Assembly: GCF_001485475.2 (NCBI RefSeq)
Contig: NZ_DF977000.1
Span: 248,001-312,000 of the forward strand
From: Tepidanaerobacter syntrophicus
GTDB taxonomy: Bacteria > Bacillota > Thermosediminibacteria > Thermosediminibacterales > Tepidanaerobacteraceae
Length of the DNA stretch: 64,000 nucleotides
Reading direction: 5' to 3'
Shown here: positions 1 through 64,000 of the stretch, piece after piece
Numbering within the stretch: the first letter of the stretch is position 1
Layout of the letters: each line of letters starts with the position of its first letter
The notes under the pieces: generated by a model
The model's database searches: none
Told to the model about the DNA's origin: nothing
The model's input: the letters and a program-made list of their open reading frames with translations, nothing else
Translations under genes and position numbers: made by a program

Positions 1-832
1 TCAGCAGATTGCCATTTTCAGTTTGACCCAAGGAAAGCCCTATACCAAGTCGGGCGCTTTCGCCTTGACCCAGAAGCTCCGGATTAAACTTTGCCGTAAT
101 ATATCTTGCACAGTTTATATCACCGTGAACTAATGGTGCTACAGCCTCACTTACTATTATTTGACCTCGTCTGGGCACTATCGGAACTTTTATTCCTACC
201 ATGTTTCCGATAAAGGGAGCATACACTCCGCAAGCATTGACTACCGTATGCGTTGCAATATCGCCTTTATCAGTTACAACGCCTTCTACTCTGCCGTCTT
301 TAACCTTTATGTCTTTTACCTCGGTTGCAAGCATTGCTTTTGCGCCGTATCTTTTTGCGCTGCGGAAAAATCCAAGTGAAAGGTATATAGGGTTTACTTC
401 ACAATCCATCGCGCTGTAAGTTGAGCCTATTATATCTTTTGAAAAGGCCGGTTGTCTCTGCCTTGCTTCGTCTTTCCCGATTAAACTTACTGAAAGGCCA
501 TAGCTGTTTTGCCTTTCTACAAATTCTTTCATTATCTCCCATTGCTCTTCGGTATAAATTACAATCATGCCACCGGCATTTTTAAACTCTATATCTATAT
601 CCATATCTTTTTGCAAATCAGGAAAAAGTTTTACACTTTCAAGGGCCATCTTAAGATGAAGCCCCGGGTTTTTTGACTGTAAAAGCACTGCCTTGTCACA
701 TGCTCCTGATGTACCCGATGCCACATCATTTTTTTCTAGCAGTATGACAGATACACCTTTTTTTGCAAGATGATATGCTATAGAGCATCCAATAACACCG
801 CCGCCAATCACTACTACATCTGCCTCGTGCAT
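1..832 (-). CDS. FAD-dependent amino-acid oxidoreductase (DAO/glycine oxidase-like), 3' end cut by window
   Basis: The protein begins with an ATG at 832 followed by a beta strand and the FAD-binding motif GGGVIGCSIAY (residues 10-20). It runs open to base 1, so about 277 residues are seen and the C-terminus is missing. The sequence matches the DAO fold of glycine, sarcosine and D-amino-acid oxidase-like enzymes, which oxidise a secondary or D-amino acid with FAD in the cytoplasm. A -24/-12 promoter lies about 80 bases upstream, and the adjacent gene upstream encodes a sigma-54 activator, so it is probably an inducible catabolic gene. The substrate cannot be told from the sequence. Confidence 0.8.
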   Translation of the reverse strand, partial: MHEADVVVIGGGVIGCSIAYHLAKKGVSVILLEKNDVASGTSGACDKAVLLQSKNPGLHLKMALESVKLFPDLQKDMDIDIEFKNAGGMIVIYTEEQWEIMKEFVERQNSYGLSVSLIGKDEARQRQPAFSKDIIGSTYSAMDCEVNPIYLSLGFFRSAKRYGAKAMLATEVKDIKVKDGRVEGVVTDKGDIATHTVVNACGVYAPFIGNMVGIKVPIVPRRGQIIVSEAVAPLVHGDINCARYITAKFNPELLGQGESARLGIGLSLGQTENGNLL

Positions 833-909
833 AAGCTTCCCCTTTCCAAATGTATCTTAAGCATATAAGATACCCTTGCCGTTATTTATATTCCATAAAA
901 TAATATATA

Positions 910-925
910 TGCAAATAATATGCCA
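910..925 (-). promoter_or_regulatory. sigma-54 (-24/-12) promoter of the FAD oxidoreductase
   Basis: Read on the minus strand the site is TGGCAT-N5-TTGCA, one base from the TGGCAC-N5-TTGCA consensus. The invariant GG and GC are separated by exactly 10 bases. Transcription would start near 899, about 67 bases before the ATG at 832. Confidence 0.75.
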
Positions 926-1033
926 ACAAAACCCTTTGATATTTCAGGCTTTTTCAATTTATTTTTATAATTATTATAAGTTTTAATGAAGTCTCCTGCT
1001 AAAATCTTCGAAAAGTATCAACAAAATTGCGCC

Positions 1034-1060
1034 ATTCTAAAATATAGAATATATATTCTA
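1034..1060. promoter_or_regulatory. candidate upstream activator site (ATTCTA/TAGAAT inverted repeats)
   Basis: A perfect 16-base palindrome occupies 1045-1060 (TAGAATATATATTCTA). An extra ATTCTA at 1034-1039 forms a second inverted pair with 1045-1050. The cluster is about 110-150 bases upstream of the sigma-54 promoter, a typical enhancer distance. Binding by the neighbouring activator is inferred. Confidence 0.45.
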
Positions 1061-1212
1061 ATTCTTAGAGATAATATCTTATTTTTAGAACCTACCTTTT
1101 ATTTTCCTATCATTTTTTAAATCTTAGCTTGGAATTTGTTTTATTTACCTTCGTAAAGTGCAGCGGTTACAGCAATGTAAGATTAGGAAAATTTTCAAGT
1201 CTAGGTTAAAAT

Positions 1213-2910
1213 TTAAGCCTCAATATTATATTTTTTTATTTTGTTATAAAGTGTGGCAAGGGAAATCTTTAAGGCTTTGGCGGCCTTTTGTTTGCCTTTT
1301 ACGCTTGAGCCGTATTCTTCAAGAGCCTTTTTTATCATCCTGCACTCCATTTCTTCTATAGGCATTAGGCCATTTTTTTCGGGGTCCTTTCTCTTGATTT
1401 GATTAAAATACGGAAATAGTAAATCTTCAGTTATCCACTCTCCTTCCACCATTAAAATTGTCCTTTCAAAAATATTTCTAAGCTCTCTTACATTACCGGG
1501 CCACTGGTATGAAAGCAGTAGATCCTGGGCTTTATTTGTCAAGCCTTTGACATTTTTATAAAACTTGCGGTTAAATTCCTTTATATATGTTTCCGCAAGG
1601 GCTATAATATCTTCTTTTCTCTCCCGCAGAGGCGGTATATTTATGTTGATTACATTCAATCTAAAATAAAGGTCCTCTCGGAATCTTCCAACACGGATAA
1701 GTTCTAATAGATTCTGATTGGTGGCAGCTATAATGCGCACATCAATTTTTATGGGTTTTGTGCCGCCGACCCTCTCTATTTCCTGTTCTTGAATCACGCG
1801 TAAAAGTTTTGCCTGAAGCAGTGGGCTCATATCTCCTATCTCGTCGAGGAAAATGGTGCCACCGTTTGCAAGTTCAAATTTTCCAAGCTTAAGCTTGGCC
1901 GCACCGGTAAAGGCTCCGGCTTCGTGTCCGAAAAGTTCGCTCTCCAAAAGTTCTGCCGGAATTGCAGCACAGTTTATCTTTATCATCGGCTTTAGGCTCC
2001 GGGTACTTCCGCTGTGAAGGGCATTTGCAAAAAGTTCTTTTCCTGTGCCGCTTTCCCCTGTTATCAATACTGTAGAATCCTCTTTTGCAGCTTTTTTTGC
2101 CATGTTTATCACATCCTGCATCACGGAGCTTCTTGCGACAATATCATCAAAGGTGCCTTTCACTTCATTCATTTTCTTTATTTCGTCTTTAAGACCATCA
2201 ATCATGCTAGAGGACTTTTTAAGTTCTTTTGTAAGCCGAATAACTTCACTTATATCTTGAAACACAACTACTGCCCCGGTCATCTCACCGTTTACTATCA
2301 CAGGAGCCGCATTTGAGATTACCTGAGCATTAGATCCTACTGCCCTATTAGGCTTACCCATACAAGGCTTTCCCGTCCTGAGCACTTCTACCAGTGCCCC
2401 GTCCTGGGAAACATCAAATACATTGCAGCCTATACGCTCATTTGCCGGAATTCCGGTTATGCGGGTGTAACCCTCATTTACATATTGAATTATGCCGTTT
2501 TTGTCTACAAGTTGAATACCCTCTTGAGCTGAGTTTAGTATTATGGCAAGCTGTTCCTTTGTCTCCTTTATTTTTAAAAGTTCTTCCCTATCTTTTATTA
2601 ATGTAAGCATAATATTGGCAGTCCTGCCATCTACTAAAGCGGTAGAATCAGGAATAAGCCGGCGGATATTAATAGCTGCATCCTTGTCTCCGGTTACTTC
2701 AAATATCACATCAAAGGTTTTGCTTCTCAGCATGCTCTCAGCACTTTCAAAACATTCGATGCCCTTTTTTATTGCAAGCTTCAAGCCAGGGGCCTCATGG
2801 TTTATATCAGCAATCCCCTCGATTTTTATGTTGTCAAAATCTGATAGTGTCTCTATAAGGGCAGAACCCCCTTTTCCTGCCCCCACTATTCCCACTGACA
2901 ATTCCAGCAT
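1213..2910 (-). CDS. sigma-54-dependent transcriptional activator with N-terminal Rossmann-like domain, PAS, AAA+ and Fis HTH
   Basis: This enhancer-binding protein should drive open-complex formation by RNA polymerase-sigma-54. An N-terminal dinucleotide-binding-like segment (GIVGAGKGG) is followed by a PAS domain (about 120-230), an AAA+ domain with Walker A GESGTGKE (about 284) and the sigma-54-contacting GAFTGA loop (about 332), and a C-terminal Fis-type helix-turn-helix. The open frame extends to a TTG at 2928, but the ATG at 2910 has AAGGTG at proper spacing and is preferred. The likely target is the FAD oxidoreductase downstream on the same strand. The ligand is unknown: NAD(H) and/or a small molecule in the PAS pocket are possible. 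Confidence 0.85.
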
Positions 2911-2960
2911 GTTTTTCACCTTATTCAAAAAAATTTTACAAATTAACTTCCATCTCTAAA

Positions 2961-2997
2961 ATAAACAAAAACCCACTGTATTAAACAGTAGGGTTTG
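2961..2997 (-). terminator. Rho-independent terminator after zinc peptidase gene
   Basis: On the minus strand an AACCCTACTGT / ACAGTGGGTT hairpin is followed by a T-rich stretch (TTTTTGTTTATTTT). It separates the long replication/nucleotide gene run from the sigma-54 activator gene. Confidence 0.75.
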
Positions 2998-3003
2998 GTG
3001 AAA

Positions 3004-3696
3004 TCATCTTCTGTCCCTGTTTCCACCGGCCAGAATTATAAGCCGTAAAAGCTGCATTATGGCTGTAAGCGTAGCCGCAACATAAGTTAGTGCCGCTGCA
3101 CCGAGCACCGCTTTTACAGGACCTACTTCACTTCTGTCGATAAATCCTTCTCTTTCCAAAACTGCTACTGCTCTATTGCTAGCATTGTATTCTACCGGCA
3201 GTGTTACAAGTTGAAAAAGCACTGCTAGAGAAAATAGCAATATTCCCAGTGTAAGCAAGAAATCAGCTTGAAACAAGAGGCCTATGAAAAATAGCGGAAT
3301 TGCCAGCTGTGAGCCAATGCCTGCTGCAGGAACAATGGCATTTCGAATCGCAAGAGGCGCATACCCCACATCATGCTGAATCGCATGTCCACATTCGTGT
3401 GCGGCAACTCCAATGGCTGCCAGAGAATGGCCATTATAGACATCTGTTGAAAGTTTTAACACCTTTTGTCGCGGATCATAATAGTCGGTAAGCCTGCCGC
3501 CCTGCACCTGAACACTTACATCATAAATTCCACTTCTTCTGAGTATCTCAGTGGCAACTTCAGCTCCTGTCATCCCGCATCTTGCCGGAACCCTCAAATA
3601 CTTTTCAAAAGTAGTTGAAACCTTTGTCTGTGCATATATGGCAAGAAGCATGGCAGGTATAAGCAAAACCATCGTGTAATCCCAATAAAAAAACAT
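3004..3696 (-). CDS. membrane-bound zinc metallopeptidase (YugP/DUF2268-like Zn_peptidase_2 family)
   Basis: The 230-residue protein has a zinc-protease motif HECGH (residues 100-104) placed between hydrophobic segments near the N-terminus, about 115-165 and the C-terminus. This is the arrangement of the YugP family of integral-membrane peptidases. Its ATG is preceded by AAAGGAGGG at good spacing. It is the last gene of the leftward block and has its own terminator. The physiological substrate is not known for the family. Family assignment is firm; function beyond zinc peptidase is not. Confidence 0.85.
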   Translation of the reverse strand: MFFYWDYTMVLLIPAMLLAIYAQTKVSTTFEKYLRVPARCGMTGAEVATEILRRSGIYDVSVQVQGGRLTDYYDPRQKVLKLSTDVYNGHSLAAIGVAAHECGHAIQHDVGYAPLAIRNAIVPAAGIGSQLAIPLFFIGLLFQADFLLTLGILLFSLAVLFQLVTLPVEYNASNRAVAVLEREGFIDRSEVGPVKAVLGAAALTYVAATLTAIMQLLRLIILAGGNRDRR

Positions 3697-3778
3697 AATA
3701 TCCCTCCTTTGCAGGGAAACATCTTGTAAAAATTATTTAAAAACTTTATTAATACTATATATGCAGCGGCCTTCTTTG

Positions 3779-4591
3779 TCAAGAAATCACTTCTACTGCG
3801 TCCACTTCTTCCACAGGAAATTCCATGGCTTCTTTAGCATCATCCAGTTGCACTTTCACAGAGCCTTTTGTTTTATAGACACCTATTACCTTGCCTTCGC
3901 CGGCAGGTGTTATTACTTTGTCTCCCACATTAGGATACTTTATCAGGGTGTTTTCATAAGTCTCACTTTCAAATTTCAAGCAGCACATAAGCCTGCCGCA
4001 CAGTCCTGAAATCTTAACCGGATTTAAAGAAAGATTCTGCTGTTTTGCCATCTTAATAGATACCGGGTCGAACTCGCCTAAAAACGTCGAACAGCAAATG
4101 CATCTGCCGCAAGGGCCAATACCACCCAGCATTTTAGCCTCATCTCTGACACCAATTTGTCTAAGTTCTATTCTCGTATGAAATACAGATGCAAGATCTT
4201 TTACCAACTCGCGAAAGTCTATGCGCCCGTCTGCCGTAAAATAGAAAATAAGTTTGCTTCTGTCAAAAGTATACTCCACATCTACAAGTTTCATATCAAG
4301 CCCATGCTTTTCTATCTTTTCAACAGCAATACGGCCAGCCTCCTGGGCTTTTTCTATATTTTCGCAAATTACAGCTATATCTTCATCAGTAGCCTTTCTC
4401 ATTACATCCTTAAGAGGTGCTACTATGTTTTCTTCATCCACATCTTTAGGCCCTGAAACTACTTCTCCGTCTTCAACGCCTCGGCTTGTCTCTACTATAA
4501 CCTTATCGCCTACAGTAAGATCGAGAGCCCCGGGATTGAAGTAGTATACTTTTCCGGCCTTCTTAAATCTAACACCTACTACTGTTACCAA
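3779..4591 (-). CDS. ricT: RicT/YaaT PSP1-domain protein (RNase Y regulatory complex)
   Basis: In Bacillus this family forms the Fe-S-containing Y-complex (RicAFT) that steers RNase Y mRNA processing, sporulation and competence. The PSP1 domain contains the cysteine set GPCGRCICC near residue 155 and CGRLMCC near residue 200, expected for Fe-S binding. The open frame extends to a TTG at 4609, but the TTG at 4591 gives the family N-terminus (VVGVRFKKAGK) and has AGGAGGG about nine bases upstream. It starts one base after the holB stop, so the two are translationally linked, as in many Firmicutes. Confidence 0.9.
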   Translation of the reverse strand: MVTVVGVRFKKAGKVYYFNPGALDLTVGDKVIVETSRGVEDGEVVSGPKDVDEENIVAPLKDVMRKATDEDIAVICENIEKAQEAGRIAVEKIEKHGLDMKLVDVEYTFDRSKLIFYFTADGRIDFRELVKDLASVFHTRIELRQIGVRDEAKMLGGIGPCGRCICCSTFLGEFDPVSIKMAKQQNLSLNPVKISGLCGRLMCCLKFESETYENTLIKYPNVGDKVITPAGEGKVIGVYKTKGSVKVQLDDAKEAMEFPVEEVDAVEVIS

Positions 4592-4592
4592 A

Positions 4593-5402
4593 TCAAAATC
4601 CCTCCTCAAGGCTCATCAATAAATTATAACAGATTAGATTTTTGTTGCCTTTGTATTTTGCGGCCTTCAATTGTTTTAGCACAGTCTCAATACCCATAAT
4701 TATTGATTTTTCATAAGACATCAAGGCATATTTTTCAATCATTTGTCTTAAATCGTCATTTATAAGCACCGCATCAGCATCTGCCTTTATAATTAGCATA
4801 TCTCTTAAAAACGAAATTATAAGTTCTAATATCTCGTCGATTTTTTCATCTATATCGGCAAGTTCTTTTGCCTTTAGAAAAATATTTATATCTTTCGGTT
4901 TTTCAATTACACTGCCCAAAATTTCGATAATCTTCTGCCTGTTTTCATCAGAAAGACGCATTGTATAATCGTTTTTTGAAAAATCTTCAACCCGGCATCT
5001 GGATATAACTGTGGGAATTAATTGTTTAAGATTATTTGTAAGCAAAATGATAACACTATCCGAAGTGGGCTCTTCTAATGTTTTAAGCAGAGCGTTTTGA
5101 GCTTCTCGGGTAATAGTATCCGCATTGTGAAAAATGTAAACTTTAGCTTTCCCCTCTATGGGTTTTTCTGCAATTTCCAGTATGGCCTTTCTTATTTGAT
5201 CGATTTTAACTGAGACTCCATCGGGAAATATTTGAACAACGTCCGGATGTATGCCCTGCTCTATTTGTTTGCACGCACTGCAGGATAAGCATGGTGCAAA
5301 ATCAGCGTTCTGGCAGTTTACCGCTTGGGCAAGATTTAAAGCATGCCGGGATGTTTCTTCTTCGCTGCCTAAAAAAATATAAGCATGGGATATGTTTTTC
5401 AA
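4593..5402 (-). CDS. holB: DNA polymerase III subunit delta-prime
   Basis: HolB is part of the clamp-loader complex. The 269-residue sequence keeps the SHAYIFLGS start, a zinc-binding cysteine cluster (CLSCSACKQ, about 38-46 preceded by Cys 30), the KTLEEP helix and the ISRCR arginine-finger motif of clamp loaders. The normal Walker A position reads GSEEETSR, without GK(S/T), so it probably does not bind ATP. The TTG start has GAGGTGG upstream. It lies between yaaR and ricT in the conserved tmk-darA-yaaR-holB-ricT order. Confidence 0.92.
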   Translation of the reverse strand: MKNISHAYIFLGSEEETSRHALNLAQAVNCQNADFAPCLSCSACKQIEQGIHPDVVQIFPDGVSVKIDQIRKAILEIAEKPIEGKAKVYIFHNADTITREAQNALLKTLEEPTSDSVIILLTNNLKQLIPTVISRCRVEDFSKNDYTMRLSDENRQKIIEILGSVIEKPKDINIFLKAKELADIDEKIDEILELIISFLRDMLIIKADADAVLINDDLRQMIEKYALMSYEKSIIMGIETVLKQLKAAKYKGNKNLICYNLLMSLEEGF

Positions 5403-5411
5403 TATACCACC

Positions 5412-5846
5412 TCAAACATATATATCGACAAGTAATCCGCATATTTCATCAACTAATGCGATTACTTTTAATGAGTCTTTATTTTCTGAAAGCAGTTCAT
5501 CGGCCAGCTCCAACAGTTTTTGATTTATTATTTTTACAACTGAAAGAGCTTTTATTCTACCATTGCGGTCGCGAAAGCGTTCTTCTTTAAAACAAAGGCC
5601 GCCCGAAATGCACATATTTAAAAATTGGGCTATTCTGTCTTTAAATTCCTTAAGAGATGCCAGTGTCATGTTTTCGCAAACTGTGCGCCCTAATTTTGTT
5701 ATAATATCCAGCTCAATTTCTGCCTGATTTTTTAACTGCGCTTTTGAGGCTTTACTAAGTTCCTCGTAAAAAATGGAGCTTTCGTGTTTTTTTGTTACTA
5801 AAAGTTCCCTCGGAAGTCCAAAATCTACAGGCAGATTTACTTTCAT
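5412..5846 (-). CDS. yaaR: YaaR family protein (DUF327)
   Basis: This 144-residue protein is predicted to be mainly helical and charged. It matches the YaaR family by length, position between darA and holB, and the conserved pattern around residues 85-100. It overlaps the end of darA by four bases (ATGA). The biochemical role is unknown; the location suggests a link with replication or c-di-AMP genes, but this is inference. Confidence 0.8.
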   Translation of the reverse strand: MKVNLPVDFGLPRELLVTKKHESSIFYEELSKASKAQLKNQAEIELDIITKLGRTVCENMTLASLKEFKDRIAQFLNMCISGGLCFKEERFRDRNGRIKALSVVKIINQKLLELADELLSENKDSLKVIALVDEICGLLVDIYV

Positions 5847-6166
5847 ACCTTTACAAACCTTTCAACATCTAGAATAAATAAAGTTGCGCCTCCCACTGTT
5901 ACCTCTACCGGATATGGAACATAAGCATCAGCAGGACCTGCAGGCAGTGGTGTGACTATTTTTTTTCTGGGCTTGCAGGTTTTTTCTATTATGCCAAGAA
6001 GCTCCTCGACTCTTTCATCTTCAACACCAATCATTAGCGTAGTGTTGCCGCTTCTTAAAAAACCACCGGTACTGGCAAGTCTCGTCAGGCCGAATTTTTT
6101 TCGACTCAACGCTTCCATTAGTCGGCCAGCGTCATTGTCCTGGATTACAGCCATTATAAGTTTCAT
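5843..6166 (-). CDS. darA: cyclic-di-AMP receptor (DarA/PstA, YaaQ family)
   Basis: The 107-residue protein is a PII-like ferredoxin-fold trimer in characterised relatives and binds c-di-AMP in the cytoplasm. Visible hallmarks are MKLIMAVIQD at the N-terminus, the TRLASTGGFLRSGNTT segment (about 28-43) that forms the nucleotide pocket, and VGGATLFILD near the end. It is coupled to yaaR by a four-base overlap. A c-di-AMP phosphodiesterase (gdpP) is also in this window. Confidence 0.9.
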   Translation of the reverse strand: MKLIMAVIQDNDAGRLMEALSRKKFGLTRLASTGGFLRSGNTTLMIGVEDERVEELLGIIEKTCKPRKKIVTPLPAGPADAYVPYPVEVTVGGATLFILDVERFVKV

Positions 6167-6191
6167 TTATATCGCTCCTTCGAGATACTGC

Positions 6192-6818
6192 CTAATTTGT
6201 CTTTATTATACCTGATTTTTCAATCTCGAACAATAGATTTTCAAATACTTCTTCCGGTTTTGCCGATGCGTCAACTATTTTTACCCTTTTAGGATACATA
6301 TCCTGCACCTTCAAAAATCCTTCTCTTACCTTTTTATGGAATTCAAGGCTTTCGCTTTCAAGCCTGTCTTTCTTAGACTGCATACGCAGAAATGCCTGTT
6401 GTGGGTCTATGTCGAGAATTATAGTTAAATCCGGCCATGTATCTTTTAAAAACCAGCTGTTGATATTTGCAATTTCTGTTATTCCAAGCCCCCTTGCCCA
6501 TCCCTGATAAGCAAGGCTGGAATCTACAAATCTGTCGCATATAACAATAAAACCCTCTTGTAATGCAGGTTCAATTACCTTTTTTACAAGCTGTGCCCGA
6601 GATGCGGCATATATAAGAGCTTCAGCCTCCGGCACAGGACTTTCCCCTTCTGTTGAAAGCAAAACCTCTCTAAGCCTTTCTCCAAGGAGAGTGCCTCCGG
6701 GTTCCCGGGTTGTCAGCACCTTATAGCCTATTGTTTTTAAATGCTCACTCAGTTTTTTTACTTGGGTGCTCTTCCCTGCTCCGTCAGGACCTTCAATTGT
6801 TATAAATTTACCTTTCAT
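6192..6818 (-). CDS. tmk: thymidylate kinase
   Basis: Tmk phosphorylates dTMP to dTDP for DNA synthesis. The 208-residue protein shows the P-loop GPDGAGKST (10-18), the TREPGGT motif (about 37-43) and the DRF substrate motif (95-97), all in the usual order and length. It opens the conserved tmk-darA-yaaR-holB-ricT cluster. The upstream 190 bases are non-coding and separate it from the decarboxylase gene. Confidence 0.95.
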   Translation of the reverse strand: MKGKFITIEGPDGAGKSTQVKKLSEHLKTIGYKVLTTREPGGTLLGERLREVLLSTEGESPVPEAEALIYAASRAQLVKKVIEPALQEGFIVICDRFVDSSLAYQGWARGLGITEIANINSWFLKDTWPDLTIILDIDPQQAFLRMQSKKDRLESESLEFHKKVREGFLKVQDMYPKRVKIVDASAKPEEVFENLLFEIEKSGIIKTN

Positions 6819-6839
6819 AAAATTCCCCTCTTACCCATT

Positions 6840-7005
6840 TACGTAAACTACCCGGCATTGAAATAACGAGCTTCGTAATTCTAGGCCGCAAGATTTAGCC
6901 CGCCTGACCTATCATTACTGCCCCTACCTGTCGCTCTTTATATATAGGTTTAAGATACTTCGCCGCTTTTTATTCCCCATTGAAATAGGGGGATTCCCGG
7001 CGGGT
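6840..7005 (-). other. non-coding structured segment, possible IS200/IS605-type right-end remnant
   Basis: No reading frame is seen between tmk and the decarboxylase. On the minus strand there is a hairpin ATTCCCC / GGGGAAT with a 10-base loop (6969-6992). The phrase TATTTCAATG occurs twice (about 6854-6863 and 6977-6986 on the plus complement), and CCCGCC/GGCGGG arms also pair. The GAATCCCCC...GGGTAGTTTAC style recalls 3' ends of IS605/TnpB elements. No transposase is present, so the assignment is tentative. Confidence 0.3.
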
Positions 7006-7008
7006 TTC

Positions 7009-8457
7009 CTAAAAGTCAGTTACTACCTGGATAAATTTTTCAGATGTCACTCCTTGGCAGTATCCCCCGGAATTTAAAATTTCATTTATCATTTCTATAT
7101 GTTCTTTTTCAATGATTTCCCCCGGCATAACCAGCGGCGCCCCCGGCGGGTACGGAACCAGGGGCCTTTTAGACACAGAGCCTGCAGAGTCCTTGAACGG
7201 CACGCTTTTTGCCGGAAGCTTGAAGGCTTTTTTCGGCTCTAATGCAACTTTCGGAAGGTCTTTTATCCAAAAACAAGGCTTCACCTTATTTTTCAAAGGC
7301 TTAAAATGCGAAAGGACTGCTAACAATCCCTTTATATCTTCTAAAGTATTGGAAAATGTTATTAAGAAATAAACATTACATAAATCCGCATATTCCGCAT
7401 ATATAGAAAAATCTTCTCTGAGAGCTTTTTCGATATCATATCCCGTATAACCTGCGCAGGATACATTTACCATAAGGTGCAGAGGATCTTGACTGCTTAT
7501 CCCGTACTTGCCTAAGATTTCTTGGCCCGGTGCATAAAATACCGTGGAATTGTTGATTTCGTATCTTGCTTTTTGGGCAAGCTCTACAGCTTTTTCTATA
7601 TACGAATTTCCATTTTCTTCTATAAGCTCCCTCGTCCCATCAAGAGACGCCATTAAAATATACGAAGGGCTGGATGTTGTTACAATATGCAAAAAATCTT
7701 CCAGCCTCTCCTTATCTATTCGATTCCCTTTTATGTGAAGCCAGGCGCTTTGGGTAAGGGATGTCAGCATCTTGTGGGGGCTTTGCACCCATGCATCTGC
7801 AAATTTGCCGGCACTTTGAGGAACTTTTTTGCTAAATCCGAAGTGGGGACCTTGGGCCTCGTCTGCAAGAAGCGTTGTGCCTCTTTCCTTTGCGATTTCT
7901 GCAACCCTTGCAATATCAGGGCAAAATCCTTGATATACAGGATTTGTAACAAGGATCGCCTTGATATCAGGATTTTCTATAAGCTTATTTGTTATGGCGC
8001 ATGGCTCAACCTGAGCATATACTCCTAGTTCTTCACATCTTTCCGGCATTATATAAGCAGCAGATGCTCCGGTTAAAATCAGCCCGGAAAGCACAGATTT
8101 ATGGCTTGTCCTGGGAATTAAGATTTTGTCTTTTTCGCTAAGCGCTCCCGCCATCATGGAGATTATCCCTGAAGTTGCACCATTTACAAGAAAATAGGAG
8201 GTATCTGCCCCATAAAGAGCGCTAAGTTTTTCCTGGGCTTCTTTTATAGGGCCTTCCGGCTGGGCAAAATCATCCAGTCCCGGTATTTCTGTTACATCCC
8301 AGCCAAATAAATTCTCCTTAATGTCACAAAATACTCCTTTGGGACATCTTCCCTTATGGCCTGGCATGTGAAACCTTAAGGAATCCTTTTTTTCATATTC
8401 TTTTAAAGCTTGTATAAGAGGCGTTTTACTAAATTTATTTATTTCCTGCTTCTCCAA
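7009..8457 (-). CDS. Orn/Lys/Arg decarboxylase family PLP enzyme (YaaO-like)
   Basis: A 482-residue fold-type I PLP enzyme. The N-terminus carries FHMPGHKGR, the middle has the NGATSG cofactor-phosphate motif (about 93), DEAQGPHFG (about 199) and the Schiff-base lysine in SPHKML (about 228). These are hallmarks of the lysine/arginine/ornithine decarboxylase family found beside tmk in Bacillus and Clostridia. Which amino acid is used cannot be decided. It ends in the SEKF...VVTDF tail and lies 13 bases after gyrA, so it probably shares that transcript. Confidence 0.88.
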   Translation of the reverse strand: MEKQEINKFSKTPLIQALKEYEKKDSLRFHMPGHKGRCPKGVFCDIKENLFGWDVTEIPGLDDFAQPEGPIKEAQEKLSALYGADTSYFLVNGATSGIISMMAGALSEKDKILIPRTSHKSVLSGLILTGASAAYIMPERCEELGVYAQVEPCAITNKLIENPDIKAILVTNPVYQGFCPDIARVAEIAKERGTTLLADEAQGPHFGFSKKVPQSAGKFADAWVQSPHKMLTSLTQSAWLHIKGNRIDKERLEDFLHIVTTSSPSYILMASLDGTRELIEENGNSYIEKAVELAQKARYEINNSTVFYAPGQEILGKYGISSQDPLHLMVNVSCAGYTGYDIEKALREDFSIYAEYADLCNVYFLITFSNTLEDIKGLLAVLSHFKPLKNKVKPCFWIKDLPKVALEPKKAFKLPAKSVPFKDSAGSVSKRPLVPYPPGAPLVMPGEIIEKEHIEMINEILNSGGYCQGVTSEKFIQVVTDF

Positions 8458-8470
8458 GTCCTCATATCCT

Positions 8471-10894
8471 TTAATCTTCGCTTACCACTGCAAGAGATGC
8501 TACAATATCATCATTTTCCAGTTTTATAAGAGTAACGCCCATGGTGTTTCGGCTCATCTTGGATATGTCTGAAGCCAAAATCCGTATCATTATACCGGAA
8601 TTCGTACACAGCATTATTTCATCGGTTTCTTTAATAACACGTAAACCCACAAGGTGGCCGGTTTTCTCGGTGATTTTCTGGATAATGACACCTTTCCCGC
8701 CTCTTGCCTGACGTCTGAATTCTTTCTCATTAATGCGTTTACCAAAACCTTTTTCGGTAACAACTAGTACATCATGACCCTCTATAACAATATCCATAGA
8801 TACAACCTTGTCCTTACCTTGAAGGCTTATACCCTTTACGCCTTGAGCAGTCCGACCTGTGGCGCTTACGTCATCTACTGAAAATCGTATGCTTTTTCCG
8901 TTGTAGGTGCCTAAAATAAGTTCTTCGTTTTTATCTACAAGGCGCACGCCTATAAGCGAATCATCATCTCTTAAAGTTATAGCTATCAGCCCAACGTTTC
9001 GGGATGTATCATACTCTGAAAGCAGAGTCTTTTTTACAATGCCGTTTTTGGTGGCGAAAATCAAATATTTTGCATCGCTAAAATCTTTTATGGGAATCAT
9101 GGCATTGACTCTCTCGTCAGGCTTAAGTGGCAAGATATTCACTATAGCAGTGCCTTTTGCGGTACGGCCGGATTCCGGAATTTCATATGCTTTAAGCCTG
9201 TATACATTACCCTTGTCTGTAAAGAATAATACAACATGGTGTGTGGTGCAGACAAATATATTTTCTACAAAATCTTCTTCTCTTGTGGTAATTCCCGTTA
9301 TGCCCCGTCCGCCTCGTCGCTGACTGCGATAAGTAGAAAGGGGCAGGCGTTTTACATATCCAAAATGAGTAGAGGTTATAACTATGTCTTCTTCGGCAAT
9401 TAAATCTTCAATATCTAAATCTCCCTCATCGTGGGTTATGTGAGTTCTTCGCTCATCGCCGTATTTTTCCTTTATTTGCATCAGCTCATCTTTTATAATC
9501 GAAAGAACCATTTGTTCATCTGCAAGTATCTTTTTGTAATGCTCAATTTTTATCAGCAGATCATTGTATTCCTCGTCAATTTTATCTCTTTCAAGAGCCG
9601 TAAGACGCTTTAGCCTCATATCAAGTATGACCTGGGCTTGTTTTTCGGTAAGCCCGAATCTGGAAATTAGGGCTTTCATTGCCTCTGCATCATCTTTTGA
9701 ACCTCTAATAATCGGAATTATTTCATCTATATTATCAAGAGCTATCTTTAATCCTTCTAAGATGTGGGTTCTTTCCTCGGCTCTATTTAAATCGAATCTG
9801 GTTCTTCTGACTATTACTTCTTTCTGGTGTTCCAGGTAATAGTAAATCATCTCCCGAAGATTTAGCACTCTGGGTTTGTTATCAACTAAAGCCAGCATTA
9901 TAGCTCCAAAAGTGCTTTGCATCTGAGTATGCTTATAAAGCTGGTTTAAGATGACATTGGGATTTGCGTCCCGTTTAAGGTCCATTACAACTCTAATACC
10001 GTTTCGGTCGCTTTCATCTCTTAAATCTGATATACCTTCAATCTTCTTATCTCTTACAAGTTCTGCGATTTTTTCAACCATCCGCGCCTTATTCACCATA
10101 TAAGGTATTTCAGTTACTACAATTCGGTGTCTGGTTGCGTCCATCGCTTCAATCGTGGCTTTTGCCCGCATTATAACAGAACCTCTGCCGGTGGTGTACA
10201 TATCCCTTATGCCGCTGTAGCCCTTTATAATGCCTCCTGTCGGAAAATCCGGCCCTTTAATTACTTCCATAAGTTCTTCCACTGTAACATCCGGATTATC
10301 AATCATCATGATAACTCCGTCAATTACCTCGCTAAGGTTATGGGGAGGTATATTTGTAGCCATTCCCACTGCGATTCCTGAGGAACCGTTTACTAAAAGA
10401 TTGGGAAATCTGGCCGGCAATACACTAGGTTCTTTTAAAGATTCGTCATAATTAGGAACAAAATCAACTGTATCTTTATTTATATCAGAAAGCATCTCTA
10501 ATGCAAGCCTTGTCATTCTGGCTTCAGTGTACCTCATAGCGGCAGGTGGGTCTCCGTCTATGGAGCCAAAGTTTCCGTGACCATCTACCAGTAAATATCT
10601 GGTAGAAAAATCCTGAGCAAGACGCACCATTGCATCGTATATTGCGGCATCACCGTGGGGGTGATAGTTACCCATAACTTCTCCCACTATTGTTGCGGAT
10701 TTTCTGTGGGGCTTATCCGGAGTAAGAGAGAGCTGACTCATGGCATATAAAATTCTGCGATGAATCGGTTTTAAGCCATCTCTTACATCAGGCAAAGCCC
10801 GGCCTACGATGACGCTCATAGAATAATCGATATAAGATTTTTTCATTTCTTCTTCAATTTTAACCGGAACAACTTTTCCTGTTTTTTCAGCCAT
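8471..10894 (-). CDS. gyrA: DNA gyrase subunit A
   Basis: GyrA cuts and reseals DNA in the A2B2 gyrase that introduces negative supercoils. The 807-residue protein has the catalytic tyrosine Y122 in [10 protein letters not shown], the quinolone-region segment [14 protein letters not shown], and a canonical GyrA box QRRGGRG (about 525-531) before the beta-pinwheel C-terminal domain, which marks true gyrase rather than topoisomerase IV. The ATG has GGAGGGAG upstream and follows gyrB by about 11 bases. Confidence 0.97.
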
Positions 10895-10905
10895 TTAGCT
10901 CCCTC

Positions 10906-12831
<1,926 letters not shown>

Positions 12832-13098
12832 CTACTTGAGATTCTTTATAAAATCCGCCCTTTTCGAAAGCGTAGTGGCGGAAATAGGTGAAAATAGTAC
12901 TTTATTGTCCATAATAACTGCAGTTTTTTTGCTGTCTGCTTCATTGCAGAACAAATCCTTGTTTTCTCTGACAAATCCTTCTTCTTTTGCGATTTGCAAA
13001 AATGAAGATGTATCTTTGGCACAAAGCGCACTTTTATCAAGAATCATTATAACATCCTTTGTTAAAACTACTTCATCGCCGCCTATGTGGATAAACAA
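12832..13098 (-). CDS. remB: RemB / DUF370 extracellular-matrix regulator family protein
   Basis: The 88-residue protein matches the YaaB/RemB family: MFIHIGGDEVV at the start, and YFSPISATTLSKR-like residues (here LFSPISATTLSKR, about 68-80) at the end. RemA/RemB regulate biofilm matrix and osmoprotection genes in Bacillus. Location between recF and gyrB is conserved. It overlaps the DUF721 gene by 16 bases, showing tight coupling within the dnaA-gyrA operon. Confidence 0.85.
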   Translation of the reverse strand: MFIHIGGDEVVLTKDVIMILDKSALCAKDTSSFLQIAKEEGFVRENKDLFCNEADSKKTAVIMDNKVLFSPISATTLSKRADFIKNLK

Positions 13099-13580
13099 TG
13101 TTTCTCCTCCTTTTTCAGCTTATTTTCTGCATCTTTTATCATAAGTTTTGTAAAAGCATTTCTTAATTCATTATCGCAAATAGTTTTACTTACCTCGTCT
13201 ATTGTTTCTAAAATATCTTTTGGAATTAAGACGGTATTCTTATTACCGCTTTGTTTTAAATCTTCATCAATTCTTTCCGAATTTTTTATATCTCTTATTA
13301 AAAACTTAATATCTTTTAAGAGCGGATAAGGCAAACTTGCGTTAATTTTATTGATAAGCTCAAGTTTTAACAGATAAAGCTGGTGCATCCATACAGAGTT
13401 TTCAACACCTACAAAAAGTATGTCATTTTGTATATATAAAGGCCTGGAGACGGCCGAAATTTTCTTTCCCACAATACCGCCGTAGGAGGCGATTATATGA
13501 GCTTGTAAAACTTTCTTGTCTATATGGGATTTTTTGAGCAAGCCAATTAATATATTTTCAATTTTTTCCATCTTGCTCAC
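13083..13580 (-). CDS. DUF721 (DciA-like) protein
   Basis: A 165-residue protein with the KH-like DUF721 domain (about 15-110; VGKKISAVSRPLYIQNDIL and SVWMHQLYLLKLELINKIN). DciA, the founding DUF721 protein, loads the replicative helicase in bacteria that lack DnaC/DnaI; whether this protein does so is inference, supported by its place inside the dnaA-recF-gyrB operon. The GTG at 13580 overlaps recF; the in-frame ATG at 13571 (GGTGAG upstream) is an alternative start. Confidence 0.75.
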   Translation of the reverse strand: MSKMEKIENILIGLLKKSHIDKKVLQAHIIASYGGIVGKKISAVSRPLYIQNDILFVGVENSVWMHQLYLLKLELINKINASLPYPLLKDIKFLIRDIKNSERIDEDLKQSGNKNTVLIPKDILETIDEVSKTICDNELRNAFTKLMIKDAENKLKKEEKHCLST

Positions 13581-14670
13581 CTATCCTACCATTGTTTATT
13601 AAATAAAGTGATGCCTTTTTCAGGATATTGTCAGGTATAAATTTTAGATCTGTTGTTGTTATAAATACCTGACTTTTTTCATCGTCTAGTATAAGCTTTC
13701 TGTGCCCTTCATCAAGTTCAGACATCACATCATCTAAAAGTAATATGGGAAATTCGCCTTTTTCAGTACTAAGCAGGCTTCTTTGGGCAAATTTTAAGCA
13801 CAAGGTTATAAGTCTTTGTTGTCCTTGAGATGCAAAATACTTAGCATCCCTGCCATTTATAAGAAATTCTATATCATCCCTATGGGGTCCTAAAGATGTA
13901 AAGCTTCTCCCTATGTCCTTTTTTCTGTTTTCTATAAGTTTCTTACTGTAATCTTTTTTAATTAAAGAAAGATTAGTGAAGTCTATTTCGCTTTTGTATT
14001 TTATATCAAGGTGGCTTTCAGGGGGGCTGAAGCTTTTAAAGTAATCTTTGGCCTTTTGTGATATCTTTGAAAGCATACTTATTCTTTCGCTTATAACCCT
14101 AAAACCAAACTCTATAAGTTGGTTGTCCCATGGATCTAATGTTTTTATAAGTTCAGGTTTTACCTTTATACTTTTAAGCAACATATTTCTCTCGGCCAGC
14201 ACCCGCTGATAGTCCTGTAGATATTTATAAAACGTAGGCCTAAATTGACAGACTATATTATCTATGAATCTGCGCCTAAGTCCCGGCTCCCCTTTTATCA
14301 AATCCACATCATCCGGCGAAAAATATACCGCACTTATATCAGGGCAAAGATCTGACCGCTTGTTTTTCTTGTTTTCTCCTTCTTTAACCTCTTTTTTTCT
14401 ATCCCGATAAAAAGTTACTTGTCTTGTAATAGGCCCGGTATTCGTTTTAAATTCACCTTTTATAAAAGCTAGTGGCCTTTCGTATTTTATAAGTTCAGAT
14501 TCCTTAAAAGCTCTTGCCGCTCTTAATTCCGATATAAAGTATATAGCCTCCAGCAAATTCGTCTTCCCTTGAGCGTTATCACCATAAAAGATATTGATTC
14601 CATTGTTAAATTTTGTATTCAGCTCGGAAAAGTTTCGAAAATCATATAACCTTAAATTATAAAGATACAC
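13558..14670 (-). CDS. recF: DNA replication/repair protein RecF
   Basis: RecF is an SMC-like ATPase that helps load RecA at gaps. The 370-residue protein has Walker A GDNAQGKT (30-37), the signature region FASQGQQRL and a Walker B LLLDDVMSELD near residue 325. The GTG start at 14670 has GGAGG seven bases upstream, lying over the end of yaaA. It overlaps the start of the DUF721 gene by 23 bases. Confidence 0.95.
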   Translation of the reverse strand: MYLYNLRLYDFRNFSELNTKFNNGINIFYGDNAQGKTNLLEAIYFISELRAARAFKESELIKYERPLAFIKGEFKTNTGPITRQVTFYRDRKKEVKEGENKKNKRSDLCPDISAVYFSPDDVDLIKGEPGLRRRFIDNIVCQFRPTFYKYLQDYQRVLAERNMLLKSIKVKPELIKTLDPWDNQLIEFGFRVISERISMLSKISQKAKDYFKSFSPPESHLDIKYKSEIDFTNLSLIKKDYSKKLIENRKKDIGRSFTSLGPHRDDIEFLINGRDAKYFASQGQQRLITLCLKFAQRSLLSTEKGEFPILLLDDVMSELDEGHRKLILDDEKSQVFITTTDLKFIPDNILKKASLYLINNGRIGEQDGKN

Positions 14671-14674
14671 GTCA

Positions 14675-14896
14675 TTACCTCCGGCACACCTGCAGCTTTA
14701 AGCCGTCAACCTCTATTATATCAGAAACTTTAAGTTTTCGTGAGCGGTGGGTTTCAATTTGTCCGTTTACTTTCACCCTGCCTTCGTTTATCACAAGTTT
14801 CGCTTCGCCGCCGGTTGAGAAAACTCCCGCCCATTTTAAAAATTTATCAAGCTCTATTGTGTCGGTATTAATAAAAACCTCTTTTTCCTTCGTCAT
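14675..14896 (-). CDS. yaaA: S4-domain RNA-binding protein YaaA (RlbA)
   Basis: The 73-residue protein is a stand-alone S4 domain: the core LDKFLKWAG...STGGEAKLVINEGRVKVNG (about 16-47) is clear. Homologues lie between dnaN and recF throughout Firmicutes and associate with ribosomes. It overlaps the end of dnaN by four bases (ATGA) and supplies the ribosome-binding site of recF at its own stop codon. Confidence 0.9.
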   Translation of the reverse strand: MTKEKEVFINTDTIELDKFLKWAGVFSTGGEAKLVINEGRVKVNGQIETHRSRKLKVSDIIEVDGLKLQVCRR

Positions 14897-16026
14897 AATT
14901 TCTCACCCTTTAATCTCACAGGTAAAATAAAGTTCTTATGATGTTCATTTTCTACCGGTGTAATTATACAAGGACCTGCTTCATCAGAAAACTCTAATCT
15001 TATCTCAGGCTCTGATATAGATTTTAAAGCATCAAGGAAAAATCCGGCATTAAAGGCTATAAGCATTTCCTGTCCCTTTGTGCTGCAAGCAACCTTTTCT
15101 GAAATACGGCCTGACTCAGCTTCTGCTTGAACCTCAATTATCCCCTCTGCTATATTAAATTTTATTAAGTTTCCGGCACTGCTTTCTCTTGCAATAATGC
15201 CGGCTTTTTCCACTGCAAGACGAAGTTTATTTGCATCAACCTTTACAACTAATTTCGGTTCAATATTCATAATCATCTTATAGTCTATAAAATCTCCATC
15301 AAGTACTCTAGATGTAATCACAAAGTTTTCTGTTGCAAATTCTACACTGCCTGCACTATAGCAAAATTCAAAAGAAGATTCATCTTCGTCTTTAAAAATC
15401 CTTGAAATTTCAAGGAGTGTATAACCCGGAACTATCACTTTAAAATCCTCTGCCAAATCATCAAGTTCAACATAACTCCATGCTATTCTAAAACCATCTA
15501 AGGCTACCATATTCAAAATATTATCTTTACAATCTACAAGAACACCTGTAAGTTGGGGCCTTGAGGAAAATTCATCAGCTCTTGCATATATTGTTTTTCG
15601 TATCATGTCTTTAAAAATACCTTGTTTTAATTTAATGGTTTTAAGGGAGTTTTTTTTGGAAATTTCAGGAAAATCCATTACATTAAAGCAAGGCAGTACC
15701 ATATTAAAACCGCTAGACTTTATATTAGCGCTATTTTCATTACAGTCAAATTCTATTATATCCTCATCTATTCTGCGAATAATATTTGATAAAATCTTAG
15801 ATTCTATTACAGTGTTTCCTTTTTCCTTCACCAAAAGACCGGTATCTTCGCCGTAAATTTTGTATTCTATACCCATTTCAAGATTTGTAGCCGTAAGAAA
15901 TAAACTATCTTCCGTTGCTAAAAATTTTATTCCTGCAAGGGTTGGCATAGGTGTTTTTGAAGGCACAAACTTTTCTACTATAGAGATTGCTGAAACAAGC
16001 TCATTTTTATTAATTATAAATTTCAT
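14893..16026 (-). CDS. dnaN: DNA polymerase III sliding clamp (beta subunit)
   Basis: The 377-residue beta clamp encircles DNA and tethers polymerase III. All three clamp repeats are present. Recognisable parts are MKFIINKNEL at the start, the LDGFRIAW motif (about 174), and a C-terminus with the ENEHHKNFILPVRL conserved tail. It follows dnaA by 253 bases that hold the origin unwinding elements. Confidence 0.96.
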   Translation of the reverse strand: MKFIINKNELVSAISIVEKFVPSKTPMPTLAGIKFLATEDSLFLTATNLEMGIEYKIYGEDTGLLVKEKGNTVIESKILSNIIRRIDEDIIEFDCNENSANIKSSGFNMVLPCFNVMDFPEISKKNSLKTIKLKQGIFKDMIRKTIYARADEFSSRPQLTGVLVDCKDNILNMVALDGFRIAWSYVELDDLAEDFKVIVPGYTLLEISRIFKDEDESSFEFCYSAGSVEFATENFVITSRVLDGDFIDYKMIMNIEPKLVVKVDANKLRLAVEKAGIIARESSAGNLIKFNIAEGIIEVQAEAESGRISEKVACSTKGQEMLIAFNAGFFLDALKSISEPEIRLEFSDEAGPCIITPVENEHHKNFILPVRLKGEKL

Positions 16027-16035
16027 TTAAACCTC

Positions 16036-16279
16036 CAAAAAATCTTTATATATATAAATATACTAAAACTAATAATATATATATAAAAATAGTAGTAATA
16101 GTAGTAGGGGCTGTGGATATGTGGATAAATTATGTTAATAAGTGCTGTCCTTGAATTTTTGCTGTGGATAACCTGTTGACAATGGGTATAACTTTATCCA
16201 CAGTATCAACAGCAACCCTTAATAACTTAAAATTATCCACATACCATCAACAACTTGTCCCGAACCTTTCCACAGCTTA
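16036..16279. other. oriC: oriC: DnaA boxes, DnaA-trios and AT-rich unwinding element
   Basis: Between dnaA and dnaN lie four perfect DnaA boxes: TGTGGATAA at 16120-16128 and 16163-16171, TTATCCACA at 16194-16202 and 16233-16241. A near-perfect TGTGGATAT is at 16112-16120. Next to the paired boxes is a GC clamp (16107-16111), then six contiguous DnaA-trios (TAG/TAA, 16090-16107) and a very AT-rich stretch (about 16040-16089). Reading away from dnaA the order is boxes, GC, trios, DUE, as in the characterised Bacillus basal unwinding system. No DnaA boxes are seen in the dnaA-rpmH gap. Confidence 0.92.
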
Positions 16280-17647
16280 TCAACTGTATAATATTTTCTT
16301 TTTTATACTTTCAATTGCATTTAATAATTGTATATCTTGCTGCATGTCAGATGTTATTTTATCTCTTGCGTGTATTACTGTTGTGTGGTCCCTGCCTCCA
16401 AATTCTTCTCCGATTTTTGGAAGGGAAAGGTCTGTAAGCTCGCAGCACAAATACATAGCTACCTGCCTTGCAAAAGCTAAATCCTTAGTTCTTTTCTTTG
16501 ATTTAAAATCTTCAGGGTTTATGGAAAAATAATTCCCAACCTCTTTTACGATTTGCACCGATGTAACCTGCTTCGGCTTTCCGTTGGGAATTAAATCTTT
16601 AAGCACTTGTTCTGCAAGCTGCATGTCTATAGGACAATTAGTAAGAGATGAATAAGCTACTACTCGTATCAGCGCCCCCTCGAGCTCACGAATATTTGTT
16701 TCGATTTTTGTGGCTATAAAGTTTATTACATCATCCGGAACTATAAGGTTTTCCATCATAGCCTTTTTTTGTAAAATTGCAATACGCGTTTCAAAATCCG
16801 GCGGCTGAATATCAGTTATAAGCCCCCACTCAAATCTTGATCTTAGACGTTCTTCAAGAGTAGGGATTTCTTTTGGGGGGCGGTCACTGGATATCACAAG
16901 CTGCTTATTAGCGTCATGTAAAGCATTAAATGTGTGGAAGAACTCTTCTTGTGTTCTTTCTTTTCCGGCAATAAATTGAATATCGTCGATTAAAAGCACA
17001 TCGATTGTCCTATACTTATTCCTAAATTCTACATTTTTGTCATCGCGGATAGAATTTATCAATTCATTTGTAAATTTTTCCGATGAAAGATAGACGACTT
17101 TGCAGTTAGGATCCCGCTGAAGTATATAATGACCGATAGCGTGCATTAGATGAGTCTTACCAAGACCCACTCCTCCGTATATAAAGAAAGGGTTATAAGC
17201 CTTTGCCGGTGACTCCGCCACTGCTTGAGAGGCAGCGTGGGCGAAACGATTGCTGTTACCTACTACAAAAGTATCAAATGTGTATTTTTGGTTAAGGGAA
17301 GGCGTTAAATCGTCTGAAAAAGCTTTAACTTCTGATGTATCATCAGATATAGGCAGGTTTTCCTGCACAAGTTCCGAATCAAAACCTGTAGGATTTATTC
17401 TTACTTCTACACTGGTATTTTGTTTTAAAACTGAGTTGAAAATATCTTTTATAAGGTTTAAATAACGCCTTTCTATAACAGACTTTATAAAATCATTCGG
17501 TACTTCTATAACAGCCCGCCCGTCGTCTAGCGTCGCAAGCCTTGAAGGCTTTAAGACCGTATTAAAAGACATATCGTTATTTAGTTCATTGCTCAAGATT
17601 TTCAAGATGTGTTGCCATAATTGCAAAGGGTCTACTTGACCAGACAT
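16280..17647 (-). CDS. dnaA: chromosomal replication initiator DnaA
   Basis: DnaA binds the boxes next door and opens the origin. It has domain I (residues 1-80, [10 protein letters not shown]), an AAA+ domain with Walker A GGVGLGKT (about 157-164) and Walker [10 protein letters not shown], and a C-terminal DNA-binding domain ending with the [11 protein letters not shown] signature. The open frame reaches 17731, but the ATG at 17647 has AGGAGG seven bases upstream and gives the family N-terminus (about 455 residues). The first gene of the leftward operon. Confidence 0.96.
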
Positions 17648-17706
17648 AAAAAAACCTCCTCGAAAAGCGAAGAAAATAATTAATAAATTTAAAAGAGACC
17701 AATTTA

Positions 17707-17735
17707 ATAATATCAAAATTAGCTCTCTCATTCAA
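17707..17735 (-). promoter_or_regulatory. candidate sigma-A promoter of dnaA
   Basis: On the minus strand TTGAAT (17735-17730) is followed after 17 bases by TATTAT (17712-17707). Transcription would begin near 17700, leaving a leader of about 50 bases before the dnaA ATG. Confidence 0.6.
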
Positions 17736-17781
17736 TAAACGAAAAATATAAACCCTGATAGCAATTTCAGGGCAGAATTTC

Positions 17782-17811
17782 TTGACAGACAATTATATTA
17801 TAAGTTATAAT
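17782..17811 (+). promoter_or_regulatory. sigma-A promoter of rpmH
   Basis: TTGACA (17782-17787) and TATAAT (17806-17811) are perfect hexamers with an 18-base spacer. Together with the dnaA promoter it forms a divergent pair. A CCCTGA/TCAGGG hairpin (17753-17772) lies between them. Confidence 0.8.
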
Positions 17812-17897
17812 CGTGATAACTAAAAGTAGCTGTGCAAGAATAATTTTTATGGTTTTTATAATAATTAATATTTACATAAAATATCGGAGGTGGACAG

Positions 17898-18032
17898 ATG
17901 AAACGGACATATCAGCCCAATCGCAGATACAGGAAAAAGACTCATGGGTTTAGAGCACGCATGCTTAAAAAGAGCGGTCGCAATGTTATTAAAAGAAGAA
18001 GATTAAAGGGCAGGAAGGCACTTACCGCCTAA
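17898..18032 (+). CDS. rpmH: 50S ribosomal protein L34
   Basis: The 44-residue, very basic protein reads [20 protein letters not shown] at its start, the classic L34 sequence, and ends [13 protein letters not shown] lies five to ten bases before the ATG. It is the first rightward gene from the origin. A stem-loop AGCGGCCT/AGGTCGCT (18049-18070) without a T-run lies between it and rnpA and may be an RNA processing or attenuation site. Confidence 0.97.
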
Positions 18033-18123
18033 GTAAAGAAAAAGTTTCAGCGGCCTATTTTAAGGTCGCTCGATCTTAAATATTTGAAAATATAATATTT
18101 TCTATTTGGAGGATTTTAATTTT

Positions 18124-18495
18124 TTGAAAAAAGCCTTAAGATTGACGAAAAATTTAGAATTCATTAATGTGTATAAATCGGGAAGGCGAATAAGCAGCCC
18201 ATTTTTTGTCATGTACATTAAAAAAAACGATTTAGGTTATTCCCGATTAGGGGTTTCAGTGTCTAAAAAAGTTGGGAAAAGTGTGGTAAGAAATAAAATA
18301 AAACGACAAATTAAAGAAATTATAAGGAAAAATTACGACTTTATAAACAGCGGCTGGGATATAGTGTTTTCAGTAAAACCTGCTGCGGTGCAACTTAACT
18401 ACGCCCAGATAGAAAAGGAGATTATAAGTCTATTAAAAAGAGGTCGTATATACAATGATAAAAAAGCTTTTAATTTGGTCAATATTGTTTTATAA
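18124..18495 (+). CDS. rnpA: ribonuclease P protein component
   Basis: RnpA is the protein cofactor for tRNA 5' processing. The conserved RNR-like motif is seen in [13 protein letters not shown] (about 60-72), with the LRLTKNLEF start and [14 protein letters not shown]. The open frame begins with a TTG at 18106 lying on the ribosome-binding site itself; the TTG at 18124 (GGAGG 11 bases upstream) gives the family N-terminus and 123 residues. It overlaps yidD by 41 bases. Confidence 0.92.
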
Positions 18496-18664
18496 AAAGT
18501 TTATTTCTCCTTTAAAACCCAGAACCTGCAGATTTTATCCCACTTGTTCTGATTATGCTATTCTTGCTATTGAAAAATACGGAGTAGTCGTAGGTGGCTT
18601 TAAAGCAATAAAGAGAATTTTAAGGTGCCACCCTTTCAACCCGGGCGGGTACGACCCCGTTTAA
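18455..18664 (+). CDS. yidD: membrane protein insertion efficiency factor YidD
   Basis: A 69-residue protein with the YidD signature: an N-terminal amphipathic segment, then [18 protein letters not shown] (about 18-35), and a C-terminal [12 protein letters not shown]. It is thought to help YidC/Sec insertion on the inner face of the membrane. Its start lies inside rnpA in another frame, a long overlap for neighbours in this operon. Confidence 0.95.
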
Positions 18665-18725
18665 ATATAAATTACAAACTCAACAACTGCCAAAAGATTT
18701 ACTAAAAAACAGGAGGAACGGCTAG

Positions 18726-19397
18726 ATGGCCTTTTTTGAAAGTTTAATAAAACAGTTGATGGACGTTATTTGTGCCTATACCAACAGCTACGGTATTGCC
18801 ATTATATTACTTACAGTATTGATAAAACTAGTGCTTTTGCCATTCAGCTTCATGCAAATTAATTCAATGAAGAAGATGCAGGAAATAGCGCCGATTCAAC
18901 AAAAACTACAGCAGAAGTACAAAAATGATAAAGAAAAACTAAATGAAGAGATAATGAAACTATATCAGGAAAATAAGGTAAACCCATTCGGCGGTTGCCT
19001 GCCCCTTTTAATTCAGCTGCCGATTATACTTGCGCTATTTAGAGTATTCCAGTCGTATGATTTTGCAGGAGCAAGCTTTTTATGGATACCGAACCTGAGC
19101 AAGCCTGATCCAACTTATATACTCCCGATACTTGCAGCAGTTACAACATATATACAGACAAAAGTTTCAACACCGCCTGGAACAAGCAATCAGCAAACTG
19201 CGTCAATGAATATAGTAATGCCGCTTATGATAGGATGGTTTTCAATAAAATTTGCGGCGGGCCTTGCACTTTATTGGGTGGTCAGCAATGTGGTCCAAAT
19301 AATACAACAGTTAATATTTATGCGTCCACAACCTATTGCTAAGGAGGACATAAAAGTAGATGAAAGTCTTAGAAAAGCAGGCAAGAACAGTAGATGA
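18726..19397 (+). CDS. yidC: membrane protein insertase YidC
   Basis: The 223-residue insertase has the 60 kDa inner-membrane protein fold with about five membrane segments: residues 20-42, a charged cytoplasmic loop MKKMQEIAPIQQKLQQKYK, then GGCLPLLIQLPIILALF and segments near 138 and 175-195. It lacks a lipobox or long periplasmic domain, as in many Clostridia. It overlaps khpB by 38 bases. SD AGGAGG precedes the ATG. Confidence 0.95.
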   Translation: MAFFESLIKQLMDVICAYTNSYGIAIILLTVLIKLVLLPFSFMQINSMKKMQEIAPIQQKLQQKYKNDKEKLNEEIMKLYQENKVNPFGGCLPLLIQLPIILALFRVFQSYDFAGASFLWIPNLSKPDPTYILPILAAVTTYIQTKVSTPPGTSNQQTASMNIVMPLMIGWFSIKFAAGLALYWVVSNVVQIIQQLIFMRPQPIAKEDIKVDESLRKAGKNSR

Positions 19398-19974
19398 GGC
19401 TGTACAGCTGGCTTTAGAGGAACTTGGGGTAAGCCGTGATGAAGTAGAAGTAGAGGTAATCGATGAAGGCAATAAGGGAATTTTAAGTTTCCTTTCCAAA
19501 CCGACCAAAGTGAAAGTTACTGTAAAGCCAAAACCTGAAGAGGTAGCTGTAGGTTTTTTAAACGGTCTTTTACATTTTATTGACAAAAACGCCAAAGTTA
19601 AATGCTTACCGGAAGATGAGATTTTAAAACTCGAAATCGAAAGCGAAGATGCAGGTATACTGATAGGAAAGCGCGGCAGCACATTAGATGCTCTTCAATA
19701 TTTAACCTCTCTTGTCGTAAATAAGAATTGCGAAGAATTTGTGCGCATTGTGCTGGATGCGGAAAATTACAGGGAAAAACGGGAAGACACATTGGAACAT
19801 TTAGCTCTTAAAATAGCAGATAAAGTTAAGGAAACTAAAAAAAGCATTATGTTAGAACCTATGTATCCCAATGAGCGGCGCATCATTCATACCACTTTGC
19901 AAAAAGACCGTAAGATTGTAACAAAAAGTGTAGGAAAAGAGCCCTACAGAAGAGTAATTATTTCATTAAAATAA
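19360..19974 (+). CDS. khpB: RNA-binding protein KhpB (Jag/EloR)
   Basis: The 204-residue protein has a Jag-N domain (1-50, KQARTVDEAVQLALEELG), a type II KH domain with IGKRGSTLDALQYL (about 102-115) and an R3H domain with NERRIIHTTL (about 167). It controls cell elongation through RNA binding in Streptococcus with KhpA. The start is inside yidC in another frame, with AGGAGG about 12 bases before the ATG. Confidence 0.92.
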   Translation: MKVLEKQARTVDEAVQLALEELGVSRDEVEVEVIDEGNKGILSFLSKPTKVKVTVKPKPEEVAVGFLNGLLHFIDKNAKVKCLPEDEILKLEIESEDAGILIGKRGSTLDALQYLTSLVVNKNCEEFVRIVLDAENYREKREDTLEHLALKIADKVKETKKSIMLEPMYPNERRIIHTTLQKDRKIVTKSVGKEPYRRVIISLK

Positions 19975-19988
19975 AAACTGATTTTGCA

Positions 19989-20020
19989 CAAGAGCCCCGA
20001 GCATAAAGCTTTGGGGCTTA
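19989..20020 (+). terminator. stem-loop after khpB, weak terminator or attenuator
   Basis: AGCCCC-g-AGC pairs with GCT-t-GGGGCT around an ATAAA loop (about 19990-20015), followed by TTATTTAAAG. The T-run is poor, so partial read-through into mnmE is likely. Confidence 0.5.
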
Positions 20021-20041
20021 TTTAAAGTGAGGTTGAATCTG

Positions 20042-21433
20042 ATGTTAAAAGACAATTGTGAAACTATTGCAGCGATTTCTACCCCTATGGGTGAAGGCGG
20101 TATTGGAATTGTTAGGATGTCGGGACCTAAATCTTTTGATATTGCCCAAAAGATTTTTAGACCGAAGGTGAAAAGGCCCTTTTGCGATTTAAAAAACAGA
20201 ACGCTTTATCTTGGAAATATAATTGATTCGAAAGGCGAAATAATTGACGAGGTGCTCCTTGCTATTTTCAAGGCGCCTTATACTTATACCAGAGAAGATA
20301 TGGTGGAAATCAACTGCCATGGCGGACTTGCATCGCAAAAGCGCATCCTTTCATGTATTTTGGATATGGGCGCAAGACTTGCGGAGCCCGGAGAATTTAC
20401 AAAAAGAGCATTTTTAAACGGCAGAATAGATCTTTCTCAAGCCGAAGCAGTAATAGACATAATACGAGCCAAAACCGACAGAGCACTGGCTGCGGCAAAC
20501 AGGAAGCTTAAAGGAGATTTTTCGAAAAAGATAGAACAAGTAAGGTCAAGATTATTAGACGTTATGGCGCATATTGAAGCGAATATAGATTTTCCCGAAG
20601 AAGACATACCGGAAGCAGATCCTGTTTATATAAAGGGCGAAATCACAGAAGCACTTAATATTACAGAAGAACTTATAAATAACATAGGTGCCGGACGGAT
20701 ACTCAATGAAGGCTTGTCTACTTTAATACTTGGAAATACAAATGTGGGCAAGTCCTCTCTTTTAAACGCCCTTTTACAAGAAGAACGGGCGATTGTTACA
20801 GATATACCGGGGACTACCAGAGATATTATTGAAGAATATATCGATATTTGCGGCATACCAATACGGATTATAGATACAGCTGGAATCAGACAGACAGCTG
20901 ATGAGGTAGAACAGATAGGCATAAGTCGCGCCATGAAATACCTGGAAGAAGCAGAACTGGTACTTCTCATAATCGATATTTCGAGAAAATTAACCGAAGA
21001 TGACTTAAACCTTATAAACCTTATAAAAGATAAGACTGTAATTGTTGTTATAAATAAAGTAGATCTTCCTGCTGCTGTAGACGATGAAGAAATTAAAGCC
21101 CTTCTTTCCGAGGCAAGGTTTGTAAAGATATCGGCGTTAAAGCAGGAAGGTATAGAAGAATTAAAAAATACAATTTATGAAGTAATCAGCGATAAAATGG
21201 GATTTATTTCAGATGAAGGCATAATTACTGCCGACGAAAGACAGCGGAGGGTTTTAGACGAGAGCCGAAAGTTTTTAGAAGGAGCCCTTGCCGCAATAGA
21301 TAGAGGCATGCCTATTGAAATGGTGGAGATTGACATACGAGACGCATGGGAGAAACTCGGCGAAATTACAGGAGATACAATAAGTGATGAGATTATAAAT
21401 ACAATATTTCAAAAATTTTGCATCGGCAAATGA
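20042..21433 (+). CDS. mnmE: tRNA modification GTPase MnmE
   Basis: MnmE with MnmG makes 5-carboxymethylaminomethyl-uridine at the tRNA wobble base. The N-terminal formyl-THF-binding domain ([14 protein letters not shown]) is followed by helical and GTPase domains with G1 GNTNVGKSS (about 231) and DTAG, NKVD motifs, ending with the catalytic CIGK tail. A GTG at 20027 is in frame, but the ATG at 20042 with GTGAGG nine bases upstream fits better. About 463 residues. Confidence 0.95.
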
Positions 21434-21443
21434 AGGTGGAAAT

Positions 21444-23330
21444 ATGGAATATAAAGTTGGAAAGTATGATGTGGCAGTAGTAGGACTGGGGCATGCAGGC
21501 TGCGAAGCTGCGTTGGCTACGGCGCGGATGGGTCTTAAGACAGTAGCTTTTGCGATTAATTTAGACAGCATAGCCCTTATGGCATGCAACCCATCAATTG
21601 GAGGACCGGGAAAAGGCAATCTAGTCAGAGAAATTGACGCTTTAGGCGGTCAAATGGCAATTAATACAGATAAAACCTTTATACAGGTGCGGATGCTAAA
21701 CACCAAGAAAGGTCCTGCAGTGCGGGCGCTGCGGGCTCAATTGGATAAAAGAGCTTATTCTGCTGCCATGAAATATACCGTTGAATCCCAGGAAAATCTT
21801 GATATTGTCCAGGAAGAGGTTGTAAAGATTTTAGTTGAAGGCGAAAGGGTTCGAGGCGTAGTAACCAAGACCGGCGGCATATATGAAGCAAATGCTATAA
21901 TACTGACAACGGGAGTGTATCTTAGAGGAAGAATAGTAATAGGAGATCTCAGCTACAGCAGTGGTCCCAGCGGCCTTTTTCCTGCAAACGAGCTTTCAAA
22001 GTCCTTGGAAGAGCTGGGACTTGAACTTGGCAGATTCAAAACAGGCACACCTCCCAGAATACACAAAGATTCGGTGGATTTTTCAAAAATGATAATGCAG
22101 CCCGGAGATGAAATAATCATACCTTTTTCTTATTCATCGGGCAAGATACAGCGAGAACAGGTTCCCTGCTGGCTTACCTACACAAACGAGATAACACACA
22201 AGATAATATCTGACAATCTTTACAGAGCGCCCCTTTATACCGGCGAGATAAAAGGAACAGGTCCCAGATATTGTCCCAGTATAGAAGTTAAAATAGTAAA
22301 CTTTAAAGACAAAATGAGTCACCAGATATTCATAGAGCCTGAAGGGCTAAATACAAAGGAAATGTATGTGCAAGGCCTTTCTACAAGCTTACCGGCAGAT
22401 GTGCAAATAGAGATGACCCATTCCGTAAAAGGATTAGAAAATGCCAAGATTATGAGATTTGGCTATGCTATTGAGTATGATTATGTAAATCCAACCCAAT
22501 TGAAACCGACTTTGGAAACAAAGTCCATAAGCGGACTTTTTCTGGCAGGCCAGATAAACGGCACATCAGGGTATGAAGAGGCAGCAGCTCAGGGACTTAT
22601 AGCGGGTATCAATGCTGCTTTGAAACTAAAAGAAAAAGAACCGCTTATTTTAAGCCGTTCAGATGCATATATTGGAGTTTTAATAGACGATCTTGTGACA
22701 AAGGGAGTTACAGAACCATACCGCATACTAACCTCTCGTGCAGAATACAGGCTGCTTTTGCGCCAGGATAATGCAGATCTTCGATTAACTGAGATAGGCC
22801 ATTCGATAGGTCTTGTAAGCGATGAGCGGTATAAGAAATTTATAGAGCGGAAAAACCAAATCGATGAAGAAATAAAGCGCCTAAGGTCGATTAAAATTAC
22901 GCCTACAGAAAAGACAAATGAAATCTTAAATGAGCTGGGCACCTCTAGCCTTAATTCTCCTACCACATTAGAAGAGCTATTGAAAAGACCGGAACTGAAT
23001 TATGAAAAACTTAAGATTTTTGATCAAGAAAGAAAAGAACTGCCTGCCGACATTGTAGAAGAAGTGGAAATTTCCACTATATACGAAGGCTATATACGAA
23101 GACAGATGGCGCAAGCGGCGCAGTTTAAAAAAATGGAAAACAAAAAAATCCCTGAGGATATTGATTATGATGAAGTCTACGGCTTGAGTTTTGAAGCAAG
23201 GGAAAAACTTAAAAAATTTAGACCTATTTCTATCGGCCAGGCATCCCGTATACCTGGAGTAAACCCCGCTGATATAAATGTACTTTTAATACATCTTGAG
23301 ACAAGAAAGAGGAAAAATATTAATGGCTGA
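21444..23330 (+). CDS. mnmG: tRNA uridine-5-carboxymethylaminomethyl modification enzyme MnmG (GidA)
   Basis: The 628-residue FAD enzyme is the partner of MnmE. It begins with [11 protein letters not shown], a FAD-binding Rossmann motif; other landmarks are [22 protein letters not shown] (about 47-68, quoted in part) and the C-terminal helical domain with [11 protein letters not shown]. It starts 10 bases after mnmE and overlaps rsmG by eight bases. Confidence 0.96.
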
Positions 23331-24039
23331 TTTTAAGGAAATACTAAGATGTGAAGCACAAAAAAGTAGTATACCGTTGGAGCCTGACAAAATCCAACAA
23401 CTTGATACATTTCGATGCCTTCTTCTTGAAAAAAACAAATATATTAATTTGACAAATATAACAGAAGACGAAGACTTCGCAAGAAAGCACATCATAGATT
23501 CACTTATTATAACTAAACACGTAAGCATACCTTATGGGGCTAGAGTTGCCGATATTGGAACAGGCGCCGGCATACCCGGTCTTATACTGAAAATTTACAG
23601 GCCGGATATAAAGCTTTTATTAGTAGAATCAATAAGAAAAAAAACAGATTTCCTTGAAGATGTTGTAAAGAAAATGAATATTTCAGATGTACATGTTGTA
23701 AATAAGCGGGCAGAGGAAGCAGGACATAGTGCAATATATAGAGAAAAATATGATATAGTAACAGCTAGGGCGGTGTCTTCCTTAAATACACTTGTAGAAA
23801 TATGTCTGCCCTTTGCAAAAATTGGCGGAGTGTTTCTCGCCTTAAAAGGCACAGAACCTGAAGAAGAAATAGATGCCGCACAAAATGCTATTAATATATT
23901 AGGCGGGAAACTTACTGCATATCACAAATACAGCTTAGACGGGATTTCATACCGAAGCCTTCTAGTGATTTCAAAGGTAAAAAATTCTCCTGAAAAATAC
24001 CCCCGAAGCCCCGCAGCAATAAAGAAGAAGCCTTTGTAA
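23323..24039 (+). CDS. rsmG: 16S rRNA (guanine-527-N7) methyltransferase RsmG
   Basis: RsmG methylates G527 of 16S rRNA with SAM. The SAM motif [13 protein letters not shown] (about 76-88) and [12 protein letters not shown] are clear. The open frame can be extended to 23296, but the ATG at 23323 with AGAGG upstream gives the family start (ADFKEILR). It is the third member of the mnmE-mnmG-rsmG-noc run, with about 238 residues. Confidence 0.93.
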
Positions 24040-24129
24040 CTATAAGCCGCAAAAAGGCCTTACGCTATTTAAAACATATACACAGATATTAAGAGGCACA
24101 AAAGGGATATGAGAATAGATAAAGGTTTT

Positions 24130-24151
24130 AAATGTTAGGGAAATGTTAGGG
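24130..24151 (+). repeat. tandem 11-base repeat before noc
   Basis: AAATGTTAGGG occurs twice head to tail (24130-24140, 24141-24151), directly upstream of the noc ribosome-binding site GGGAGGGAG. It could be a small regulatory or slippage site. Confidence 0.6.
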
Positions 24152-24162
24152 AGGGAGCTTGT

Positions 24163-24990
24163 GTGTTTGGAATTTCAAAGCCCCATTTAGGCGTTGTAAA
24201 TATTTCACTGGATGCCATACGGCCTAACTCGCGTCAACCCAGAAAAGAGTTTGACGAAGAATCACTGGATGAGCTTGCAAATTCTATAAAAAATTATGGT
24301 ATTTTACAGCCCATCGTAGTGCGCCGCACAGGCCGAAACGAATATGAACTAATTGCCGGAGAGCGCCGCTGGAGAGCATGCCAACGAGCGGGTCTTAAAG
24401 AAGTGCCGGCAATAATAAAAGATACAAAAGATGCTGATACTGGGATTCTTGCTTTAATAGAAAATATACAGCGGGAGGATCTGAATTTTTTAGAAGAAGC
24501 AGAAGGATACAAGCAGCTTATTCAAGAATACGGCATAACACAAGAGGAACTGGCTGAAAAACTTGGTAAAAGCCAGTCTGCCATCGCAAATAAACTAAGA
24601 GTGCTTAAACTTTCCCCACAGATTATTGAAATTATTTCCCGGGAAAAGTTAAGTGAGCGGCATGCTCGGGCCCTTCTAAAATTACCTGATGAAAATTTAC
24701 AGCTTCAGGTCTTAAACAAAATCGTGTCAGAAAATCTAACTGTAAGGCAGACAGAAGAAATGATAGAAACTGTCCTCGGAAAGCTTGCTGCGTCTGAAAG
24801 GGGCAAAGAAAGAACTCATCCCAAAGAAAAGAGCTTTAAGATAGCGATAAAAGATGTGAGAATTTTTGTAAATTCAGTAAGAAAACTTGTAAAAACAGTT
24901 AAAGATGCAGGGATAACAGCTGATTACAGCGAAGTAGACAAAGGAGAGTATATTGAGCTTACTGTAAAACTGCCTAAAAACAAGATTTAA
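24163..24990 (+). CDS. noc: nucleoid occlusion / ParB-family protein Noc
   Basis: A 275-residue ParB-like CTPase. The N-terminal clamp domain has the GERRW box ([16 protein letters not shown], about 65-80), IENIQREDL (about 102) and the helix-turn-helix TQEELAEKLGKSQSAIANKLR (about 126). Its place after rsmG points to Noc, which stops division over the nucleoid. A separate parB lies at 28.7 kb. The start is GTG with GGGAGGG upstream. Its stop codon overlaps the stop of the convergent NUDIX gene. Confidence 0.85.
   Translation: MFGISKPHLGVVNISLDAIRPNSRQPRKEFDEESLDELANSIKNYGILQPIVVRRTGRNEYELIAGERRWRACQRAGLKEVPAIIKDTKDADTGILALIENIQREDLNFLEEAEGYKQLIQEYGITQEELAEKLGKSQSAIANKLRVLKLSPQIIEIISREKLSERHARALLKLPDENLQLQVLNKIVSENLTVRQTEEMIETVLGKLAASERGKERTHPKEKSFKIAIKDVRIFVNSVRKLVKTVKDAGITADYSEVDKGEYIELTVKLPKNKI
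24634..24647. promoter_or_regulatory. Noc-binding-site-like palindrome inside noc
   Basis: The stretch ATTTCCCGGGAAAA matches the Bacillus NBS ATTTCCCGGGAAAT at 13 of 14 bases. It encodes part of the helix after the HTH (I-S-R-E-K). Confidence 0.55.
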
Positions 24991-25424
24991 TTTTCTTCCC
25001 CTTGCAAAGGGCCTACAACAGAAATTGCTTTTTTGAAAAGCGCAGACTGTACATCGGGATATACCAAATTTTCAGGTTGCTGGGTAAAAAAGCCTATTTC
25101 TTCAACTTCCGAATCGTTTATAGGGGAAAGCTCATAGATTTTTGCATAAAACAGGCGGCCATAGCCTATGTGGTCATCAGATGTTACCATATAGTCACAA
25201 AGAGGCTTTATCTCATATTTTACTGCGCCGGTCTCCTCGCGAAGCTCTCGAGATGCTGTAACATTTATATGCTCATCTTTTTCTCTATGCCCTGCCGGCA
25301 TTTCCCATCCGCCTCTTCCCTTGTTTTTTACGAATACTATCTTACCTTTGTAAACTGCAAATATTACGGCTATTTCCATTAAATCCTCAGACACCTTCTC
25401 CTTTGGAAACGAACATATGTCCAT
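24987..25424 (-). CDS. NUDIX hydrolase
   Basis: The 145-residue protein contains a full Nudix box: G...E-x7-RELREETGAV (about 45-68), so it should hydrolyse a nucleoside-diphosphate-linked substrate with Mg2+. The N-terminus reads MDICSFPKEKV. It is transcribed toward noc and shares the TTAA stop region with it, so the two genes converge. Specific substrate unknown; relatives with the YPDVQSAL tail are often annotated MutT-like. Confidence 0.85.
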   Translation of the reverse strand: MDICSFPKEKVSEDLMEIAVIFAVYKGKIVFVKNKGRGGWEMPAGHREKDEHINVTASRELREETGAVKYEIKPLCDYMVTSDDHIGYGRLFYAKIYELSPINDSEVEEIGFFTQQPENLVYPDVQSALFKKAISVVGPLQGEEN

Positions 25425-25681
25425 AAAATCACCCTTTAGATTTCAATAAGTAAAATTCTTTTATTATGATTTTTCCCCGCAAAAAAATTAGCCTATTTTC
25501 CTAAATCGTGATTAGAGATATTTAACTGCCATCCACCAGCTATTTTAACTAAAATGCAAGCGGTAAACCTTAAGCCTTTTCTTAAGACTGCTTATAATAT
25601 TTGCAAGGTTATTAAGATTTGAAAAATGTCGACATTATCAAACCAAAGGACAATTTATTGATTGCTTTTTGGAAGATAAGT

Positions 25682-26443
25682 TTAATTTCCTAAAAACGGC
25701 GGCGATTTATATATAATAATGTCTATCCTACGATTTTTACTCCTATTTACTTCATTGATATTAGGATAAAGCGGATGATATTCACCATAACCTAATGCTA
25801 TAATACGATGGGGGTCGATTCCTTCCTTTTCTACAAGAAAACGTACAACAGTTGTTGCCCGGATCACCGAAAGCTCCCAATTAGACGGAAATTGCTCTGT
25901 AGAGATTTTCAAATCATCAGTGGAGCCGGCCACACCAATGTAGTTGGGGACTTTATGAAGATAATTTGCTACTTCTTTTAAAGCCGGTATAGCCTCAGGC
26001 CTTAAATCGGCCTTGCCTTTGTCAAATAATACCGACCCTGTAAAACTTATATTCAACCCTTCCTCACTGAGGAAAAACGAAACCTTTCCGCTCAAATCAT
26101 TGTTGTTTGCATAATCTGTTAAATCATTTGCAATTTGTTCCAAACTATCTTCTGTGGTTTTGCCTGCCAGCTCAGTTCCGCCTTCTGCGCCAGGTATTAA
26201 TCCGCCACTTTGCATACCTATGTAATTTGTGCCTCCTAAAGCTTGGCCCATAGATTTTGAAAGCGACTGATATTTTGCGGTATCTATTTGTGACATGGCA
26301 TACATTACTATAAAAAAGGCCATTAGAAGTGTTATCATATCAGAGTATGTTAGCAACCACCGCAATCCTCCTGAATTGTCATGGCCTCCGCCTTCCCCTT
26401 CTTCGTTATCTTCGTCATCATAGTTACGTTTTGCTTTTGACAC
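25682..26443 (-). CDS. motB: flagellar motor stator protein MotB
   Basis: The 253-residue protein has a basic-acidic N-terminus, one membrane helix with the proton-carrying aspartate in YSDMITLLMAF (about 31-41) and a periplasmic OmpA-like peptidoglycan-binding domain (about 125-250, with RATTVVRFL and NRSKNRRIDI). It anchors the stator. The GTG start overlaps the motA region closely (2 bases after the motA stop), so motA-motB form one transcript running against the direction of replication. Confidence 0.93.
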   Translation of the reverse strand: MSKAKRNYDDEDNEEGEGGGHDNSGGLRWLLTYSDMITLLMAFFIVMYAMSQIDTAKYQSLSKSMGQALGGTNYIGMQSGGLIPGAEGGTELAGKTTEDSLEQIANDLTDYANNNDLSGKVSFFLSEEGLNISFTGSVLFDKGKADLRPEAIPALKEVANYLHKVPNYIGVAGSTDDLKISTEQFPSNWELSVIRATTVVRFLVEKEGIDPHRIIALGYGEYHPLYPNINEVNRSKNRRIDIIIYKSPPFLGN

Positions 26444-26445
26444 TG

Positions 26446-27246
26446 TCAGTCACTCCCTTGTGCCGAAACAATAGTTTCCCTATCTCTGGCTTGTGCCATA
26501 TCCTCAGAAAGTGCCATACTCTTTAGTTGTTCCTCGATTAATTTTGGACTTTTTCCCTCGGCAATTGCTATAAGTCCTTCTAAAATTATTTCATCAGCTA
26601 ATTTTTGCTGCTTTGCAAGCCTATTTAATTTCCCACTTAAAGGCAGCCAAAATAAATTCGCAATTCCTATGCCGTAAAATGTAGCAAGAAAAGCTACCGC
26701 AATCGAAGCTGCAAGTTCATCTGTGTTTGAAATATTTCCCAGCACATGCACAAGCCCCATAACCGTTCCGATTATGCCCATGGTGGGAGAGTAACCGCCA
26801 GCCGTTCCCATTATTTCTGCCCCCAGCCTCTCATGGCGCTGCCTTTTTGCGATTTCTGAGGATAAAATAAGTTCCATATAGTCAGTTTCCACAGCATCAC
26901 TGACCAACATTAGGCCATGGGCAATAAATTTGTTGGAAGATGCGGAAGCTTTAGATTCCAATGAAAGCAATCCTTCCTTTCTCGCGATTTCGGCATATCT
27001 AACTATTTCATCGATAATATTATTAAAATTAGGTTCAGAATTTTTAAATGCTTTTACTAAAAATGACGGAAGTTGCATTATTTCTTTCATAGAGTAAGAT
27101 ATCATAGTGCTTCCGATAGTGCCGCCTATAATAAGAATGAATGCTGAAATATTCAACAAGGCAGCAAGAGAACCTCCGGTTATTATTTCTGAAAAAAGCA
27201 GTGAGAATATTGCAAGTAACAAACCTAACAGTGAAGCTAAATCCAT
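26446..27246 (-). CDS. motA: flagellar motor stator protein MotA
   Basis: The 266-residue protein has four membrane helices (about 1-25, 30-50, 150-172, 182-205) and a cytoplasmic loop with conserved RHERLGAEIMG. The PTMGIIGTVMGLVHVL helix contains the conserved proline of MotA/ExbB ion channels. With MotB it forms the ion-conducting stator of the flagellar motor. Whether it uses H+ or Na+ cannot be decided. No other flagellar genes are in the window. Confidence 0.93.
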   Translation of the reverse strand: MDLASLLGLLLAIFSLLFSEIITGGSLAALLNISAFILIIGGTIGSTMISYSMKEIMQLPSFLVKAFKNSEPNFNNIIDEIVRYAEIARKEGLLSLESKASASSNKFIAHGLMLVSDAVETDYMELILSSEIAKRQRHERLGAEIMGTAGGYSPTMGIIGTVMGLVHVLGNISNTDELAASIAVAFLATFYGIGIANLFWLPLSGKLNRLAKQQKLADEIILEGLIAIAEGKSPKLIEEQLKSMALSEDMAQARDRETIVSAQGSD

Positions 27247-27906
27247 TTTATATGCACTTCCTCAAAACAGCATATTTTACTCGCCGTAAATACCAAAAAC
27301 TTAGTGGAAGTATTTTACTATTAAAGAAATTACTTTAAAATTGTACTTAAATTATACAATATTGAATTACAATATAGCAATATCTGTAAAATATATTGTT
27401 TTTGAAAGTGAGGTTTGTCAGCTTTAAATTTTACATAAAGTAAAATACTTATAGGATATCTTTAAAATAAAACAGCATAAAATATTCTTTTTTGATACAA
27501 TATAATTATCAGAAATACCTATCACTTAGAGGATAAATATAAACTTACAAAAAGCGGAGGCTTTCATGGAATTAATTCGGCCTCTGTTAATCGGCCTCGA
27601 CAAGTAAATATATTTCAGCTATCATTTTAGTTAAGGAAAGTTTTTATAAGAAGCAAAACATTTTTGGAGGACAACCTTTTAGCTATTTAAAGAATTTAAG
27701 TTATTTACCGGACTTTTTATCTTTAATTTTAAGACTTCAATAGAGCTGCTGCTCTAAAAACTTTTAACTAAAAATCTTTATCCGAAATTTTATAATCCTA
27801 AATAATTGTCGTCTCAGAAAGCGTGACATTTAGAAACGCAATATATATAAGTTTTGAAAGGAGGGCAGAAACAACAGGCGCAACAGTGCTTGCTGTTTCA
27901 ATAACC
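27247..27906. other. long AT-rich gap between motA and soj
   Basis: About 660 bases separate the divergent motA and soj. No full-length gene is visible. It contains a 13-codon ORF with a good ribosome site (27566-27607), two GGAGG sites with no nearby start (27667-27671 and 27859-27863), and direct CGGCCTC repeats near 27579 and 27593. No convincing -35/-10 pair or sigma-D (motility) promoter was found before motA. Confidence 0.5.
27566..27607 (+). CDS. possible 13-residue leader peptide
   Basis: ATG at 27566 lies five bases after GGAGG and opens a short frame MELIRPLLIGLDK before TAA. Nothing recognisable is encoded. It may be a leader for soj or chance. Confidence 0.25.
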   Translation: MELIRPLLIGLDK

Positions 27907-28668
27907 ATGGCAAGAGTTATAGCCGTAGCAAATCAAAAAGGCGGGGTAGGCAAGACCACAACTTCCATAAATCTTGCCGCGTGTTTAGGCGTGCTTGGGG
28001 AAAAAGTGCTGCTAATTGACATCGATCCTCAGGGAAATAGTACCAGCGGTGTGGGCATTGACAAAATGATGATTAAAAAAACCATATACAATGTCTTAGT
28101 AAATGAAGAACCCATAGAAGAAAATATAATCGAAACCGAGTATGAAAATCTATATATATTGCCTTCGAATATCCAATTGGCGGGAGCTGAAGTGGAACTG
28201 GTGCCTGCGATTTCAAGGGAACACAAATTGAAAAACGCCATTGAGGGCATCCGCGATAAATATGATTTTATAATAATCGATTGTCCACCTTCCTTAGGAC
28301 TTCTTACTTTAAATGCCCTGACAGCTGCTGATACTGTTCTTGTTCCGATTCAATGTGAATATTACGCTTTAGAAGGCTTAGGACAGCTCCTTAGCACGAT
28401 CTCGCTTGTACAAAAATATCTCAACAAGAGCATTGAAGTGGAAGGCGTGCTTCTTACCATGTTTGATGCTAGGACTAATTTGTCAATGCAGGTGGTTGAG
28501 GAAGTCAAAAAGCATTTTAAAAGCAAGGTCTATAAGACTATTATTCCCCGTAACGTCCGATTAAGTGAGGCTCCAAGCCATGGAAAACCAATCATAAGCT
28601 ATGATTCAAAATCCAAAGGATCAGAGGTTTACATGGAGCTTGCAAAGGAGGTTTTAGGTATTGAATAA
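27907..28668 (+). CDS. soj: chromosome partitioning ATPase Soj (ParA)
   Basis: Soj is a Walker-type ATPase acting with ParB in origin segregation and DnaA control. The deviant Walker A KGGVGKTT sits at residues 11-18, and [11 protein letters not shown] and [14 protein letters not shown] are present. The open frame extends to a GTG at 27823. The ATG at 27907 gives the family N-terminus ([12 protein letters not shown]), but the strongest SD (GGAGG, 27859-27863) is about 45 bases upstream, so an extended start such as GTG at 27886 cannot be ruled out. Confidence 0.92.
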
Positions 28669-29503
28669 GCATGGATTAGGTAGAGGCCTTGATGCGCTGA
28701 TTCCTACTGAACAAGAAGGAATAGAAACCATACAAGAGATAAATATAGATGAGATCGTTGTAAACAATAAACAACCGCGAAAAGATTTTGATGAAGAAAA
28801 GCTAGAGGAGCTGGCTGCTTCCATGGAGCAGCATGGCGTCTTACAGCCGGTGATTCTGAGAAAAGTAGGTAGAGGCTATGAGTTAGTAGCCGGTGAGCGC
28901 AGGTGGAGAGCAGCAGCAAAAGCCGGAATAAAAAAGATTCCTGCGGTTGTAAAAGAACTTTCAGATGGGGATGTACTTGAAATAGCTCTTATTGAAAATT
29001 TGCAGCGTGAGGACTTAAACCCTATTGAGGAGGCTTCGGCCTATAAGCAGCTTATGGATGAGTTTGGACTTACACAGGAAGAACTTGCAAAACGAGTCGG
29101 CAAAAGCAGGTCACAAATTGCAAATACGTTGCGGCTACTGAATCTTGAAGAAGAAATTTTGAAATTTATATTTGAAGGCAAACTTACTGCAGGCCATGCG
29201 CGAGCCCTTCTTTCGATTGAAGACAAAAAATTGCGCTATGGGCTTGCGAAAAAAATAAGTAATGAGGGACTATCGGTTCGCCAAGCAGAGCAACTTGCAC
29301 AAAATTTGCTGCAGAAGAAAGAGAAGAAAAGTTCTCGCCAAACAACTATAAGCCCCATTATGTCAGATATCGCAGAAAAACTGCAGCAAAGTCTCGGCAC
29401 GAAAGTTCGGATAAGAGGCAGTGAAAAACGGGGCAAGATAGAGATAGAGTTTTACTCTAGCGAGGAACTCGAAAGAATACTTGAAGTTATAGCAGAACAA
29501 TAA
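28661..29503 (+). CDS. parB: chromosome partitioning protein ParB (Spo0J)
   Basis: The 280-residue CTPase clamp has [10 protein letters not shown] at the N-terminus, the GERRW box (about 71), [14 protein letters not shown] (about 107) and an [21 protein letters not shown] (about 132). It loads at parS and spreads, and pairs with Soj. The TTG start overlaps the end of soj by eight bases and has GGAGG nine bases upstream. A perfect parS is 150 bases downstream. Confidence 0.95.
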
Positions 29504-29650
29504 CTGTTTATCTGAAATGACTCCGAGCGTCCAAAAGGAATAAATTTTTGGGACATTTGGGTGTAAGACTGCTTTGATTTGCAATTCAATCTTATATGTG
29601 CTAATGTAATTTTAAGGTTTTTGAGTCTCTAGAATTGAAAAAACTTAAAA

Positions 29651-29666
29651 TGTTTCACGTGAAACA
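29651..29666. promoter_or_regulatory. parS centromere site
   Basis: TGTTTCACGTGAAACA is the canonical 16-base ParB-binding palindrome. The symmetry extends to 24 bases (29647-29670). Confidence 0.97.
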
Positions 29667-29766
29667 TTTTCGAAAAACTAATCATAATTGCTGGATTTGG
29701 AGCAGTTGGCAGCAATATAAATCTATGTAAAACTCGGTCCTACGGTTTTTAAAATAAGGAATTTAA

Positions 29767-29795
29767 GGGGGCTGCACTGAGCCCCCTACGTTCTT
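29767..29795 (+). terminator. terminator after parB
   Basis: GGGGGCT and AGCCCCC form a perfect 7-bp stem around a GCACTG loop, followed by TACGTTCTTTT. Confidence 0.75.
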
Positions 29796-29836
29796 TTATA
29801 GAGTTTTTTCTGTTATATCCATACTTGAAAATCAAG

Positions 29837-30055
29837 CTACATATTAAAGTGTAGGCCGCCAAAAAGTATAGAACTTATTATAAGCAACCTAAAAGCCTGC
29901 CAATAAGTGAGCTCTTTTAGATTAAAGACTTGAGGCATCGTGATATTCCAAAGCCACTGGAAAATCTTTACTACTGCAAAAAACAAGATAACAACCGCAA
30001 AAACAGAGAAAAGCAAAAAAGCAGTATTTGGAAAGTAAAAACCTTTATGAATCAA
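29837..30055 (-). CDS. small two-helix membrane protein, unknown function
   Basis: A 72-residue protein with an N-terminal helix (residues 10-35) and a second hydrophobic helix at the end (about 53-70). The pattern MPQVFNLKELTYWQAFRLL resembles small membrane proteins in other phyla with WN..MP..F.L..IT.WQA. No function is known. The TTG start has AAGGTG five bases upstream. It is transcribed against parB and ends after its terminator. Confidence 0.65.
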   Translation of the reverse strand: MIHKGFYFPNTAFLLFSVFAVVILFFAVVKIFQWLWNITMPQVFNLKELTYWQAFRLLIISSILFGGLHFNM

Positions 30056-30231
30056 AATTACACCTTCTTCCTTATGGTTTTGTACATTTTAGCATAAAAG
30101 CTGTTTACATGCGATGATAGATTGAAATATTTTAAAAAATGATGATAAAATGCCTAATCAAAGCAAGGTCTTTACGGTGGACGCAGCTAGTGATAAAATT
30201 GAAAAAACAAAGACATCAAGGGGCGAAAACA

Positions 30232-30921
30232 TTGCTTGGCACTATCGTAAATGTTCTTACAATTATTTTAGGCACACTGCTTGGAACAGCGCTTAAAAAC
30301 AGATTTGATGAAAAAATTAAAAATACCGTTATGCAAGGATTGAGCCTTACAGTAATGGTCATAGGGATTTCAATGGCGGTAAAGACTGAAAACATGTTAG
30401 TGCTTACACTTAGTGTGGTTATAGGCGGGATTATCGGCGAACTATTGAAAATAGAAGAAAGGCTTGATGGTTTGGGAAGAAAGCTCGAAGCTCAGTTTAC
30501 AGATGAAAGTGGCAGCTTTACCCGTGCCTTTGTAACAGCGAGCCTGATGTACTGTGTAGGAGCCATGGCGGTTTTAGGCTCTATTCAAAGCGGCCTTAAC
30601 CAAAATTATGATATCCTCTTTGTAAAATCTCTACTTGACGGCACAACAGCCATCGTTTTTTCATCTACAATGGGAATCGGTGTGGCTTTTTCAGCGATAC
30701 CTGTGCTCCTTTATCAAGGGGCAATTACTCTGGCGGCTTCATCTGTAAAAGACCTTTTAACTGCTTCGGTTATTACCGAAATGTCAGCTGCAGGGGGCCT
30801 TCTGATCTTTGGCATAGGAATTAATATGCTAAATACTAAAGTTACAATCAAAGTGGGTAATCTGCTGCCGGCTATATTTGTGGCAATCCCACTTGCGATA
30901 ATCCTTGCCGGTCTGTCTTGA
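30232..30921 (+). CDS. DUF554 family membrane protein (YdfK-like)
   Basis: A membrane protein of about 229 residues with hydrophobic helices near 1-18, 30-70, 90-120 and in the C-terminal half, and the DUF554 hallmarks GTIVNVLTIILGTLLG at the start and GILIFGIGINML-like sequence (LLIFGIGINML) near the end. The frame is open to 30139, but the TTG at 30232 has AAGGGG eight bases upstream and fits the family start. Function unknown. Confidence 0.85.
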   Translation: MLGTIVNVLTIILGTLLGTALKNRFDEKIKNTVMQGLSLTVMVIGISMAVKTENMLVLTLSVVIGGIIGELLKIEERLDGLGRKLEAQFTDESGSFTRAFVTASLMYCVGAMAVLGSIQSGLNQNYDILFVKSLLDGTTAIVFSSTMGIGVAFSAIPVLLYQGAITLAASSVKDLLTASVITEMSAAGGLLIFGIGINMLNTKVTIKVGNLLPAIFVAIPLAIILAGLS

Positions 30922-30953
30922 ATATCTTAATAAACCTTATGGAGGAATATTAG

Positions 30954-31478
30954 GTGGCAATAGAAAATTACATTAATAGTTTGAACGAAATTTTTGAAAA
31001 AAATTCAGGAAGCATCCTCCTGCTTGTCACAATTGGGTTTGGTATTTTACTTATAATTACAATAAGATCTAATATGAAGCTCTCAAAGACTATGAAAATG
31101 TATAAAACTCTTATGGAAGGGACAAAGGGCGAAAATCTTGAAAGCTTGTTAATACATCAGGCGCGGCGCACAGATGACATCAGCAGTGAAATAGCAGACA
31201 TGAAGCGAGCCATGGCAAAGATGGCAGAAGAAAACCGTGAAATGATAAAGAAAGTCGCCTGGAAACGATATAATGCCTTTTCCGATATGGGAAGCGATCT
31301 GAGCTTTTCACTGGCATTACTAAATGACAGAAATTGCGGTGTAATAATTACAAGCATTTACGGAAGGGATGAAAATCGGATTTACCTAAAACCTGTAAAC
31401 TCCGGAAAAAGCAGTTATACCCTTTCTCCGGAAGAAGAGGAAGTAATTATGCGAGCCCTCTCAAATAAAAATATGTAA
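30954..31478 (+). CDS. DUF4446 family membrane-anchored protein
   Basis: The 174-residue protein has one N-terminal helix (about 20-37), a charged coiled-coil segment (about 60-100) and a small C-terminal domain with the typical SDMGSDLSFSLALLN and GRDENRIYLKPV sequence. This family is conserved near parB in Clostridia. Role unknown. The GTG start has GGAGG eight bases upstream. Confidence 0.8.
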   Translation: MAIENYINSLNEIFEKNSGSILLLVTIGFGILLIITIRSNMKLSKTMKMYKTLMEGTKGENLESLLIHQARRTDDISSEIADMKRAMAKMAEENREMIKKVAWKRYNAFSDMGSDLSFSLALLNDRNCGVIITSIYGRDENRIYLKPVNSGKSSYTLSPEEEEVIMRALSNKNM

Positions 31479-31567
31479 TATTTTTAGAAGGACTTTTGAA
31501 AGCTGTGGCGAATAATAAATTTGTGTACATAAAAATTGTTAGGGGGATTAGGCGGTGATTATTCAGA

Positions 31568-32479
31568 GTGAAGGATGAAAAAGAGAAATTCACGATGATG
31601 GTAATTCCCCACTCGGGTAAGGCCACATTTGCGATTTCAGTATCCCTTAAGACCTTGAAAATTGCAGGTGGATTGCTTGCTGCAATATTTCTTATCTCGA
31701 TGATTTTTGCAACAAATATTTACATATCTCGCAACAAATTTAAAAATAAGGCTGAAGAACTTTCGGCTGTGGCAAAGGACTATAACGCCCTTCAAAATCA
31801 GCTGGAATTTTTTATGAAGAAAACAAGTGATCTAGAAGAAAAAATGGCACAAATAGAAAAGCTAGACGCGGATTTAAGGGATTTGCTGGCAAATGATCCT
31901 GTTTTAAAAAACAGTGCTACAATCCAAAGCAGCAAGACCGCCACGAAAAGAACGACCCTCCCAAGCCGCGGCAGCATAGACAGAGAAAGATTCATAAATA
32001 AGCTAGAAGTATTGGAAGAAAAGATTCCAGAAGAAGAACAAAGTTTAAAAGAGCTAAAGGATGCAGTTATTCAGCGAATCGATCTGATAGCACATACCCC
32101 TACAATATATCCGGTGCAAGGTGAGATAACATCTGATTTTGGCTACCGCAGATCACCTTTTGGAACTCGGCAGGAATTTCATGATGGGGTAGATATAGGC
32201 GCATCCTATGGTACAACAGTTGTAGCAACAGCTGACGGAATGGTAACTTTCACAGGTTATCAGGCAGGATACGGGAGAACGGTTACTATAAGCCATGGTT
32301 ATGGCCTTGAAACCTCATACTGCCATAATTCGAGCATACTCGTAAAGGCGGGACAGCAAGTAAAAAAAGGTCAGGCGATCGCAAAAGTGGGAAATTCCGG
32401 AAGAAGCACAGGTCCGCATCTTCATTACATGGTAAAACTTAATGGACAGCTCCAAGATCCAAAAAATTATCTAGAGTGA
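31568..32479 (+). CDS. M23 family metallopeptidase with N-terminal transmembrane and coiled coil
   Basis: A membrane helix (about 28-52) is followed by a coiled-coil (about 55-150) and a C-terminal LytM/M23 domain (about 185-300) with zinc ligands in HDGVDIG and HLHYMV, so a functional endopeptidase on peptidoglycan is expected. It starts with GTG at 31568. A bactofilin gene follows after 11 bases; bactofilin-M23 pairing is common and is tied to cell shape. Confidence 0.88.
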   Translation: MKDEKEKFTMMVIPHSGKATFAISVSLKTLKIAGGLLAAIFLISMIFATNIYISRNKFKNKAEELSAVAKDYNALQNQLEFFMKKTSDLEEKMAQIEKLDADLRDLLANDPVLKNSATIQSSKTATKRTTLPSRGSIDRERFINKLEVLEEKIPEEEQSLKELKDAVIQRIDLIAHTPTIYPVQGEITSDFGYRRSPFGTRQEFHDGVDIGASYGTTVVATADGMVTFTGYQAGYGRTVTISHGYGLETSYCHNSSILVKAGQQVKKGQAIAKVGNSGRSTGPHLHYMVKLNGQLQDPKNYLE

Positions 32480-32490
32480 GGAGGAATTAC

Positions 32491-32913
32491 GTGTTTGGAA
32501 AAAAAGATGAACCCATAATAACAAATTCAGATAAAATAGATACGATTTTAGGGAAAAATGCTAAATTTACAGGCACAATAAAAGCCTCAGGCCTTATGCG
32601 CATAGAAGGCCAATTTGATGGCGATATGGAATGCGATGGAGACTTGATTGTAGGAGAAGGCGCAAAAGTTACTGCAAATGTTAAGGCAAGAAATGCCATA
32701 GTTGCAGGGGCATATGAGGGAAATATTTGCTTGGACGGCAAGTTGGAACTTAAAAATACAGGTAAACTAACAGGGGACGTAAAGGCAGCTGGCCTACTTG
32801 TTGAAGATGGAGCTTTTTTCAACGGAAAATGTGAAATGAAAGGCGAGACACAAAAAAGTGAGCCGATTCCTATTAAAAAGAATAAAAGTGCAGAAACGTC
32901 AAACCCAACTTAA
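32491..32913 (+). CDS. bactofilin family cytoskeletal protein
   Basis: The 140-residue polymer-forming protein has the right-handed beta-helix core with regular hydrophobic-glycine repeats (KFTGTIKASGLMRIEGQF, GDLIVGEGAKVTANV, NIC..GKLELKNTGKLTGDV). The GTG at 32491 follows GAGGAGG by six bases. Its stop codon sits in the stem of an intrinsic terminator. Likely acts with the M23 peptidase upstream in envelope shaping. Confidence 0.9.
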   Translation: MFGKKDEPIITNSDKIDTILGKNAKFTGTIKASGLMRIEGQFDGDMECDGDLIVGEGAKVTANVKARNAIVAGAYEGNICLDGKLELKNTGKLTGDVKAAGLLVEDGAFFNGKCEMKGETQKSEPIPIKKNKSAETSNPT

Positions 32914-32928
32914 AGTTGGGTTTTGCTT
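32899..32928 (+). terminator. terminator overlapping the bactofilin stop codon
   Basis: AACCCAACT / AGTTGGGTT form a perfect stem around TAA, followed by TTGCTTT. The TAA is the bactofilin stop. Confidence 0.85.
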
Positions 32929-32947
32929 TGTATAAGGTGGGAGATAC

Positions 32948-33823
32948 TTGAAAACATTGTTTATAATCAACCCTGTTGCAGGAAGAAAGAGAAGCGCCAA
33001 AGTATGGAAGGATATAAGGCCTTATATAAATTTTCCATACGAATATGAATTTACACAGGGATGCGGCGATGCAACACAAATTGCAAAACATGCCAAAAAA
33101 CTAGGCTATGAGGTTATAGTTACAGTTGGAGGAGACGGCACAATATCAGAAGTTGTAAACGGCATTGCAGGAAGTGATATAAGGCTTGGAATAATTCCTG
33201 CAGGAACCGGCAACGATTTTGGAAAGACACTTAAGATACCTGAAAATCCGTGCTATGCCCTTGAAATCATTAAAGAGGGGAAAAATCTTACTTTTACAGA
33301 TTTGGGAAAGTTTCAGGATGGTTATTTTATCAATATAGCAGGAGCTGGTTTTGATGCAGAAGTTGCTAATATGACAAATTCAAATCTAAAATTTTTAAAC
33401 GGAACCTTAGCCTACGTGGCAAGCCTTGTCTGGAATCTTGCGCGCTATAGTCCCTGCAACGCTGTGATCACAGTTGACGGGAAAAAATACTTTCGCAAGC
33501 CCTGGCTTGTACTTGCCGCAAATGCACGCTACTTCGGAGGAGGCATGATGATAAACCCAGATGGCATAATAAATGACGGATTGCTCGATGTGTGCATTAT
33601 AAATGATATGAGTAGAGCTGAAATCTTGCGGTTCCTACCTTCGGTATTTACAGGAAGCCATAAAAAGCATCGCTGTTTTGAGGTTATAAGAGGGAAAAAT
33701 GTAGAGATAGAATTTGCTAAACCTGTAAGGGTGCAGGTAGACGGAGATGCAAAAGGATTCACGCCGGTGCGGTTTTCAATAGTAAATAGGGCATTGAGCG
33801 TTATAACTCCTGTGAAAGATTAA
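32948..33823 (+). CDS. diacylglycerol/lipid kinase family protein (YegS/DagK-like)
   Basis: A 291-residue soluble lipid kinase with VGGDGTISEVVNG (about 59-71), IPAGTGNDFGKTL (about 83-95) and a C-terminal beta-sandwich. It should phosphorylate diacylglycerol or related lipids. TTG start with GGTGGGAG upstream. Physiological substrate unknown. Confidence 0.88.
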   Translation: MKTLFIINPVAGRKRSAKVWKDIRPYINFPYEYEFTQGCGDATQIAKHAKKLGYEVIVTVGGDGTISEVVNGIAGSDIRLGIIPAGTGNDFGKTLKIPENPCYALEIIKEGKNLTFTDLGKFQDGYFINIAGAGFDAEVANMTNSNLKFLNGTLAYVASLVWNLARYSPCNAVITVDGKKYFRKPWLVLAANARYFGGGMMINPDGIINDGLLDVCIINDMSRAEILRFLPSVFTGSHKKHRCFEVIRGKNVEIEFAKPVRVQVDGDAKGFTPVRFSIVNRALSVITPVKD

Positions 33824-33910
33824 AATATTGCAGAGTTTAAAAAAGGTTTTTGGAATAAAATATAGAATGTTAATATAAAGAAGTTTTATAGAAACAGAGG
33901 GAGATTTTTT

Positions 33911-34450
33911 GTGGATGAACTCATGATGGAAGCCGAAAAGCATCTAGAGCGTGGCGAATACGAAGAAGCGCGCCACATATACGAGCAAATTATAAACGAT
34001 GAGCCGGATAATGCAAAAGCATATAACAAATTAGGGGTTATTGCAGCCTATGAAAAAAATAATGAAGAAGCCGAAGCTTATTTTAAAAAGGCGCTAGAAC
34101 TGGATCCGAAACTTTCCTCCGCAGCCAGCAACTTAGGTAACATTTTTTTTGAAAAGGAAGAATTAGAAAAAGCAAGGGAATGTTACGAAAAAGCCATAGA
34201 CCTGGATCCGGACAACCCGATTCCTTACAATAATCTTGCGGTAATTTATAAGAAACAAAAAGAAATAGATAAATTTGTAAAATTCTACAAAAAATCAGTA
34301 GAGCTTTCCAATAAGCAGCTGAGAAACCCGCAAAAAGATAAACCGGGCAAAAGACAAAGGGCAACATCTTCATACACCGGTACGGGTATATTGGGTTTTA
34401 TTGCAGTAGCTTTAATTTTATATGTCTTAATCAGGCTCTTTAAGGGGTAA
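33911..34450 (+). CDS. TPR protein with C-terminal membrane anchor
   Basis: The 179-residue protein has three clear tetratricopeptide repeats (about 2-35, 38-70 and 72-105; e.g. AKAYNKLGVIAAYEKNNEEA), a linker rich in lysine and serine, and a final transmembrane helix (about 156-175), so it is likely a tail-anchored cytoplasmic scaffold. GTG start. Target unknown. Confidence 0.8.
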   Translation: MDELMMEAEKHLERGEYEEARHIYEQIINDEPDNAKAYNKLGVIAAYEKNNEEAEAYFKKALELDPKLSSAASNLGNIFFEKEELEKARECYEKAIDLDPDNPIPYNNLAVIYKKQKEIDKFVKFYKKSVELSNKQLRNPQKDKPGKRQRATSSYTGTGILGFIAVALILYVLIRLFKG

Positions 34451-34517
34451 TATCGGCTGCGCGTTCTCTGCCTTGAGCTTATAAGCTTGTAGACGGCAAA
34501 ACAGGGGAGGCGGCAAT

Positions 34518-35093
34518 ATGGACAATATAAACTGGGTAGATATTGTTTTAATTGCCTTTTTTATAAAAAGCTTTATAAATGGTTTTTCAAAGGGCTTTAT
34601 ATTAGCTGCATTTAAGACGGCCGGAGTTGTCATTGGCATATGGGCAGGCATATTTTATAGAGATACAGCTGCAGACTTTCTTAAAAACCGTTTAGGCTTA
34701 GATAAAGTTCTGAGTAAACTATTACAAGAGCCGATTTTAAACAATTCAGGTCCTGTAAGCGCAATAAACACAAACGGTATTGCTGACCTTGCTTTAAAAG
34801 CTCTCGGTTTTTTTGCGGTATTTTTATTGGTCCAGTTGGGATTTGTACTTATTGCTCATTTTATCGGCGGCTTGATAAAAATAGTCGGCTTGTCGCCGCT
34901 TAATAAGCTTTGTGGCGGAATATTCAACGTGGTGCAGACAGCCCTATGGATTGCCATATTAAACACTGTAATATTTCCTTTTATTGTTGCATTCCCCGAA
35001 AATTTTCTAGAAAAAGGTTTAAATGCCTCGTATATTTTAAATCATTTAAGATTTTTGGACTTCATCAGCCCTATTGTGATAAAATTTATATAA
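34518..35093 (+). CDS. CvpA family membrane protein
   Basis: The 191-residue protein carries the CvpA domain: four helices and a charged loop. Markers are WVDIVLIAFFIKSFINGFSKG at the start (in part) and an amphipathic C-terminal helix near residue 130. Homologues relate to colicin V production, biofilm and purine metabolism. In Firmicutes it is usually found near mutS or this group; function unknown. Confidence 0.75.
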   Translation: MDNINWVDIVLIAFFIKSFINGFSKGFILAAFKTAGVVIGIWAGIFYRDTAADFLKNRLGLDKVLSKLLQEPILNNSGPVSAINTNGIADLALKALGFFAVFLLVQLGFVLIAHFIGGLIKIVGLSPLNKLCGGIFNVVQTALWIAILNTVIFPFIVAFPENFLEKGLNASYILNHLRFLDFISPIVIKFI

Positions 35094-35145
35094 AGCGTTT
35101 GTAAAAAACTCTGTTTGCTCAGCTTTATCGTGAGGTGACGGTGTT

Positions 35146-36009
35146 TTGAATAATATGTCACAACTATATAATGATTTACTTAGCAAACTTCCTGCATTTG
35201 CTGTACCCCTTGTAAAAATTTTAATAGTGTGGTATGCGGCAGTTATATTTATCAAGATTGCGGAAAGATTTGTAACACAGGTTTTTTCAAGAGGGCACTA
35301 TGGCAAACAACCTGTCGATGAAAACAAGACAAGGACTATGGCAAGCCTTTTAAAAAGCATTGTAAGGTATGGGACATATTTTGTGGCAGGTGTGAATATC
35401 CTGGATATTCTGGGAATAAATACTGCGTCTTTGCTTACAGCTGCAGGAATAGGTGGTCTTGCCTTCAGCTTTGGAGCTCAAAATCTAGTAAAAGATGTTA
35501 TATCCGGCTTTTTCATTATACTAGAAGATCAGTACAATATAGGAGATTATATTGAGGCGGCGGGTGTTGGGGGAACAGTTGAAGAAATAGGTATCAGAAC
35601 AACAAAACTTCGGGATTTCGGGGGACAACTGCACACCATTCCTAACGGAGAAATAACAAAGGTTACAAATCATTCGCGAGGCGCCATGAGGGCAATGGTT
35701 ACAGTAGGCGTAGCTTATGAAGAAAACTTGCCGGATGCCCTTGAAGCACTAAAAAGTGCCTGTGAGGAAGTTACTAAAAATAATCAAGAGATATTAGTTG
35801 AAGCTCCTTCGATACTTGGCATAGCAAATTTAGGAAAAACTGATATAGAAATAAGTATACTGGCAAAAACAATCCCAATGCAGCAGTGGAATGTGGAAAG
35901 ACAGCTTAGGAAAGCAATTTTGGAAAAATTTGGTGAAAATGAAATAGAGCTACCATATCCCAGGATGGTATACATAAAAAGAGAAAGCAAAAGGGGGAAG
36001 GACAATTGA
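35146..36009 (+). CDS. mscS: small-conductance mechanosensitive channel (MscS family)
   Basis: Residues show a pore helix motif GIGGLAFSFGAQNLVKDVISG (in part, about 102-122) and a beta domain GDYIEAAGVGGTVEEIGIRTT, which are diagnostic for MscS-type channels that release solutes on hypo-osmotic shock. Start is TTG at 35146 with GAGGTG eight bases upstream. It overlaps the DUF951 gene by four bases. Confidence 0.92.
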   Translation: MNNMSQLYNDLLSKLPAFAVPLVKILIVWYAAVIFIKIAERFVTQVFSRGHYGKQPVDENKTRTMASLLKSIVRYGTYFVAGVNILDILGINTASLLTAAGIGGLAFSFGAQNLVKDVISGFFIILEDQYNIGDYIEAAGVGGTVEEIGIRTTKLRDFGGQLHTIPNGEITKVTNHSRGAMRAMVTVGVAYEENLPDALEALKSACEEVTKNNQEILVEAPSILGIANLGKTDIEISILAKTIPMQQWNVERQLRKAILEKFGENEIELPYPRMVYIKRESKRGKDN

Positions 36010-36218
36010 CGTATAATGTGGGCGACGTAGTTCAAATGAAGAAAAAGCACCCCTGCGGCAGCGATACCTGGCAAATATGGAGAGTCGGTATGGACTTTGG
36101 AATAAAATGCACAGGCTGCGGCCGAAAAGTAATGATTCCCCGAAACAAATTTGAAAAAAGCGTTCGAAAAATTCTAGTTCAAGCAAAAAATGATGAACTT
36201 GAAAACAAAATTGATTAA
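36006..36218 (+). CDS. DUF951 family protein
   Basis: The 70-residue protein shows the family signature GDVVQMKKKHPCGS...W.I.RVG.D..I.C.GCGR.VM.PR. Two conserved cysteine sites (Cys 17 and the CTGCG set) suggest a nucleic-acid or zinc-binding role. TTG start overlaps mscS by four bases. Often found upstream of rpsF-ssb-rpsR in Firmicutes. Confidence 0.85.
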   Translation: MTYNVGDVVQMKKKHPCGSDTWQIWRVGMDFGIKCTGCGRKVMIPRNKFEKSVRKILVQAKNDELENKID

Positions 36219-36227
36219 TGGTATAAT
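36199..36227 (+). promoter_or_regulatory. strong promoter of rpsF operon
   Basis: TTGAAA (36199-36204), 17-base spacer and TATAAT (36222-36227) preceded by TG, an extended -10. It lies over the stop of the DUF951 gene, so rpsF expression is independent. Confidence 0.85.
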
Positions 36228-36287
36228 ACCTTCGGCATCTCTGCTCTGGAAAAACCGGGGCCGATTTAGTCCATGGAGGTGAAAAAG
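36228..36287 (+). ncRNA. structured rpsF leader, possible S6:S18 regulatory RNA
   Basis: The leader can fold with CTCTGG/CCGGGG around AAAAA (36245-36261) and an outer TCGGC/GCCGA pair (36231-36264), leaving an asymmetric bulge with CCG next to the loop. S6:S18 leaders before rpsF use this type of architecture to repress rpsF-ssb-rpsR. The match is by eye and approximate. Confidence 0.4.
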
Positions 36288-36575
36288 ATGAGAAATTATG
36301 AGACCGTATTTATTGTTGACCCTGATCTTGAAACAGATGAAGTAAAATCACTTGTTGACAAATTTAAGGGTCTGATCGAAGAGCAAGGCGGACAGGTTTC
36401 AGATGTCGAAGAATGGGGCAAGATGAGACTTGCATACCCAATAAACGACAAACGAGAAGGGTATTATTTCTTAATGAATTTTACCGCAAACCCCGCAACA
36501 GCTCAGGAGCTGGAAAGAATTTACAAGATTACCAGCGGACTCATGAGATTTTTAGTTGTCAACAAAGAAAAATAA
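36288..36575 (+). CDS. rpsF: 30S ribosomal protein S6
   Basis: The 95-residue protein has the S6 start MRNYETVFIVDPD and ends MRFLVVNKEK. The frame is open to 36273, but GGAGGTG precedes the ATG at 36288 at correct spacing. First gene of the rpsF-ssb-rpsR operon. Confidence 0.96.
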   Translation: MRNYETVFIVDPDLETDEVKSLVDKFKGLIEEQGGQVSDVEEWGKMRLAYPINDKREGYYFLMNFTANPATAQELERIYKITSGLMRFLVVNKEK

Positions 36576-36587
36576 GAGGTGGAAACC

Positions 36588-37007
36588 TTGCTAAACAGAA
36601 TTGTATTGATAGGCAGATTGACAAGGGATCCGGAACTTAGATTTACACCGGCTAACGGCGTTCCGGTAACTCAATTTACTATAGCTGTAGACAGGCCTTT
36701 TGTAAATCAAAAAGGCGAAAGAGAAGCGGATTTTATAAGAATCGTAGCATGGCGGAAACTTGCTGAAATATGTTCTGCAAACCTTACAAAAGGACGCCTT
36801 GTAGCAGTTGAAGGACGCCTGCAGATTAGGTCATATGACGGAAAAGACGGCCAGCGCAAATATGTGACAGAGGTCGTAGCTGATACTGTCCAGTTTTTGG
36901 ATAAAGCCAAATCCGGACCCAATGATGACAGTCCTGACAATTTTGATGCAGATTTTAGTTTTGATCCCGGCTTAGATGACATAGAGGGCGACGGAGTGCC
37001 TTTCTAA
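36588..37007 (+). CDS. ssb: single-stranded DNA-binding protein
   Basis: The 139-residue SSB has one OB fold ([20 protein letters not shown]...) and an acidic tail ending [10 protein letters not shown], near the DDxxF partner-binding motif. The frame is open to 36579; the TTG at 36588 preceded by GAGGTGG is the family start. It sits between rpsF and rpsR as in most bacteria. Confidence 0.95.
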
Positions 37008-37032
37008 AAGCAATTGAAAGGAGGAATATAAC

Positions 37033-37257
37033 TTGAAACCAAAAAGAGTTAAAAAGAAAAAAGTTTGCAGTTTTTGTGCAGATAAGATAGAACATATCGA
37101 TTATAAGGAATATGGCCGCTTACGGAAATATATAACTGAGCGTGGCAAGATCCTGCCTCGGCGCATCACAGGCAATTGCGCAAAACATCAACGGCAGCTT
37201 ACAATTGCAATAAAAAGAGTAAGGAATCTCGCTTTGCTACCATTTACATCAGAATAG
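37033..37257 (+). CDS. rpsR: 30S ribosomal protein S18 (zinc-binding form)
   Basis: The 74-residue protein has the S18 core [22 protein letters not shown] and Cys12-Phe-x-Cys-type plus later Cys-His residues (CSFC and NCAKH), giving the zinc-ribbon C+ form. TTG start, GGAGG eight bases upstream. A strong terminator covers its stop codon. Confidence 0.95.
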
Positions 37258-37280
37258 AGAGGGTCTACCCTCTCTTTTTT
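37254..37280 (+). terminator. terminator of rpsF-ssb-rpsR
   Basis: GAGAGGGT / ACCCTCTC with a CT loop, then TTTTTT. The stop codon TAG of rpsR is inside it. Confidence 0.9.
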
Positions 37281-37300
37281 GCCATAACAAGGAGGTAAAT

Positions 37301-38245
37301 TTGATGCAATCCAATAGCACCAAATCTCTTATCGAGGGAGCGCTGCTTGCCGCAATAAATGTTATCCTCAGTTTAATGGCGATATATATGCCGATAATGG
37401 GCACATTTGCTACCTTGGTATGGCCGGTACCAATCGTCATACTTGTTGTAAGACATGGGATAAGGACGGCCACGCTTTCTATGATAGTAGCCGGCATAAT
37501 AGTAGCAATGGTAAGCGGTCCCTTCCAAGCTGTAGGCATTGTACTAGGTTTCGGAATTTTAGGCCTGGTTATAGGATGGACTATAAAAAAAGATGCTTCT
37601 CCTTTTAAAGTAATAGCCTTTGGCAGTGTAGCTTCCATGATTTCTATTTTGATACTAATGCTTATTAGCATGTGGGTAATGGGGATAAATCCCATTACAC
37701 AAGAACTAGACATTTTAAAAGAATCAATTTCGATGACCACTGAATTTTACAATAAACTCGGTGTAGATCCTAAAGCAATAGAAACCACAGTCGAAAGTTT
37801 TAACAAAGCTTTAGACATCTTACCTCTTATAATTCCTGCCATCTTCATAATAGCATCAGTTTTTGATGCATTCCTAACCTATATGATAACAAAGGCAGTA
37901 ATGTCGCGCATGGGACAAAAGCTTAGAGATTTTACTCCATTTGTCTTGTGGCGGTTTCCGGATTATACTGTAGCAATTTTCCTTTTAGGAAGCGTATTGG
38001 TAATGTTAGAGCCATATTGGCCAAAGGGAATACTTAAGGCTATTGGAATGAATTTGGTTATTGTTTTTGGATGCATACTTTTTCTACAAGGCTTGTCACT
38101 GCTCACTTATTACCTTGCAAAATTTAACGTAGGAAAATTCTTTAGGGCCATTATTGCTTTCTTTGTCCTTTTCAATCCTTTATTCTTACAAATAGTGTTT
38201 TTCGCAGGCTTCTTTGATGTTCTGTTCAATTTTCGCAAGATATAG
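37301..38245 (+). CDS. DUF2232 membrane protein (YybS-like)
   Basis: The 314-residue protein has about eight hydrophobic helices with the YybS family feel (SLIEGALLAAINVILSL at the start). It stands immediately upstream of gdpP-rplI-dnaB as in Bacillus (yybS-gdpP-rplI-dnaC). Possibly a transporter component. Start at ATG 37301 with GGAGG upstream. Confidence 0.8.
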   Translation: MMQSNSTKSLIEGALLAAINVILSLMAIYMPIMGTFATLVWPVPIVILVVRHGIRTATLSMIVAGIIVAMVSGPFQAVGIVLGFGILGLVIGWTIKKDASPFKVIAFGSVASMISILILMLISMWVMGINPITQELDILKESISMTTEFYNKLGVDPKAIETTVESFNKALDILPLIIPAIFIIASVFDAFLTYMITKAVMSRMGQKLRDFTPFVLWRFPDYTVAIFLLGSVLVMLEPYWPKGILKAIGMNLVIVFGCILFLQGLSLLTYYLAKFNVGKFFRAIIAFFVLFNPLFLQIVFFAGFFDVLFNFRKI

Positions 38246-38283
38246 TTAAATGCAAAACATAATTATCATGCGAGGTATTTGCC

Positions 38284-40260
38284 ATGACACAAAAAAGTAA
38301 GAAACGAGTCCTTTGGGCGGCAGTTTTCTTTACAGCGATTCTTGCCGCAATCACCTGTATATTTTACGACTACAAAATAGCGGCAGCGCTTTTACCTATT
38401 CTCGCTCTGCTCCTTTACTACTTGTTGTCTGCAAAGGAAGGTAGGCCCTTGCCTTCAATTATCGAACCTACAGTGTCTTTTAATAAGGCGCTTTGGAAAG
38501 AAATAGCGAATAAGACAAGTTCTGCCATTGCCCTTACGGGCGCAAACGATAGGATAATCTGGGAAAATATGGCTTTTACAAATAAAATCCAAAAACCAGG
38601 TCAGCGTATATCCCATGTAGTTGATATATTATCTGCTGATGTGCTTGAAACCTTAGAGAAAGAACCGGCAGAAGTTGACATTGGCAGTGAGCGCTTTTTA
38701 GTCAAAAAGGTCAAAATCCAGGCTAATAACAAGAAACCTGAAAAGATGCTCCAGATTTATTATTTTGACGATATAACACAGATATACAATCTAAAGCTGC
38801 AGCTTAGAGAAAAAGAGACTGTGGTCTGTTATGTTTATGTAGACAATTTTGATGAAGTCATGGTAGCTTGTGGAGAAGAAAACCGATTAGAACTTCTTGC
38901 AGAGATAGATAAAACAATAACAAAATGGGTATATAATTACAACGGACTTGTGAGAAAATACGATAATGACAAATATTTGGTACTAATGAGCCTAAAGGAT
39001 TTTAAGAAGGCAGAGGAAGCAAAGCTGAATATACTCGATGCGATTCGAGAAATTAAGGCAGGCAAAACTATGACTCCGACGCTCAGCATAGGAGCGGCTT
39101 ACGGTGAGCCATCTTTAACAAAAGCGGGAAAAATAGCGCAAAACGCTTTAGAGCTTTGCCTTGGCAGAGGTGGAGACCAGGCAGTAGTGAAAGCTGAAGG
39201 AAAGACGTATTTTTACGGCGGCAAGACCGAAGAAATGAACAAATACAGCCGTGTCAGAGTCAGAGTAATTGCTCATGCACTGGGGGATTTAGTGGAAGAG
39301 TCGGACTCAGTGATGATAATAGGACACCTGTTTTTAGACATGGATGCCCTTGGAGCTGCGGCGGGCCTGGCAAATGCGGTAAAAAGCATGAATAAACCGG
39401 GATATATAATCTTGACCCCTGAACAAACATCGTCGGTTGATTCCCTTCTTGAACTCCTACTTACAGATGAGGAGATAAAGGGAAGCTTTATTGAGGAATC
39501 TGAAGCATTAAACAAGATTACTAAAAAGACTCTACTTATAGTTGTAGATACACATAAGCCTTCACTTGTAATGTCACAAAAAATTCTTGAGAAAGCCGAA
39601 AGAGTAGTTGTAATAGATCACCACCGCCGAGGCGAAGAATTTATAGATAAGGCATTGCTTGTTTATTTAGAGCCCTATGCATCGTCAACCAGCGAGATAG
39701 TAACAGAGATAATACAATACATGGGCGATGATATTAAAATTTCACCAATCGTTGCAACTGCCATGCTAGCAGGTATTGCGGTAGATACGCGTAACTTTGC
39801 GTTTAAAACCGGCGCCCGAACCTTTGAAGCAGCTTCGTATCTTAGACGAGCAGGAGCAGATCCCACTATGGTATACAAACTATTTCAAGAAGATGCAGAT
39901 GCGGTTTACGAAAGGGCAAAGGTACTGCAAAGAGCGCAGCAGGTGGCAGAACATGTGGTTATTTCATATTTTGATGAGGAACCTAAAAATCCGACAGTTG
40001 CAGCTGCTCAGGCTGCCAATGGCCTTATAGGACTAAAGGGAATTTCTGCCTCCTTTGTTTTAGCCCCCATGGGAGAAAGGATAACAATAAGCGCTCGTTC
40101 TTTAGGAGATATAAACGTTCACAGAATTTTGGAGGAATTAGGCGGAGGCGGACATATGACCGTAGCGGGAGCTCAACTTTCTAATGTGACTATGGAAGAG
40201 GCTATTGAAAAAGTTAAAGAGGCAATTTTGAAACACTTGAAGGAAGGTGAAACAAATTGA
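38284..40260 (+). CDS. gdpP: cyclic-di-AMP phosphodiesterase GdpP
   Basis: The 658-residue protein has two N-terminal membrane helices (about 10-45), a PAS-like domain, a degenerate GGDEF domain (about 170-300), and a DHH/DHHA1 phosphodiesterase domain with DHH at 445-447 and [11 protein letters not shown] near 625. It degrades c-di-AMP to pApA, the ligand of DarA in this window. It overlaps rplI by four bases. Confidence 0.95.
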
Positions 40261-40703
40261 AGGTTATATTACTGGAAGATGTGAAGAGTCTCGGAAAAAG
40301 AGGAGACATGGTGAATGTAGCCGATGGTTACGCAAGAAATTACTTATTTCCCAGGAATTTGGCCATTGAAGCTACAGAAGGAAGCGTAAAGCAATTAGAA
40401 CAGGAAAAAGCCGCAATGGAGAAAAAGAAGCAAAAAGAGATAGAGACGGCAAAAAAGATTGCTGAGAAACTTTCAAATATGACGGTCACAATCAAAGTAA
40501 AATCAGGGGAAAACGGAAAATTGTTTGGTTCGGTTACATCTAAAGATGTGGCGGATGCGCTAAAAACGCAGTGCAAAATTAACATAGATAAGCGTAAAAT
40601 AGAGCTTGATGAACCGATAAAATCTCTTGGAAATTATGCAGTTGAAGTAAAACTTGCGCCCGAAGTGCAGACAAAACTTACTGTTAAAATAGTCGAAGGG
40701 TGA
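40257..40703 (+). CDS. rplI: 50S ribosomal protein L9
   Basis: The 148-residue protein has the L9 N-domain [17 protein letters not shown], the long central helix (about 44-75) and C-domain [16 protein letters not shown]. The TTG start overlaps the gdpP stop (TTGA) and GAAGGTG precedes it. It ends in a GTGA overlap with the dnaB frame. Confidence 0.95.
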
Positions 40704-40711
40704 CGACATAT

Positions 40712-42052
40712 ATGGACAGCTTGAAAGTTCCTCCATATAATCTAGAGGCAGAGCAGTCGGTTTTAGGATCAATGCTTTTATCGAAAGAAGCCATTGTTGT
40801 AGCTGCTGAAAAGCTTCAGCCCCAAGATTTTTATAAAGATTCTCATAAAAGTATATTTGAAGTTATAGTAAATTTGTATGAAAACAGAGAGCCGGCAGAT
40901 CTTGTAACAGTAACAGAGGCTCTAAGATCTGCCAAAATATTGGAACAAATCGGCGGCGTGACTTATCTTACTTATCTTACGGAGGTAGTACCTACTGCCG
41001 CAAATGTAGAATACTACTGCAAGATTGTGGAAGAAAAGGCGATTATCCGACGACTTATCAATACTACCTCCGAAATATTATCTATGGCATATGATGCCCA
41101 ACGCGAAGTGGAAGAGCTTTTAGATGAAGCCGAGCGAAGAATTTTTGAGATTGCACAAAAAAGACGCGTTGAAAACTTTCATCATATAAAAGAGATACTG
41201 TTTGACACATTTGAACATATAGAAAAACTATACAATTCTGCAGGAGGAATCACCGGCGTGCCTACCGGTTTTCCCGACCTTGACGAAAAAACTTCCGGTT
41301 TGCAGCCATCAGACCTTATCCTTATTGCTGCAAGACCCAGCATGGGTAAAACTGCCTTTGCTTTAAACATCGCACAGAATGCCGCGATTCGCCACAGTAT
41401 TCCTGTAGCCATCTTTAGCTTGGAAATGTCCAAAGAACAGTTAGTTCAGCGAATGCTTTGCGCCGAATCTAATGTGGACAGCCACAAACTTAGGACGGGA
41501 AGACTAGAAGAAGAGGATTGGCCAAGGCTGGCAAGGGCTATGGGGCCGCTTTCAGAGGCACCGATTTATATAGATGATACTCCCGGCATTTCTTCTTTAG
41601 AACTTAGGGCAAAAGCAAGAAGATTGAAAGCAGAAAAAGGTCTAGGTCTTGTAATAATTGATTATCTTCAGCTTATGTCAGGCCGTATAGGTTCTGAAAA
41701 CCGGCAGCAAGAGATTTCCGAAATTTCTCGTGCACTTAAGGCTTTAGCAAGAGAACTTTCGGTGCCGGTTGTAGCTCTTTCACAGCTTTCACGAGCACCG
41801 GAAATGAGAGCCGATCACAAGCCGATTTTAAGTGATCTTCGTGAGTCAGGCAGTCAGGAGCAGGACTCTGATGTAGTAGCATTTTTGTACAGGGAAGATT
41901 ACTACAATCCTGATACGGATAAAAAGAATATTGCAGAAGTAATAATTGCCAAACAGCGCAACGGCCCTACAGGCACTGTGGAGCTGGTATGGCTTCCTAA
42001 ATTCACAAAATTTGCTAGCTTGGAGAAATTTCGTCAAACTCAAGTTAGCTAA
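40712..42052 (+). CDS. dnaB: replicative DNA helicase
   Basis: DnaB-family hexameric helicase (DnaC in Bacillus). The N-domain (LEAEQSVLGSMLLSKEA) is followed by the RecA-like ATPase with AARPSMGKTAFALN Walker A (about 210), DYLQLM Walker B (about 310) and FLYREDYYNPD near the end. Two starts are possible: GTG at 40700, overlapping the rplI stop, and ATG at 40712, which fits better with the family. Confidence 0.95.
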   Translation: MDSLKVPPYNLEAEQSVLGSMLLSKEAIVVAAEKLQPQDFYKDSHKSIFEVIVNLYENREPADLVTVTEALRSAKILEQIGGVTYLTYLTEVVPTAANVEYYCKIVEEKAIIRRLINTTSEILSMAYDAQREVEELLDEAERRIFEIAQKRRVENFHHIKEILFDTFEHIEKLYNSAGGITGVPTGFPDLDEKTSGLQPSDLILIAARPSMGKTAFALNIAQNAAIRHSIPVAIFSLEMSKEQLVQRMLCAESNVDSHKLRTGRLEEEDWPRLARAMGPLSEAPIYIDDTPGISSLELRAKARRLKAEKGLGLVIIDYLQLMSGRIGSENRQQEISEISRALKALARELSVPVVALSQLSRAPEMRADHKPILSDLRESGSQEQDSDVVAFLYREDYYNPDTDKKNIAEVIIAKQRNGPTGTVELVWLPKFTKFASLEKFRQTQVS

Positions 42053-42095
42053 AAAATTAATGTATAAACTTTTGGAACTGAAAGTAGGTATTTTT

Positions 42096-43481
42096 ATGCG
42101 CGAAAAATATGACGTAATTATAGTAGGAGCCGGCCCTGCCGGCATTTTTACAGCCCTTGAGCTTATAGAACATGCCCCCGAGCTTTCAATACTTGTTATT
42201 GAAAAAGGAGAAGATATCGAGAAACGAAAATGCCCCTTGAAAGAAAAAACCAGCACCAAATGCATGCGTTGCAACCCATGTTCGATTGTGAGCGGGTGGG
42301 GAGGGGCAGGAGCTTTCAGTGATGGTAAGCTTACACTTACCACAGAATTCGGGGGCTGGCTTGATGAATATTTGCCAAAAGAAGAAGTAATGGAATTAAT
42401 AAATTATGTGGACAGCATATACGTAAGATTTGGCGGGACAAAGGAAATCTATGGCACAGAAGATGAAAAAATTCGAGAGCTGCAACGAAAAGCAGCTACT
42501 GCTGATTTAAGACTCATACCTGCAAAATTAAAACATCTTGGAACTGAAACCTGCGCAAAAATATTAAAAAATATGAAGGATTATCTGGAACAAAAAGTCC
42601 AGATAAAAACAAATACTGAGGTTATAAAACTCATTGTTGAAGATACCCGAGTGCGAGGAATAAAAACCGCAGATGGCAATGAATATTTTGCCGATTATGT
42701 AGTCGTGGTGCCTGGCAGGGAGGGATCTGAGTGGTTTTCAAAGCAAGCAGGTTCTTTAAAGCTTCCAATGTCGATTAACCCTGTGGACATCGGAGTTAGA
42801 GTAGAGGTTCCGGCTGTTATAATGGAAGATTTAACTGATGTAGTATATGAATCAAAACTAATATACTATTCCAAGTCCTTTGATGATAAAGTCCGGACTT
42901 TTTGTATGAATCCCTATGGCGAAGTAGTTATGGAAAACAACAATGGTCTTGTAACGGTAAATGGCCATAGCTATTCCGACCGCAGAACAGAAAACACAAA
43001 CTTTGCACTGCTGGTAAGCAAGACATTTACTGAGCCTTTTAAGGAGCCCATCGCATATGGCAAGAATATTGCGACACTGGCGAATATGTTAGGCGGCGGT
43101 GTACTTGTCCAGAGGCTTGGAGACTTGCTTTCAGGAAGAAGGTCTACGCCTGAACGCATAAAAAGAGGACTGGTGGAGCCTACTTTAAAAGAAGCAACGC
43201 CGGGAGACTTGAGCCTGGTATTTCCTTACAGGCATATGGTAAGTATCTTAGAGATGTTAGAGGCCCTAAGCAAAGTTGTGCCTGGCGTAAATTCCTATCA
43301 CACCCTGCTTTATGGTGCAGAAGTCAAATTTTACTCGGCTCGTCCGGCGCTGACCTCTAGTCTTGAGACGCAAATAAAAAATCTTTTTGCAGCAGGGGAT
43401 GGAGCTGGCGTGACTCGTGGCCTCGCCCAGGCATCGGCTTCGGGAGTAATAGTTGCAAGGGAGATATTAAAACGTGTATAA
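42096..43481 (+). CDS. FAD-dependent oxidoreductase of unknown substrate (COG2509-type)
   Basis: The 461-residue protein has a GxGxxG motif VGAGPAGIFTALEL (about 11-24), a TKCMRCNPC cysteine motif (about 54-62) next to SGWGGAGAFSDGKL (about 65-78), and a C-terminal AAGDGAGVTRGLAQA. These are the hallmarks of the uncharacterised FAD-dependent dehydrogenase family COG2509. The frame is open to 41946, but the ATG at 42096 is the clear start. Cys60-type residues could be redox-active; function unknown. Confidence 0.85.
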   Translation: MREKYDVIIVGAGPAGIFTALELIEHAPELSILVIEKGEDIEKRKCPLKEKTSTKCMRCNPCSIVSGWGGAGAFSDGKLTLTTEFGGWLDEYLPKEEVMELINYVDSIYVRFGGTKEIYGTEDEKIRELQRKAATADLRLIPAKLKHLGTETCAKILKNMKDYLEQKVQIKTNTEVIKLIVEDTRVRGIKTADGNEYFADYVVVVPGREGSEWFSKQAGSLKLPMSINPVDIGVRVEVPAVIMEDLTDVVYESKLIYYSKSFDDKVRTFCMNPYGEVVMENNNGLVTVNGHSYSDRRTENTNFALLVSKTFTEPFKEPIAYGKNIATLANMLGGGVLVQRLGDLLSGRRSTPERIKRGLVEPTLKEATPGDLSLVFPYRHMVSILEMLEALSKVVPGVNSYHTLLYGAEVKFYSARPALTSSLETQIKNLFAAGDGAGVTRGLAQASASGVIVAREILKRV

Positions 43482-43511
43482 GATTTAACAGCACAGGAGA
43501 ACATACACAAT

Positions 43512-43624
43512 GAGCAGGGGAAGTAACATGGGACGGTTAGAGACCGCTGAAAAACTAATCTTTTCATCCTAACTGCATCAAAAAACAACACGAAAGAACC
43601 GTCCCTGTGCTCGCTTCTCTGCTC
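43512..43624. repeat. REP/MITE-like inverted repeat element
   Basis: A 113-base unit with arms of about 28 bases that match after a few mismatches; the core is GGGACGGTT (43530-43538) and AACCGTCCC (43597-43605), and the outer ends are GAGCAG and CTGCTC. GGGACGGTT ends are typical of REP-like elements moved by Y1 tyrosine transposases in Firmicutes. No transposase is in the window. Confidence 0.65.
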
Positions 43625-43641
43625 GTTTTTCAAAAAAAGGG

Positions 43642-43670
43642 TTGACAGCCTAAAACTTTTATAGTAATAT
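43642..43670 (+). promoter_or_regulatory. promoter of tRNA-Lys/tRNA-Glu
   Basis: TTGACA (43642-43647), 17-base spacer, TAATAT (43665-43670). Transcription would start close to tRNA-Lys at 43689. Confidence 0.65.
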
Positions 43671-43688
43671 AGTAACTGCTGTTTTAAT

Positions 43689-43764
43689 GAGCCATTAGCT
43701 CAGTCGGCAGAGCACCTGACTTTTAATCAGGGCGTCCCGCGTTCGAGTCGCGGATGGCTCACCA
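43689..43764 (+). tRNA. tRNA-Lys (anticodon TTT)
   Basis: GAGCCAT/ATGGCTC acceptor stem, D-arm, anticodon stem CCTGA/TCAGG with loop CTTTTAA (TTT), T-arm GTTCGAGTC and encoded ACCA end. Complete cloverleaf of 76 bases including CCA. Confidence 0.96.
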
Positions 43765-43769
43765 TTTGT

Positions 43770-43844
43770 GGCCCCGTGGTCAAGTGGTTAAGACATCGCC
43801 CTTTCACGGCGGTATCAGGGGTTCGAATCCCCTCGGGGTCACCA
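43770..43844 (+). tRNA. tRNA-Glu (anticodon TTC)
   Basis: GGCCCCG/CGGGGTC acceptor stem, anticodon stem TCGCC/GGCGG with loop CTTTCAC (TTC), T-arm GTTCGAATC, ACCA end. Five bases after tRNA-Lys, hence co-transcribed. Confidence 0.96.
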
Positions 43845-43849
43845 TAAGA

Positions 43850-43878
43850 TTGACAAAACATGGTGGCGGTTTTATAAT
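43850..43878 (+). promoter_or_regulatory. strong promoter of tRNA-Gly
   Basis: Perfect TTGACA (43850-43855) and TATAAT (43873-43878) with 17-base spacer, directly after tRNA-Glu. Confidence 0.85.
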
Positions 43879-43889
43879 ATATTTAGTGG

Positions 43890-43964
43890 GCGGAAATAGC
43901 TCAGCGGTAGAGCATCGGCTTCCCAAGCCGAGGGCCGCGGGTTCAAATCCCGTTTTCCGCTCCA
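43890..43964 (+). tRNA. tRNA-Gly (anticodon CCC)
   Basis: GCGGAAA/TTTCCGC acceptor stem, anticodon stem TCGGC/GCCGA with loop TTCCCAA (CCC), T-arm GTTCAAATC, encoded TCCA. Complete, 75 bases with CCA. Confidence 0.95.
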
Positions 43965-43978
43965 AATATGACACAGAT

Positions 43979-44022
43979 AGGTTTTTGGAGATTATAATTC
44001 TTCCAAAAACCTTTATTTTTTA
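43979..44022 (+). terminator. terminator of the tRNA-Gly transcript
   Basis: AGGTTTTTGGA (43979-43989) pairs perfectly with TCCAAAAACCT (44002-44012), then TTATTTTTT. Confidence 0.9.
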
Positions 44023-44322
44023 AGTATGTCGAATACGCTTCTCAGAGACTTTTTACACCGTTTAGAAAATTGTATCCTTACAGAAAAATTGAAGCTCTTA
44101 CTGCAAAAAAAAAGAAAAAAATTTTAAATTAGAAGAAGGATATTTGATTTTTATGTAGAATATAATATGGTGTGTTTGTTACAAATATATTACAAAAGTA
44201 TTAAATAAATATTACTATAATGTAAGGAAGGGATGGAACTATTTAGTGCCTTTGCTTGCATGTACCGGTGAAAGTGTGTCTTATATTCTTTTGCTGTGTA
44301 CAAAAAAGAAAGGAGTGGGTGA
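44023..44322 (+). other. gap before M23 peptidase, holds a WalR box
   Basis: About 300 bases of very AT-rich sequence without a gene. A perfect WalR-type box lies at 44178-44194. A possible weak -35/-10 (TTACAA-N17-TACTAT, 44190-44218) follows it. No c-di-AMP riboswitch (ydaO) pattern was seen. Confidence 0.5.
44178..44194 (-). promoter_or_regulatory. WalR box before the LysM-M23 hydrolase
   Basis: On the minus strand the site reads TGTAAT-N5-TGTAAC, a full match to the WalR consensus TGTWAH-N5-TGTWAH. The 17-base sequence is identical to the one at 53829-53845. Confidence 0.7.
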
Positions 44323-45699
44323 ATGGAAACGTCTAAACTTAAAGAACTTTTTCTTAAGGTAAAGACCGACAAAAGGAAAAAAATGCTCTTCATAGCCGGA
44401 TGCACAGCTATTGTAGTATTGCTTTTTGTAGCAGCAATTTTTAGCCGTTCGGTGATTGAGGTGAGTGTAAATGGGCAGACACTGGGAAATCTGCAAAGCT
44501 ATCAAAAACTAAATGAAATCAAGGAACAGTTAGAGAAAAAATATGAGGAAAAACTCGGAACGGAAGTAAAATTTGCAGATGAAATAAAAGCCTTGCCGGT
44601 AAAAGCCATTGGGAAAAAGCTCGATTCTGACGATGAGATGATGAAAAAGCTGGAATCAGCCTTAACTTATAAATTAAAAGCTGTAGCAATTGAAGTTGGA
44701 GAAAAAGAAGTGGCGATTGTAAAGGATAAAACCACGGCTGAATCAGTGTTAAATCAGGTAAAACAGTACTACATAAGCCAGACGCCGGGAGAATTAGTGA
44801 AAGCTGAAATAGCCGAAAAAGTAAATTTTACAGAGAAATTTGTAGAACCTAAAGCACTGCTTAGCGCAGAGGATGCAAAAAATCTGATTCTAAAAGGCGC
44901 AATAGAAATCAAAACATATGAAGTTGTTGAAGGCGATAGCCTTTGGTCTATATCTCAAAAAGAAAAAATACCACTAGATGATTTGATTAAAGCAAATCCT
45001 CAGCTAAAATCTGAAGACGAATTAGCTCTTGGCGATAAAATTAACTTGACTGAAGTCAAACCACTGCTAAATGTTACAGTGGTAAAGAAGATTACATATA
45101 GTGAGGCCATACCTTATGAGACTGAAGTGCAAAAAGATAGCACAATGTGGACATGGGATCAGAAGGTAAAGCAGGCCGGGGAAAATGGTACTAAAGAAAT
45201 TGCAGCAGAAGCTGTCTTTAAAAACGGTGTCAAAGTTTCTCAAACCGTTATCAGTGAAAAGGTCGTAAAAGAACCTGTAAACCGCATAGTGGCTAAAGGC
45301 ACAAAGGCAGAGGTTGCATTCCGTGGAAGCGGAAGATTTTCATGGCCGGTGGTAGGACAGATAAGCTCACCATATGGATACAGAGGCAGTGAGTTTCATA
45401 CAGGTATTGACATCGCTAAAAGCAGCGGCTCCCCTGTATATGCTTCAAATGGCGGAACGGTAACTTTTGCAGGCTGGAGCGGAGGTTATGGAAACCTTGT
45501 TATAATAAACCATGGTGGCGGAATTGAGACTTATTATGCTCACAATAGTTCAATTACTGTATCAGTAGGCGAGCAAGTGCAAAAAGGGCAGCAAATTGCA
45601 AGAGCGGGCTCTACCGGAAGAGCTAGCGGAAGCCATGTACATTTTGAAATTCGTATAAACGGAAGCTCGGTAAATCCTTTAAATTACTTAAATAAGTAG
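44323..45699 (+). CDS. M23 peptidase with LysM and G5 domains (cell-wall hydrolase)
   Basis: The 458-residue protein has a transmembrane helix (about 22-45), a LysM domain starting YEVVEGDSLWSIS (about 204-250), a G5 domain (about 255-325) and a C-terminal LytM/M23 domain with HTGIDI and HVHFE zinc motifs. LysM and G5 bind glycans and M23 cuts peptide crosslinks, so it is a membrane-anchored endopeptidase. A WalR box lies upstream. It ends before a bidirectional terminator. Confidence 0.93.
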   Translation: METSKLKELFLKVKTDKRKKMLFIAGCTAIVVLLFVAAIFSRSVIEVSVNGQTLGNLQSYQKLNEIKEQLEKKYEEKLGTEVKFADEIKALPVKAIGKKLDSDDEMMKKLESALTYKLKAVAIEVGEKEVAIVKDKTTAESVLNQVKQYYISQTPGELVKAEIAEKVNFTEKFVEPKALLSAEDAKNLILKGAIEIKTYEVVEGDSLWSISQKEKIPLDDLIKANPQLKSEDELALGDKINLTEVKPLLNVTVVKKITYSEAIPYETEVQKDSTMWTWDQKVKQAGENGTKEIAAEAVFKNGVKVSQTVISEKVVKEPVNRIVAKGTKAEVAFRGSGRFSWPVVGQISSPYGYRGSEFHTGIDIAKSSGSPVYASNGGTVTFAGWSGGYGNLVIINHGGGIETYYAHNSSITVSVGEQVQKGQQIARAGSTGRASGSHVHFEIRINGSSVNPLNYLNK

Positions 45700-45957
45700 T
45701 AATTTTTAAGCAAGTGCCTCCTAAATTATTTTCATGCTGCGTTATATAAATCTATAGCCGCTTTTTACTTATCATATTATCATATATGTTAAGTAAGCCG
45801 AAACATGTTTTTGTTTATGCAAAGACGTTAGCATAAGAGTATCACTTGCTCTAAACAACAAGAAATATATCAAAATACAATAACACAAAAAGATAACAAG
45901 CAATAGAATAAATTTGAAATACAATAAAGAATTAAGCAATCGACAAAATCTAAAAGA

Positions 45958-45990
45958 AAGGGCTGCTGCCATCATGCAGCCCTATTTCTG
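45958..45990 (+). terminator. terminator after the LysM-M23 gene
   Basis: AGGGCTGC / GCAGCCCT stem with a nine-base loop (TGCCATCAT), followed by ATTTCTGTT. The minus strand is also T-rich after the stem, so it may act both ways. Confidence 0.8.
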
Positions 45991-46090
45991 TTATAAGGCC
46001 GAATTTAAGATTCCTTATTTACTATACTTTATTTGGAACGACAGACTGTTTTGTTGAGTGCATAATGATGACAAATTATGTAATATTACC

Positions 46091-46194
46091 TTGAGCCAAA
46101 GCATACAATATCATTATAAGCAGCAGCGTATATTGCCATCTTGAGCAGTCAGCTAACAATTGACACTAATGCTGCTGATTTTGAGCTGGTGCAT
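46091..46194 (+). promoter_or_regulatory. candidate activator sites: three TTGAGC repeats
   Basis: TTGAGC occurs at 46091, 46141 and 46181; two copies continue as TTGAGC-N4-GCAT. CAGCAGC (46121) and GCTGCTG (46171) also pair. They lie about 30-130 bases upstream of the -24/-12 promoter. Confidence 0.45.
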
Positions 46195-46218
46195 AGCATC
46201 ATACTAAGCGGCTGTACT

Positions 46219-46234
46219 TGGCACGATTTTTGCA
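46219..46234 (+). promoter_or_regulatory. perfect sigma-54 promoter of the levR-like gene
   Basis: TGGCAC-N5-TTGCA matches the -24/-12 consensus at every position. Transcription would start near 46245, 100 bases before the ATG at 46344. Confidence 0.85.
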
Positions 46235-46343
46235 ATTATATATTTTTACAAGGCTTATGATGAGACTTTAGCAAACCTCCTGCAAGATTCCTATTTTTTA
46301 TGGGCAATTGTTAGTTTAAAGACTTTTAGAAGGTGTATTATTT

Positions 46344-49106
46344 ATGGGTTTAAAAGAAGAATTACTGGAATATTTAAGAAATGAGACTGAAAAATTTAAT
46401 ATCAAAAGGCCCTCAGCCGGCTTAACTGCAAATTATATAGCAGACGTTTTTAAAGTAAAGAGGAATACAATAAGCCACTATCTAAATCAGTTGGTAAAAG
46501 AGGGAAAGGCCTTAAAGATAAATACCAGGCCTGTTTATTTCTTGAATCGGGCGGTGTTTGAATCAAAGTTTTACCCGCTGCCCACTAACATTCTTGAAAG
46601 CTTTCAAGAACTGGAAGATCTTAAACCTGTCAAAGAGCAGGAAACTGACGTTTTTGATGAGCTAATTGGTGCAGACGGCAGCCTTAAAAAAGCCATTACT
46701 CAAATCAAGGCATCGGTGCTTTATCCGGGCGGTCTGCCTATAATTTTATGCGGACCTACAGGCGTCGGAAAAAGTTTTACGGCAGAACTTATCTATAAAT
46801 ATTGTTTGGAAAAAAATATACTGCCAAAAAATGCACCCTTTGTAAGCTTTAACTGCGCTCAATATGCAAACAATCCCGAGCTTTTGTCGAGTAATTTGTT
46901 TGGCTATGCAAAAGGAGCATTTACAGGGGCAAACACAACAAAAGACGGTATGCTGGCGGCAGCCGACGGCGGCATACTATTTTTAGACGAGGTTCATCGA
47001 CTAAATGCAGAAGGGCAGGAGAAGCTCTTTACGCTTATGGATCAGGGAGTTTACCGAAGAATGGGAGAAAGCGACTCATGCCATCGGGTAAATGTTAGAT
47101 TGATATTTGCCACCACCGAAGAACTGGAAAAAAACTTTTTAAAGACTTTCCTCCGCCGCATTCCTATACGTATAACAATCCCGAGTCTGGATGAGCGGGG
47201 AGAGGCTGAAAAAGAGCAGTTTGTGTATATGTTTTTAATAAATGAAGCAAAAAAGGTTCATTTGCCGATACGAATAACAAATCGGGCAATGGAAGCACTG
47301 ACGCGCCATCGTTATACTGGGAATATGGGCGAACTTAAAAATACAATAAAATATATTGTGGCGGCATCCCTTGTTAAATCTCAAAACTTGGGAGAAGTTA
47401 GAATTACCATACAGGATTTGCCGGCAAACATAATAGAGGATAGCCTAAACTACAGTGATACAAAATTAAAAAATTCAAAGGAAATCATTATTGATGAAAA
47501 CTCAACGCTTGAAAAATTATATGAGCTCAATACTTCCCACCTAAAATGTATTAAAGACACCTACGAAAAAATTCTTTCGCTTTTTGCTAATTCTAAGGAA
47601 AAAGGATTTTCCCCGGAGTATTTTCAAGAAAATCTCATTAACGAGGTAAACGCCCTTCTTGACAACCTGATATTCAACAATACTCAGCAGGAACAGGGCA
47701 CAATGCTAAAACTCATGATAGCAAACGTTCAAGAAGCCCTTGAATACCTTAAGAAAAACTATGGAATAAAATTTAACGGCAACAGTATATATGCGATAGC
47801 TCACTTTTTATACTATAAAGGCAATAATTCTATTCACTGGTCAAAAAGGCAGGAACAGTTAATAAATCAGTTAATAGAAAGCATCAAGCCATTATATAAA
47901 TTTGAGCAGACGTTGGTGAAATACCTGGAAACTATCTTGGAAAATAAAGTGGATGTTAAACTTGACAAACTTGATAAGGTCTTTCTTTGGATATATTTAA
48001 GAAACCTGAAAGTCGCGGAGACTCCTCAAAAAGTTAAAGCCGTAATTCTAGCTCATGGATATGCTACTGCCAGTAGTATCGCAAATGTTGTAAACAGGTT
48101 ACTTGGAAAAAATATCTTCGAACCTTTTGATATGCCAATTGACATTTCAGTTGAAGAAATTGCTGCAAAAGTATTGGATTACATTAAAGACACTGATGTA
48201 TCAAAAGGACTTATAATACTTGTTGATATGGGCTCACTAAAGGATATATATCAGGAGTTTAAAGACCAAGTAAAAGGCCCTATAGCGATTATAAACAACG
48301 TGTCAACTCAGATGGCGCTTTATCTGGGCAGCATGTTGGACAAGGAACTATTCTTGGAAGAAATTGTAGAAAGGCTCAAAACAGAAAACCAAATTGAATA
48401 TAAGATAATTTATCCTAAAAGAAAAAAGGAAGATGTTATTATCACTTCATGCCAAACAGGGATAGGCACCGCGCTGCAGATTCAAAAACTATTAGAAGAC
48501 AGTATACCGCAAGAGCTGGGCATCAAAATCTTGGCCCACGATTATAATGCACTAAGGGAATCCGGTATGAATGAAGCAATATTTAAAGTGTATAATGTAC
48601 TTGCGATTATAGGGACAGCGGATCCGGGCATCAAAGAAATACCATATATTTCCCTTGAAGAGCTTATCGCAGGAGACAGTGAAGAAAAAATTCGAAAAGT
48701 CTTAAAACCGGCGGTAGGCGAAGAAGAACGCCTTTCTGAGATCAATAAAAATATTGTCAGAAATTGTTCTCTGGAACGCGTCATAGATTCGCTTACAATA
48801 CTCGACTGCAACAAAATTTTGTCGGAAGTTGAGGAATTTGTAAATCAACTAGAAGTTCGCTTAAAGCGGCGAATTTCAAATGAAAGAAAGATTGGACTTT
48901 ATGTTCATGTAAGCTGTCTTGTGGAAAGACTCATTCGCAGACAGCCCATTGAAACATATAAAAATATAAATAACTTTGAACAGTGTCAAAAAGAAATGAT
49001 AAAAATCATCAAAGAATCTTTTAGTGTCATAGAACAGACATATAGTGTCAAAATAAATACTGCGGAAATCGGCTATATATGCGATTTCTTAACGGCCGAG
49101 GTTTAA
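46344..49106 (+). CDS. LevR-type sigma-54 activator with PRD and PTS EIIA/EIIB-like domains
   Basis: A 920-residue regulator. Order: N-terminal HTH (about 20-60), AAA+ domain with Walker A GPTGVGKS (137-144) and GAFTGA (191-196), PRD1 (about 410-530), EIIA-mannose domain with LAHG (His 571), EIIB-Gat-like domain with SCQTGIG (Cys 703), and PRD2 (about 780-920). Such proteins turn on mannose-class PTS operons, controlled by phosphorylation at PRD histidines. The last PRD2 motif reads EIGYICDFL where a histidine is usual. Codon use is host-like, unlike the PTS genes that follow. Confidence 0.93.
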   Translation: MGLKEELLEYLRNETEKFNIKRPSAGLTANYIADVFKVKRNTISHYLNQLVKEGKALKINTRPVYFLNRAVFESKFYPLPTNILESFQELEDLKPVKEQETDVFDELIGADGSLKKAITQIKASVLYPGGLPIILCGPTGVGKSFTAELIYKYCLEKNILPKNAPFVSFNCAQYANNPELLSSNLFGYAKGAFTGANTTKDGMLAAADGGILFLDEVHRLNAEGQEKLFTLMDQGVYRRMGESDSCHRVNVRLIFATTEELEKNFLKTFLRRIPIRITIPSLDERGEAEKEQFVYMFLINEAKKVHLPIRITNRAMEALTRHRYTGNMGELKNTIKYIVAASLVKSQNLGEVRITIQDLPANIIEDSLNYSDTKLKNSKEIIIDENSTLEKLYELNTSHLKCIKDTYEKILSLFANSKEKGFSPEYFQENLINEVNALLDNLIFNNTQQEQGTMLKLMIANVQEALEYLKKNYGIKFNGNSIYAIAHFLYYKGNNSIHWSKRQEQLINQLIESIKPLYKFEQTLVKYLETILENKVDVKLDKLDKVFLWIYLRNLKVAETPQKVKAVILAHGYATASSIANVVNRLLGKNIFEPFDMPIDISVEEIAAKVLDYIKDTDVSKGLIILVDMGSLKDIYQEFKDQVKGPIAIINNVSTQMALYLGSMLDKELFLEEIVERLKTENQIEYKIIYPKRKKEDVIITSCQTGIGTALQIQKLLEDSIPQELGIKILAHDYNALRESGMNEAIFKVYNVLAIIGTADPGIKEIPYISLEELIAGDSEEKIRKVLKPAVGEEERLSEINKNIVRNCSLERVIDSLTILDCNKILSEVEEFVNQLEVRLKRRISNERKIGLYVHVSCLVERLIRRQPIETYKNINNFEQCQKEMIKIIKESFSVIEQTYSVKINTAEIGYICDFLTAEV

Positions 49107-49114
49107 AATAAAAG

Positions 49115-49143
49115 GCGTACCGGTAATTGGTACGCTTTTTGCA
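49115..49143 (+). promoter_or_regulatory. terminator fused with the sigma-54 promoter of the PTS operon
   Basis: GCGTACC (49115-49121) and GGTACGC (49129-49135) form a terminator stem followed by TTTTT. The same bases form TGGTAC-N5-TTGCA (49128-49143), a good -24/-12 promoter. Start near 49155, 70 bases before EIIA. Confidence 0.8.
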
Positions 49144-49226
49144 TTATATCTTAAATATAAAAAGAATACTAAAGCTCTTTAATTTATCATCTATGTAATT
49201 AGTCAATTAATCAGGAGGATATTGAA

Positions 49227-49661
49227 ATGATTAAATTTGTTTTCGCATCACATGGTATGCTAGCAGAAGGAATGCTTAATTCCCTTGAATTAATTATTGG
49301 AAAACAAAATAACGTTTATACAGTTTGCGCATATAAGGACGAAAATTTTGAATTAGCTAAAACAATAGATAAAATATTTGAAAGTATAGGAAGAGATGAC
49401 AAACTTATCGTTATAACAGATATTTTTGGGGGAAGTATTAATAATGAATTTTTAAGTCGCTTAAATGAAAAAAAATTCTATTTAATAAGCGGTCTAAATC
49501 TTCCACTTGTGATTGATCTGGTTGTCTCACTTAAAGATAAAAATAGCATAGAAGATAAAGAATTAGATAAAAATATAACAGAAATAGTTGCACGATCTAT
49601 CAAAAGTATTAAATATTGCAATCAAATTTTAGATGAGGTGCCCTGTGATGAAGATTTCTAA
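49227..49661 (+). CDS. PTS mannose-class EIIA component
   Basis: The 144-residue protein is an EIIA-Man with phospho-His9 in ASHGMLAEGM and the VITDIFGGSINNEF loop. It takes phosphate from HPr and gives it to EIIB. First gene of the sigma-54 operon, with GGAGG before the ATG. Strong A+T bias. Confidence 0.93.
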   Translation: MIKFVFASHGMLAEGMLNSLELIIGKQNNVYTVCAYKDENFELAKTIDKIFESIGRDDKLIVITDIFGGSINNEFLSRLNEKKFYLISGLNLPLVIDLVVSLKDKNSIEDKELDKNITEIVARSIKSIKYCNQILDEVPCDEDF

Positions 49662-49704
49662 GTCTGTTAAAATAAATGTGACTACAGAGGGAGAAGAAAG
49701 ATAA
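49648..49704 (+). CDS. possible 18-residue ORF between EIIA and epimerase
   Basis: An ATG at 49648 lies seven bases after GAGGTG inside the end of the EIIA gene and opens MKISKSVKINVTTEGEER before TAA, two bases from the next gene start. It may be a coupling ORF or a remnant of a deleted gene. Confidence 0.35.
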   Translation: MKISKSVKINVTTEGEER

Positions 49705-49705
49705 A

Positions 49706-50602
49706 ATGTTTTCGCTAGAAAATAATTTATATGCAATGAATACCCATTACAGATATTATCCACTAGAATATTTTTTTAAAGTAGCAAAACAAAATGGCTT
49801 TAAAAATGCCGAAATTTGGCTTTGTCCTCAACACTTTTTTATAAATTATAATGAGTCAGAAAATCCAAAAAAACTTCTAGAACTTTCAAAAACCTATGAT
49901 ATTAAAATCAAATGTTTGTGCCCAGAGCAAAATAATCCAAAGCCTAATAATATCGCAGCTCGTGATAAATTTTTAATTTCACGCACTTATAATTATTTTA
50001 AAAGAATTATCGATTTAGCGAACTATATAGGATGTAGCAAGGTTTTAGTTACTCCAGGTTGGAATTATTATGATGAAGAACTAACAATAGCGAGAAAGAG
50101 GTCTGCTACAATGTTAAAGAACATATGCGATTATGCAGAATCAAGGAGAGTCACCTTAGTACTAGAGAGTATATGGAAACAATCATCTGATATTGCTCCA
50201 AATATTGAAAAAATAAAAACTCTAAAAGAATCAATAAATAGAAAAAATTTAAAGCTCACAATTGATCTTGGAGCTATATCTGCAGCAAATGAAAGCATAA
50301 AAGATTGGTTTGAAGCCTTTGGAGAAGATATTGAGCACTGCCATTTTGTAGATGGTAATCCAACTGGCCATTTATCGTGGGGTAGAGGTAATCGAAATAT
50401 GACAAATGATTTAAAGCATTTTTATAAAAATGGATATAATGGAGGGTTTTCGCTTGAATTTGTTAATCCTGTTTGCTTTAGAAACCCTTCAGTAGAAGAT
50501 TTAAAGACTATTGAAATTTTCAAAAAAAGCTTGAGCGCTTTAAGCGAACATAAAAAATGCGAGAAAATGGAGGGCAATAAACAACATGATAAAACTTTTT
50601 AG
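49706..50602 (+). CDS. TIM-barrel sugar-phosphate isomerase/epimerase (AP_endonuc_2 fold)
   Basis: A 298-residue protein with metal ligands spaced as in D-tagatose/D-psicose 3-epimerases: Glu154 (LVLES), Asp187 (LTIDLG), His213 (EHCHFVDG) and Glu251 (FSLEF). In that family the metal binds a ketose and its C3 epimer is formed. Encoded within a PTS operon, it likely acts on a ketose phosphate. It overlaps EIIB by 17 bases. AT-rich. Confidence 0.85.
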   Translation: MFSLENNLYAMNTHYRYYPLEYFFKVAKQNGFKNAEIWLCPQHFFINYNESENPKKLLELSKTYDIKIKCLCPEQNNPKPNNIAARDKFLISRTYNYFKRIIDLANYIGCSKVLVTPGWNYYDEELTIARKRSATMLKNICDYAESRRVTLVLESIWKQSSDIAPNIEKIKTLKESINRKNLKLTIDLGAISAANESIKDWFEAFGEDIEHCHFVDGNPTGHLSWGRGNRNMTNDLKHFYKNGYNGGFSLEFVNPVCFRNPSVEDLKTIEIFKKSLSALSEHKKCEKMEGNKQHDKTF

Positions 50603-51059
50603 AGTAGATCATAGACTTTTACATGGCCAAGTTGCTTTTTCGTGGTGCAATGCAATAAATGCAAACGCGATTTTGATAGCTTCTGATGATGCCACTACCA
50701 ACGAAATTAGGAAAACAACAATTAAGCTAGCAAAGCCAGCAGGAATAAAACTAGTTATTAAAAATGTCGAAGATGCTGCAGAAACTATAAATAGCGGAGT
50801 TACAAACAAATATAACTTGATAATTATTGTAGAAAGTATAAAGGATGCTTATAGATTATTAGAAAAAACTGAGGAAATAAAGTCGCTAAATTTAGGGGGC
50901 ACTAAAAAAATTGAAGGAAGTGAGCAATTAAGTAAAGCACTTTATCTTACAGAAGAGGACAAAAAATTATTAAGAAAAATTCTAGAAAAAGGTATTGAAG
51001 TTGAAATAAGGCAAGTTCCTACTGATTCTAAAAGGATATTGACTCTAGAAATGCTATGA
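50586..51059 (+). CDS. PTS mannose-class EIIB component
   Basis: The 157-residue protein has the EIIB-Man/Lev signature with the phosphorylated His13 in RVDHRLLHGQVAFSW, followed by the DDATTNEIRK segment. It takes phosphate from EIIA and transfers it to sugar bound by EIIC/EIID. Its ATG lies inside the epimerase gene. Confidence 0.93.
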   Translation: MIKLFRVDHRLLHGQVAFSWCNAINANAILIASDDATTNEIRKTTIKLAKPAGIKLVIKNVEDAAETINSGVTNKYNLIIIVESIKDAYRLLEKTEEIKSLNLGGTKKIEGSEQLSKALYLTEEDKKLLRKILEKGIEVEIRQVPTDSKRILTLEML

Positions 51060-51196
51060 TCTTAAAAGTCCAAAGCTGAAATAAAGGAATTATATTAAAG
51101 TGAAAGGCGTATAAAAATATTTTTAAATGTCTTAAATTAAAACTTTTAATATTTTTTTGACAAAATAAGAAGAATTGTAATCATTTTTATTTGTGT

Positions 51197-51221
51197 ATTC
51201 TAAAGGTGGCCACCGTAGAAT
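51197..51221. promoter_or_regulatory. palindrome in the EIIB-EIIC gap
   Basis: ATTCTA...GGTGGCCACC...TAGAAT is a near-perfect dyad of 25 bases in the 239-base gap. It has no T-run on either side, so it looks like an operator or RNA stem rather than a terminator. The rest of the gap is AT-rich with no clear promoter. Confidence 0.45.
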
Positions 51222-51298
51222 AAATTAATAATTAAAGAAAGAATATAAAGTTAGTCTTTCCGAAAAGCAATTTTAGCCAGACAAGGAGGTAAGGTTAA

Positions 51299-52075
51299 AT
51301 GTTATTGATGCAATCTATTTTTATAGCCGCAATAACTTTTTTGGGGAAAGCGGATTACTGGTTAGGGACGGCTATGATAGAGCGCCCAATAGTTCTAGGA
51401 CCCTTAGTTGGGTTAGCGCTTGGCAATGTCCAAAAAGGTGTAAGCATTGGATTGACTTTAGAATTAATTTTTATGGGAATGCAAGCTATAGGAGCGTCTA
51501 TACCACCTGATATGGTTGTTGGTGGAGTTTTAGGGACTGCTTTTGCAATAAGTAGTGGAACAGGAACAGAAACAGCTATTGCTATAGCATTTCCTGCCGC
51601 AGTTCTCTCTGCTTTTATTGTAAATTTCTTTTATGGGGTTATTATACCTATTATGGCACGGCAGGCAGATAAAGGAGCATCAGAAGATAATTATAAAAAA
51701 ATAGAGCAAGTGCACATTTTTAGTGGTTTTTTATTCGATTTAGTATTTGCAATTTTAGCGGGCTTTGCTTTTTATGCGGGAAATGCAGTTGTCCAATCAA
51801 TCCTTAATGCGATTCCGAAATCTATTATAACTGGTATTCAAGTTGCTGCTGGCATTCTTCCGGCGCTAGGTTTTGCATTATTGATTCAAATGATAGCTAC
51901 AAAAAGAGTTATAGTATATTTTTTTGCAGGTTTTTTATTAGTAGCATATCTAAACATTCCCATAATTGGTGTTGTAGCATTTGCAATAGCTTTACTTGGA
52001 ATAATGTTTAGTTTTGGCGATTTTATTCCACAAAATAATAATTTAGAAGGTGAAATTAAAAATGATGACTTCTGA
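51299..52075 (+). CDS. PTS mannose-class EIIC component
   Basis: The 258-residue permease has about seven hydrophobic helices and the EIIC-Man/Sor motif RPIVLGPLVGLALGNVQKG (about 29-47, in part) and LELIFMGMQAIGASIPPD. GGAGG precedes the ATG. It overlaps EIID by 14 bases (52062 start). Confidence 0.93.
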   Translation: MLLMQSIFIAAITFLGKADYWLGTAMIERPIVLGPLVGLALGNVQKGVSIGLTLELIFMGMQAIGASIPPDMVVGGVLGTAFAISSGTGTETAIAIAFPAAVLSAFIVNFFYGVIIPIMARQADKGASEDNYKKIEQVHIFSGFLFDLVFAILAGFAFYAGNAVVQSILNAIPKSIITGIQVAAGILPALGFALLIQMIATKRVIVYFFAGFLLVAYLNIPIIGVVAFAIALLGIMFSFGDFIPQNNNLEGEIKNDDF

Positions 52076-52898
52076 TGCTAATTCTTTGAACGAATTAAAC
52101 AAAGTTACTAAAAAAGAATTAAGAAGCGTGTTTTGGAGGTCATTTACAACGTCCCATTCGTGGAATTATGAAAGACAACAACATATGGCATTTTGTTACT
52201 CAATGATTCCTGTTATTAGAAAACTCTATAAAAACAAAGAAGATAGAATAGAAGCTTATAAAAGACATCTTGAATTTTATAATTCTCAAGCAACAATGCA
52301 TCCTTTCATAGCAGCTATTGTAACAGCAATGGAAGAAGAAAATGCTAATAATCCAAATTTTGATGCTTCATCTATTAGCGCTATGAAAGTTGCATTAATG
52401 GGACCACTTGCAGCAATTGGAGATTCCTTATTAGCTGGCACATTAAGGATAATTGCTACAGGAATTGCTGCTGGATTTTGCACTGTGGGTAATATTCTTG
52501 GTCCGATATTATTTTTGCTTATTTACAATATACCTACAATTTCACTGCGCTATATAGGGGTAACGCAAGGATATAAACTTGGCACCACCTTTATGACAAG
52601 GATATCAGAAAGTGATATTATGGAAAAAGTTACATTTGCAACCTCGGTAGTTGGGTTAATGGTTATTGGCGCAATGGTTGCAAGTTTGGTTAATGTTACA
52701 ACGCCAATTGCTTTCGGTATAGGAGAAAATAAAATAGCCCTTCAAGAAACACTTGATTCAATCTTTCCTAAGCTATTACCTTTAGTGACTACAGGAATTA
52801 TTTATCAATTTATAAAAAAGAAAGCAAAAGTTATCAATGTATTAATTGGCATAATTGTTGCTGGAATTGTATTGAGTATGTTGGGCATTATAGGCTAA
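52062..52898 (+). CDS. PTS mannose-class EIID component
   Basis: The 278-residue protein matches EIID: KELRSVFWRSFTTSHSWNYERQQ near the N-terminus, MKVALMGPLAAIGDSLLAGT (about 105-125) and C-terminal helices. The ATG at 52062 is favoured over the ATG at 52050 because of GGTG upstream. With EIIC it forms the sugar-conducting unit. Confidence 0.92.
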   Translation: MMTSDANSLNELNKVTKKELRSVFWRSFTTSHSWNYERQQHMAFCYSMIPVIRKLYKNKEDRIEAYKRHLEFYNSQATMHPFIAAIVTAMEEENANNPNFDASSISAMKVALMGPLAAIGDSLLAGTLRIIATGIAAGFCTVGNILGPILFLLIYNIPTISLRYIGVTQGYKLGTTFMTRISESDIMEKVTFATSVVGLMVIGAMVASLVNVTTPIAFGIGENKIALQETLDSIFPKLLPLVTTGIIYQFIKKKAKVINVLIGIIVAGIVLSMLGIIG

Positions 52899-53019
52899 TA
52901 TAACATTTATCTTAAAATAAATATTGGTTTTTTAGAAACTATTTTAGAAACTTTCAGAGTAACTATAGGGCAAGTTAGAGATTTGTAGAAATTATTATAA
53001 TTTTTAGGAGATGACTGAA

Positions 53020-53709
53020 GTGATTTATAGTCTAGATTCGGCAGATATTAATACAATTAAAAAAGGTTTGGAGAAATTTCCAATAAAAGCATTTAGCATG
53101 AATCCGTCAATTGCGGCAAGAGATTTAAAAGGATCAAGGAAATCTTTTTTTGAATCTTTGCAAGAGATACGAAAAACAATTGGAGAAGATGCAGAATTAT
53201 ATGTGCAGGTTGTTGGAGAGTCTGTTGGTGAGATGGTTGAAGATGCTAAAATTATAAGAAAAAACGTTAGCGGAAATTTGCTCATCAAAATTCCTGCGTG
53301 CGAAAACGGATTTAAAGCCATACAATTATTAAAAGAAGAAGGGTATAAAGTAGCATGTACAGCTGTGATGACACTTAATCAGGCTCTGCTTGCTGCAGCT
53401 GCTGGAGCAGATATAATTGCAGTTTATATAAGTAGGATTAATAAAAATGGAGGAGATGGCATTAAATTATTGGAGGATATTACTAAAGCCTATAAATTGT
53501 TAAATTGTAATGTTATGATAAGCGCTGCATCAATAAAAGATCCTAATACTGTTGAAAGGGCTGCTTTAGCAGGTGCCCAATGCGTAGCTGTAAGCTATGA
53601 ACTGCTTGAAGCATGTGCTACTCATCCACTAACCCCTATAACATTAGCTGGCTTTAGAAGAGATTGGGAAGATACTTACGGAAAAAATAAGAGATTATCC
53701 GAGCTATAA
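53020..53709 (+). CDS. fructose-6-phosphate aldolase-like transaldolase (FSA family)
   Basis: The 229-residue TalB/FSA-like protein has the conserved Asp in YSLDSAD, the Schiff-base lysine in LIKIPAC (about 88) and the tyrosine of AVYISRI, matching the catalytic Asp-Lys-Tyr set of fructose-6-phosphate aldolase. It would split a ketose-6-phosphate into dihydroxyacetone and glyceraldehyde-3-phosphate. ATG at 53011 has no spacing to GGAG, so the GTG at 53020 (nine bases away) is chosen. Confidence 0.88.
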   Translation: MIYSLDSADINTIKKGLEKFPIKAFSMNPSIAARDLKGSRKSFFESLQEIRKTIGEDAELYVQVVGESVGEMVEDAKIIRKNVSGNLLIKIPACENGFKAIQLLKEEGYKVACTAVMTLNQALLAAAAGADIIAVYISRINKNGGDGIKLLEDITKAYKLLNCNVMISAASIKDPNTVERAALAGAQCVAVSYELLEACATHPLTPITLAGFRRDWEDTYGKNKRLSEL

Positions 53710-53766
53710 TAGAGCAAAAATTTTAAAAAATAAAGTGCGATTACTTCTAAAAAAGTCATAATTTAA

Positions 53767-53812
53767 AAGGCTGCCATAAGGTTTTGACGCTACATCGGCA
53801 GCCTTTTTTTCT
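53767..53812 (+). terminator. terminator of the PTS operon
   Basis: AAGGCTGCC and GGCAGCCTT with TTTTTTT; the loop is 22 bases. Confidence 0.85.
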
Positions 53813-53828
53813 TTACAAATTCTTCAAC

Positions 53829-53845
53829 TGTAATATATTTGTAAC
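53829..53845 (+). promoter_or_regulatory. WalR box upstream of walR
   Basis: TGTAAT-N5-TGTAAC (full match). It overlaps a -35-like TTGTAA (53839-53844) 17 bases before TTTAAT (53862-53867). Confidence 0.7.
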
Positions 53846-53873
53846 ATAAATGCAATACTTGTTTAATAATAAT

Positions 53874-53950
53874 CACTTATAATAAAAATCAAGCAGTCAG
53901 CAACAACAAACGATCCCCCCTTTTTAAATGCGGCAGAAGTGCCGCTTTTT
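53874..53950 (+). ncRNA. candidate small RNA or leader upstream of walR
   Basis: From the promoter at 53839-53867, transcription would start near 53874 and meet a perfect terminator GCGGCA-GAAG-TGCCGC-TTTTT (53930-53950). The RNA of about 77 bases has GATCCCCCC before the stem, similar to C-rich sRNA motifs that pair with Shine-Dalgarno sequences. Without this terminator the same RNA could read on to walR. Confidence 0.4.
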
Positions 53951-54087
53951 CTTGTACGAAATTTTCTTTCGCCTTTTTTCTGCTAAATATTTTTTAGATA
54001 AAGGACCCGGAAAAATGAAGAAAGCTCAAAAATAGAAGGAAAAACATAATTTTTGACGAATATAACTAATAACGGGGGTGTTTGTTC

Positions 54088-54777
54088 TTGAATGAAAAGA
54101 TTTTAGTAGTGGATGATGAAAAGCCGATTGTAGATATTCTAAAGTATAACCTTTCTAAAGAAGGTTACAATGTTTTGACGGCTTATGACGGGGATGAAGC
54201 GATTGAAATCGCTTTAAAAGAAGATCCTGATTTAATATTGCTGGATATTATGCTGCCCAAGCAGGATGGTTTTTCAGTGTGTAAAAAACTTCGGGAAAAG
54301 CTTACAAGTCCTATTCTTATGCTTACGGCGCGAGGGGAAGAAGTAGACAAGGTCTTGGGCCTTGAACTTGGAGCAGATGATTATATTACAAAGCCTTTCA
54401 GCATGCGGGAACTTATGGCGCGGGTGAAGGCGAATTTAAGACGTATGGCCTTTTCAGAGCCTGATGAAGATGCTGAAGTTATAAAGCAGGGAGACTTAGA
54501 GCTTGATTTAAAAAGCTATGTTGTAAGGAAAAACGGAAAACCCCTCGATCTTACATTTAGGGAGTTTGAACTGCTTCGCTACCTTGCTGCTCAGCCGGGT
54601 CAGGTTTTTACCCGCGAAAAACTTCTTGAAGAAGTGTGGGGTTATGAGTATTATGGTGATATACGCACTGTTGATGTTACAGTAAGGCGCCTTAGGGAAA
54701 AGGTGGAAGATGACCCTGCAAATCCCGAATATATTATTACAAAAAGGGGTATAGGCTATTATTTTAAGAAGCAGTAA
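54088..54777 (+). CDS. walR: response regulator WalR
   Basis: An OmpR-class regulator of cell-wall turnover. Phosphoacceptor Asp53 in LLLDIML, KPFSMREL (receiver end) and a winged-helix C-terminus with RTVDVTVRRLREKVED. The TTG at 54088 gives MNEKILVVDDE; the TTG at 54082 has weaker fit. Strongly similar to Bacillus WalR in the receiver domain. It precedes walK by 11 bases. Confidence 0.94.
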   Translation: MNEKILVVDDEKPIVDILKYNLSKEGYNVLTAYDGDEAIEIALKEDPDLILLDIMLPKQDGFSVCKKLREKLTSPILMLTARGEEVDKVLGLELGADDYITKPFSMRELMARVKANLRRMAFSEPDEDAEVIKQGDLELDLKSYVVRKNGKPLDLTFREFELLRYLAAQPGQVFTREKLLEEVWGYEYYGDIRTVDVTVRRLREKVEDDPANPEYIITKRGIGYYFKKQ

Positions 54778-54788
54778 GGTGGTTTTGA

Positions 54789-56561
54789 ATGTTTAAAAGC
54801 ATCCAGTGGAAGCTGGTTATTATATATATAATGCTTATATTGCTGGCTATGGAGATTGTAGGAGTTTTCATGATTCAATCCATGGAAGATTATCATATCG
54901 ATACTTTAACCAGCACATTGGACAATAAAGCCCAGCTAATTTGCGGCTATATAGAGCGACATTTAACACCTGTTGCCCATCCGGAAGATATAAACGATGT
55001 TATAAAAGGATTCGGCCAAGAGATGGTAATCGCAGTTTTAGACCCTTCAGCAAATATTATTACATCTACAGATGATACAAGATTTCAACCTAATACAAAA
55101 CTTTTTGCCCCTGAAATAACTCAAGCTACTTTTGGGACAGCATCAAAAGACATACGCGTTGATCCTAAGAGCAAGATTGCTTATATGTACTATGCTTATC
55201 CGGTAAAAAGCGGTGGTAGTGTTGTAGGCATTATATATCTAATCGCTTCTATGAAAAGCATATACGACACCATTGCAAATACAAAGACTATTTTGCTTAC
55301 TGCTACCTTGATAAGCCTAGCAGCCACGGGAATAGTTGGTTTTGCCCTCTCAAAAACGATAACAGGTCCCATACAAGAGGTTACAAAACGAGCTGCATCT
55401 CTTGCAAGCGGAGATTTTGACCAGCATATAGAAGTAAAATCTAATGATGAAATAGGAAAACTTACCGATATGTTCAACTTCCTTACAATGCGCCTAAAAG
55501 AGACCATGGAAGAAATATCGGACGAAAAAGAAAAAATGGAAGCAATTTTGCTGAACATGGCAGATGGCGTCATAGCGCTAAATAACGAGGGCGAGGTAAT
55601 ACACATAAATCCTGCCGCCCGGCAAATGCTTTCTCTTGATGAAACTTTTAACGGCCAAAACATTTCAGCTCAACAATTAGGAAGGATCCTTAATATTGAC
55701 ATGGAAAGCCTGTTGAAAAACAAGCTTAGTAACAGTGAAACCCTTATAAGCACAAATGATGCAATATTAAAGTCTATTTATGCGCCATTGAGACGAGAAA
55801 ATCGCATAGTTGGACACATTTTTGTATTTCAAGATATAACGAAACAGCAGCGCTTGGAAAACATGCGCAAAGAGTTTGTGGCAAACGTATCTCACGAGCT
55901 GCGCACACCGCTTACTACAATAAAAAGCTATGTGGAAACATTGATAAGCGGTGCGATGGATGAAAAAGAGATAGCGCAGCAGTTTATGAATGTTATAAAT
56001 GATGAAACAGACAGGATGACTCGCCTTGTAAACAATCTTTTAGAACTGTCCCGCCTTGACAACAAGCAGGTTAAGTGGGATATGAAGCTTATAGATGCTA
56101 AAGATGTCTTAATTAACGTGGTCAACAAGATGGATATGAATATTAAAAGAAAAAACCAAATCCTCATCGTAAATACGCCGGATAAGGTGCCGGAAATATT
56201 TGCAGACCGGGATAGAATAGAGCAAGTCTTTCAAAATATCCTCAGCAATGCTTATAAATATACTCCTGAAGGAGGAAAAATCTATCTAGATGTAGAGGCA
56301 GCAGACAATATCGTGAGAATAAAATTCAGGGATACAGGAATCGGAATACCAAAAGAAGATCTTCCACGGATTTTTGAGCGTTTTTACAGGGTTGACAAAA
56401 CCAGATCCAGGGAGATGGGGGGCACAGGCTTGGGTCTTTCCATAGCAAAAGAAATCATAGAAGCTCATGGAGGCAAAATACTTATAGACAGCGAAGTAGG
56501 AGTAGGCACAACTGTTACCCTTGAAATTCCTGCAGTAGCTGCTACTCAGACGATAAAATAG
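54789..56561 (+). CDS. walK: sensor histidine kinase WalK
   Basis: The 590-residue kinase has two membrane helices (about 8-28 and 178-198) flanking an extracytoplasmic domain, a HAMP domain (about 200-250), a PAS domain (about 255-350), HisKA with His369 in SHELRTP and an HATPase domain with GTGLGLSIAKEI. It phosphorylates WalR. Confidence 0.94.
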   Translation: MFKSIQWKLVIIYIMLILLAMEIVGVFMIQSMEDYHIDTLTSTLDNKAQLICGYIERHLTPVAHPEDINDVIKGFGQEMVIAVLDPSANIITSTDDTRFQPNTKLFAPEITQATFGTASKDIRVDPKSKIAYMYYAYPVKSGGSVVGIIYLIASMKSIYDTIANTKTILLTATLISLAATGIVGFALSKTITGPIQEVTKRAASLASGDFDQHIEVKSNDEIGKLTDMFNFLTMRLKETMEEISDEKEKMEAILLNMADGVIALNNEGEVIHINPAARQMLSLDETFNGQNISAQQLGRILNIDMESLLKNKLSNSETLISTNDAILKSIYAPLRRENRIVGHIFVFQDITKQQRLENMRKEFVANVSHELRTPLTTIKSYVETLISGAMDEKEIAQQFMNVINDETDRMTRLVNNLLELSRLDNKQVKWDMKLIDAKDVLINVVNKMDMNIKRKNQILIVNTPDKVPEIFADRDRIEQVFQNILSNAYKYTPEGGKIYLDVEAADNIVRIKFRDTGIGIPKEDLPRIFERFYRVDKTRSREMGGTGLGLSIAKEIIEAHGGKILIDSEVGVGTTVTLEIPAVAATQTIK

Positions 56562-56657
56562 GAAAGCTCATGAAAAATTCTGAATTTCTAAGTAAAAATC
56601 TCTAGAAAATCCTTCTATATGATCATACAAACAAATGTAATTTATATTTAATAGGCC

Positions 56658-56674
56658 TGTAACAATTCTGTAAT
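56658..56674 (+). promoter_or_regulatory. WalR box before the secreted protein gene
   Basis: TGTAAC-N5-TGTAAT matches TGTWAH-N5-TGTWAH fully, 87 bases before the ATG at 56761. Confidence 0.65.
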
Positions 56675-56760
56675 GTTGCTAATTTAAACTAAACATAGTA
56701 GAGATAGAAAAGGGATTCAAGCCCGGCGTTTGTTTTTTATTTTGGAAAGGGAGATTATTT

Positions 56761-57177
56761 ATGAGGAAAAAAATTGCAACAGTCATGATGGTGTTTATTG
56801 CTGTTTTGATGCTATTTTCTCCCGCAGCTAAAGCAGATGAGGCGAAAAATTTTATTAATTTAAGCGAGCCTAAAGACAATTATATGACATCTGCGGGCAA
56901 AGTTTTGGTTAGCGGAGAAACCGTGCCAAATTCAAAAGTAGTGGTCCTCATAAACGGCAAGCAAGACCCGAAAGAACTTTCGGTTGGCGCAGCAGGCATT
57001 TTTGTAACCCAAGTATCAATTTCATCTAAAGAGAATATTATTACCGTTAAAGCCTCATTTCCTTCAGGAGACACAGAAACGGTTTCACGCAAGGTGTATC
57101 AACTTGAAAAAGGGCAAGAGTTGCCGGAACTTGGCTCCCTTATACAGACTCTCAAATCATTTCTCATTTTAAAATAA
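56761..57177 (+). CDS. secreted beta-rich protein inserted in the wal operon, unknown function
   Basis: The 138-residue protein has a clear signal peptide (residues 1-25, ending SPAAKADEA) and a domain with repeated beta motifs like an Ig-type carbohydrate-binding module (KVLVSGETVPNSKVVVLINGK). It lies between walK and yycH, where no gene is usual. A WalR box lies upstream. Possibly a secreted cell-wall binding or sensing protein, by inference. Confidence 0.75.
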   Translation: MRKKIATVMMVFIAVLMLFSPAAKADEAKNFINLSEPKDNYMTSAGKVLVSGETVPNSKVVVLINGKQDPKELSVGAAGIFVTQVSISSKENIITVKASFPSGDTETVSRKVYQLEKGQELPELGSLIQTLKSFLILK

Positions 57178-57193
57178 AAAGGCGGTGTTGCCA

Positions 57194-58471
57194 TTGTCGA
57201 GGGATTCTATCCTGGGCTGGAGTTTTATCCTGCTTGTGGCCATCAGCCTTTTTCTTTCTTTTAACATTTGGTCGAAAGTTCCCGGCCATTTGCCGTCTGC
57301 AAAAACCATTCAAAATACTCAGGAAGTAACAGATCTTTTAACTCCTATCAAGCCTGAAAAAATCTTGGTATATTTGGGCGATTCTTTTACTACAGTTCTA
57401 AAACCATCTTCATATTTCTATGATAAAACCTGGGATGTTTCAAAAAAACTAATTGCTTTATCTTTAACTGCAGCTCCGGAAGAAGTGGATTTGGCAAAAC
57501 AAGATTACTTTATCCACAAAAATGGTATGGAAGTCGTATTTCCTGCGCCGCTGCCGATGTCATTTATAAGGCAGCTTTTTGATATTAGTGCAGGCGAGGC
57601 ATCAGGTTCGGAAGAAAAACTCATTCGTTCATTTTTGGTTATAAAGGATAAAGAGCTTATGTGCTATTTGATAGACAGCAGTGGAAATTATTATAAGATT
57701 GGACAAGTTCCTGATACTGCCGAAATAGACGCTCTTATTAAAGAAATAAACGACTCTGATCCTCCCATGTATGCAAAACTTACTGCAGGCGTAAACTTAA
57801 AAGTTGACGGAGAGGTGTATGTTTCGCTTTTGCCGTATGAGCTTCCTGTGTATTCCTTTAAAAGGGAACCTGTTGCTGAAAAAGATATTGCATCTACATT
57901 TTTTGCAGATTTTTCCATAATCAGAAGGATTGAGGAAAGGGACGGCACCATAATATACACCGATGGTCAGCAGGGACTTAGAATTTATAGCGATGGCCGT
58001 ATCGAATACAATTTTCCTGCGTCTGCGGAGCAGAAGAAAGGCTCAAGCTTGTATGAAGCTTTCAAGACAGCAATAGATTTTATAGTATCTCACGGAGGCT
58101 GGCCGGAAGGCTGCTACCTGGCATCTTATGAAATGCCCGGCAAGACACAGAAAGATTCCTCTTATACTTTTAATTTCAGGCTTAGAGTGGGCGGACTTAG
58201 TGTTGTAAACTCGGGAGACTATATCAAAGTAACTGTTGAAGATAACCGGGTAAAGTATTATTATAGAGAAGTGACGTGGCTGCTAAAACAAGAAGGCATT
58301 AAAGACCTTATGACTCCTGTAGAAGCATTAAATACTGCGGTTGCTACGAAAAATATAAGGGCATTAAGCGACATTTATCCCGGTTATATGGCAGAAAGTA
58401 ATATCCTAAAACCTGTGTGGATTGTTAAAACGGGAGACCTGGAGGTTATTATACAAGACCTTTCGGAGTGA
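57194..58471 (+). CDS. yycH: WalK regulatory protein YycH
   Basis: A membrane-anchored extracytoplasmic protein of about 425 residues: an N-terminal helix (about 5-28), then the YycH domain with VPGHLPSAKTIQNTQEVTDLL and the ERDGTIIYTDGQQGLRIYSDG strands. YycH and YycI control WalK by membrane contact. Start may be GTG 57185 or TTG 57194; the TTG fits GGCGGTG spacing. It overlaps yycI by a few bases in the older frame. Confidence 0.82.
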   Translation: MSRDSILGWSFILLVAISLFLSFNIWSKVPGHLPSAKTIQNTQEVTDLLTPIKPEKILVYLGDSFTTVLKPSSYFYDKTWDVSKKLIALSLTAAPEEVDLAKQDYFIHKNGMEVVFPAPLPMSFIRQLFDISAGEASGSEEKLIRSFLVIKDKELMCYLIDSSGNYYKIGQVPDTAEIDALIKEINDSDPPMYAKLTAGVNLKVDGEVYVSLLPYELPVYSFKREPVAEKDIASTFFADFSIIRRIEERDGTIIYTDGQQGLRIYSDGRIEYNFPASAEQKKGSSLYEAFKTAIDFIVSHGGWPEGCYLASYEMPGKTQKDSSYTFNFRLRVGGLSVVNSGDYIKVTVEDNRVKYYYREVTWLLKQEGIKDLMTPVEALNTAVATKNIRALSDIYPGYMAESNILKPVWIVKTGDLEVIIQDLSE

Positions 58472-58476
58472 TTTTT

Positions 58477-59331
58477 TTGGATTGGAAAAAAGCAATAAGT
58501 ATTCTTACAGCATCTTTTATAGCGCTCAATATATTTTTAGCAATTAATTTGTATAGACAGGGGAAGTCTGCTGATGAATTCAGTCTTACACCGGGCCAAC
58601 AGGAAGAGATAAAGAAATTTCTAAAAGAGAAAGGGGTTGACCTAAGTGTTGAAAGTTTAAAGGAAGGTCGGCCCCAATCTTTGCTTGAAGTAAGTTTTGA
58701 AAAAATAGATGAAGAAGAAGTGCTGAAAAATTTTTTTGGTGAAAAAGAGATCCCGGAAGTTATTGAAGTTCAGGATAGTAGAAAATATACCTTAGAAAAT
58801 CAACAGCTGATAGTAGCAGATAACGGATTTATAACATATTTTAATAATAACGAAGAAGTTATATGGCCGAATCTTACAAGAGAACAGGCAGAAAAGGAAG
58901 CTGAAGATTTTATTAAGGAGCAGGCAAAAATTACAAAAGGAGCGGTGCTCGACAAGGTAACATATGATAAGGAAAGCGGCGGCTACTTATGCGAATATGT
59001 GCGCTACTATGACGGCTTTTTCATTGACAACAGTTATATTACAGTGCTTGTTACCCCATCCGGCATTAAAACATACTATCAATGCTGGCTCAAGCCTTTA
59101 GGATATGTAGGCAAAAAGCGTGGTGTAATTTCACCTCTCATAGCTATTATGAGAGTTATCAATGAAGAGGAAACAATGACTTTTCCTATTGCAATAGTAG
59201 AGGTAAAACAAGGCTATTATTCAAAAATCTATGATGCAAACAGATGGCAAATGCCGCCGGTATGGAAGATAGAGTTAGGAAATGGACAAGTCTACTATGT
59301 AAATGCTTACACAGGAGAAATGGAGCAATAA
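58477..59331 (+). CDS. yycI: WalK regulatory protein YycI
   Basis: The 284-residue protein starts with MDWKKAISILTASFIALNIFLA, the YycI pattern, and has a single N-terminal helix and a secreted beta domain. The GTG at 58468 overlaps the yycH stop, but the TTG at 58477 with CGGAG eight bases upstream matches the Bacillus start. Acts with YycH on WalK. Confidence 0.82.
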   Translation: MDWKKAISILTASFIALNIFLAINLYRQGKSADEFSLTPGQQEEIKKFLKEKGVDLSVESLKEGRPQSLLEVSFEKIDEEEVLKNFFGEKEIPEVIEVQDSRKYTLENQQLIVADNGFITYFNNNEEVIWPNLTREQAEKEAEDFIKEQAKITKGAVLDKVTYDKESGGYLCEYVRYYDGFFIDNSYITVLVTPSGIKTYYQCWLKPLGYVGKKRGVISPLIAIMRVINEEETMTFPIAIVEVKQGYYSKIYDANRWQMPPVWKIELGNGQVYYVNAYTGEMEQ

Positions 59332-59390
59332 AGTTCTACTTTCCTAATAACACTTTATACTATCTGAAGGGCAGTACTATTATAAAATTT

Positions 59391-59404
59391 ATTACCCGGG
59401 GAAT
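59391..59404. promoter_or_regulatory. weak Noc-site-like sequence
   Basis: ATTACCCGGGGAAT differs from ATTTCCCGGGAAAT at two positions, in the gap before the DUF362 gene. Confidence 0.25.
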
Positions 59405-59434
59405 AAAAAAAATTAATTAAAATGGAGGCTTGCA

Positions 59435-60595
59435 ATGAAAACAAAGATTTATTTTGCCGATGCCAGAGTAAAAACTTATGATTATAAGAATAGTTTTGTA
59501 GCAAAATTCGAGCAGATTTTAAATATGATTGACTTTAAAGAGTTTATAAATGAAGGGGATTATGTAGCCGTAAAGACACACTTTGGGTCGCAAGGCGCCC
59601 ATAGAATTGTGCGGCCTATTTTTTTAAGAAAAGTGGTAGATAAAATCAAAGAAGTAAACGGCAAACCTTTTGTTACGGATACCGTAAGAATTCCCGGATT
59701 GGAGTATTTAGATGTAGCAAATATGGAAGGCCTGAATCATCTTTCTGTAGGAGCACCGGTAATTTTAGCAGATGGTATATTTGGAAGGGATCAGGTAAAA
59801 GTAAAAAGCGGGCCCTTTTTAAACGAAATAGGGGTAGCTTCTGCTATATATTATGCGCCTGCCATGGTGGTGGTATCTCACTGCAAAGGCCACGTAGAAT
59901 CCGGGTTTGGCGGTGCCATCAAAAACCTTGGCATGGGAGGAATAAGTTGTAAAGCGCCCTGCAGTGAAGCCGAAAGAGGCAGAATACATATTACAGAAAA
60001 TAAGCGTATAGAGTGGGTTGAAAGTAAATGTATCCGCTGTATGCACTGTGTGGATGTCTGCCCCCATCACGCAATAGACCTTATTGACAATAAAATAGTA
60101 ATTAATGATGAAAAATGCACAAAATGTGGTCGCTGTACTAGAGTCTGCGAACAAAAGGCCCTTTTTATACCGGATAAAAATGAGGATTTTCAGGCACGGC
60201 TTGCGGAATCGGCTCATGCTGTGGTATCCACCTTTAAAAAGGGCAGAATTTTGTACATCAATTTTATTACCGAAGTTCAACCTGAATGTGATTGTATGCC
60301 TCTTGCTGACACACCCATTGTCCAAGACCAGGGTGTTATGGTATCCTTTGATCCCGTAGCTATCGACCAGGCAACAATTGATATGATAAACGGAGCCCAA
60401 CCTTTACCTCAATCTAAAGCAGCAGATAAAGACGTAAAATACGGAGAACCGATTTTAAAAGCAGTAACGGGCAAAGATGCTCAATTGCATATTGATGCAG
60501 CATATAAACTCGGCATGGGAAATAAAGAATACGAATTTATAACAATTGATGAAAAAGAAGAAAGTGAAAAAGTTGAGCCGGATACAAAAGGCTAA
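59435..60595 (+). CDS. DUF362 protein with two [4Fe-4S] clusters
   Basis: A 386-residue protein. The N-terminal DUF362 domain has VAVKTHFGS and VVSHCKGHVESGFGG, followed by two 4Fe-4S motifs CIRCMHCVDVCP and CTKCGRCTRVCE (about 199-236). A C-terminal domain has PECDCMPLAD. It may transfer electrons or sit in a metal-cofactor pathway; function unknown. GGAGG precedes the ATG. Confidence 0.85.
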   Translation: MKTKIYFADARVKTYDYKNSFVAKFEQILNMIDFKEFINEGDYVAVKTHFGSQGAHRIVRPIFLRKVVDKIKEVNGKPFVTDTVRIPGLEYLDVANMEGLNHLSVGAPVILADGIFGRDQVKVKSGPFLNEIGVASAIYYAPAMVVVSHCKGHVESGFGGAIKNLGMGGISCKAPCSEAERGRIHITENKRIEWVESKCIRCMHCVDVCPHHAIDLIDNKIVINDEKCTKCGRCTRVCEQKALFIPDKNEDFQARLAESAHAVVSTFKKGRILYINFITEVQPECDCMPLADTPIVQDQGVMVSFDPVAIDQATIDMINGAQPLPQSKAADKDVKYGEPILKAVTGKDAQLHIDAAYKLGMGNKEYEFITIDEKEESEKVEPDTKG

Positions 60596-60666
60596 GTAAG
60601 GTCAATGAGGCAATTCCTTTGGCTTTTATAAGCGATGGCAGTCCGATGATATACTTAAATCTATAT

Positions 60667-60706
60667 AGCCGTCTAAACTCTACATGAGTATAGGCGGCTT
60701 TTTAAT
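60667..60706 (+). terminator. terminator after the DUF362 gene
   Basis: AGCCGTCTA pairs with TAGGCGGCT (one G-U) around a loop, then TTTTTAATTATT. Confidence 0.7.
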
Positions 60707-60711
60707 TATTG

Positions 60712-60740
60712 TTGACAAAAACACTTTTACACTTTATCAT
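60712..60740 (+). promoter_or_regulatory. promoter of the amino-acid ABC transporter
   Basis: TTGACA (60712-60717), 17-base spacer, TATCAT (60735-60740). Confidence 0.75.
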
Positions 60741-60799
60741 ATTAACGTAATGAAGTAGAATTTTTAGGTGTGAAATTAAAAAAAGAGGGGAAGGATACA

Positions 60800-61666
60800 A
60801 TGAAAAAAGGTTTTAAAATCGGAATCGTAGTAATACTTGTTTTAATTTTGGGTATGTTTTCTCTTGCAGGGTGTTCGAACAATAATGCAGCATCAAATAC
60901 AGATGATAATAAAGCTTCTCAAGAAAATGAAAGCCAACAGGCTGGTGCAAGCGAAGATTCTTTTGACAAGATAAAACAAGTGGGAAAAGTTGTTATGGGA
61001 CTTGACGATACATTCGCACCTATGGGCTTTAGGGATCAAAATAATGAAATCGTAGGTTTTGATGTAGATCTTGCTAAAGAAGTATTTAAACGTAATGATT
61101 TGGAATTGGTGCTCCAACCCATAGATTGGTCCATGAAAGAATCAGAACTTAATGCAGGAAATATTGATATGATTTGGAATGGATATACGATTACAGATGA
61201 ACGAAAAGAAAAAGTGGCATTTTCAAAGCCCTATCTTGACAATAGACAAGTAATTGTTGTGCTTAAAGGTTCTGATATTAAAAGCAAGAACGATCTTGCC
61301 GGCAAAAAGGTAGCGGCACAGACCGGTTCCAGCGCTGTAGATGCCATGAATACTGAAGCTGAATTAGTGAAGTCTTTTGACGGAGGAGGACCTGTGCTTT
61401 TTGACACAAACAACGAAGCCTTTATGGACTTAGAGGCAGGAAGAGTTGATGCTGTAGTAGCTGATGAAATCCTTGCACGCTACTATATCAAACAAAAAGG
61501 TTCAGATAAATACGTAATTCTTGATGAAGACTTTGGAAAAGAACAGTATGGGGTAGGCTTTAGGAAACAAGATAAAAAGCTTTTGGAAATGGTCAATAAT
61601 ACACTTGATGAAATGAAAAAAGATGGAACCTATGAAACTATATACAAAAAATGGTTTGCAGAATAA
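60800..61666 (+). CDS. polar amino-acid ABC transporter substrate-binding lipoprotein
   Basis: The 288-residue protein has a lipoprotein signal with lipobox LAGC (about residue 22-25), an SBP_bac_3 fold: MGLDDTFAPMGFRD, GFDVDLAKEVFKR and DNRQVIVVLKGSD. Substrates of this family are amino acids such as glutamine, cystine or arginine. The ATG at 60800 with GGGGAAGG upstream is preferred to an extended GTG at 60770. Permease and ATPase follow. Confidence 0.9.
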   Translation: MKKGFKIGIVVILVLILGMFSLAGCSNNNAASNTDDNKASQENESQQAGASEDSFDKIKQVGKVVMGLDDTFAPMGFRDQNNEIVGFDVDLAKEVFKRNDLELVLQPIDWSMKESELNAGNIDMIWNGYTITDERKEKVAFSKPYLDNRQVIVVLKGSDIKSKNDLAGKKVAAQTGSSAVDAMNTEAELVKSFDGGGPVLFDTNNEAFMDLEAGRVDAVVADEILARYYIKQKGSDKYVILDEDFGKEQYGVGFRKQDKKLLEMVNNTLDEMKKDGTYETIYKKWFAE

Positions 61667-61737
61667 AGAAACAGGAAACCGGTAATAGCTTTGTAGGACA
61701 ATACAAGAAATCATCACAAAAGTAAAGGAAAATTATC

Positions 61738-62382
61738 ATGCTTGAATACATTTTAATACTTATGCCGGCTTTACTTTCAGGGCTCGAAGTAACTTTAAAG
61801 GTATTTTTCTTTACGCTTATTCTTTCTATTCCTTTAGGGATTTTAGTGGCATTGGGAAGACTTTCTAAGATTAAACCTTTAGTGCTGTTGATGGAGCTTT
61901 ACATCTGGGTTATGCGGGGAACACCATTGCTTTTGCAGATAGTAGTAATATTTTTTGGACTGCCTATTATCGGCATAACTTTTGACAGGTTCCCCGCTGC
62001 CATCCTGGCATTTGCTCTAAACTACGCGGCATATTTCGGTGAAATCTTTAGAGGTGGTATTGAGGCTATTGATAAAGGACAATATGATGCGGCAAAAGTC
62101 CTTGGATTTAGCCCGCGGCAAACTTTTGTAAGGATTATACTTCCCCAAATGATAAAAATTGTTTTGCCGTCAGTTGCAAATGAAGTAATAACACTTGTGA
62201 AGGACACATCCCTTGTATATGTAGTAGGGCTTGGAGAGCTTTTGCGCGCAGGAAAGATAGCATCGAACAGGGATGCTTCTCTGGTGCCTCTTATTGCGGT
62301 GGGATTTTTCTATTTAGCTTTGACAGCTATACTTACATTTGTTTTTCAAAAGTTAGAGAAAAGATATTCATATTTTCGATAA
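61738..62382 (+). CDS. polar amino-acid ABC transporter permease
   Basis: The 214-residue protein has five or so membrane helices and an EAA loop (EIFRGGIEAIDKGQYDAAKVLG, about 103-124, in part), with WVMRGTPLLLQ. It pairs with the ATPase downstream. SD AAAGGAAA is weak. Confidence 0.9.
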   Translation: MLEYILILMPALLSGLEVTLKVFFFTLILSIPLGILVALGRLSKIKPLVLLMELYIWVMRGTPLLLQIVVIFFGLPIIGITFDRFPAAILAFALNYAAYFGEIFRGGIEAIDKGQYDAAKVLGFSPRQTFVRIILPQMIKIVLPSVANEVITLVKDTSLVYVVGLGELLRAGKIASNRDASLVPLIAVGFFYLALTAILTFVFQKLEKRYSYFR

Positions 62383-62395
62383 GGGGAATTAAATT

Positions 62396-63148
62396 ATGGC
62401 AGTTCTTAGTGTAGAGGGCCTTTATAAAAGCTTTAAAGGCAAAGCTGTATTAAAAGATATAACTTTTCAACTTGCTCAAAATGAAATACTTGCGATAATT
62501 GGCCGCTCTGGTGTGGGAAAAACCACACTTTTAGGCTGCATTAACAATCTTGTCCGGTGCGACCGAGGCACAATAATAGTTGACGGGATGTACCTGTGCA
62601 AGGATGAAAATGGGACAAGCGTGTATGCGAAACCTGCCCAAATCCTTGAGATAAGAAAAAAAGTAGGATTAGTTTTTCAAAATTTTAACCTTTTTCCTCA
62701 CATGTCTGTATTGGAAAATATAATAGAAGCGCCGATAAATGTATTTGGCGCTTCTAAAAAAGAGGCTGAGGGCAAGGCACGAGAATTATTAAAAATGCTT
62801 GATTTAGAGGATAAAGCAAACTCTTATCCCTTTGAGCTTTCCGGAGGGCAAAAACAAAGAGTGGCTATTGCCCGTGCCTGTGCATTAAACCCAAAAATAA
62901 TGTGCCTTGACGAACCTACTTCCGCTCTTGATCCGGAGCTTAGAGAAGGCATAGCATTAATTGCCGAAAAACTGGCAGCCGATGGAATGGGTGTTTTAAT
63001 AATAACTCATGATATGAATTTTGCAAAAAGAGTAGCACACCGCGTAATATTTATGGATGAGGGACGAATTGTTAAAGAAGCTGGAAAAGAAGAGTTCTTT
63101 AACAACATTGAAAATGAAAGAATAAAAAGTTTTGTTATGATGGACTAA
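62396..63148 (+). CDS. polar amino-acid ABC transporter ATP-binding protein
   Basis: The 250-residue ATPase has Walker A GRSGVGKTT (36-44), LSGGQKQR (about 148), CLDEPTSALDP Walker B and the H-loop ITHDM. It is a GlnQ/HisP type. Ends the transporter operon; the methyltransferase gene follows on the other strand. Confidence 0.93.
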   Translation: MAVLSVEGLYKSFKGKAVLKDITFQLAQNEILAIIGRSGVGKTTLLGCINNLVRCDRGTIIVDGMYLCKDENGTSVYAKPAQILEIRKKVGLVFQNFNLFPHMSVLENIIEAPINVFGASKKEAEGKARELLKMLDLEDKANSYPFELSGGQKQRVAIARACALNPKIMCLDEPTSALDPELREGIALIAEKLAADGMGVLIITHDMNFAKRVAHRVIFMDEGRIVKEAGKEEFFNNIENERIKSFVMMD

Positions 63149-63157
63149 AGTAGATAA

Positions 63158-64000
63158 TTAGGCACTAAAAAATTCTTGGGCTATTCTTACGGCTTCTTGC
63201 GCGTCTTTTCCGTAATAGTCTGCTCCGATATTTCTTGCAAATTCCGGATTAAGAACTGCTCCCCCCACCATTATCCCGCAGTCAAGTTCCTCTGCTCTTA
63301 TCGCCTTTATTGTTTTAGCCATATTTTGCGCTGTGGTTGTCATCAAAGCACTCAGACCTACAAGTCTTACATTATGTGCTTTGATATGTCTTATAATTTC
63401 TTCTTCAGGCACATCTTTTCCAAGATCTATCACATCAAAGCCATAATTTTCAAGAAGTATTTTCACAATATTCTTTCCTATGTCGTGAATATCCCCTCTC
63501 ACTGTAGCCAGGATGATTTTACCTTTGCTGATACTGGTATTTCCCGCGCCTGTTTTTACAATATAGCTTTTTATAGCCTCAAAAGCGCTTTTTGCAGTCT
63601 CTGCAGACTGAATAAGCTGGGGCAAAAATATTTCTCCAGTCTCATATTTTCGGCCGACTTTATCTAGAGCAGGGATGAGATATTCATCAATTATTTGAGT
63701 GGGAGTTAAGAAGTTTAGCATTTCATTGACTTTAGACTGAGCATCTTCTGCAAGGCCGTTTATTATAATACTTTCAATATCGCCTAAATCTGAAGAGGCT
63801 AATACTTTGCGGGCATCAGGCTCCTTTTCTGCACTGGCATATTCACTGATGTAATATTTTGCATACTTGTCGTGCCCCCACAGCACATTAAAGGCATTTA
63901 CCGTCCCCATCACTTCTTTATCGGTAGGATCAATTATTGGCGCATCAAGCCCCGCTTCAAGGGCCATTGCAAGGAAAGTGCGGTTTAACAAAGAGCGATT
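63158..64000 (-). CDS. C-terminal part of a corrinoid methyltransferase (MetH-like pterin-binding + B12-binding)
   Basis: The minus-strand frame is open through base 64000, so only the last 280 residues are seen. They start inside a pterin-binding domain (NRSLLNRTFLAMAL, GLDAPIIDPTD), then a helical cap, and a B12-binding domain with the cobalt-ligand motif DIHDIGKN and GLSALMTTT, and end GGAVLNPEFA..GADYYG. It fits methionine synthase or related methyl-transfer proteins of Clostridia. The fragment cannot be resolved further. Confidence 0.8.
   Translation of the reverse strand, partial: NRSLLNRTFLAMALEAGLDAPIIDPTDKEVMGTVNAFNVLWGHDKYAKYYISEYASAEKEPDARKVLASSDLGDIESIIINGLAEDAQSKVNEMLNFLTPTQIIDEYLIPALDKVGRKYETGEIFLPQLIQSAETAKSAFEAIKSYIVKTGAGNTSISKGKIILATVRGDIHDIGKNIVKILLENYGFDVIDLGKDVPEEEIIRHIKAHNVRLVGLSALMTTTAQNMAKTIKAIRAEELDCGIMVGGAVLNPEFARNIGADYYGKDAQEAVRIAQEFFSA

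Follow-up and report, generated by a model that had tools for sequence, protein, structure and literature searches.

Related systems

Three described systems are close to the operon analysed here. The Gfr system is the fructoselysine/glucoselysine phosphotransferase system (PTS) of Salmonella and clostridia (GfrABCDEF/GfrR), in which a mannose-class PTS, a LevR-like sigma-54 activator and the catabolic genes are combined in one operon (PMC4987338, PMC6615313). The frlABCDR operon of Escherichia coli encodes the fructoselysine 3-epimerase FrlC and has FrlA and a kinase where the operon described here has a PTS. In the ptsA-fsaB-gldA cluster of E. coli, a fructose-6-phosphate aldolase (FSA) gene adjoins those for a PTS component and a glycerol dehydrogenase, and no clear physiological function has yet been assigned to FsaA or to the fsaB operon (PMC6643234).

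The operon analysed here lies in a 64-kb stretch of the Tepidanaerobacter syntrophicus genome, referred to below as the window, and resembles each of these systems in part. Its PTS class, its type of activator and the inclusion of the catabolic genes in the operon are those of Gfr; Gfr, however, has two deglycases (GfrE and GfrF) and neither an epimerase nor an aldolase, whereas the window operon lacks a SIS gene and encodes an epimerase together with an FSA-like aldolase. Since a SIS deglycase is missing from the operon, we do not class it as Gfr/Frl despite the similar regulation and transport. The FrlC model is the best curated match to the epimerase and the metal site is common to both, but the epimerase shares just 23% identity with the E. 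coli protein and lacks the second Glu of FrlC. The E. coli fsaB-gldA pairing beside a PTS gene recurs in a related operon of Clostridiales bacterium VE202-21; the E. coli cluster nevertheless has no epimerase and no mannose-class EIIABCD, and FsaB and the window FSA share 31% identity. Operons of Enterococcus and Vagococcus share the regulator type, the PTS, the epimerase family and a near-identical gene order, but have a FrlB-like SIS protein where the window operon has its FSA, retain a glutamate at epimerase residue 160, and place the epimerase gene after that for EIIB rather than before it. D-Tagatose/D-psicose 3-epimerases (DTE) and UlaE have the fold and the catalytic metal site of the window epimerase, yet identities are about 11–18% and the C1-binding Glu158 and His188 are not conserved.

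Organisation and control of the operon

Open reading frames with Pfam and NCBIfam matches between 46344 and 53709 define an activator, EIIA, epimerase, EIIB, EIIC, EIID and an FSA-like aldolase, all on the forward strand (Table 1), in agreement with the initial annotation, which had described a sigma-54 PTS operon with an epimerase and an FSA-like aldolase. All four PTS components score above their Pfam cutoffs, and the active-site histidines of EIIA and EIIB are present. The nearest NCBIfam models are those of GalNAc systems for EIIC and general mannose-family models for EIIB and EIID. The start of the aldolase gene is likely the GTG at 53020 rather than the ATG that opens the reading frame in Table 1, because it matches the N-termini of homologues and the spacing to the ribosome-binding site. 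The EIIB and EIIC genes are separated by an unusual gap of 239 bp (51060–51298), compared with some 20 bp in the VE202-21 operon; it contains a TTGACA-like hexamer.

Table 1. Genes and transcription signals of the operon (window coordinates)
Feature	Position	Strand	Match or remark
Sigma-54 (-24/-12) promoter upstream of regulator, TGGCACGATTTTTGCA	46219–46234	+	Perfect consensus
LevR/DagR-type sigma-54 activator, 920 aa	46344–49106	+	Pfam Sigma54_activat, EIIA-man, PRD
Intrinsic terminator hairpin after regulator, 15 pairs	49109–49141	+	Overlaps EIIA-side sigma-54 site
Sigma-54 promoter upstream of EIIA, TGGTACGCTTTTTGCA	49128–49143	+	Perfect consensus
PTS EIIA, mannose class, active-site His9	49227–49661	+	PF03610 EIIA-man, 9e-18
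FrlC-branch sugar 3-epimerase, TIM barrel, Ser160 replacing O1-binding Glu	49706–50602	+	PF01261 AP_endonuc_2; NF007360 best, below cutoff
PTS EIIB, mannose/sorbose class, DHRLLHGQV motif, His9 and His13	50586–51059	+	PF03830 PTSIIB_sorb, 1e-48
PTS EIIC, mannose/sorbose class	51299–52075	+	PF03609 EII-Sor, 2e-64
PTS EIID, mannose class	52050–52898	+	PF03613 EIID-AGA, 1e-102
Divergent fructose-6-phosphate-aldolase-like enzyme	53011–53709	+	PF00923 TAL_FSA, 2e-44

The regulator has the make-up of a LevR-like activator: an AAA+ domain with Walker A and GAFTGA motifs, an EIIA-like domain (His571) and a C-terminal PRD (His855), with a sigma-54 site upstream of the operon. GAFTGA and both histidines are conserved among its relatives. 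Perfect matches to TGGYACRNNNNTTGCW occur twice in the entire 64 kb, against 0.05 expected, and the two flank the regulator gene. The 3' arm of the hairpin that follows this gene contains the -24 element of the EIIA-side promoter. As hairpin and promoter use common bases, a single element (49109–49143) may serve both, ending transcription of the regulator and starting that of the operon.

The window regulator is 45% identical to the regulator of a deglycase operon. Unlike the window protein, the LevR-like regulators of five epimerase operons (L034, which is that of VE202-21, L038, L041, L045 and L092) lack GAFTGA and hence probably work without sigma-54, which suggests that enzyme cassettes of this kind have been recombined with different regulators.

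The epimerase belongs to the FrlC branch

Alignment places residues E154, D187, H213 and E251 of the epimerase opposite the DTE metal ligands E152, D185, H211 and E246; they are invariant across the aligned relatives. An AlphaFold model (mean pLDDT 91) has UlaE L-xylulose-5-phosphate 3-epimerase and D-tagatose 3-epimerase as its best fold matches in the PDB. Alignment and model thus support a sugar 3-epimerase fold with a catalytic metal site, and the DTE-like ligand spacing noted in the initial annotation holds. Membership of the D-tagatose/D-psicose branch is not supported: the nearest curated family is FrlC. Of all NCBIfam models, the FrlC model NF007360 scores best, with 91 bits (cutoff 305); the DTE model NF051856 gives 29 bits (cutoff 300). 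As judged from its sequence, the enzyme belongs to the FrlC branch, with a score below the equivalog cutoff. Among the genomic partners typical of FrlC, the PTS is present, and a SIS deglycase gene is absent from the operon and found only elsewhere in the genome. Both substrate C1/C2-binding residues of DTE are absent; residue 160 is Ser where DTE has Glu158, and the segment DLGAIS after D187 is without the histidine corresponding to His188.

An FSA-like protein with substitutions at the donor pocket

The FSA-like protein scores 162 bits with the FSA equivalog model TIGR00875, for which the cutoff is 246. In a residue survey the catalytic Asp9, Lys93 and Tyr139, already reported as intact, correspond to D6, K85 and Y131 of E. 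coli FSA, and of the other characteristic E. coli positions N28, Q59, T109 and A129 are retained, the VE202-21 enzyme carrying Glu at the FSA-typical Gln59. The acceptor-phosphate residues S30, R134, S166 and K168 are likewise kept, the last three as R142, S174 and K176 (roles of phosphate-site and catalytic residues, PMC13259622).

It is in the donor pocket that the protein departs from its family, with A115, C116, V138 and S171, of which A115 and S171 occupy E. coli positions 107 and 163. The replacement of both leucines by Ala in E. coli FSA is a design that reportedly originated in a study by Guclu in 2016. The two substitutions are described, in passages of later papers, as a means of admitting bulkier donors (PMC9355150, PMC8097096). 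In E. coli numbering, the FSAs of the window and VE202-21 operons have Ala or Ser at 107 and Cys at 108, and S26, V130 and S163 are found in these two alone among 37 FSA/TalC proteins, the other 35 lacking them. We rejected L107A as a stand-alone signature: Leu, Thr, Ala and Asn all occur at position 107 across the family. Since that position varies so widely, S163, with its neighbours, is the distinctive substitution.

FSA relatives at 35–43% identity in other contexts do not explain the operon. They mostly have the canonical T107/L163 and lie beside transketolase halves and another PTS, or beside an alcohol dehydrogenase and a second aldolase.

Distribution and genomic partners

The epimerase alignment, run against 84,980 species genomes, yielded 42 loci, and searches of Bacillota genomes added others. 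Nearly all close relatives in public genomes sit with a FrlB-like SIS deglycase, pointing to Amadori-product catabolism, several of them in an otherwise matching PTS operon. The closest PTS-linked relatives belong to LevR-EIIA-EIIB-epimerase-EIIC-EIID-SIS operons of Enterococcus, Vagococcus and Tetragenococcus; rearranged PTS versions with a SIS gene occur in Coriobacteriia, an Angelakisella bin and others. The SIS protein of these sister operons has fructoselysine-6-phosphate deglycase as its best NCBIfam model, below cutoff, and is called FrlB-like for that reason. Further relatives lie in frl-type loci with PfkB kinase and transporter genes.

An FSA fills the deglycase slot in only two genomes, those of the window and of VE202-21. 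The order EIIA-epimerase-EIIB-EIIC-EIID-FSA, whose recurrence was the check proposed at the outset, is exactly repeated in this one other genome, with identities of 41% (EIIA), 57% (epimerase), 57% (EIIB), 57% (EIIC), 64% (EIID) and 48% (FSA). Repetition of the exact order in an unrelated genome indicates that the arrangement is not due to chance. In VE202-21 a glycerol dehydrogenase gene, whose product scores above the GldA subfamily cutoff, begins 35 bp after the FSA gene; its homologue was not found in the window genome.

Four epimerase loci (L028 and L071–L073) combine a mannose-class PTS and the same epimerase family with a class II aldolase and a mannitol-1-phosphate-dehydrogenase-like protein, together with an alcohol dehydrogenase in some and, in L028, an aldo-keto reductase and a DeoC-like aldolase. 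These operons look like ones for hexitol/ketose catabolism.

The identity of residue 160 follows the genomic partner. Its DTE equivalent, Glu158, hydrogen bonds to the substrate O1 in ketose 3-epimerases (PMC8167858). Every one of the 36 dereplicated relatives with a visible SIS and/or PfkB partner has Glu here, E. coli FrlC included, as do four relatives with no visible partner. The six aldolase-coupled epimerases all lack it: both FSA-coupled enzymes have Ser, while the four that go with class II aldolases have Ser, Trp, Gln or Pro. For the 46-row set the Fisher p is about 1e-7, with relatedness among rows ignored. In the epimerase tree, the FSA and class II aldolase (FBA) types form two clades inside the PTS group, though a topology that unites them is compatible with the AU test (p = 0.50). 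Residue 160 may therefore have changed once or twice, and a single event may account for the aldolase-coupled enzymes. As far as their sequences tell, epimerase and FSA both differ from their relatives at the end of the substrate that carries C1.

Proposed pathway and its alternatives

We propose, with a probability of about one half, that the operon encodes a pathway under sigma-54 control in which an unusual ketose, or a sugar resembling one, enters through the PTS and is broken down by an aldolase. From its family, EIIABCD would import the sugar and phosphorylate it, most likely at C6; the retained FSA phosphate site likewise argues for a 6-phosphate. The fold, metal site and family of the FrlC-branch enzyme suggest that it would invert C3 of the ketose phosphate, giving the 3S,4R form taken by FSA-type enzymes. 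With its catalytic and phosphate-site residues intact, the FSA-like enzyme could then form a Schiff base through Lys93 and release glyceraldehyde 3-phosphate and a three-carbon ketone, either dihydroxyacetone or a C1-modified analogue. This ketone might pass to DhaKLM, encoded in the window genome, or, in VE202-21, be reduced by the glycerol dehydrogenase encoded after the FSA. The activator would read PTS flux through the histidines of its EIIA-like and PRD domains and fire the two sigma-54 promoters. Counting against the proposal are the occurrence of the FSA form in just two genomes, the Glu at position 59 of the VE202-21 enzyme, the lack of a homologue of its GldA in the window genome, and the chance that residue 160 changed only once. 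So viewed, the operon may be a variant of the Gfr/Frl kind with an aldolase in place of the deglycase.

The outline matches what the initial annotation had put forward, namely PTS uptake of a rare ketose, C3 epimerisation and aldol cleavage to dihydroxyacetone and glyceraldehyde 3-phosphate. The epimerase fold and metal site, the FSA residues, the VE202-21 synteny with its GldA and dhaKLM all speak for that part; the DTE branch and plain D-psicose as substrate are not supported. D-Psicose 6-phosphate is an unlikely substrate, as epimerisation at C3 would turn it into fructose 6-phosphate, for which no aldolase is needed, and with the His188 equivalent also missing, nothing in particular speaks for a plain C1-hydroxyl ketose. 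A non-standard ketose, whether of the L-series, C1-modified or derived from an oxidised hexitol, would make more sense, and its C1 end is probably different from that of a fructosamine. More tentatively, the operon may serve to degrade C1-modified ketose 6-phosphates aldolytically in nature: instead of the deglycase of Amadori operons, an enzyme of an FSA subfamily with a widened donor pocket would act on them, yielding glyceraldehyde 3-phosphate and a substituted hydroxyacetone. If so, this cleavage would be a new reaction in the catabolism of glycation products or rare sugars and would, for the first time, give an FSA a clear role in physiology.

An Amadori-type substrate, a 1-amino-1-deoxyketose, must be considered because most of the syntenic PTS operons, among them those of Enterococcus, Vagococcus, Tetragenococcus and the Angelakisella bin, end in a FrlB-like deglycase. 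After PTS import as the 6-phosphate, the epimerase would convert the psicosamine form to the fructosamine form and the FSA, replacing the deglycase, would cut C3–C4 to give glyceraldehyde 3-phosphate and an N-substituted aminohydroxyacetone. The FrlC affinity of the epimerase and the regulator's kinship to that of a deglycase operon point the same way, and L163S with the nearby changes could open room at C1. We nonetheless think it unlikely: Glu160, kept in every deglycase-coupled relative, has been lost here, an amino-ketone would be left over for disposal, and we know of no natural FSA that cleaves Amadori phosphates. The deglycase might instead act in trans, with the FSA as an accessory that drains excess fructose 6-phosphate or dihydroxyacetone. 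Deglycases do exist in this genome, as at least three of its other loci pair a FrlB-like SIS protein with a PfkB kinase. That a divergent, operon-specific FSA subfamily keeps its position alongside this PTS and epimerase in another genome, and that the epimerase active site is unlike all deglycase-coupled ones, makes such an arrangement improbable.

A ketose 1-phosphate as the PTS product, cleaved to dihydroxyacetone phosphate and glyceraldehyde with GldA reducing the latter, has precedent in the mannose-class sorbose and levan systems, which form ketose 1-phosphates. The lost O1-site Glu and the polar substitutions in the FSA donor pocket could suit a phosphate at C1, and class II aldolases, of the dihydroxyacetone phosphate type, take the place of the FSA in sister operons. 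We regard it as very unlikely, since EIIC, EIIB and EIID are nearest to GalNAc and general mannose-family models, and GalNAc and mannose systems form 6-phosphates; moreover, the residues that bind the C6 acceptor phosphate are all retained (PMC13259622).

Returning to the aldolytic pathway, the switch from deglycase to aldolase, with its matching change at the epimerase C1 site, makes a clear prediction about the substrates of the two operon types. With an FSA relative inside a dedicated inducible sugar operon, the natural substrate should be findable from the inducer, and an FSA whose donor pocket has changed in nature may prove of use as a biocatalyst.

Genome context and origin

The host genome (2.43 Mb) belongs to the same genus as T. 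acetatoxydans Re1. Both genus relatives lack the operon at the matching position, where conserved flanking genes enclose a different gene. The epimerase is absent from all 25 other members of the class that were searched, so vertical inheritance is not supported, and the GC content of the enzyme and PTS part is 28–34%, against mostly 36–40% in the flanks. We conclude that the operon was likely acquired horizontally. Searches of viral contigs gave no relatives, and those of plasmids only distant FrlC-like ones. In Re1 a convergent gene encoding a 436-residue nucleotide-binding protein (L150, 5161–6471) occupies the place of the operon; with another gene in the gap, a clean empty site is not demonstrable.

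Two of the loci with FrlB-like SIS and PfkB genes in the host genome (L155, L157 and L158) also carry ABC transporter and GntR genes, and the three together suggest a strong use of glycation products by the host. Elsewhere in the same genome (L156, C6:176500–190500), a second LevR-controlled mannose-class PTS operon encodes AgaS/SIS-like proteins and a probable N-acetylhexosamine-6-phosphate deacetylase.
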